The notes below the pieces were generated by a model. The model ran no database searches, was not told the origin of the DNA, and saw only the letters and a program-made list of their open reading frames with translations. Shown one piece after another: positions 1 to 25,954 of a DNA stretch of 25,954 bases. Source of the DNA: a virus. The stretch covers positions 1 to 25,954 of the IMG/VR virus record IMGVR_UViG_3300032523_000495. The stretch is one strand, 5' to 3'. Position numbers and translations under genes: made by a program. Position 1 is the stretch's first letter. Every line of letters begins with the position of its first letter.

Positions 1-1100
1 AGCTTAGACAGCGTGTTTGAGCCGCTTGAATAAAGAATGTCACCCGTGCTGTAGGTCGTTTGTGCTGTGCCGCCGTTGACCGCAGCAAGGGTGCCAGCCA
101 AGGTGAGCGTGCCCGAGCTCGTCACCGGCCCACCGCTGAACGTCATCCCGGTTGTGCCGCCGGAAGCATTTACAGACGTCACGGTTCCTGCACCACTCAG
201 CGACGCCCAAGCGAATGCGGCCCCATCCCAGGACAAAAAGGTGTCGGCTGCAACCGGCGCAGTCACAAAATCAGTTGTGTTGGTGGAGAGTTGGTATGGG
301 ATGCGGTTGGTTGCGCCACCATTCAGATTGTCGGCTTGGCCTACGTTCAGCGTGCTTTGATTTACCCAGAGATACTCACCAACGCCGTTGGACTGCAACA
401 TTTGGCCGGCAGCACCGACCGGACCGACGTATAATCCGTCAGCGCCACACCAAATCATCGCACCTTCGTCCGGAACGATTGATTTGGCTGTGCCGCCGTT
501 GCTGAGACCTAAAATGTTGTCGACTTGATCGTCATCAGAGAGATCAACAGCCGGGTGCTGGTGATCAATGCGCGCGATGTCTGTAGAAACACCCGCAACA
601 CCCGCTTGAAACCCGGCTTGCGGCGCAGAATTCGAAAGATTTGCGTTCAAGGTGACGTTGGCGCTGAGTGCGCCACCACCATTCAAACCCGTGCCGGCAA
701 TAACTTGTCGGTTGTCTGGAACATAACCTGTGATCGTTGCAGGAATGCTCGTGGCTGCGGTAACGCGTCCCGTGATGTCAACCGTAAACACCGGGATGTC
801 CGTAGCCGTGCCGTAAATTCCAGGCGTTACGCCTGAGTTAGCCAACTGCACAGAGCCCACGCCGCCCGAAGCGATACTCAGCGTCACGTTGGAACTAAGT
901 TGTCCGCCGCCTTGCAACCCTGTCCCGGCAATAACTTGACGCGAGGTGGGAACACCAGCAACGCTCAAAAGATCTCCGACGCGAATTTGATAATTATTGC
1001 CTTGATAAACAATCATCATCAAAGAATCTTCGTCTGCCACCGGAGCGACCGGCAGCTGTGTGATCCTTGTCGGTATCAAATTGCTGGGCACATCTACCAT
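1..1100 (-). CDS. tail fibre / tail appendage protein, N-terminal 366 residues (cut off by window edge)
   Basis: The reading frame is open from the ATG at 1100 to base 1 with no stop, so only the N-terminal part is present. The ATG directly follows the TAA of the upstream gene (1101-1103). The protein is rich in Gly, Thr, Ser, Val and Asn and low in charge, as in beta-structured phage fibres. It contains two copies of a 21-residue unit beginning RQVIAGTGL(Q/N)GGG (DNA 879-941 and 648-710). Further on come GTVTSVNASGG, GGPVTSSGTLTL and a segment ending YSTGDILYSSGSNTLSKL, patterns I know from many tail-fibre and tail-collar proteins. The likely role is host recognition or a stalk at the tail tip. 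The receptor-binding C-terminus lies outside the window, so specificity cannot be judged. Confidence 0.75.
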   Translation of the reverse strand, partial: MVDVPSNLIPTRITQLPVAPVADEDSLMMIVYQGNNYQIRVGDLLSVAGVPTSRQVIAGTGLQGGGQLSSNVTLSIASGGVGSVQLANSGVTPGIYGTATDIPVFTVDITGRVTAATSIPATITGYVPDNRQVIAGTGLNGGGALSANVTLNANLSNSAPQAGFQAGVAGVSTDIARIDHQHPAVDLSDDDQVDNILGLSNGGTAKSIVPDEGAMIWCGADGLYVGPVGAAGQMLQSNGVGEYLWVNQSTLNVGQADNLNGGATNRIPYQLSTNTTDFVTAPVAADTFLSWDGAAFAWASLSGAGTVTSVNASGGTTGMTFSGGPVTSSGTLTLAGTLAAVNGGTAQTTYSTGDILYSSGSNTLSK

Positions 1101-1409
1101 TTAGAACTCCAAATATCCTTCACCATCTTCAGTGATGAAGAACTCATCGCCTTGTTCTTGTATCACGCCTGCAGGATGAGTGTTGATTGGTGTGTCGGGG
1201 CGATTAAACGGCAAAATGATTCTGTCGGGCGCACGCGGCGCAAGACGGTACGGATCATATTCGTCGCGATCAGCTTCGCAAACCATGAGACCCGGAAAGT
1301 TTGGATCTGAGGCCAGCTCTGACAACAACATCTTGCGCGAGCACCGACCGCATATGCCGATGCCGAAAGTTGGTTGCCCTGCTGGGTCGAGGAATTTGCC
1401 ACCACTCAT
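1101..1409 (-). CDS. small putative zinc-binding virion-associated protein (102 aa)
   Basis: I chose the ATG at 1409 because it overlaps the TGA of the adaptor gene as ATGA (1406-1409), which indicates translational coupling. A GTG four codons upstream (1421) is possible but has no better ribosome-binding site. The protein has a CGRC knuckle (C20, C23) and a later Cys (C44, in LMVCEADRDEYDPYRL), which suggests one bound zinc with an unidentified fourth ligand. The acidic C-terminus ends at the start of the fibre gene with no gap. Small proteins with this CxxC plus 'CEADRDEYDP' pattern are familiar from phage structural operons, but I know no function. Its place between adaptor and fibre suggests a tail or connector role (inference). 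Confidence 0.7.
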   Translation of the reverse strand: MSGGKFLDPAGQPTFGIGICGRCSRKMLLSELASDPNFPGLMVCEADRDEYDPYRLAPRAPDRIILPFNRPDTPINTHPAGVIQEQGDEFFITEDGEGYLEF

Positions 1410-2386
1410 TTTGTGTAGCACCCGATGCCAGGGTTGATCTGGATTGGCGATCCATCATTGTCGCCATCCCAAGCGCGCTGTTGACTCATACCAGCTTTTT
1501 GTTCTAGCATCGGCATCAATTCTGCAGCCACGGCAGGCGTTTCTGCCGCCACACGCGCGGCCAAACCGTTGATGATCGCTTCCAACCAACGATTCGGGAT
1601 TTCGATTTCCTGCTGAAGATTTTCAGTGTCCATGATGTTGCGATGCCGCCAGAGCACAAGTTGCGCTGCCTCAGCATCCGAGAATGGCGCTGGCCACAGA
1701 TAAACAACCGGCTCCGGCAAATCGCGTTGGAAATAATAGCTGCTTGGGCGTCCTGGGAACACCTTGTTGGACTGATTTACGTAGCTGTCCCGATTCAGCT
1801 GACCCAGAGGTATTTCTTGAGGCAAATTACCTAAAGTTATCTCTGAATAATTGATGGTGCTCGCAGACGTAATTCGGAAATAAGCGTAAGGCAAAGCGCC
1901 ACTTATGTCTGTCCATGTTATTTCACCAGAACTAACAGCGTCCGATGAACTTCCTACAGTAACCCAAACGGAGCCATTCGCGCTAACCTGGAACGTCACA
2001 GCAACGGACGCCGCTGACCACTTTATGCCTATGGTGTTGACCGTGGTTTGTGTTGTGAAACTGACTGTGTAGGTGGTAGACGTTGTGGTCACAACGCCAT
2101 CGAGGAGTTGCAACACGCGATAATTCAAATTCAAAACCTCCACCGTGCCGGAAGGGAGTGTGACGGTGGGTTGATTTTCGTACATCGGAAGAATCAATTT
2201 CTCGATGCACCAGCTCGGCGTCTTGATATTTGCAAGCTCCGACAGCATCACATACAAGGAATCTAGAGCATAACTCTGCATTTCTGCGGTGATAGCTTGA
2301 GCTGGCAAACGACAGCGCCTGAAAGCGTGATCTACCACTTTCAGCGCATTGAACGTCGTGCCGCTAATATTACCAGAGTATGCCAC
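1406..2386 (-). CDS. head-tail adaptor / stopper protein with an inserted discoidin-like domain (326 aa)
   Basis: The start is GTG at 2384-2386, preceded on its strand by GGAGAAAGT; no in-frame ATG is better. Residues 1-95 (ALKVVDHAFRRCRL, LDSLYVMLSELANIKT, IEKLILPMYENQPTVTLPSGTVEV) and 190-326 (PGRPSSYYFQRDLPEPVVYLWPAP, helical C-terminus) resemble the gp4/gp11-type tail accessory factors that seal the portal of short-tailed phages. Between them, at about residues 96-188, lies a beta-rich block with VSANGSVWVTVGSSSD and LPYAYFRI that looks like an F5/8 type C (discoidin, galactose-binding) fold. Promoter-like boxes lie just upstream. The adaptor call is moderately sure; the domain insertion is inferred from pattern only. 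Confidence 0.7.
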   Translation of the reverse strand: MAYSGNISGTTFNALKVVDHAFRRCRLPAQAITAEMQSYALDSLYVMLSELANIKTPSWCIEKLILPMYENQPTVTLPSGTVEVLNLNYRVLQLLDGVVTTTSTTYTVSFTTQTTVNTIGIKWSAASVAVTFQVSANGSVWVTVGSSSDAVSSGEITWTDISGALPYAYFRITSASTINYSEITLGNLPQEIPLGQLNRDSYVNQSNKVFPGRPSSYYFQRDLPEPVVYLWPAPFSDAEAAQLVLWRHRNIMDTENLQQEIEIPNRWLEAIINGLAARVAAETPAVAAELMPMLEQKAGMSQQRAWDGDNDGSPIQINPGIGCYTK

Positions 2387-2448
2387 ACTTTCTCCGTATT
2401 CCGGTCAGAGATGGCTGCTGGTTCAGCACGCCCGAATAGTTTCAGTGA

Positions 2449-2477
2449 ATTATAGATGAATAGCGCCGAAAGAACAA
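2449..2477 (-). promoter_or_regulatory. putative late promoter upstream of the adaptor gene
   Basis: On the minus strand the gap contains TTGTTC (2472-2477), 17 bp, then a perfect TATAAT (2449-2454). It would start transcription about 55 bases before the GTG of the adaptor gene. The gap of 92 bp (2387-2478) has no other visible content. It is one of three perfect TATAAT boxes in intergenic gaps of the leftward block. Confidence 0.5.
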
Positions 2478-2478
2478 C

Positions 2479-3015
2479 TCATTTTTTCTTCCCGCCGTGA
2501 TTGTAAGCCGAGATCATTGGCTCGCGCGGTGCCACAGGCATAGCGCGGCGCTTGATGCCGGGGTTCTTGTTGTTTTTGATCCCCAAAGCAGAAGAATCAC
2601 GCAACATTTCAAGACCACCAGCAGGAGCTTTAGCGCTTTGACGGCTGACCATTTCTTTCTTTTCCATGGTCGGCTTAGCCAAAATCTGCTTTCTAGCCAT
2701 GGCTGACATCGCCGGTTTCATGCCGCCCCTGGCCAATTTGGTCATGGGTTTGCCGGGATGCATGGCACCTTCATGCTTGTGCACGGCGGTTTTGACCATC
2801 GCCTTATCCATCTTCACGTCTTCGTGCACGCCACCTTTGGCGAATTTCTTAGAAAACGATGCCCTGGCATTGTCTTTGCCGGCAGACAGCTCTAAACGCG
2901 CATCCCCACCGCCGACCGATTTGCTCACGGAGACCTGGGGGCGCTTCATAGTTCCCTGGACCTGGAAGCCTGCGCTTGAAGGGAATTCGAAATCTTTTAC
3001 ATATTTAACAGGCAT
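2479..3015 (-). CDS. basic, Gly/Lys/Met-rich phage protein of unknown function (178 aa)
   Basis: The start is the ATG at 3015, six bases after an AGGAG; the GTG one codon upstream (3018) is too close to that site. The protein is strongly basic, with many Lys, Met and Gly and little hydrophobic core. It contains recurrent FAKGG, LARGG and GGM turns and a C-terminal HGGKKK. It has no signal peptide, membrane segment or catalytic motif. Basic, low-complexity proteins of this sort are common in phage virion operons and may contact DNA or act inside the capsid, but that is inference. Neighbours on both sides are virion-like genes, and a promoter for the downstream adaptor overlaps its end. Confidence 0.7.
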   Translation of the reverse strand: MPVKYVKDFEFPSSAGFQVQGTMKRPQVSVSKSVGGGDARLELSAGKDNARASFSKKFAKGGVHEDVKMDKAMVKTAVHKHEGAMHPGKPMTKLARGGMKPAMSAMARKQILAKPTMEKKEMVSRQSAKAPAGGLEMLRDSSALGIKNNKNPGIKRRAMPVAPREPMISAYNHGGKKK

Positions 3016-3058
3016 CACCAGCTCCTATTTGCAATCCCAAGCTTGAATCTTTTGAAAC

Positions 3059-3469
3059 TTAACTTGCAGCGTAAGTTTTTATGCACTCTAAGACGATGGT
3101 GTAACTGTCGCCTGAAGACTGATCGTGTGTGGTGAAAAGTATGTCGCCTGTTTTTCCCGCACCCGCGTTATTTTGCAAACCACCTATTGAAGAAAAATCC
3201 AGTAAGTAAAATGTATTCTGCGGAATCATGTAAAAGAAAACACTGGATGAAGCGCCCCAGAGCATTCTGATATTCATGCCGTGACAAGATCCCCAAACGC
3301 GATTGAGTTTCACGCCATTACAAGCGTTGCCGGAAGCGTTGGGACTTAAAGCTGAAACATCAACCTTGACAACGCCAGATTCGCCGGTTCCGTCTGAGAT
3401 GTTCGTGAATAGCTGTACAACTAGACGTTCACCATCAAGCAATGTTTGAGAAGTAACTGCATCAGCCAT
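3059..3469 (-). CDS. putative virion structural protein (136 aa)
   Basis: The ATG at 3469 is preceded by AAGAGGAAATCGAC on the minus strand, an acceptable ribosome-binding site. The protein looks like a single beta-rich domain: an N-terminal QTLLDGERLVVQLFTNISDG, a central NGVKLNRVWGSCHGMNIRML, and a C-terminal DILFTTHDQSSGDSYTIVLE. The 'LFTNISDGTGES..V.KVD.S.L' pattern recurs in proteins from the structural operons of tailed phages, where they are usually annotated only as structural or hypothetical. No enzymatic motif is seen. It sits between the 54-aa coiled-coil gene and the basic 178-aa gene. A role as a minor capsid or tail component is inferred from position and composition. Confidence 0.7.
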   Translation of the reverse strand: MADAVTSQTLLDGERLVVQLFTNISDGTGESGVVKVDVSALSPNASGNACNGVKLNRVWGSCHGMNIRMLWGASSSVFFYMIPQNTFYLLDFSSIGGLQNNAGAGKTGDILFTTHDQSSGDSYTIVLECIKTYAAS

Positions 3470-3505
3470 GTCGATTTCCTCTTATTAAACCAAGATCACA
3501 CCTTA

Positions 3506-3670
3506 TCAATTTTCGGGATCACCTTGTTGCTTTAGTTCTGGAGTGTTCATTTTGCTTAACCAAAAATTACACTCTTGAATAGCACCAGTGACAGCATTTA
3601 AATTTGCTTCCATCTGCCGTCGCTGGCCTTCTAAAGCCTCCAAGCGTTCTTTAAAGTCTTGCTCAATCAT
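3506..3670 (-). CDS. small helical protein (54 aa), coupled to upstream gene
   Basis: The ATG at 3668-3670 overlaps the TGA of the upstream 193-aa gene as ATGA (3667-3670); the stop is TGA at 3506-3508. The product starts MIEQDFKERLEALEGQRRQM and is almost wholly charged and helical for about 40 residues, like a short coiled coil, then ends in a polar tail (LKQQGDPEN). It has no membrane segment, so it does not look like a spanin or holin by itself. Small proteins with this Q/E/R-rich helix are frequent in phage structural operons and unassigned. Exact coupling and a clean frame make it likely real. Confidence 0.6.
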   Translation of the reverse strand: MIEQDFKERLEALEGQRRQMEANLNAVTGAIQECNFWLSKMNTPELKQQGDPEN

Positions 3671-4248
3671 ACTTGTGCGGTCGATAAGTTAATGTAACGA
3701 ATATTTCCATTAACCGTAATACGAATTGAATCCGTTATTGCGCCGGGAACCGCTGTGCAATAAAGTACGTTACCGCTTGCACCAGAACTGACATTTTTGC
3801 TTGGAGTGCCGACAGCAAACAAATTCAACACGCCAAGGCTGTTTTGAGCCTCATCACCAAAACCGATAAACGCAGTCGGACGAGAAGCTCTAGCGCCTGA
3901 AAAAGAAGTGAAGTCAAAAGTGGCACCAAAACAAGTTCCTATGTTGGTGCTTGAACCCACATCCACCACGCCATACACAGCGGTGTTTAATCCGGAAATC
4001 GTGTTGGTTGCGTTTTTTGTAGAAGTTTGGGCATAACATCCAAAGATGTTGCCACCAGTAACACCTGCGGTGCGACTATTTGCAGCACCAACCAAAGCAG
4101 CAACGGTGCCGGACCAATTCGCAGCGGGACGAACAGTAAAGTTAGTCAGGTTGTAAGCGCCTGTTGACAGATCTGAGGCAGTCAACGTGTCGTCAGAAGT
4201 GAACCCTGCGTTAGAAACGACTGGTCCAGAAAACGTAGTGGTACCCAT
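3667..4248 (-). CDS. putative virion protein, Gly/Ser/Thr/Asn-rich (193 aa)
   Basis: The start at 4248 has a GAGGAT site nine bases upstream on the minus strand. The sequence opens with TTFSGPVVSNAGF and is rich in small and polar residues (Gly, Ser, Thr, Asn, Ala). It ends in VNGNIRYINLSTAQV, which looks like a closing beta strand. The N-terminal 'FSGPV.S..GF' pattern is typical of phage proteins encoded after the major capsid gene and of fibre-like surface proteins. No catalytic residues can be proposed. It is the first gene after the capsid terminator (4331-4362), so its expression depends on readthrough or a promoter in the 124-bp gap that I could not identify. A head-surface or tail role is inferred. 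Confidence 0.65.
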   Translation of the reverse strand: MGTTTFSGPVVSNAGFTSDDTLTASDLSTGAYNLTNFTVRPAANWSGTVAALVGAANSRTAGVTGGNIFGCYAQTSTKNATNTISGLNTAVYGVVDVGSSTNIGTCFGATFDFTSFSGARASRPTAFIGFGDEAQNSLGVLNLFAVGTPSKNVSSGASGNVLYCTAVPGAITDSIRITVNGNIRYINLSTAQV

Positions 4249-4330
4249 TGTAATATCCTCACATGCGAGTCAGGCACATCCGTCTGCATGTCGTCAGCCG
4301 GGACTGTCAGATGCGCCGGGATGTCCCGGA

Positions 4331-4362
4331 AAAATACCCTCCACCAGTTTCCCGGTGGAGGG
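4331..4362 (-). terminator. Rho-independent terminator after the major capsid gene
   Basis: A perfect 9-bp stem, CCCTCCACC (4337-4345) with GGTGGAGGG (4354-4362), encloses an 8-base loop. On the minus strand it is followed by TATTTTT. It lies 10 bases past the stop of the capsid gene. A second smaller inverted repeat, CCGGGATGTCCCGG, lies just beyond at 4316-4329. Together they fit partial termination that raises capsid mRNA over the genes further left. Confidence 0.8.
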
Positions 4363-4372
4363 TTTGGTTGCT

Positions 4373-5287
4373 TTAAACTCCGGCGGTGCCGAAGACGCCG
4401 CGCGGATCGGTCCAGCCGAACACGTAACGCTCGGTGGCTTTGTAACGCATGGAGTCGGTTTCGAAGTCACCTTCCATGCTCTTTTCCAAGCCGCGACGCA
4501 TGAGGAGTTTCAGACCTTCTGGAGCGTCAGTCTGAATCCACCACGCCGTGGTAGAAGTTATGCGAGAAAGGTTAGCTTGACCGTCAGCAAGCAAGCCCAT
4601 TGACTTGACCGGGTTGATGTCGTTGTCAGCTGTGCCGGTACGCAGCACAGACTTGAGCAGGACTTCAGCCTGGAAGACATTGGACGGACCAGCCACAATC
4701 TTCTTCGGTGTGAGACGGATACGCTTGCCGTTGTTGTCAACAGCGTTGCGGACCTGAATCAGCAATTGCTCCAAAGAAGTCTGCGAAAGTGCAGCCGCAG
4801 TCGAAAGCTGGTTCGAGAACACACCGTTAACAATCGGGTGAGAAGTCGAAACCAGCGCCACGCCGTCGCCGCCAGTGTAAGCGGAGTTGAACGCGCGGTT
4901 CAGGATGTTAGCACCCAGCGTCTCTTTCGTTTCGATCAGCGACTGCGCCAAGTGTTTGGCGTAGGTTTGACCGATGCGAATGTGATCGCCGTCCTCAACC
5001 AAGACCTTGGTCAAGCTGAACGCCAGACCATAGACTTTGTAGAGGTAACGCTGCAAGAACAGCACGCCGCCCGACTGGTACGAAACAGCCATGCCATCAG
5101 GAAGCTCCGGAGCAGCACCAAAGCCGTAAAGCACAGGCTCTTCATGGTAGTTGCGCGGAATGCCTTTTTGTTCGCGGAACACCATGCCCCATTCATCAGC
5201 GCGCTGTTCGTAAACACCATCGAACACTTCGTTAAGAATGGGCTCAACTACCGACCTAAAGTCGGTACTTCTCATTGGGGTAGCCAT
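4373..5287 (-). CDS. major capsid protein, HK97 fold, Mu gpT-like (304 aa)
   Basis: This is the main shell subunit of the head. The sequence fits the gpT-like branch of HK97-fold capsid proteins. It has an N-terminal helix (RSVVEPILNEVFDGVYEQRADEW), an extended E-loop-like stretch near residues 65-80 (MAVSYQSGGVLF), a long central helix (IRIGQTYAKHLAQSLIETKETLGANILNRAFN), and a late segment with LTPKKIVAGPSNVFQAEVLLKS. The C-terminal AWWIQTDAPEGLKLLMRRG and VFGWTDPRGVFGTAGV are also typical. Length is normal for the family without a fused protease or delta domain; a separate scaffold gene supplies that role. The start has AAGGGAT upstream. It follows the decoration-like gene by 15 bases and is closed by a strong terminator. 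Confidence 0.93.
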   Translation of the reverse strand: MATPMRSTDFRSVVEPILNEVFDGVYEQRADEWGMVFREQKGIPRNYHEEPVLYGFGAAPELPDGMAVSYQSGGVLFLQRYLYKVYGLAFSLTKVLVEDGDHIRIGQTYAKHLAQSLIETKETLGANILNRAFNSAYTGGDGVALVSTSHPIVNGVFSNQLSTAAALSQTSLEQLLIQVRNAVDNNGKRIRLTPKKIVAGPSNVFQAEVLLKSVLRTGTADNDINPVKSMGLLADGQANLSRITSTTAWWIQTDAPEGLKLLMRRGLEKSMEGDFETDSMRYKATERYVFGWTDPRGVFGTAGV

Positions 5288-5302
5288 GATTTACATCCCT
5301 TC

Positions 5303-5902
5303 TCAGACTGAATTAACCGCTGCCTTGTAGTGGTGTTCGTTGATACGAACAGTCACTTGCACATAGGCGTCGGTCAAAGAATCGTTGATGTTGTAGGCAA
5401 AACCCGTGATCTGGAACTGACCAGATGTGGACTGGATCACAGTCAAGAGCGTGGTGCTGAGACCAGTCTGGGTAGAGCCGCCTGGGGATGCAACAGCCCA
5501 GTCGCATTCTTCGCCGACAGCGGACTGAACCGAGTCGGTGCCGGGTGTACCCGGATTGTCGTACTGGACATCGAACAGCGTTTCCGGGTCATCGTACACC
5601 CACGCGGTAATTTCCGTGCCGGTGATGCCCGTTGGCCAGAATGGGCTGATGTTCGGTTTGCCTGAGCTATCAAGATACTGGCAACCCGCAAAGATGCCGA
5701 GCAGCGAAATACCACCGACAGTACCACCACGGGTGCCGTCAGAAGTACCAAGTTGAATCACGCCGTTGTCAGTCAATTTAACCGGGTCGCCCGAGAAAAT
5801 GTTGGCTGCATACGTCGACGCGATAGTGTAGGCTTTCGGACGCATCTGACCGCTGTTGTGGAAAGATGGACGAAAGCCAAAAGGTGCACTAGTCGAAGAC
5901 AT
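5303..5902 (-). CDS. putative capsid decoration / head stabilising protein (199 aa)
   Basis: The ATG at 5902 has AGGAGCAATCA directly upstream. The opening APFGFRPSFHNSGQMRPKAYTIAS, followed by YAANIFSGDPVKLTDNGVIQL, is a pattern I know from proteins encoded beside gpT-type capsid genes and described as decoration or head structural proteins. The body is predicted all-beta with many Gly and Thr (GGISLLGIFAGCQYLD, FWPTGITGTEITAWVYDDPETLFDVQ). It ends YVQVTVRINEHHYKAAVNSV. Length and all-beta character fit a subunit that binds outside the capsid lattice. It lies 15 bases before the capsid gene, as expected for proteins made in similar amounts. The exact role is inferred from position. Confidence 0.75.
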   Translation of the reverse strand: MSSTSAPFGFRPSFHNSGQMRPKAYTIASTYAANIFSGDPVKLTDNGVIQLGTSDGTRGGTVGGISLLGIFAGCQYLDSSGKPNISPFWPTGITGTEITAWVYDDPETLFDVQYDNPGTPGTDSVQSAVGEECDWAVASPGGSTQTGLSTTLLTVIQSTSGQFQITGFAYNINDSLTDAYVQVTVRINEHHYKAAVNSV

Positions 5903-5934
5903 TGATTGCTCCTAATGGGTTAATGGGTTCGTCA

Positions 5935-6465
5935 TCAGGAGAGGTCGAACCTCGCCTCTCGCTGTTGTCCTATTTCCATATTGCCTTCGCCCACATGCAG
6001 CTTTGATTTAGATGCGCGCGCTTGTTGTTCGAGAAATTCAGCTGTATCGGTGAGTTTCTCTTCTTCACGCAGCGGAGCGTCGTGGTGTGCCTCTTTCATA
6101 AACTTCTCGTACAATGAAATCGGCAACTTAAACGCAAGCATCTCATTCACGCCGATGAACCCTTGCCAATCGCCTGTCTTCAGCGTGGCATACTCCCAGC
6201 CGGGAACGTCTTCCGGCTTCACAGGTTCGTACCCAAGGCGAATCCGCATTTGAACGGAATCGCGCGGGTTGGTGGTGGTCAGCCAGCACATGTGCCAGCC
6301 GGGAATCTTAGGCAAGTCCGGTAAAGAGGACTGAAAAAACTGTTGACGGAACATTTCAACCCGCTCATTCTCGGTGATCTCGCGGTTTTCGGTTACAGCA
6401 CGATCTGTCATCGCGCGGCTGTTGCGATTTTCTCCAGCGGATTTCTTCAAGCGTTCGTCGGTCAT
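5935..6465 (-). CDS. conserved phage morphogenesis-region protein of unknown function (176 aa)
   Basis: I start at ATG 6465, six bases after GGGAG; the preceding GTG (6468) would be only three bases from that site. The N-terminal 40 residues are polar and charged. The central part has PGWHMCWLTTTNPRDSVQM, then a compact domain (RLGYEPVKPEDVPGWEY, WQGFIGVNEMLAFKLP). The C-terminal part (MKEAHHDAPLREEEKL) is helical with polar ends. I recognise the 'LAFK.P..LYE..M.E.HHDAP' pattern as recurring beside scaffold and capsid genes, but no function is established to my knowledge. It is the first gene after a promoter and terminator region (6493-6541). An assembly role is inferred from context. Confidence 0.7.
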   Translation of the reverse strand: MTDERLKKSAGENRNSRAMTDRAVTENREITENERVEMFRQQFFQSSLPDLPKIPGWHMCWLTTTNPRDSVQMRIRLGYEPVKPEDVPGWEYATLKTGDWQGFIGVNEMLAFKLPISLYEKFMKEAHHDAPLREEEKLTDTAEFLEQQARASKSKLHVGEGNMEIGQQREARFDLS

Positions 6466-6492
6466 CACTCGCTCCCTTCAGCGATATGTTCA

Positions 6493-6522
6493 ATTATAGA
6501 AACAAAAAAAATTAAAAAGCAA
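6493..6522 (-). promoter_or_regulatory. putative promoter for the 176-aa gene, decoration and capsid genes
   Basis: On the minus strand TTGCTT (6517-6522) is followed after 18 bp by a perfect TATAAT (6493-6498), in a very AT-rich spacer. Transcription would begin roughly 20 bases before the ribosome-binding site of the 176-aa gene. The layout matches the promoter at 15369-15398 (TTGCCT, 18 bp, TATAAT). Confidence 0.55.
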
Positions 6523-6541
6523 GTGTTTAGATCACTTTTTA
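6503..6541 (-). terminator. weak terminator at the end of the scaffold gene
   Basis: On the minus strand a short AAGTG/CACTT stem (6533-6537 with 6521-6525) is followed by two T runs (TTTTT, then eight Ts, in 6503-6518). The stem covers the scaffold stop codon. It is short and AT-rich, so termination would be partial. It overlaps the -35 box of the next promoter. Confidence 0.35.
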
Positions 6542-7467
6542 TTCTGGCGGTCATATTCTGCGTAACGCTTCACGTATTTCATGCGCAAAATAGGATCATC
6601 CCAAACACCCGCGTCGACCAAGGCTTCTTTCCGGTCTGGAGAGAGGTAAATCTCTCTGCGTGTGCTTGCCGGGGCGTGCTCACGACCAGAACCAACCGCA
6701 GGACCGCCGCGCGCTTCGCGCTTCTGCGTCGTGTTCCTTTCAAATCGATCGGGCAACCGCTTGGCTGCACGGCGACGCAATTCGATCCAATAATCTTCGG
6801 TGCGCGGATCGAAGCCTTCCTTGGCCATCGCCTGGTCGACAGCAAGCACGATTGCGCTTTCTTCGTCGCGACCTTGAGAATCATACCAAGAGTTTTCTTC
6901 AAGAAACTCTTTGGCGTGTGACATGGTTATGTCATCAATTTGATTCTGCTGCGGCTTTTGCTGAGCAGCTTGTTGTTTTTGCCAAGCCAACTGTTGCGCG
7001 CGCTGCATGGATTGGTCGCGATAACGCATGGCTTGCGTTACGTCCTCGCCATTGCCTGCTTCAACGGCTTTGGCGATGACCTTCTCGGCCATCGCCACTT
7101 CTTGATTGGCACTGCGGATTTGAGCGTCGAATCCGTTCAAATCAGACTGATGAGCGCGCTGCTCTTGAGTTGAAAGACGACGCTCTAAATCATCGTTGCG
7201 ACTGCGCAGAAAATCAAGCTCAGTCTTGTCGCGCTTCATTGCATCTTCGCGACGATGTTTGCGTTCTTGTTTTTCTGCGCGACGACGCTCACGAATTGCT
7301 TCGCGTTCCTTTTCGTCTTCGTCGTCAACCTCGTCGTCGTTTTCGGTCTGAGCTTTACTGTCGTCCTCGACGCCGGTCGCTTCGGTTGGGTCGACCTTCT
7401 TTTCGTCCTCGATGATTACAATTTCTTCTTTTTTGTCGTCGTCGTCTTCTTTGATTAATTCAGCCAT
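6532..7467 (-). CDS. capsid scaffolding protein (311 aa)
   Basis: The ATG at 7467 is preceded by AAGGAGATGATCC. The first 55 residues are extremely acidic (runs of D and E). Residues 55-170 form a highly charged, Arg/Glu/Gln-rich coiled coil (EREAIRERRRAEKQERKHRR, QRAQQLAWQKQQAAQQKPQQ). The C-terminal 100 residues are a more ordered helical region ending in LRMKYVKRYAEYDRQNKK, the part that usually binds the capsid subunit. This composition, a basic C-terminus, and the position between portal and capsid genes are standard for phage scaffolds. No Ser/His/Asp or Ser/Lys protease signature is visible, so it seems to be a pure scaffold removed or recycled during maturation. Confidence 0.85.
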   Translation of the reverse strand: MAELIKEDDDDKKEEIVIIEDEKKVDPTEATGVEDDSKAQTENDDEVDDEDEKEREAIRERRRAEKQERKHRREDAMKRDKTELDFLRSRNDDLERRLSTQEQRAHQSDLNGFDAQIRSANQEVAMAEKVIAKAVEAGNGEDVTQAMRYRDQSMQRAQQLAWQKQQAAQQKPQQNQIDDITMSHAKEFLEENSWYDSQGRDEESAIVLAVDQAMAKEGFDPRTEDYWIELRRRAAKRLPDRFERNTTQKREARGGPAVGSGREHAPASTRREIYLSPDRKEALVDAGVWDDPILRMKYVKRYAEYDRQNKK

Positions 7468-7480
7468 GGATCATCTCCTT

Positions 7481-7888
7481 TCAGATGAATGCGCGTATCG
7501 CTAACGGATCGCCTTGCACTTTGCCGATGATGTCTAGATCGTTGAAAATCACGAACAACGCAGCATCATTGTTGTTGATAGCAACCTCCCAACGATCGCC
7601 GCCATATTTCGGCACGCGGACAAACTCGCCCGGATGCGCCCAAGAGCCTTCTGGCCAAGGCTCAAGATTGTTGCGATTGCGGTAAGCAACAGGACCGTGC
7701 GATATGACTTTCGCGACCTGGGTGTTCCACTTTTCTGTGTCACGCGTCCCAGTGTCAAGAATTATGCCGCCTGCAGTTTTACGCTTGGGTGTACGGATTT
7801 GAACCAGAACGCGGCTACCGAAAGGCTGAATTCCGGCAGCTACTGCCGGGAAAGCCTCCGCGATTGCGTCCTCATAAGTTTGAGCCAC
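7481..7888 (-). CDS. GroES-like co-chaperonin (Cpn10 family, 135 aa)
   Basis: Phage co-chaperonins replace host GroES on GroEL so that the major capsid protein can fold, as T4 gp31 does. Residues 20-45 (IQPFGSRVLVQIRTPKRKTA, then GGIIL) match the GroES core 'i.PL.dRVlVk......AGGIiL'. The hydrophobic tripeptide I42-I43-L44 lies in the mobile loop that docks on GroEL. QVAKVISHGP and GEFVRVPKYGG match the later core strands, and ALFVIFNDLDIIGKV matches the last strand. It is longer than bacterial GroES (about 97 aa) because of an 18-residue N-terminal helix and a longer roof-loop region. The start is GTG (7886-7888) preceded by a strong AGAGGAGGAAGAGA. It sits between portal and scaffold genes, fitting a capsid-folding role. 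Confidence 0.85.
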   Translation of the reverse strand: MAQTYEDAIAEAFPAVAAGIQPFGSRVLVQIRTPKRKTAGGIILDTGTRDTEKWNTQVAKVISHGPVAYRNRNNLEPWPEGSWAHPGEFVRVPKYGGDRWEVAINNNDAALFVIFNDLDIIGKVQGDPLAIRAFI

Positions 7889-8066
7889 TCTCTTCCTCCT
7901 CTTTTAGAAGTTGCAAGATTAAATTGATCGCGGTTTCATAACCCGCGACCATACCAACACGATACCCATATTCAAAAGCATCGCGAGCTTGAGGTCGCCG
8001 CAAAGCGTCCAGCGCGAACGACTGCTGGTCGGCTTTGAGGCGATTAAAAAGCTTATCTACGGTCAC
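7872..8066 (-). CDS. small helical protein of unknown function (64 aa)
   Basis: The start is GTG at 8064-8066, overlapping the TGA of the upstream 46-aa gene as GTGA; the stop lies 17 bases inside the GroES-like gene. The product (starting TVDKLFNRLKADQQSFALDA) is predicted almost entirely helical and ends EEEESGSNL. It carries AFEYGYRVGMVAGYETAINL, a short hydrophobic helix but too polar to be a membrane anchor. The overlap with both neighbours shows it is part of one translational unit running from portal to co-chaperonin. I do not recognise a family. Confidence 0.6.
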   Translation of the reverse strand: MTVDKLFNRLKADQQSFALDALRRPQARDAFEYGYRVGMVAGYETAINLILQLLKEEEESGSNL

Positions 8067-8203
8067 GCCGGGGTCTTAGGCATCTTAGACGGCGCGGGAA
8101 GCTTTTGACCGTTGATCTTTTCGCCAGCTGCCATGCGAGTGTGCTGTTTGACCAGCGAATCATTTTTCAGTTCGACCGTGCTGGCCTTGGGTTTGTCGCT
8201 CAT
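8063..8203 (-). CDS. very small basic protein downstream of the portal (46 aa)
   Basis: The ATG at 8201-8203 is preceded on its strand by AAGGAG seven bases away, a strong site. The stop TGA (8063-8065) overlaps the next GTG start. The product (MSDKPKASTVELKNDSLVKQ, ending PAPSKMPKTPA) is hydrophilic and rich in Lys, Pro and Ser, with no visible fold. It fills the gap between the portal and the 64-aa gene exactly, and the start site is the best argument that it is translated. Function unknown. Confidence 0.55.
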   Translation of the reverse strand: MSDKPKASTVELKNDSLVKQHTRMAAGEKINGQKLPAPSKMPKTPA

Positions 8204-8220
8204 AGTATAGCTCCTTGTTG

Positions 8221-10686
8221 TTAACGGGTTCCTGGGTTTATTCCGCCGCCAGTGGAAACTGAAAATTTCTCGCCGGTGACGATTTCTGCGGTAGCGAGGC
8301 GCATTGCGGTGTCGTTGTCAGCTGTATTCATACGCTCGCGCGCAGCAATCTCTGCGGCGGTGCGTTCGTTTTCCGACATCTGCCGCAGCTGCTCTTGACG
8401 CAAGCGTTCGTCGCGCTCGACTTGATTTTCGGACAGCTTTTGGCCTTCGGTCTGGGCTTGTTGCGCGAGACGCGCCTGATCGCTCTGAGCGCGTTGCTGG
8501 ATGGCGGCTTGTTGGACTTGTGCGCCAAGTTGAGCCACTTGCATGGTGTTGTCGGGCGGCATCGGCGGCTGCGGCTTGAACTGCTCTGCGGCTTGAGTCA
8601 GTTGCGCAAGCTCGTCAGCAAAGCCGCCAAGCTGTTGCTCGATGAACTGCTGAACTTTCAAGATGACTTTGACCTGTTCACGCGCTTCATCGCCAATAAG
8701 CTGTTGATTTTCAGCTTTTTGCACGGCTTCGTGCGCTTCGGTGAGGTAGTAATTCAAAAGATGATCACGCAAATGCAACGCGATGGGGTAAAGGTACGTT
8801 TTTGTGATCGCCGGGTTCATGCCGAACAGCGGCGACTTCAAAAACGCTACGTGCGTTTGGATGTGAGCCATGTGATCTTGTTTCGGCAACACGTAAACAG
8901 GCCTGCCCATGGTTGCAGCCACGTTTTCTGAGACGGGATCGACGTCGTCCTTGCCCGGTTCAGACGTTAGCACATCTTTTTGAGGAACTTTCAGCGTTTC
9001 GAGGAACATTTCCTCAATTTTGCGTTGATCATACATGTTCGGCACCATCGCCGCACGCTGCATGAGCGCTTGAATTTTAGCAAAGCGCTGCGCTTCTGAG
9101 AAAATGGCCGGATCAGAGACCGGCGACACATCCAAAGGACCATCAAAGTCTTCGGGCTTGATGTCTACGCCAGCATCGTAACCTTCAATCAGCTCATCGG
9201 TGAGGTAAGCGCTGTTGATGCGGTGCAAGATCTTGAACGCACGCGCCATGGAGTTGTGCAGCCGCGAGTGGATCGAGCTGAAAACCACCATGCCCTGCTC
9301 GATGAGCGCCAAGGTCGTGCCGACAGGCTGGTTTACGCTCTGGTCGGAGAGCTTTTCGAAAGAAGTCTGGACAACACCTTTGCCCGCATCAACCAAAAAG
9401 CCCAACAGCTGGAACAAAACTGCGCTAGGCTGATTGAACGGCATGGGCATGACGAGCTTGCGGATGTCATCGACGAGCGCGCCACCTTCGATTTCCGCCA
9501 CCTCGGTGGGTTGCAAGTTGAGCGTCTGACCGTTGGGCCCACCCTTGAGCTTCAACAGCGTCGGGATGTTTTGGATGTGCGCTGAATCCAACAATGCGCG
9601 CAATGCGCCCGTGGCCGCGCCGCTCAACCCGCCGATCATGTGCGTCAGGCCGATGGGATATGCGCCGCGCCAGGGCACAAACGGAAACTCAACAATCCAC
9701 TCCAGCTCTTTGCGCTGCGCGTCTTTAGGCTCCCAGTTGCGATACAAGCTCAACGCTTTGCCGGAGCTCTTGTCGATTGAGAGGATGTAAGGTTCTACGC
9801 CATCATCAAAATCGAGGTGCGTGTAGATCTCGAACACGGCGCGCAAACCATCTTCGTTGTAGGCGACGTCTTTGCGACCTTCGATCTTGTCGTTGGCTCG
9901 GGAGGCTTTGCTGAACTCGAGCTCGCCAGGTTGACCAACGTCCACCTCCCGGTACATCCCCGACTTCACGCGCCGGTTGAATTCCATCTTCGTGACGTAT
10001 TGCACGTGGGTCTTGCGTTCAGCGGAATAGAAATTGGTGGCGGCGAACGGCAAGTAAATATCATCGATCGCAATGAACTCGCTGCAGGGACGCTTCCACT
10101 GCGCATTCCACATCAGCTTAAGATATTGACCGCCGCCCAACGGCAGCTGTGTGCTGAGCTGTTCAAGCTCAGAACGGAACTCAGACATTTGTTCGGTGGC
10201 CTGCCAGTTCATGAACTCGGTCTTGCGGCGCGCGCGGTCGACCTTTTCTTTTTCCTGGGTGCCGTAGATTTTGGACTTAACAGGGCCTGTGGGAGGGAAA
10301 ATCTCCTTCATGAACCGCGCGCTGAAGTCCACGCAAGCTTCAACCAACATCGGGTGCACGACCTTGTTCGCGCCGCTGAACTGCGCGCCGCCGGGCGCAT
10401 CGTCGCCGAGCCCTGTGCGACGCAAGCCTTCTTCATATTGCTTGTCGCGCTTTTCGCGAGCTTCTTTGTCCTTGTCAATCTTTTCGAGTAGTTCCTGAAC
10501 AGCCTCATTGAGCATGCCAGGATCAACCTCGTCAACGATGTTGGCGAAGTGCGCCAGGTGTTGCTCGGCGTCGTTTTCGTTATCCAGCTTAATCAAAGCG
10601 CCGCCATCTTCCGTATCCTCAACATCAGAGGCTTCCTCTTCCAGCTCTATCAGGTCGCCTTCTGGTTGTGCGTCAGGTTCAGACAT
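8221..10686 (-). CDS. portal protein (821 aa)
   Basis: The portal dodecamer is the vertex through which DNA enters the head. I start at ATG 10686, which has AGAGGATTTCC just upstream and overlaps the previous gene by 8 bases; the reading frame extends 17 codons further but without such a site. The N-terminal 100 residues are acidic. The core includes GANKVVHPMLVEACVDFSAR, SGMYREVDVGQPGELEFSKA, PFVPWRGAYPIGLTHMIGG and ALRALLDSAHIQNIPTLLKL, a pattern of large portals of short-tailed and some other phages. The region around LLGFLVDAGKGVVQTSFEKL is probably the wing/stem helix. The last 180 residues are Gln/Ala/Glu-rich coiled coil (barrel). The size is at the upper end for portals. Its position after terminase and before scaffold is standard. 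Confidence 0.85.
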   Translation of the reverse strand: MSEPDAQPEGDLIELEEEASDVEDTEDGGALIKLDNENDAEQHLAHFANIVDEVDPGMLNEAVQELLEKIDKDKEAREKRDKQYEEGLRRTGLGDDAPGGAQFSGANKVVHPMLVEACVDFSARFMKEIFPPTGPVKSKIYGTQEKEKVDRARRKTEFMNWQATEQMSEFRSELEQLSTQLPLGGGQYLKLMWNAQWKRPCSEFIAIDDIYLPFAATNFYSAERKTHVQYVTKMEFNRRVKSGMYREVDVGQPGELEFSKASRANDKIEGRKDVAYNEDGLRAVFEIYTHLDFDDGVEPYILSIDKSSGKALSLYRNWEPKDAQRKELEWIVEFPFVPWRGAYPIGLTHMIGGLSGAATGALRALLDSAHIQNIPTLLKLKGGPNGQTLNLQPTEVAEIEGGALVDDIRKLVMPMPFNQPSAVLFQLLGFLVDAGKGVVQTSFEKLSDQSVNQPVGTTLALIEQGMVVFSSIHSRLHNSMARAFKILHRINSAYLTDELIEGYDAGVDIKPEDFDGPLDVSPVSDPAIFSEAQRFAKIQALMQRAAMVPNMYDQRKIEEMFLETLKVPQKDVLTSEPGKDDVDPVSENVAATMGRPVYVLPKQDHMAHIQTHVAFLKSPLFGMNPAITKTYLYPIALHLRDHLLNYYLTEAHEAVQKAENQQLIGDEAREQVKVILKVQQFIEQQLGGFADELAQLTQAAEQFKPQPPMPPDNTMQVAQLGAQVQQAAIQQRAQSDQARLAQQAQTEGQKLSENQVERDERLRQEQLRQMSENERTAAEIAARERMNTADNDTAMRLATAEIVTGEKFSVSTGGGINPGTR

Positions 10687-13198
10687 GGAAATCCTCTTTG
10701 AATTTGTTGGCGAGCGCCGTGATCGCACCGAGGTCATAGGTCACCAAGCCACCTTGAGCGAAGCCTTGCGTGATTTGTTTGGCGAGTTGATTGATGGCGT
10801 GCGGATCGTAAGTCACCAAGCCGCCCTGGGCGAAATCACCCTCCTGCAGTTGATCCAGGTCGAGGAACTTCAGGAACTGCCCACGCGTCATGAAGCGTGG
10901 CGTTTCAGGAGATGCCTTGTCGAGCGCTTCAGTCAGCTCAAAACGAGCGATGTCTTGGTCGTCTGCATTTTCATAAATGTCGTCTATATAATGCCTTATT
11001 GAGCGCGGATTTTTCAAATCAACAATGTTGTATTGATCTAGGTCCTTGACGTGGTGCCAATCACCTTTGTTGAGGAAGTTGACCACCGAGTCGGTGACTT
11101 TGATCCTGTATTGCGGATCACGTTTGGCGTATGTTTGTGCTTGGGCGCTTTCGAAGCTGTTGCCGGGTGGTTTGATCTGTTGGATGTCCGGCCCAAAACC
11201 CTTTTCGCCAGCTTCCTTCAAGGCTTGAAGGACTTGGCCGTCAGTCAATTCGTCGTCAACATCCGGGTTGCGTCGCCGCCATTGCATGACGTGTTCTCTG
11301 TACCGCGCCAGGGTTTGGCCAGAAAGTGTTTTTTTGTAATCACGAGAGCTAAAATCAGGCACATCAATTTCATGAATTTGCACTTGCACGTGCGGGCGAC
11401 CGTCTGCGTCTAGCAGCGTTGTAAGGCGGCTGTCGCCTGACCCATAATCCCTTGCAGCAGAAGGCGCTTGTGTGCACCAACCACCAGCCTTGCCGATGGA
11501 CGTGCAAGCCTTCACCCCTTTTTCGCTCGTTGTGTCAGCAACGTCGATCCAAGTGCCGCCGGGCTTTTCGACGAACGACAGTTGCAGCGCATCATCCTTC
11601 AAGCGCGGCGCAGCAGCAAGGTTTTCCATCATGCCTGCGCGCTCTGCTTTGGCGGCTTCAGCGGCGCGGTACTTGTTGATCTTGTTGACGAGCACAACAG
11701 CTTGCGGCGTCGTTACGTTGTCGAGCTTTTCGGGGGTAAGCCGCAGGTGCGCAGGCAAGGTGCTGGTGGGGTCGACGGCGTTCCTGAGCTCGTCGACAAG
11801 ATGTTCGAAACCTAAATCTTTGACATCTGGTATATGATAAACATTGGTCCCTGGCGGAAGGTTTTCCAACCAAGGATTGTCTGCGAGGGTTGAACTGCGT
11901 ACTGGGAAACCTATTCCCGTCGTGAAAGGTTCTGTTCCATAATCTGACCAGTCCTCCCAACGGCGAGCAAGATCTGATTCGCCCAGGCCTTCTTCGGGTT
12001 TGCCAACTTCTTTACGGAAACGCCTGGCTATGCCGTGAACCATGTTTTGGTCTGGCGACGGATCATAATGCAACACGCCTTTTTCAGCGAGCGCGCGCAC
12101 GGGATCTTCGGGCGTGGCCATTTCGTTGCGAATGTATTTGGTGAGCTTTGTGTCGACCCAACGATCGACAGCCGCCTCGCGCCGCGTCTCGGCGAGAAGG
12201 CGCTCAACTGTAGGCCTGGATCCTGGGGACAAGGTCGGATCCTGCAAAAGAGCTTCGTGGCGAGGAATGCGTTGCGCTGGCGTTTCACCCACAGTGGTCG
12301 GCGTTTTTAACCGCGCAACAGCATTCTCAATTGAACCTTTGAACCAATTCCCACCCTTGTCCTTCACGGCACGCTGAATGAAACCTGCATCGTCATAGCG
12401 CTGGCGCAACGCATCATAAGCCGAATCGTCTGGCACCTGCGATGCTGCGCGGTTGATGGCGCGGCGAGCAGAAGCGGCGGCGATGTCGTCGGCGACCTTG
12501 GTTGCGCCATAGCTGGCGGCAGCAGGCGCAAAGACACGGAGCTCAGGTATGAGCACATCGGGCAACGCTGCAACATCTCGTGCCAGTTGATCGCCGGTGC
12601 CCAGGTTGCGCCGCACGACGTCCGGGAGCTTGGGTGCGAGCTCGTCGTATGCCGCGCCTGCCGCTGTGCCTGCGCCAGCAAACATCGCTGGCACGGCGCG
12701 CAACGCTGCATCACCCGCCGCCACGGACGGGCTGACCACGTACTTGTTAAGCATGCCAACAAGCCCTGGCGTTTCAAGTTGCTGCTTCAGCTCTGGCGAC
12801 AAGCCGACTGGTCGCTCGCCGAAAGCCTCTTTGGCGGAAGCTGCGAGTCTTGAAAGCAACCAGGCTTTAGCTTCTTCGCTTTTGTCCTCGCTCCCGCCCG
12901 GAACGCGAGGAGCTGCGTCCACCACGCCACCTTCAGCCCACTTTACCTTGTTGGCCCAGTAAGCCGCGCTGCTTGGACCCTTGGCGATGTTCTTGGCGTG
13001 GCGAGACTTGAATGACTTGCGGCGCTTGCGGTAAGATTCAGATTCACCTTCTTTCTTCGGTGAACCACTGACACCTTGTTGACCGAAGCGCACAAGCTTC
13101 TCCTTGCCATCGGTGCAAGCCTTGACGACATGCGAAGACTTTGGGTGGCTCGGCGTGCGTTGCGGCGTGTTGCACTTCAATGAGTCTTTGTCGGCCAT
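10679..13198 (-). CDS. large multi-module phage protein (839 aa) with GGWCTQ motif and C-terminal repeats
   Basis: I start at ATG 13198 (MADKDSLKCN); the frame extends 12 codons further but into the preceding small gene. Module 1 (residues 1-80) is a basic Cys/Lys/Arg-rich segment with KLVRFGQQGVSGSPKKEGES and SRHAKNIAKG, a unit I know as a free-standing small protein in other phages. Residues 80-560 are mostly helical and Ala-rich. Module 3 (about 555-610) has CTSIGKAGGWCTQ followed by YGSG and LLDADGRPHVQVQI. This resembles the Cys/Gly layout of PcfJ-like or polyvalent-protein domains, a guess only. The C-terminus has two copies of FAQGGLVTYD 24 residues apart (residues 789 and 813). It lies between terminase and portal, suggesting an internal virion protein that may be injected (inference). 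Confidence 0.7.
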   Translation of the reverse strand: MADKDSLKCNTPQRTPSHPKSSHVVKACTDGKEKLVRFGQQGVSGSPKKEGESESYRKRRKSFKSRHAKNIAKGPSSAAYWANKVKWAEGGVVDAAPRVPGGSEDKSEEAKAWLLSRLAASAKEAFGERPVGLSPELKQQLETPGLVGMLNKYVVSPSVAAGDAALRAVPAMFAGAGTAAGAAYDELAPKLPDVVRRNLGTGDQLARDVAALPDVLIPELRVFAPAAASYGATKVADDIAAASARRAINRAASQVPDDSAYDALRQRYDDAGFIQRAVKDKGGNWFKGSIENAVARLKTPTTVGETPAQRIPRHEALLQDPTLSPGSRPTVERLLAETRREAAVDRWVDTKLTKYIRNEMATPEDPVRALAEKGVLHYDPSPDQNMVHGIARRFRKEVGKPEEGLGESDLARRWEDWSDYGTEPFTTGIGFPVRSSTLADNPWLENLPPGTNVYHIPDVKDLGFEHLVDELRNAVDPTSTLPAHLRLTPEKLDNVTTPQAVVLVNKINKYRAAEAAKAERAGMMENLAAAPRLKDDALQLSFVEKPGGTWIDVADTTSEKGVKACTSIGKAGGWCTQAPSAARDYGSGDSRLTTLLDADGRPHVQVQIHEIDVPDFSSRDYKKTLSGQTLARYREHVMQWRRRNPDVDDELTDGQVLQALKEAGEKGFGPDIQQIKPPGNSFESAQAQTYAKRDPQYRIKVTDSVVNFLNKGDWHHVKDLDQYNIVDLKNPRSIRHYIDDIYENADDQDIARFELTEALDKASPETPRFMTRGQFLKFLDLDQLQEGDFAQGGLVTYDPHAINQLAKQITQGFAQGGLVTYDLGAITALANKFKEDFHV

Positions 13199-13202
13199 GG
13201 TG

Positions 13203-13367
13203 CTACTTCTTGCGCGCGGCGCGCATGTTGTCAACGAGGTTGGGGTATGGTCGTCCTGCTGCCTTGGCGGTCGTTTTGGCTGAGGACTTAGCCTTTGAAC
13301 TCAGCTTCTTGGGTTCGTCAAGAGACTTCGGACGAGCTTTGTCCCAGATCGGTTTCTTAGCTTGCAT
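13203..13367 (-). CDS. small basic protein overlapping the terminase end (54 aa)
   Basis: The ATG at 13365-13367 lies 11 bases inside the end of the large terminase gene, and the stop TAG is at 13203-13205, five bases before the next gene. The product (MQAKKPIWDKARPKSLDEPK, ending NLVDNMRAARKK) is highly basic with many Lys, Ala and Ser. It has a histone-tail-like middle (KLSSKAKSSAKTTAKAAGRP) and no hydrophobic core. Basic proteins of this size in the packaging region could bind DNA or the large terminase, but this is inference. The exact fit between the two larger genes supports it being real. Confidence 0.6.
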   Translation of the reverse strand: MQAKKPIWDKARPKSLDEPKKLSSKAKSSAKTTAKAAGRPYPNLVDNMRAARKK

Positions 13368-14928
13368 AAGGGTTCACTCTTTGACGCGGCTTGACTTGCG
13401 GTTCATCTGGATCTTTTGCCTTGGGCAATTCGAACCAGCCTTCGTTTTTAAGGAAAATGATCGCTTGGGTGAAAGTGTCCACGTAATCGTCGTGTTCGGC
13501 AACAGGAAATTTGTCGAGTTGTTTTAAAAATGGCAATGCCCAAGTCACGGGTTGGCCGAGATTCTTGCCGCTCTCCGGCACCCAAACGAATCCGAGCTCA
13601 AGTGTTGGCGCAGCTTGGTGTGCTCGCGAGACCTTGTCGGCGTTGCCGGGATTGTAGCCCACTGCAGGAACGCGCGCAAGACGCAGATCCTGCAACAGCG
13701 ACTGTCCGCTGGCTTTTGCTTCAACCAACACGCGGTCAGGTCGGCGCGCGCGGTTGAATGCATCCTTCTTGCTGGGGCCGCCATACTCGGTCTGCCAATC
13801 TTTGATCGCGCGCGCACGCAGCTCTGGGTACGTCAAGTGCTCATCCCATGCATCAATCAGCAGCACGTTGCGCCGACCTTCGTGCGTGAACACGGCATAA
13901 ACGCTGCAAGCTGTTGGATCGCCGCTGGTTTTCTCGGTGAATGCGCAGTCATAGCTCTGCATGATGTATTCAAACTGAGGTAGCGCCTTGATCGCTGGCC
14001 ACAGCTTCACGTGCTTGGTCTTGAGGATGCCGCCCTCGGCTGGCTTGGGATCTTGCTGCAGCTGACCAGCAGCGCCATACACACCCAGCAATTGCTTGAG
14101 CTCTGTGACTTCCTTTTCGCCGAATCGCTCTGGGCAGATCAACTGACCTTTGATTGCGCGCGGATCGTATGAACCCAAGCCCGTCTTGCGACGCACACCA
14201 TCCCACTCTGCCGGTATGCAAAGGTGCTCCCAACCGCCAATGTCCTCAAGGATGTGACCGCTGATGTCGGCTTCATGCAAGCGCTGCATGATGGTGATCA
14301 TCGCGTCGCGCTTGGGATCATTCAATCGTGTTGACCAAACGACATCAAACCACTCCAACGCACTTCCGCGCATCACGTCAGATTGAGCCTCTTGCGCGCT
14401 GTGCGGATCGTCGAGGATGAGCCGCGAGCCGCCTTCGCCAGTTGCCGTACCGCCCACAGACGTTGCGAGCCGGTAGCCGGTCTTGTCGTTTTCAAAGCGC
14501 TGCTTGGCATTCTGATCACCAGAGAGAGAGAACAAGTGACCCCAACGCTCCTGGTACCAAGGGCTCTGCACGAGCCGCCGCGCCTTCAAATTGTCGCGGA
14601 TTGAAAGCACGCCGCTGTAAGATGCACAGAGGTACTTCTCCTGTGGTCGCGCCAGCCACTCCCAAATCGGAAACATAACACTCACAATGGTCGACTTGGA
14701 GTGTCTTGGTGGGATGTTGATCAACAGCTTGCGAATCTCGCCAGAGGTGATCGCTTCAAGGTGTTCACAGATCGCTTCGATGTGCCAGCTGGCAATGAAC
14801 GGCACACCCGGCTCAACGATCGGCCATGCTTGCCGCACAAAATCATAAAGCGATGAGCCGGCAACGCGACGCTCACGCTCACGCTTCACAGCTTCGATCA
14901 GTGTTGCTTGTGAAACGATTGCGTTCAT
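13357..14928 (-). CDS. terL: terminase large subunit (523 aa)
   Basis: This is the ATP-driven DNA packaging motor and headful or cos nuclease. The ATPase domain has an adenine-binding region before residue 70, Walker A PPRHSKST at 73-80, Walker B LILDDP at 170-175, and a coupling segment near 205-225 (DAMITIMQRLHEAD). The RNase H-like nuclease domain follows, with SYDCAF (D327), LVEAKASG (E403) and EHDDYVDT (D480, D481, D484) as likely metal-binding acidic residues. Length is normal for the family. The ATG at 14926-14928 comes one base after the stop of the small-subunit gene, typical of coupled terminase genes. The packaging strategy (cos, pac or direct terminal repeats) cannot be read from the sequence here. 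Confidence 0.95.
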   Translation of the reverse strand: MNAIVSQATLIEAVKRERERRVAGSSLYDFVRQAWPIVEPGVPFIASWHIEAICEHLEAITSGEIRKLLINIPPRHSKSTIVSVMFPIWEWLARPQEKYLCASYSGVLSIRDNLKARRLVQSPWYQERWGHLFSLSGDQNAKQRFENDKTGYRLATSVGGTATGEGGSRLILDDPHSAQEAQSDVMRGSALEWFDVVWSTRLNDPKRDAMITIMQRLHEADISGHILEDIGGWEHLCIPAEWDGVRRKTGLGSYDPRAIKGQLICPERFGEKEVTELKQLLGVYGAAGQLQQDPKPAEGGILKTKHVKLWPAIKALPQFEYIMQSYDCAFTEKTSGDPTACSVYAVFTHEGRRNVLLIDAWDEHLTYPELRARAIKDWQTEYGGPSKKDAFNRARRPDRVLVEAKASGQSLLQDLRLARVPAVGYNPGNADKVSRAHQAAPTLELGFVWVPESGKNLGQPVTWALPFLKQLDKFPVAEHDDYVDTFTQAIIFLKNEGWFELPKAKDPDEPQVKPRQRVNPYAS

Positions 14929-14929
14929 A

Positions 14930-15325
14930 TCACTGCGTAGCTTTCGCCAGCAATGATTGAATCTGATCGAGCTCGGCGTCCGACAGACCTTTCATGTCAA
15001 CAGAAGCAACGTTGATTGGTCCGCCGTTCGCGCCAGTGAGCTCGCTGCGCGCCAGCTTGGGAACGTGATACTCGACCACACCTTGAAAAAGATTGAACGC
15101 CTTTTCAGGATTCGGCGGAACAAGCCACTCGAGATTACCGTCGTCATCGATCAGCTGTGTGCCGCTCGCATCGCAGCGAGCAACGCCATCCGCAACGCGG
15201 TCCAACCAATCTTGCAGACGGTGCGCGTTGTCATCGACAAAGTCCGCAATCGCCGCGCGCGCTTCTTTTGTCAAGCGATTGGGAGAGCCGGGAGGACGAC
15301 CGCCGCCCATCCTTTTGGTGTTCAT
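14930..15325 (-). CDS. terS: terminase small subunit (131 aa)
   Basis: It recognises viral DNA for packaging and recruits the large subunit encoded directly downstream. The N-terminus has GGGRPPGSPNRLTKEARAAI, the 'GRP.GS.N..T..aR' opening common in small terminases and related DNA-binding proteins. It is followed by helices (FVDDNAHRLQDWLDRVADG, KAFNLFQGVVEYHVPKLARS) that should form the oligomerisation core. The C-terminal acidic helix (LSDAELDQIQSLLAKATQ) probably contacts the large subunit. The ATG at 15325 follows GGAGAAGAACA on its strand, and a strong promoter with repeats lies in the upstream gap. Identification rests mainly on the motif plus position before the large subunit. Confidence 0.8.
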   Translation of the reverse strand: MNTKRMGGGRPPGSPNRLTKEARAAIADFVDDNAHRLQDWLDRVADGVARCDASGTQLIDDDGNLEWLVPPNPEKAFNLFQGVVEYHVPKLARSELTGANGGPINVASVDMKGLSDAELDQIQSLLAKATQ

Positions 15326-15368
15326 TGTTCTTCTCCAAAAAGCATTTAATATTCTGCTTCAACTCGCG

Positions 15369-15398
15369 ATTATAGCCGCAATCTTTCTGTTTAGGCAA
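15369..15398 (-). promoter_or_regulatory. strong promoter for the packaging and morphogenesis operon
   Basis: On the minus strand TTGCCT (15393-15398) is followed after 18 bp by a perfect TATAAT (15369-15374). Transcription would begin near 15361, about 36 bases before the small terminase ATG. The repeat cluster starts only 7 bp upstream of the -35 box, where an activator or repressor would sit. Confidence 0.65.
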
Positions 15399-15404
15399 CA
15401 CTTG

Positions 15405-15588
15405 ATCCCAAGTTCCGAGATGCCCAAGATTTCCTATTCTTCTCTCCTCTCTAATTAAGTAAACTTAACTTTTATTATCCAACAATTACTATCTTGGGAT
15501 TTTTGGGATTTTCTTCAATCTCGGGTACGGAAATCCCGAGATGCCCGAGGCATAGTCTGACGCGGCTCCGATCCCAAGAAGTCCCAAG
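15405..15588 (+). repeat. cluster of ATCCCAAG-like octamers, some in helical-turn spacing
   Basis: The 264-bp gap between helicase and small terminase carries about nine copies of (A/G)TCCC(A/G)AG or close variants. Forward copies are at 15405-15412, 15421-15428 (TGCCCAAG), 15533-15540 and 15542-15549 (CCCGAG forms), 15571-15578 and 15581-15588. Inverted copies are at 15493-15500, 15502-15509 and 15520-15526. Several neighbours are 9-10 bp apart, about one helical turn. An AT-rich tract (about 15430-15490) separates two groups, and CTCGGG/CCCGAG (15520-15540) can form a hairpin. It could be iterons of a replication origin beside the helicase and primase genes, or an operator of the adjacent promoter. 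Which one is inference. Confidence 0.65.
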
Positions 15589-15589
15589 A

Positions 15590-17077
15590 TCACTTTTTAG
15601 CATTCAGCGGCACCACTTTTGCGTCATCACCTTGTTGTTGCGCCAAGAGCCATTCCCCTCTGACCCGGACCAGCTCGGTCGCCTCGTTGATGTCACGCGT
15701 CAGCTCCCCACGCACAAATGCGTAACGTGCACGCAGTGTCTTGCCGTCTTTGCGGAACACCCACCGATCAGCGCCGCCTGGCGCTGGCACGTTCACGTAC
15801 CCAGCGCGATTCATGCGGTGCGCAATCTTGCGCGGCGACTTCAGCATGTTTGCGACCTCTTCATGGTTATCGAATTGTGGGATGATTAGTTCTTGCCCCA
15901 GCACAACCGCAGGTTTGCCAAGATGATCAATAACCCAAGCCACGGCATCTTCCGGCTCGCCCCAGCTCGCCGCAACCGCTCCCCAACCAGCGGTCCTGGC
16001 GACTTGCGCCTTGGGATCGAACGCTGCCAAGTCCCGCGCCCCCAGCCAAGCTGCCACGTGGCCCACGCCGCCGCTCTCGAACCAATTGAACAGGTCCGTG
16101 AAGTAGCCGGGGTTGCCCTCCACCTCATGCCATTTTTGCGCGAGGTGCGAATGCATTATGAACATGCGCCGATCTTCTGGCGGGATATACATGCTCAACC
16201 AATCATTCGTAGTGATGAACACGCGCAACCGATTGATGATGTGCCGCAGCTTTGCGTACTTATCATTGAGCGGCAACGTGTCTGGCGGCGCAACGATCAT
16301 CGGCTTCAAGATGTTGTAAGCCGAGCTGGCATGAAATTCATCCTTGTTGGGCCGCACTTCATCAATCACGAGCATCAACGTCTCCAGCCACGGCTTGTAG
16401 GGGCTGAACAGCTCGTCGGGATCTATGTTCTTGGCATTCCAAGTACCCACCGCCGCTCTGACCGGCATCAATGCCGCGTCTTTACCGATGCCTTGTGTGC
16501 CGCTCAGCACCACGGCTGCATTGCATTTTATCTCTGGGTGTTGCACCATGAACGCACAGAAGTCGAAAAAGTAAGAGTGCTCCTGCACGTCTGGCCAGAG
16601 CTTCTTGATGTGGTTGACCCAAACAAACGCTTGTGCGGCGTCGCCATTGAGCTTGGGTGGCGGCATGTACTTGTTGTAAATTCTCCGCCCTATTGCATTG
16701 CGCCATCCATTGGAATCAATAAACACGTCGCGGATGATTTGCGGTTCACCAGGCCACCAAGTGCTGCCTTCCACAAACTGATCGTTTTCCACGCGCATGA
16801 TGTCGCGGCTCGGCTGAATCAACCGTTCACGCCGCCGCCGCGCAGGACGCCCGACCTCTTCTTCGCCACCTTCTTGCACTTCCAATCGCCAAAGCTCGAG
16901 TGGTATGGAGGCATCTACTGCTTTTTCGGAATGTTGAGTGCCATCCCTCAAATCCCAAAACGCTTCTTGCGCTTTGTCGAACACGTAGTCATCAGGTCGC
17001 GCCAACCGCCGCGCGTTGTTGACTGCTTCTTGCAAAGCAACTTCTCTTGCCGCTGTACGCTCTTCGATTGTTGTCAT
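15590..17077 (-). CDS. superfamily 3 replicative helicase, phage/plasmid primase-helicase type (495 aa)
   Basis: It probably unwinds the viral origin and fork together with the primase encoded just upstream. I start at ATG 17077, whose ATGA overlaps the primase stop; the open frame goes further back but only inside the primase gene. Residues 1-130 are an N-terminal accessory region with a basic stretch near 78-90 (RPARRRRERL). The SF3 ATPase follows: Walker A SGTQGIGKD at 192-200, Walker B LMLVIDEVRP at 234-243, motif C RVFITTND at 285-292, and an Arg-finger-like EDRRMFI at 301-307. The C-terminal 120 residues carry a winged-helix-like segment (NHEEVANMLKSPRKIAHRMN). The domain belongs with the DUF5906/P4 alpha C-terminal group. 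It ends at the repeat-rich gap. Confidence 0.88.
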   Translation of the reverse strand: MTTIEERTAAREVALQEAVNNARRLARPDDYVFDKAQEAFWDLRDGTQHSEKAVDASIPLELWRLEVQEGGEEEVGRPARRRRERLIQPSRDIMRVENDQFVEGSTWWPGEPQIIRDVFIDSNGWRNAIGRRIYNKYMPPPKLNGDAAQAFVWVNHIKKLWPDVQEHSYFFDFCAFMVQHPEIKCNAAVVLSGTQGIGKDAALMPVRAAVGTWNAKNIDPDELFSPYKPWLETLMLVIDEVRPNKDEFHASSAYNILKPMIVAPPDTLPLNDKYAKLRHIINRLRVFITTNDWLSMYIPPEDRRMFIMHSHLAQKWHEVEGNPGYFTDLFNWFESGGVGHVAAWLGARDLAAFDPKAQVARTAGWGAVAASWGEPEDAVAWVIDHLGKPAVVLGQELIIPQFDNHEEVANMLKSPRKIAHRMNRAGYVNVPAPGGADRWVFRKDGKTLRARYAFVRGELTRDINEATELVRVRGEWLLAQQQGDDAKVVPLNAKK

Positions 17078-18000
17078 TGGGCGGCTCTTTCTAATTCTTC
17101 GATCGATTGTTCGTTGACCCAATCCGTCAAGTTGGCCCAACCATTTGCAGCGCAATGGCCGTGATGGCAGCGGAATGCACCGTAATAATCGTTCTCGGCG
17201 GCAGGTTCACGGATGGCAGCGCCGTTGTCAACACCGCCGCCGTGATCGTCTTTCCATGGGCAGCTCATTTCTGTCCAGCCGCTCAGATCTGGCTCGTGCT
17301 TCTTGAGCATGTTGTGCTGGTCAAGCCACTTGTGAATTGTCGCGAACATGCGATTGCGCTCAATCGCTTCTTCGCTCGGGAGTTTTTCCCGATTGACCCT
17401 GCGCCCCATGATCTTGAGCTGGAAGCCGTCCAACAGCTCTTGCGGCGTCCAGCGCGAGCCGTTGTGTTCCGCTGTGCGCGTTGTCCAACCGCCGTAAGCT
17501 TTCTTGCCGTTGAGGTGTCCGGGCAACCTGCCGACGCGCGTCACGCCACTCATGCCAGGATCAGCGCCCAACAACTTGCCAGAGATGAATGCGCGGATGA
17601 GCCCATCAAAGCGCGCCATGTCACGCTCTGGCTCGTGCAAGAAATACCACCACTGCTCGTTGCCTGGCGATGTTTCGATCTTCCAGGTTGGCTGCATGGC
17701 GTCCACGAACGCTCGATCCACCTTGGTGCCCACGTCGTCCACCATGAGCGCGCAACCAGCGCTGAACGTCTCGGTGCGGCGGCGGTAGGTGCCATCCTGA
17801 GCGCGGCGGAACGCGCCCACCGTGACGTATGCATTTTGGTCGGCGGTGAAGGGCACCTGCTCGCCGGGCCGCCACGGTAGGGGTCGCCAAGCCGTTGGCC
17901 CTGCTTGGTGCGGGTCACCAGGAAACCCACACAAAATTAGCCGTTCGTCGTCGTCCAAGCCTCGGCCCAGGTCGACCAAAAAGTCCACAGATTCGCTCAT
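17074..18000 (-). CDS. DNA primase, RepB-like archaeo-eukaryotic primase fold with zinc ribbon (308 aa)
   Basis: It should make primers for phage DNA replication. Residues 60-165 hold the AEP-type core: a metal-binding CALMVDDVG (D88, D89), ETSPGNEQWWYFL at 109-121 in the place of the small-residue/His motif, and VGRLPGHLNGKK at 156-167, the 'RlPGt.N.K' signature of RepB-like primases. The C-terminal part has C247, H253 and a CHHGHC cluster at 278-283, which looks like a zinc-binding element. The ATG at 18000 has CAGAAAGGA upstream (18005-18013), the same element used by the rightward genes. It lacks its own helicase domain, which is supplied by the next gene; many phages have both in one polypeptide. 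Confidence 0.85.
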   Translation of the reverse strand: MSESVDFLVDLGRGLDDDERLILCGFPGDPHQAGPTAWRPLPWRPGEQVPFTADQNAYVTVGAFRRAQDGTYRRRTETFSAGCALMVDDVGTKVDRAFVDAMQPTWKIETSPGNEQWWYFLHEPERDMARFDGLIRAFISGKLLGADPGMSGVTRVGRLPGHLNGKKAYGGWTTRTAEHNGSRWTPQELLDGFQLKIMGRRVNREKLPSEEAIERNRMFATIHKWLDQHNMLKKHEPDLSGWTEMSCPWKDDHGGGVDNGAAIREPAAENDYYGAFRCHHGHCAANGWANLTDWVNEQSIEELERAAQ

Positions 18001-18141
18001 TTTTTCCTTTCTGCGTTGTTTTATAACGATATTTTGCTGTTTTCACCCACGCCATATACGATCTGTTAAAAGTATGTTGCCGGCAAGCCGTTTTTGCGAC
18101 AGAATACCAACTCGATCAGAACTCAGAAAGGAAAATGCATC
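18001..18141. promoter_or_regulatory. divergent intergenic region between leftward and rightward transcription units
   Basis: This 141-bp AT-rich gap separates the primase gene (leftward) from the first early gene (rightward). It must hold promoters for both. It contains a perfect 10-bp palindrome TTGCCGGCAA (18077-18086), AT-rich boxes (TTATAA at 18020-18025, CATATA at 18053-18058), and on each side a CAGAAAGGA ribosome-binding element (18005-18013 minus, 18124-18132 plus). I see no good leftward -35/-10 pair. The palindrome could serve as an operator for both directions. Confidence 0.6.
18077..18105 (+). promoter_or_regulatory. putative early promoter P-E1
   Basis: TTGCCG (18077-18082) lies 17 bp before CAGAAT (18100-18105), giving a start about 25 bases before the ribosome-binding site of the first rightward gene. 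The same arrangement, TTGCCGGCA then 17 bp to a box ending in AAT, recurs at 20260-20288. Both boxes are only 4/6 matches to sigma-70 consensus. Confidence 0.4.
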
Positions 18142-18603
18142 ATGGCTCGAATTGCTAAAGTTGGAAAGTCGGAAATCTACGCTGCTCACATCAATGCTGC
18201 ACAATCGAAAGGTGAGCGTGGCGATTGTGCTGTGCGCGCTGTTGCTGCTCTGACAGACACCAGCTACGAAGTTGTGCACGCCATCATGGCGGAAAAGGGT
18301 CGCAAGCACGGCAGAGGTACGCCGTGGTCAACAATTTGGGCCACCTTCGAAGAGCTCGGCTTCAAAGCGGTGAAGCGCAATTTGTTTGAATTCATCGAGC
18401 GTTATCCCGGCACTCACGCCACCGCACTCAAGTCAGTCACCACGCACCATCCCGATCGCTTCCCCGCCGTCTGGAAGGATGGCAAGAGTTATTTGTTTTG
18501 CACGCGCGAACACGTGTTGGCCGTCATCAACGGCGTCAACCACGACTGGACGCGCGGCAAAGCCAAACGCGCCAAGTACATCTACGAAATCGTCTCTCTT
18601 TAA
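18142..18603 (+). CDS. papain-like-fold phage protein, possible cysteine protease or transglutaminase-like enzyme (153 aa)
   Basis: This is the first rightward gene. The ATG at 18142 lies nine bases after CAGAAAGGA (18124-18132). The layout fits small papain-like proteins of phages: nucleophile-type Cys in RGDCAVRAVAALT (C29) at the start of a helix, a Gly-rich turn GRKHGRGTPWSTI, and then HVLAVINGVNHDW (H124, D135) on late beta strands. Known members of this group begin 'GDC.vRA' and carry 'HvvAv.dG.v.D'. If active it could cleave a host protein early in infection. An alternative is an inactive fold, since no substrate or processing site is known. The basic C-terminal end (GKAKRAKYIYEI) may bind nucleic acid. 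Confidence 0.65.
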   Translation: MARIAKVGKSEIYAAHINAAQSKGERGDCAVRAVAALTDTSYEVVHAIMAEKGRKHGRGTPWSTIWATFEELGFKAVKRNLFEFIERYPGTHATALKSVTTHHPDRFPAVWKDGKSYLFCTREHVLAVINGVNHDWTRGKAKRAKYIYEIVSL

Positions 18604-18626
18604 TCAACCCAGAAAGGAAATTGATT

Positions 18627-18911
18627 ATGTTCATTCGCTTTAGCATCACCGCAAACCTAAACCGCGCACTTAAGTTGCATGGGATGACCTGCCGATATAT
18701 CCCGGCAGACTGCCCCAGCGTTGACGATCAGATCGAAATCTATAACGCCGACGGCAGCGAGTCGGTCGTCCACCTCCAGCTCTGTGCTTGCGGAGAGTTA
18801 ATTGTAAACGAGTGGGTTGATGGCGGAGATGCGATGTTGCATCATCCGTCAACCCGCAGCGCGACCAAGGCGGTCGCCCTCGCAGCGTCCCGCGCCATCG
18901 CCGCCGTCTGA
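18627..18911 (+). CDS. early protein of unknown function (94 aa)
   Basis: The ATG at 18627 lies two bases after the repeated leader. The N-terminal half looks like a small alpha/beta domain (MFIRFSITANLNRALKLHG, then CRYIPADC). The middle is acidic (SVDDQIEIYNADGSESVVHL) and contains LQLCACGELIVNEWVDGGD, with two Cys that may bind metal together with C22 or C29. The C-terminal STRSATKAVALAASRAIAAV is an Ala-rich helix similar in composition to the two proteins encoded next. I do not recognise a family. The shared leader places it in the same early translation group as its neighbours. Confidence 0.65.
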   Translation: MFIRFSITANLNRALKLHGMTCRYIPADCPSVDDQIEIYNADGSESVVHLQLCACGELIVNEWVDGGDAMLHHPSTRSATKAVALAASRAIAAV

Positions 18912-18939
18912 CCAACCCAACCCAGAAAGGAAATTGACC

Positions 18940-19257
18940 ATGACCACCACAATCCAAGCTTACAACGCTTTCATCGACGCAGCAGCGTCTGCTTCAGACG
19001 CCAACAGTGCTTATGTCGCCGCTTTTGACGCGGCAGCAGACGTTAGCACAGACGCCCGCACCATTGTTGCCGCCGCCGTTGCTTACGCTACCTACGTCGC
19101 TGCCACCACCAGCATGAAAGCCGCCGCCGCCGCTTACGCCGCCGCTAGGGCCTCCGCTGATGACGTCGACGACGCAGCAGACGACGACGCAGCAGACGAG
19201 GAACTTGAAGACTTACTGCACGTGGCCAATGGCGAAGCCATGTACGGTCGCGACTAA
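18940..19257 (+). CDS. alanine-rich early protein, paralogue A (105 aa)
   Basis: The ATG at 18940 is part of the duplicated 39-bp leader. The product is nearly all helix-forming, with Ala at well over a third of positions, in repeated 'AY.AA..AA' steps (AYVAAFDAAADVS, AYATYVAATTSMKAAAAAYA). It is followed by a very acidic tail (DDVDDAADDDAADEELEDLL). The first residues MTTTIQ are the same as in the next gene. Ala-rich helical proteins of this type exist in many phages without known function. The acidic tail might mimic DNA or bind a basic partner, which is speculative. Confidence 0.65.
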   Translation: MTTTIQAYNAFIDAAASASDANSAYVAAFDAAADVSTDARTIVAAAVAYATYVAATTSMKAAAAAYAAARASADDVDDAADDDAADEELEDLLHVANGEAMYGRD

Positions 19258-19281
19258 CCTCACCCAGAAAGGAAATTGACC

Positions 19282-19554
19282 ATGACCACCACAATCCAAG
19301 TTAACGCCGCTTACACCGCTTACACCGCCGTTTTAACCTCCGCTGAAGACGCTCGCCTTGCTTATGTCGCTGCTTGTGACGCATACACCGTACACCCCGC
19401 AAACGACATAAGCATCGTCTCCGCAGCTGTCGCTCGTGACGTCGCTCGTGATGCCCATGCTCGCGCCGACGTCGCTCGCATCGTTGCCAGACGCGCTTAC
19501 ATCGCCGCTCTCGACGGCTACGCCATCGCCGCACGCGCCAAAGGTGCTGCATGA
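19282..19554 (+). CDS. alanine-rich early protein, paralogue B (90 aa)
   Basis: The ATG at 19282 is used; a TTG two codons before it is in frame but has no independent site. The opening MTTTIQ and the AYTAYTAVLTSAEDARLAYV region parallel paralogue A, and both start with the same 39-bp leader, so this is probably a duplication. It lacks the acidic tail of A and instead ends in Arg/Ala-rich steps (RDVARDAHARADVARIVARR). The stop overlaps the ATG of the next gene. Function unknown. Confidence 0.65.
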   Translation: MTTTIQVNAAYTAYTAVLTSAEDARLAYVAACDAYTVHPANDISIVSAAVARDVARDAHARADVARIVARRAYIAALDGYAIAARAKGAA

Positions 19555-19742
19555 CCCGCATCATCATCAACGCTCGCTTTGCCGGCACTTGTCGCTGCTC
19601 GCGCACCTTCGCTCAAGGTGCGCGCGTGGGTTACGATTCGCAAACCAGACGTGTGATCTCTTGCTACGACTGCACCGAAGACCGCAAAGCCGAAACCCAG
19701 CGCCGTTTACACGCTGCCGTTGCGCAAAAACCAGGAGACTAA
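19551..19742 (+). CDS. small zinc-finger-like protein (63 aa)
   Basis: The ATG at 19551 overlaps the stop of the Ala-rich paralogue B as ATGA. Two Cys pairs, CRC (C14, C16) and CYDC (C38, C41), separated by a short beta-like stretch (GARVGYDSQTRRVIS) and followed by a basic helix, look like a compact zinc ribbon. Similar 'CxC...CxxC' mini-proteins are common in phage early operons. A DNA- or RNA-binding role is plausible but not shown. Confidence 0.7.
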   Translation: MTRIIINARFAGTCRCSRTFAQGARVGYDSQTRRVISCYDCTEDRKAETQRRLHAAVAQKPGD

Positions 19743-19743
19743 A

Positions 19744-19824
19744 ATGAAAGAATACATAAAAGACGCCATCGCTCTTGCCTTAATGTTCGCTTTGTTCTAC
19801 TGCCTTTGGATCATAACAGCTTAA
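19744..19824 (+). CDS. single-pass membrane peptide (26 aa)
   Basis: The ATG at 19744 follows a strong AGGAG (seven bases upstream), starts two bases after the previous stop, and ends with TAA at 19822-19824. The product begins with a charged MKEYIKDA and continues in a hydrophobic helix (IALALMFALFYCLWII) that can span a membrane. This is a typical form of short early membrane peptides that act on the host envelope, but its target is unknown. It is too short to be confident without conservation data; the good start site is the main support. Confidence 0.5.
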   Translation: MKEYIKDAIALALMFALFYCLWIITA

Positions 19825-19843
19825 CTCAGAAAGGAACTTCACC

Positions 19844-20251
19844 ATGATCAACTTCAAAACAGCCACCACCACCGAGCTCGTCACATTCTACAACCAGCAC
19901 GCCGCCAAGCCCATCACCAAGTTCGCCGATCGCAAGACCGCCGAGCGCCGTGTTGCTGCCCTGCTCATATCACCCGACAACACGCGCCAACCGCTGCGCG
20001 CCAACAAAAAGACAAATCGTGGCGCAGCCATCACGGCTTCCTGGCAAGACAAGAGCGTAGCCGCGCGCCGCGCGGCGCGTCACAATGTTGTGGTCGTCAC
20101 GCCAAAAGGCGAGATCCAGCACAAGTCTGTGCGTCAAGCCTTCATGGTGTTGGCGCTGCCTCTGGGCCAGCACATCAAGTTCCGTGGCGAACTCAAAGCC
20201 TCTGGCAGCGCAGAATTCGGCGGCTTTAGGTTCAAGTTGGTAAACCGTTAA
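19844..20251 (+). CDS. basic conserved phage protein of unknown function (135 aa)
   Basis: The ATG at 19844 lies eight bases after CAGAAAGGA (19827-19835). The N-terminus has TTELVTFYNQHAAKPITKFA followed by DRKTAERRVAALL, a motif I know from many phage proteins of this size, where it forms a small helical domain. The middle is very basic (RANKKTNRGAAITASWQDKS, RRAARH) and the C-terminus has VRQAFMVLALPLGQHIKFRG and FGGFRFKLV. Basic charge suggests nucleic-acid binding. It is not otherwise assigned. A promoter-like element follows its stop. Confidence 0.7.
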   Translation: MINFKTATTTELVTFYNQHAAKPITKFADRKTAERRVAALLISPDNTRQPLRANKKTNRGAAITASWQDKSVAARRAARHNVVVVTPKGEIQHKSVRQAFMVLALPLGQHIKFRGELKASGSAEFGGFRFKLVNR

Positions 20252-20259
20252 AAAAGCAT

Positions 20260-20288
20260 TTGCCGGCATTTGTCAAATCAACGACAAT
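20260..20288 (+). promoter_or_regulatory. putative early promoter P-E2 before the DUF932 gene
   Basis: TTGCCG (20260-20265) is followed after 17 bp by GACAAT (20283-20288). The first nine bases, TTGCCGGCA, are identical to the start of the palindrome upstream of the first rightward gene, and spacing to AAT is the same. It lies in the only sizeable gap (70 bp, 20252-20321) among the rightward genes and would start transcription about 15 bases before CAGAAAGGA (20305-20313). Confidence 0.45.
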
Positions 20289-20321
20289 GGCCATCTCAAC
20301 TCTTCAGAAAGGACAACTCCA

Positions 20322-21059
20322 ATGACTCTACCACTAGCCGCTCTCGCCGACACTCACGCACCGCAACTTTCCAGCCGGTATCAGTTCGTTTCCACCAAAA
20401 CCATCATCGACCGCTTTGCGGAAGAAAACTGGCACGTTGAAACGGCGCACGCGTCCAAGCCGCGCAAGCGCAACAATGCATTCACCAAGCACGTCATCGA
20501 CTTCCGCAATCCTGAATTGAAGCCTGTGCACGGCGCTGTGCCGCGCATCTTGTTCGTCAACAGCCACGATGGCACGTCGCGCGCCAAAGTGTTGGCCGGC
20601 ATATTCAGCTTTGCTTGCGAAAACGGCTTGGTCATCGGCACCACTACTCACCAAGAAGCTGTTCGTCACACCGGCGACGCTGCTGCTGATCTGGTTTCTC
20701 GCATGCGCGAGATTGCGCAGTCGTCTGCAGATCTGTACAAAGTCATCGAGCGTTGGTCCAAGACGCAGTTGACCACGCCGCAACGCCGTCAGTTTGCACT
20801 TTTTGCAGCACAGCTGCGTTGGGGCAATGCGCAACTGTATTCTCCGGACGCGCTCCTGGAGGTGCTGCGCGAAGAAGATGATCGCGGCGATTTGTGGGCC
20901 ACGTTCAACGTCATCCAAGAACACACCGTGCGCGGCGGCGCTCAAGGCGTGAGCCGCACAGGTCGCATGACGCGCGCTCGTCCGTTGAACGACATCACGC
21001 GCTCGTTGGATTACAACTCGCAGCTTTGGCGGCTTGCCGAAGAAGTTTCTGACTGGTAA
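20322..21059 (+). CDS. DUF932 family phage/plasmid protein (245 aa)
   Basis: The ATG at 20322 follows CAGAAAGGA by eight bases. The N-terminal 60 residues have SRYQFVSTKTIIDRFAEENW. The signature region is VNSHDGTSRAKVLAGIFSFA followed by CENGLVIGTTTHQEAVRHTG, which matches the DUF932 core 'NSHdG...y.l.aGifrlvCsNGlvv....rirHtG'. The rest is helical (VIERWSKTQLTTPQRRQFAL; LWATFNVIQEHTVRGG). Members are widespread in phages and plasmids. Their function is unknown to me, with suggestions of a replication or transcription role. It is preceded by its own promoter-like element. Confidence 0.85.
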   Translation: MTLPLAALADTHAPQLSSRYQFVSTKTIIDRFAEENWHVETAHASKPRKRNNAFTKHVIDFRNPELKPVHGAVPRILFVNSHDGTSRAKVLAGIFSFACENGLVIGTTTHQEAVRHTGDAAADLVSRMREIAQSSADLYKVIERWSKTQLTTPQRRQFALFAAQLRWGNAQLYSPDALLEVLREEDDRGDLWATFNVIQEHTVRGGAQGVSRTGRMTRARPLNDITRSLDYNSQLWRLAEEVSDW

Positions 21060-21070
21060 GGACAATCAAA

Positions 21071-21538
21071 ATGCCCACAATCATTCGTGATCGTTCCGCT
21101 GTGCGCGGAGCTCAAATTGAAGATCTCAATCACACATACGGTCAACTCAGCAACGATGCCGGTTTCAAAGGGTTCAAGTCGCGCGCGGCAGCGGAGGTGC
21201 AAGTTGACATGCTGCTTTCAAAAATAAATCCATTTCAAGAGGGTACGATGAGTCACAAATTGCACGAAGAAATTTCTAATCAAAAACCCATCGAGCCGCG
21301 TTCTGAAAGCAGCGAAGCGCGGAAGCGCGTTGTCGTCCAGCGCGTGATGGCCACGTTCACAGGTGAATCCAAGCCGCAGACAGGCTCCCTGCGCAATCAG
21401 ATCTTGCTGTTCATTCAGCAGTGTGAAAACCACACCTGCACAGCCAAAGAGCTGCAAGAGCAATTCAAGCAACCCATTCGCGGTCACTTGCAAAAGCTGA
21501 TCGAAAAGCATCATCTCGTTACGATTGAAGAAAAATGA
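21071..21538 (+). CDS. putative regulator with C-terminal winged-helix-like domain (155 aa)
   Basis: The ATG at 21071 has AAGGACAATCAAA upstream. The N-terminal 50 residues contain LNHTYGQLSNDAGFKGFKSR followed by AAAEVQVD, similar in layout to the 'FADRKTAERRV' motif of the gene at 19844. A polar linker follows. The C-terminal 50 residues (SLRNQILLFIQQCENHTCTA; KELQEQFKQPIRGHLQKLIE) resemble a winged-helix or HTH domain as in DNA-binding regulators. The stop overlaps the next start (ATGA). Assignment is pattern-based, so a DNA-binding role is inference. Confidence 0.6.
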   Translation: MPTIIRDRSAVRGAQIEDLNHTYGQLSNDAGFKGFKSRAAAEVQVDMLLSKINPFQEGTMSHKLHEEISNQKPIEPRSESSEARKRVVVQRVMATFTGESKPQTGSLRNQILLFIQQCENHTCTAKELQEQFKQPIRGHLQKLIEKHHLVTIEEK

Positions 21539-22443
21539 GCAATTCGCCAACAATCGTTGGGGCTGGATTGGCGGGACTTGTGGCTGCGCATGCGTGGCCA
21601 CAAGCTCCGGTGTTCGAAGCTTCAGCCGCGCCGCGCGCCGGGCACAAGGCATTGTTGCGGTTCCGCACCGACGCTGTGAGCCACCTTGTGGGCATTGAAT
21701 TCCGCAAGGTTCGCGTTCACAAAGGCATTTGGGCTGATGGCGCTTTTCAAGCACCTTCAATCTTGTGGGCCAACAATTATGCCCAAAAGGTTTTGCAAGG
21801 TCGACTGCGCGGCGACCGTTCCATTTGGGAAATTGATCCCGTTGAGCGGTTCATTGCGCCGGACAATCTTTATGAACAGCTGATTGATGCCGTGGGCAAC
21901 CGTGTGCGTTGGGATTCGCCTGTTGATTTCGCTGACAGCAAATCACCAATCATTTCCACCGCACCGCTGACTGTGGTTTTGAAAGCGCTGAACATCGCCG
22001 CGCCGGTAGAATTTCCGCGCGCATCGATACGTGTTGTGCGCTGGAAAATTAGCAACTGCGATGTGTTTCAGACAACGTACTTCCCAGAGCCTTGGCTCAA
22101 TGTTTATCGCGCGTCGATCACGGGCGACAAATTAATTGTTGAATCCGTCGGCGAGCTCACGGAAGACGACACATATGAAGTTGGTCGCGCATTCGGCATT
22201 CGTCTAGAGGAAAATCAATTTTTGGAAAGCATTGATCAAAAGTATGGTAAGATTGCTTCGATTGATGATGCCGTACGCAAGCAGTTGCTGTTCACGTTGA
22301 CGCACAATCACAACATCTATTCGCTTGGGCGCTTTGCAACGTGGCGCAACATCTTGTTAGACGACGTTGTCAACGACGTCGTTGCTATCAAGCGCTTGTT
22401 GAAAACCAACAGCGCATACGACGCGCGCAAGGCAGCAACATGA
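21535..22443 (+). CDS. FAD/NAD(P)-binding oxidoreductase-like protein, UDP-galactopyranose mutase/amine oxidase-type fold (302 aa)
   Basis: The N-terminus carries a Rossmann dinucleotide-binding loop GAGLAG (residues 9-14) and an acidic residue at the end of strand 2 (VFEAS, E29) for ribose binding, the hallmark of FAD-binding GR2-type flavoproteins. The middle, with DNLYEQLIDAVGNRVRW, and the end, with IYSLGRFATWRNILLDDVVN, resemble the C-terminal 'GR.a.wr' FAD contact of UDP-galactopyranose mutase-like enzymes. The substrate domain is shorter than usual (about 370-400 aa for that group). The ATG overlaps the previous stop, and the next gene overlaps in the same way, so it is part of one unit with the NrdR-like and ThyX genes. 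Substrate unknown. Confidence 0.7.
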   Translation: MSNSPTIVGAGLAGLVAAHAWPQAPVFEASAAPRAGHKALLRFRTDAVSHLVGIEFRKVRVHKGIWADGAFQAPSILWANNYAQKVLQGRLRGDRSIWEIDPVERFIAPDNLYEQLIDAVGNRVRWDSPVDFADSKSPIISTAPLTVVLKALNIAAPVEFPRASIRVVRWKISNCDVFQTTYFPEPWLNVYRASITGDKLIVESVGELTEDDTYEVGRAFGIRLEENQFLESIDQKYGKIASIDDAVRKQLLFTLTHNHNIYSLGRFATWRNILLDDVVNDVVAIKRLLKTNSAYDARKAAT

Positions 22444-22934
22444 AGTGTTCTTTTTGTGGAGCGGACAGCCGTGTGACTGATCGCAAGGTTCTGCCTGAAA
22501 AACACTGCGTCGTGGTGCATCGCGCGTGCACCCGGCAACACCGCTTCATGACGGCTGAAGTTTACATCTCGCAACTTGCGGATGCGCGCGAGATGAGTTG
22601 CGCGGTGCGCAACATCACACGGCGTATTCAGCGTTTTCAACGCGACATGGCCATTGCATCAGACGCGCGTCCAGTGCGTGACGTGGCTGAAACCTTCAAC
22701 TTGACAGAAACGCGCGTGCGTCAGATTTGTTCGGTAATGAGACCCTTGCTTAAAATTTCAAAGCGGAAGAAGATAATTAAACTCAGAAAGGAAACGGCTA
22801 ATGAAAGCAACACTGGTAAGTTTTACTCCGGAAGCAAAGGAGTTGTTAATCTTCACCAAGTCCACAAGGCTCACCATGAGTCCCGGCTTGATGAACGAAA
22901 TTCGCGCTTGGCCCGAGGAAAGAAAGCTCGCTGA
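22440..22934 (+). CDS. zinc-ribbon plus helix-turn-helix protein, NrdR-like N-terminus (164 aa)
   Basis: The ATG overlaps the flavoprotein stop as ATGA (22440-22443). Residues 1-42 (MKCSFCGADSRV, RACTRQHRFMTAEVY) match the NrdR zinc ribbon 'M.CPFCG...RV.D...........C..C...F.T.E', but the second CxxC is reduced to a single Cys (C30), leaving His34 as a possible ligand. The ATP-cone domain of true NrdR is absent. Residues 78-104 (RPVRDVAETFNLTETRVRQI) look like a sigma-region-4-type helix-turn-helix. The last 44 residues overlap thyX in another frame by 134 bases, so the true functional end may be near residue 120. A transcription-factor role, perhaps over nucleotide genes, is inferred. Confidence 0.65.
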   Translation: MKCSFCGADSRVTDRKVLPEKHCVVVHRACTRQHRFMTAEVYISQLADAREMSCAVRNITRRIQRFQRDMAIASDARPVRDVAETFNLTETRVRQICSVMRPLLKISKRKKIIKLRKETANESNTGKFYSGSKGVVNLHQVHKAHHESRLDERNSRLARGKKAR

Positions 22935-23520
22935 ATTAGAATACATGGCCAACACGATCCCCAGCAGCTGGGAATTTGTTGACTACGTATTCATGATTGA
23001 AGGTGTGAGCCGCGCGTTCACCCATCAGTTTGTTCGCTCCCGCCAAGGTTCTTACGCGCAACAAACCATGCGCGTGCTCAACATGGGTGAGTACGATTAC
23101 GTCATGAGCGAGCGCGTCCACGCCAACATACAAGCGCGCGGTTTGGTCGACATCATCAACCAAAACATACGCTCTGTTTACAATCAACTCGTCGCGATGG
23201 GTCTTCCCGCCGAAGACGCACGCGGCATCCTGCCCACCAACATCGCCACCAACATCGTTGCTAAGTTCAACTTGCGCGCGTTTGTTGATCTGGCCAAGAG
23301 CCGCACAGGCGGACGCACGCAAGGCGAATATCAAGCCGTCATGAACGCCATGGTGGATGAAGTTCTCAAGGTTCACCCTTGGGTAGAAAAATTCATGTTC
23401 CAACAAGGACGTGATTACTTCGCCGCAATCGAGCAGTTTGCCGAGGAAGAGTATGGCGGCGACCTGCTTAAAAAGGGTCGGTTGCTGAAGATAGTCGACA
23501 AGATGCGCAAAGGAGAGTGA
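22801..23520 (+). CDS. thyX: ThyX-type flavin-dependent thymidylate synthase, variant (239 aa)
   Basis: Canonical ThyX methylates dUMP to dTMP using FAD, NADPH and methylenetetrahydrofolate. The ATG at 22801 lies eight bases after CAGAAAGGA (22784-22792). The N-terminal strand (ATLVSFTPEAKELLIFTKST), the helix EFVDYVFMIEGVSRAFTHQF, and GLPAEDARGILP (135-146) and NLRAFVDLAKSR (157-168) fit the family. The signature is altered: where most ThyX have RHRxxSxNExSxRY, this protein reads RSRQGSYAQQTMRV (79-92). Arg79, Arg81, Ser84 and Arg91 are kept, but His becomes Ser, the Asn-Glu pair becomes Ala-Gln, and the final Tyr becomes Val. Downstream, the usual LRxxxHAQxE appears as SRTGGRTQGE, with His replaced by Arg. 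It may act on another pyrimidine or with another donor. Confidence 0.85.
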   Translation: MKATLVSFTPEAKELLIFTKSTRLTMSPGLMNEIRAWPEERKLAELEYMANTIPSSWEFVDYVFMIEGVSRAFTHQFVRSRQGSYAQQTMRVLNMGEYDYVMSERVHANIQARGLVDIINQNIRSVYNQLVAMGLPAEDARGILPTNIATNIVAKFNLRAFVDLAKSRTGGRTQGEYQAVMNAMVDEVLKVHPWVEKFMFQQGRDYFAAIEQFAEEEYGGDLLKKGRLLKIVDKMRKGE

Positions 23521-23523
23521 GTC

Positions 23524-23673
23524 ATGAAATACTTATGCATTGATGGTCCTTTTTCTGGCCACAAACTCTGGTTGCGTTCCGGCGGACACACCTTGGCTTT
23601 CAGCTTGCGCGGCTTCACGGGTCGGTATGTGCCGGTAGGCGTGGACCAAGTTCGTTGGGAGAGCCATTCATGA
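23524..23673 (+). CDS. small protein of unknown function (49 aa)
   Basis: The ATG at 23524 lies just after the ThyX stop (AGGAGAGTGAGTC upstream gives a good site), and the TGA at 23671-23673 overlaps the next ATG. The product starts MKYLCIDGPFSGHKLWLRSG and ends RYVPVGVDQVRWESHS. It is beta-rich and polar, without a membrane segment. Placement between thyX and the glycosylase gene with coupled stop/start supports translation. No family recognised. Confidence 0.6.
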   Translation: MKYLCIDGPFSGHKLWLRSGGHTLAFSLRGFTGRYVPVGVDQVRWESHS

Positions 23674-24035
23674 CGCGCATCAATTGTGTGCCGCCGAAGG
23701 AGCTTTCGCGCCAGCACCTACTGGCTGAATACCGTGAGCTGCCGCGTGTGTTCAAGTTGGCGGCGGAAGCCTTCCGGCGCGGCACCAAGGTCGTTGCGCC
23801 TGCTCAATACACATTGGGCACTGGCCACGTCAAGTTCTTTTATTCCCGGCTGGCTTATTGCGCAGCGCGGTTCCAAGCGTTGCGCGCGGAAATGTTGTGC
23901 CGAGGGTACAAGCCGCATTACGATCATCCGCCGCCGGTCAACGTCGGCCAGGAGTGGTGGCAAGACTGGTTGCCAACCGCTGCCGCTCTCGACGTGAACC
24001 GCCGCCGGATTTTAGAAAGGACAATTCAAAAATGA
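23670..24035 (+). CDS. denV: pyrimidine dimer DNA glycosylase / AP lyase, T4 endonuclease V-like (121 aa)
   Basis: It should cut UV-induced cyclobutane pyrimidine dimers by base excision. Residues 1-28 align closely with T4 DenV: MTRIN, then ELSRQHLLAEYRELPRVF. The N-terminal Thr2 (whose amino group attacks the sugar after Met removal) and the catalytic Glu23 are both present, as are Arg3, His16, Arg22 and Arg26. YTLGTGHVKFFYSRLAY matches the T4 'ILGAGHVTFFYDKLEF' stretch. It is 121 aa versus 138 in T4 and stops before the region matching the aromatic WYKYYG tail, which contributes to dimer binding. The start at 23670 overlaps the preceding stop; the stop overlaps the next start. Confidence 0.9.
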   Translation: MTRINCVPPKELSRQHLLAEYRELPRVFKLAAEAFRRGTKVVAPAQYTLGTGHVKFFYSRLAYCAARFQALRAEMLCRGYKPHYDHPPPVNVGQEWWQDWLPTAAALDVNRRRILERTIQK

Positions 24036-24520
24036 CCAAGTTCATTATCGTTGATTTAGACAATTGCATCGCTGACGATGCCTGGCGCATTCCTAAAATC
24101 AATTGGAGCAAGCCGACGCCAATAGCTCGCTATCATGATTACCATTCGTTGAGCGGTTTTGATGAAATTGGCAACCTCCGCATTTTCGACGAGCACGCTG
24201 ATTGTGGGCTAATTATCTTCACTGCGCGCCCAGAGCTTTATCGGGCGCTCACACACGAATGGCTGACGCGGCGCGGCGTACCTTACGAACGGCTTTTCAT
24301 GCGTGGCAACGAGGATCATCGCGATTCGATCGAATTGAAGCGCACGATGGTGCTTAACTTGCCAGAATTTTATTATGACATAGCGCTCGAAGACATCGCG
24401 GCTGCGTACGATGATAGGCAAGACGTGGTGGATATGTATCGCTCTTACAAAATAACAGCACATCGACTTGAAATTCACAATGTGTGTGCATACACGCCGC
24501 CGAAAAGGGAGGTCGCATGA
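24032..24520 (+). CDS. HAD-superfamily hydrolase, polynucleotide 3'-phosphatase / nucleotidase-like (162 aa)
   Basis: Motif I is FIIVDLDNCIADD (D8, D10) at the N-terminus. Motif II is LIIFTARPELYR with the Thr, motif III the Lys in IELKRTMV, and motif IV probably the acidic YDDRQDVVDMYRS. FMRGNEDHRDSIELK is like the 'MR...d.R.d...K' segment of T4 PseT-type 3'-phosphatases. The kinase half of PseT is absent, so a stand-alone phosphatase acting on nucleotides or DNA 3' ends is likely. The ATG follows TAGAAAGGA (24013-24021), and it is coupled to denV upstream and the MazG-like gene downstream by overlaps. DNA repair (3' end cleaning after DenV) and nucleotide salvage are both plausible. Confidence 0.8.
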   Translation: MTKFIIVDLDNCIADDAWRIPKINWSKPTPIARYHDYHSLSGFDEIGNLRIFDEHADCGLIIFTARPELYRALTHEWLTRRGVPYERLFMRGNEDHRDSIELKRTMVLNLPEFYYDIALEDIAAAYDDRQDVVDMYRSYKITAHRLEIHNVCAYTPPKREVA

Positions 24521-24807
24521 ACACAGCCGCAGACATTTTGGCCGAGATGGCCGACACCTACCGTGAACGCAACAAGGTTTACGGCGACAACTACAAGCTC
24601 GTAGGTGACGTTATGATGGCGCTGTTTCCTAACGGTGTGAAATTGGAAACGGCGGAACAATTCAACATCTGGCACTTGTTTGAGTTGATTGTAGTCAAGA
24701 TTACGCGCTTCGCCAACAGCGAGTTGCAGCACGAAGATTCAATTCACGATTTGGCGGTTTATGCCGCCATGGTAGAGTCATTGATCAGAAAGGAAAATAA
24801 ACAATGA
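24517..24807 (+). CDS. MazG-like nucleotide pyrophosphohydrolase-related protein (96 aa)
   Basis: I start at ATG 24517, which has the strong AAAAGGGAGGTCGC site and overlaps the HAD stop; a start 11 codons earlier has none. The sequence is all helical with ERNKVYGDNYKLVGDVMMAL and FNIWHLFELIVVKITRFANS. It ends HEDSIHDLAVYAAMVESLIR. The ordered Glu, His and Asp (H, E-D, H-D) on two helices fit the alpha-helical NTP pyrophosphatase-like fold of phage proteins that I group with MazG-like/DUF6378. It might remove unwanted dNTPs. Whether all metal ligands are present is uncertain. The stop overlaps the next start. Confidence 0.7.
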   Translation: MNTAADILAEMADTYRERNKVYGDNYKLVGDVMMALFPNGVKLETAEQFNIWHLFELIVVKITRFANSELQHEDSIHDLAVYAAMVESLIRKENKQ

Positions 24808-25484
24808 GCAAGATATTAGTCACTGGTGCCGGAGCAGGATTAGGCAAACACATTTGTCAAGCCTTGCGACGCTATGGCCAGGATGTTTTTGAATTCGACC
24901 GCAAGCGCGGCCACGATGTTCGTGACCCCAAAGAAACTCTTGGGCCGCCGCCATCGGGTTTGGATGTTTTGATCAATTGTGCAGGCATCAACAAGACCGC
25001 CTGGCTTGAAAATCTCGCTGAATCCGAATGGGACGAGGTGATGGACATCAACGCAAAGGGCATCTTCAAAATGACCCAATGGGCGCTGCCCGAGCTGATC
25101 ACGTCGCGCGGCACCGTTCTCAACATAATTTCCAATGCATCGCACATGCCGATGACCACGAGCTTGGCTTACAACGCCTCCAAAGGCGCGGCGCACATCA
25201 TGACGCTGCAACTAGCGCGGGAATTGACCAAGAAACACGGCATCACGGTTTTTGGGATCAGCCCTAACAAGTTGCTCGGCACGGAAATGTCCAAAGACAT
25301 CGAGGATCAGGTTGTCAAACATCGCGGCTGGACACCAGAATTCGCAGCGCAATATCAAACCAACGCCTTGTTGGCTGGCGAAGAGACCGACCCCGCCCAG
25401 CTCGCTGAATTTATTTCTTTCATCCTTTCAACCAAGTCGCGTCACAAGTACTTGACCGGCTGCGTCCTGCCGTACGGAGCTTGA
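24804..25484 (+). CDS. short-chain dehydrogenase/reductase (226 aa)
   Basis: This is a complete classical SDR. The dinucleotide-binding loop is TGAGAGLG (7-14), followed by NCAG (58-61), Asn83, Ser110 and YNASK (Tyr123, Lys127), the full catalytic tetrad. The C-terminal SPNKLLGTEM (153-162) replaces the usual 'PG.v.T' segment. It is slightly shorter than the usual 240-260 aa. The ATG overlaps the preceding stop and lies nine bases after CAGAAAGGA (24786-24794). SDRs reduce or oxidise carbonyl groups with NAD(P)H, and the phage substrate is unknown. Its neighbours (ThyX variant, HAD, MazG-like, VOC) suggest nucleotide or cofactor chemistry. Confidence 0.9.
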   Translation: MSKILVTGAGAGLGKHICQALRRYGQDVFEFDRKRGHDVRDPKETLGPPPSGLDVLINCAGINKTAWLENLAESEWDEVMDINAKGIFKMTQWALPELITSRGTVLNIISNASHMPMTTSLAYNASKGAAHIMTLQLARELTKKHGITVFGISPNKLLGTEMSKDIEDQVVKHRGWTPEFAAQYQTNALLAGEETDPAQLAEFISFILSTKSRHKYLTGCVLPYGA

Positions 25485-25486
25485 TC

Positions 25487-25954
25487 ATGAAATTCTTTAT
25501 CGAACAAATTGCTTTGTGTCCACCCAACCCGCAGCTAGCCATCAAAATGCTCAAGGAGCTTGGGTTGGATGATTGGGTGTATGATCACGTGATCGCAGGC
25601 GGCAAGGTTTTCGATGAGCCCGGCAAAAATGAAGCTGACCTGGCGTTCAATTATCAAAATGCGCGTCCAGAAAACAAACCGTTGGAACTTGAAATTCTGC
25701 ATTACACAGCTGGACCAAATTGGATGCAGGGTCGTCCGCCTATGGTTTCGCACTTGGGCATGCATTGCGCCGCTGAAGAGCTGGCCGTGTTCCGCCGCAA
25801 GTTCGCCGACATGGGGATCAGGGTGGCTCAGGAAGTTTTCACAGAGAGCCACACCAATCCGTACTTGCTGGAAGTGCATCGCAAGTATCAGTACGTCATC
25901 TTCGACACGCGCGAGGTGTTGGGTGTAGATCTCAAGTTAATACTTATCATTAAA
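25487..25954 (+). CDS. VOC (glyoxalase-like) protein, N-terminal 156 residues (cut off by window edge)
   Basis: The frame is open from ATG 25487 to the window end with no stop. The first 50 residues (MKFFIEQIALCPPNPQLAIK; LGLDDWVYDHVI) look like the first beta-alpha-beta unit of the vicinal oxygen chelate fold. ELEILHYTAGPNWMQ and VSHLGMHCAAEELAVFRRKF (likely metal-ligand His) fit the second unit, followed by AQEVFTESHTNPYLLEVHRK and YVIFDTREVLGVDLKLI. VOC proteins include glyoxalases and ring-cleaving dioxygenases. The gene starts two bases after the SDR stop, so both likely belong to one pathway. The call rests on pattern. Confidence 0.65.
   Translation, partial: MKFFIEQIALCPPNPQLAIKMLKELGLDDWVYDHVIAGGKVFDEPGKNEADLAFNYQNARPENKPLELEILHYTAGPNWMQGRPPMVSHLGMHCAAEELAVFRRKFADMGIRVAQEVFTESHTNPYLLEVHRKYQYVIFDTREVLGVDLKLILIIK

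Follow-up and report, generated by a model that had tools for sequence, protein, structure and literature searches.

The window analysed here is a virus record of 25,954 bases, incomplete, as are most related contigs, in which a dense cluster of short repeats separates a helicase gene from a terminase-like gene, and the question raised by this locus is what such an element does for the phage. The preliminary description offered two functions, an origin of iteron type and a late operator, of which the first is well supported by comparison and the second, as the main function, is not. Most likely, the cluster is the replication origin of the phage, which the adjacent helicase would open in the manner of the pri-rep-ori of the PICIs and SaPIs.

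Structure of the element

The entire element lies in one intergenic gap (Table 1), bounded by the stop codon of the helicase gene (15590-15592) and the start of the small terminase-like gene (15325). Eight strict CTYGGG sites are found in 184 bp (15407, 15423, 15535, 15544, 15573, and 15583 on the minus strand, 15493 and 15520 on the plus strand), and ten when one mismatch to TCTYGGG is allowed, so that the octamer cluster described previously is real. When this stretch was resampled 5,000 times with a first-order Markov model, CTYGGG occurred 0.24 times on average and at most 4 times, and elsewhere in the window the motif occurs 0.23 times per 184 bp, with an equal count in no other 190-bp stretch. 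The spacings, i.e., 7 and 9 bp (15407/15414/15423), 9 bp (15494/15503), 9 bp (15535/15544), and 10 bp (15573/15583), also bear out the claim that several copies are 9 or 10 bp apart.

Table 1. Coordinates of the element and of the neighbouring genes in the window.
Feature	Position	Strand	Remarks
Intergenic gap holding the entire element	15326..15589 (264 bp)	.	gap aligned in relatives
Outer iteron pair, CTTGGG twice at a 10-bp spacing, next to the helicase stop codon	15573..15588	-	
Iteron palindrome, ATCTCGGG (+) facing CCCGAGAT, with a third iteron (15544-15549) 9 bp further	15518..15549	.	
Inner arm, helicase side: CTTGGGA and TTGGGA at a 9-bp spacing	15493..15508	+	conserved in relatives
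Inner box, helicase side: TAGTAATTGTTGGATAAT (minus strand)	15474..15491	-	TAATTGTT/CTATTTGTT-like in most relatives
AT-rich core, candidate unwinding element	15446..15473	.	sequence drifts, AT-richness kept
Inner box, terminase side: AGAGAAGAATAGGAAA (minus strand), inverted to the first box	15430..15445	-	A[CG]AATAGG(AAA) in relatives
Inner arm, terminase side: CTTGGGC, CTCGGAA, CTTGGGA, in opposite orientation to the helicase-side arm	15407..15428	-	
Sigma-70-like promoter TTGCCT-18-TATAAT, terminase genes	15369..15398	-	1 found, 0.3 expected
D5/SF3-type helicase (DUF5906), candidate self-loading initiator	15590..17080	-	Pfam PF19263
Helicase C-terminal domain	residues 376-484, encoded 15629-15955	-	winged-helix-like topology, model pLDDT 94.5
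RepB-type DNA primase, overlaps helicase start	17077..18000	-	PF16793 E 3e-10; phrog_4861 E 4e-36
Small terminase-like gene directly after the element	14930..15325	-	precedes terL; kept in close, absent from distant relatives
Terminase large subunit	13357..14928	-	phrog_38 E 5e-86
Portal	8221-10737	leftward	

The two inner groups of iterons face each other across the AT-rich tract (approximately 15446-15473), a symmetry which is kept in the relatives; the preliminary description had recognized the tract between two groups, but their opposed and conserved arrangement escaped it. A sequence-blind detector, which searches for two opposed repeat arrays and an AT-rich core, gave the gap a score of 20, with a maximum of 17 in 400 resamples. 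The inverted repeat placed earlier at 15520-15540 does exist, but it has 8 bp rather than 6 bp (ATCTCGGG at 15518-15525 with CCCGAGAT at 15535-15542), and this palindrome is shared with close relatives, such as L005, L010, L017, and L069. A hairpin was considered as the main feature and rejected, given that the conserved pattern consists of the repeats and not of a stem; the strand folds somewhat better than shuffles (z -2.7) because the iterons are inverted. The TATAAT promoter is likewise present beside the last copy, at a distance of 6 bp from the last iteron, and TTGCC...GATAAT is also found in relatives. Everything to the left of 18000 in the window reads leftwards, and Rfam detected no RNA family in 14900-17200.

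Conservation of the element in related phages

The relatives comprise 40 IMG/VR loci obtained through the helicase protein, together with more distant loci reached by helicase alignment. Approximately 40 contigs, whose helicases are as little as 58% identical, share the architecture, and a version in which the iteron letters differ occurs at 44% identity. The order is always two or three iterons 7-10 bp apart, the inner box TAATTGTTGGA, the AT-rich core, the opposing inner box A[CG]AATAGGAAA, and the reversed iterons. The distance from box start to box start is 44-66 bp, and longer in G026; the clearest example is G028 (gacccgagatgcccgagatgcccaaga ... gtcgggcatctcgggcatctcgggtc), and many relatives also present an iteron at the helicase stop codon. 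In the nine closest versions, the mean identity is 0.72 at the iteron positions and 0.55 at the other positions of the stretch, a figure that counts the inner boxes as "other", although these are conserved as well.

The CTYGGG cluster is the sole one in the window and, by a motif-based count, the top or only cluster in nearly every related contig. This count missed G006, G007, and G008, which have differing iterons and were found by the sequence-blind detector; with the iteron sequence not supplied, this detector ranked the element first in all of the 10 test contigs. At 44% helicase identity (L244/G030), CGCCYRAC iterons flank an AT-rich tract after the helicase stop (34844), followed by a terS-like gene, an element that the detector missed, and no comparable element was observed after the helicase of G031 (37% identity).

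A first scan of the viral contigs with the inner boxes alone as the pattern was unspecific, with only nine true loci among the 80 listed. No match to known phages was obtained by blastn, with no cultured close relative found, and a scan of bacterial genomes for the helicase confirmed none, with no host or prophage found. In L002 and L003, an inserted ORF that looks GIY-YIG-like parts the element from terS, and in L004, L013, and L019-L021 a converging ORF of approximately 450 bp is inserted between the helicase gene and the element, which remains on the terS side.

Association with the replication genes

The origin candidate is situated directly 3' of the helicase gene in the window and in most relatives, and its distribution follows the replication module rather than the packaging module. 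The primase, the helicase, ThyX, the HTH-like protein, and further early genes of the window recur in four distant genomes (G006-G009). These genomes also have the element, although no counterpart of a structural or packaging gene of the window was found in any of them. An HNH gene follows the element in G006, G007, G008, and G017, and in the window this place is taken by the small terminase-like gene, which gave no informative profile match. G006 also shares a DnaE-like polymerase, an exonuclease, and an SNF2-type helicase with other group members (L176 11165-18177, encoding the polymerase, PF07733, an RNase_T exonuclease, the SNF2-type helicase, and Pam3 gp32/gp34-like proteins). The polymerase is seen in the relatives and not in the incomplete window, and it forms, together with the RepB-type primase and the D5/SF3 helicase, the set common to the element-bearing phages, which are otherwise unrelated in their capsid and packaging genes. 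The exception is the G010/G011 group, in which the primase and helicase genes have moved to the opposite operon and the element has stayed beside terS, so that the close linkage of the element to the helicase is not absolute.

In the early region of the window (21535-25954), ThyX is accompanied by what appear to be an FAD-dependent oxidoreductase, a short-chain dehydrogenase, and glyoxalase-like proteins, and several proteins of this region are conserved in distant relatives. The HTH-like protein (21071-21538) was found in all four of the distant genomes tested, with 27-41% identity.

The helicase and the iteron sequence

The AlphaFold2 model of the whole helicase is of moderate confidence (pLDDT 70), and its structural matches are headed by the NrS-1 CTR (6lrb, Z 17.1), which a sequence profile also finds (E 6e-7), followed by asfarviral and poxviral D5-type helicases; further matches are the SaPI5 primase-helicase (7ola, Z 12.1), PriRep1 (7pds, Z 10.2), and papilloma E1 (Z 8.7). 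When searched alone, the C-terminal domain has only weak matches to solved structures, with a best Z of 4.9 and winged-helix proteins dominating the list, and the predicted winged helix is thus a reading of the topology of the model rather than an established homology.

The iteron letters differ between lineages, with CTYGGG in most, CTYGGT in G006, G007, and G026, TTCAAGA-like iterons in G008, ACCCGN in G017, and CGCCYRAC in G030, and both arms of any one phage agree in their letters. This shift of the letters as a set on both arms is as expected of sites for a single co-evolving trans-acting protein. The C-terminal domain of the helicase carries the helix SPRKIxHRMxRAGY, whose SPR..xHR core is kept in 23 of the 26 helicases, including relatives at 58-60% identity. 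The three helicases that lack it, L028/G008 (SKRKVGHRM), L026/G017 (APRRFVLRM), and L244/G030 (KGRGFVFRM), are those whose iterons have clearly departed from the CTYGG pattern, which is suggestive, on the strength of three lineages, of a C-terminal domain that binds the iterons. Less favourable are the weak fold matches of this domain and L027, a partial exception in which the iterons are loosened and partly changed and the helix is the usual one.

Probable replication origin and alternative explanations

Replication most likely starts at the element, judging from its anatomy, its conservation, and the analogy with known origins. As the preliminary description had anticipated for an iteron-type origin, the octamers are conserved in the relatives while much else drifts; the element also goes wherever the replication genes go in most of the lineages, and it is laid out like the PICI and SaPI origins. 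In the proposed mechanism, the D5/SF3-type helicase would bind the iterons through its C-terminal domain and assemble into a pair of opposed rings, one on either side of the AT-rich core, which would melt this core and then run outwards. The RepB-type primase would prime the strands thus laid bare, with the two inverted inner boxes as possible start sites, and the DnaE-like polymerase of the phage itself would extend these primers. The displaced helicase genes of the G010/G011 group count against this reading, as does the cumulative GC skew, which has no switch near 15500 or at the element of the relatives, in a test that is weak for phages with long one-way operons.

As a part of the probability given to an origin, the initiator may also be another one, either the HTH-like protein (21071-21538) or a protein of the host, which would occupy the iterons before the helicase is loaded. 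The presence of this HTH-like protein in each of the distant genomes tested counts in its favour as an alternative iteron binder, although it could also be an early regulator. This version is unlikely, given that the SaPI and SCCmec helicases of the same fold group bind iterons via their own C-terminal domain (PMC7581432), and that three lineages with altered iterons have an altered helicase helix as well. No DnaA box, which a classical RepA-type iteron plasmid origin has beside its iterons, was found in 15326-15589, even with one mismatch, which also stands against another initiator.

The position of the element beside terS calls for packaging to be considered, with the iterons as binding sites of the small terminase (a cosB or pac upstream of terS) and the DNA cut in or near the element. 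Short repeats beside terS are typical of cosB, and the element is directly upstream of terS in the close group and stays with it in G010/G011 after the relocation of the helicase. However, the linear contigs G007, G008, and G025, which are HNH-type relatives, start just before terS and end after the HNH gene, 423-603 bp past the element, and the stretch from HNH to terS probably holds their physical ends, or cos site, an argument against a cos site in the element of these relatives. A packaging site is very unlikely in view of this, of the retention of the element in phages whose terminases are non-homologous to that of the window, and of a symmetry around an AT-rich core which is not a cosB feature. 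The late-operator function, in which a repressor or activator on the iterons would govern the terminase promoter and couple replication to late expression, is highly improbable. The window and nearly all of the contigs have a single cluster, with none at other promoters, so that an operator regulon is unlikely, and two opposed arrays around an AT-rich core exceed the needs of an operator. The good sigma-70-like promoter close to the last iteron does favour such control, as does a similar promoter after the element in relatives, but where the packaging genes differ the element precedes an HNH gene, and in these relatives the last iteron is at most a few tens of bp from the HNH start, with no promoter spaced alike. 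A side effect of the element on transcription is possible, given the adjacent terS promoter.

Distribution and significance of the design

These phages may have a self-contained replicon, in which a D5/SF3 helicase that loads itself, a DnaE-like polymerase, and a RepB-type primase that starts at a pair of sites of its own (the inner boxes) act on a PICI-type origin, a broader reading that we propose only tentatively. If it is true, pri-rep-ori is a general phage design in which the satellites share, and not a hallmark of the PICIs. A scan of twelve loci from cultured phages whose D5-like helicases are remote gave nothing in most, with candidate arrays in Curvibacter phage PCA1 and Roseobacter phage RDJL3. 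In PCA1 (L268, OP588919, 3960-4200), the D5-like primase gene is directly followed by AT-rich tracts with GGAACC/GGTTCC repeats in both orientations at their sides. This cultured phage thus has a candidate origin of the same kind, which fits the self-contained replicon. In RDJL3 (L266, OK283305, 6240-6360), an AT-rich stretch has GACTA/TAGTC repeats around it, and the non-coding region in which they lie measures 660 bp and is approximately 2 kb away from the D5-like gene.

The element marks the probable origin in approximately 40 uncultured phage contigs, and the lineages offer a natural series of iteron/helicase pairs. With at least four recognition sequences in this series, the code by which self-loading helicases recognize DNA becomes testable.

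Comparison with known systems

The satellite phage P4 has an alpha protein that acts as primase, helicase, and initiator on short repeated sites; its ori and crr are separate sites, and P4 is compared here at the level of organization. The SV40 large T antigen and papillomavirus E1 are SF3 helicases with opposed sites beside an AT-rich tract and a double-hexamer loading. The window shares with them the SF3 helicase, whose fold matches that of E1, as given above, and the opposed sites by an AT-rich tract, but the origin is bound there by an N-terminal domain (PMC7581432), and the sites have no homology. The Cch2 protein of SCCmec is a helicase related to D5, and its C-terminal domain in isolation binds short iterons at a putative origin, which directly follows the gene that encodes Cch2 (PMC7581432); only three AAGTG iterons were identified there, in a chromosomal cassette.

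The closest solved helicase fold is that of NrS-1, for which the parts of the literature consulted describe two 8-nt primase sites, one per strand, in the middle of the genome, as the suggested origin (PMC7102993, PMC8718748). These paired sites recall the inverted inner boxes and suggest, by analogy, a possible priming role for the latter. On the other hand, the NrS-1 motif is TTTGGTTA, its primase and helicase are fused, and the same parts of these sources report no iteron arrays for it.

In the PICIs, pri and rep are followed by ori, immediately 3' of rep, and sometimes by terS (PMC6092414). As in EcCICFT073 and SaPIbov1, the order here is primase, helicase-initiator, ori, and sometimes terS, with the ori 3' of the helicase gene, two opposed sets of short iterons approximately 10 bp apart that flank an AT-rich region, and a helicase in the fold group of the SaPI5 primase-helicase (SaPI Rep/D5). 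As a control, the EcCICFT073 origin, with TCTACC iterons approximately 10 bp apart in both orientations, was the top match of the detector in its 25-kb region. The differences are the separate RepB-type primase, the DnaE polymerase of the relatives, the unrelated iteron sequence, and the presence of one conserved inner box per side. We know of no counterpart of these boxes in a PICI origin. The phage itself is not a PICI, having capsid and packaging genes of its own; the window has a portal and a terL, and the large related contigs, of 36-58 kb, have their own structural genes, so that these are full-size phages with capsid, portal, and terminase genes, and not satellites. The earlier statement that no such element had been described is therefore right for the sequence, but the architecture was already described for phage satellites, and by all of its visible features the element resembles a PICI origin. 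This layout and gene order, hitherto described from small islands that parasitize phages, are present here in a broad lineage of full-size phages, which bears directly on the origin of the satellite replicons.
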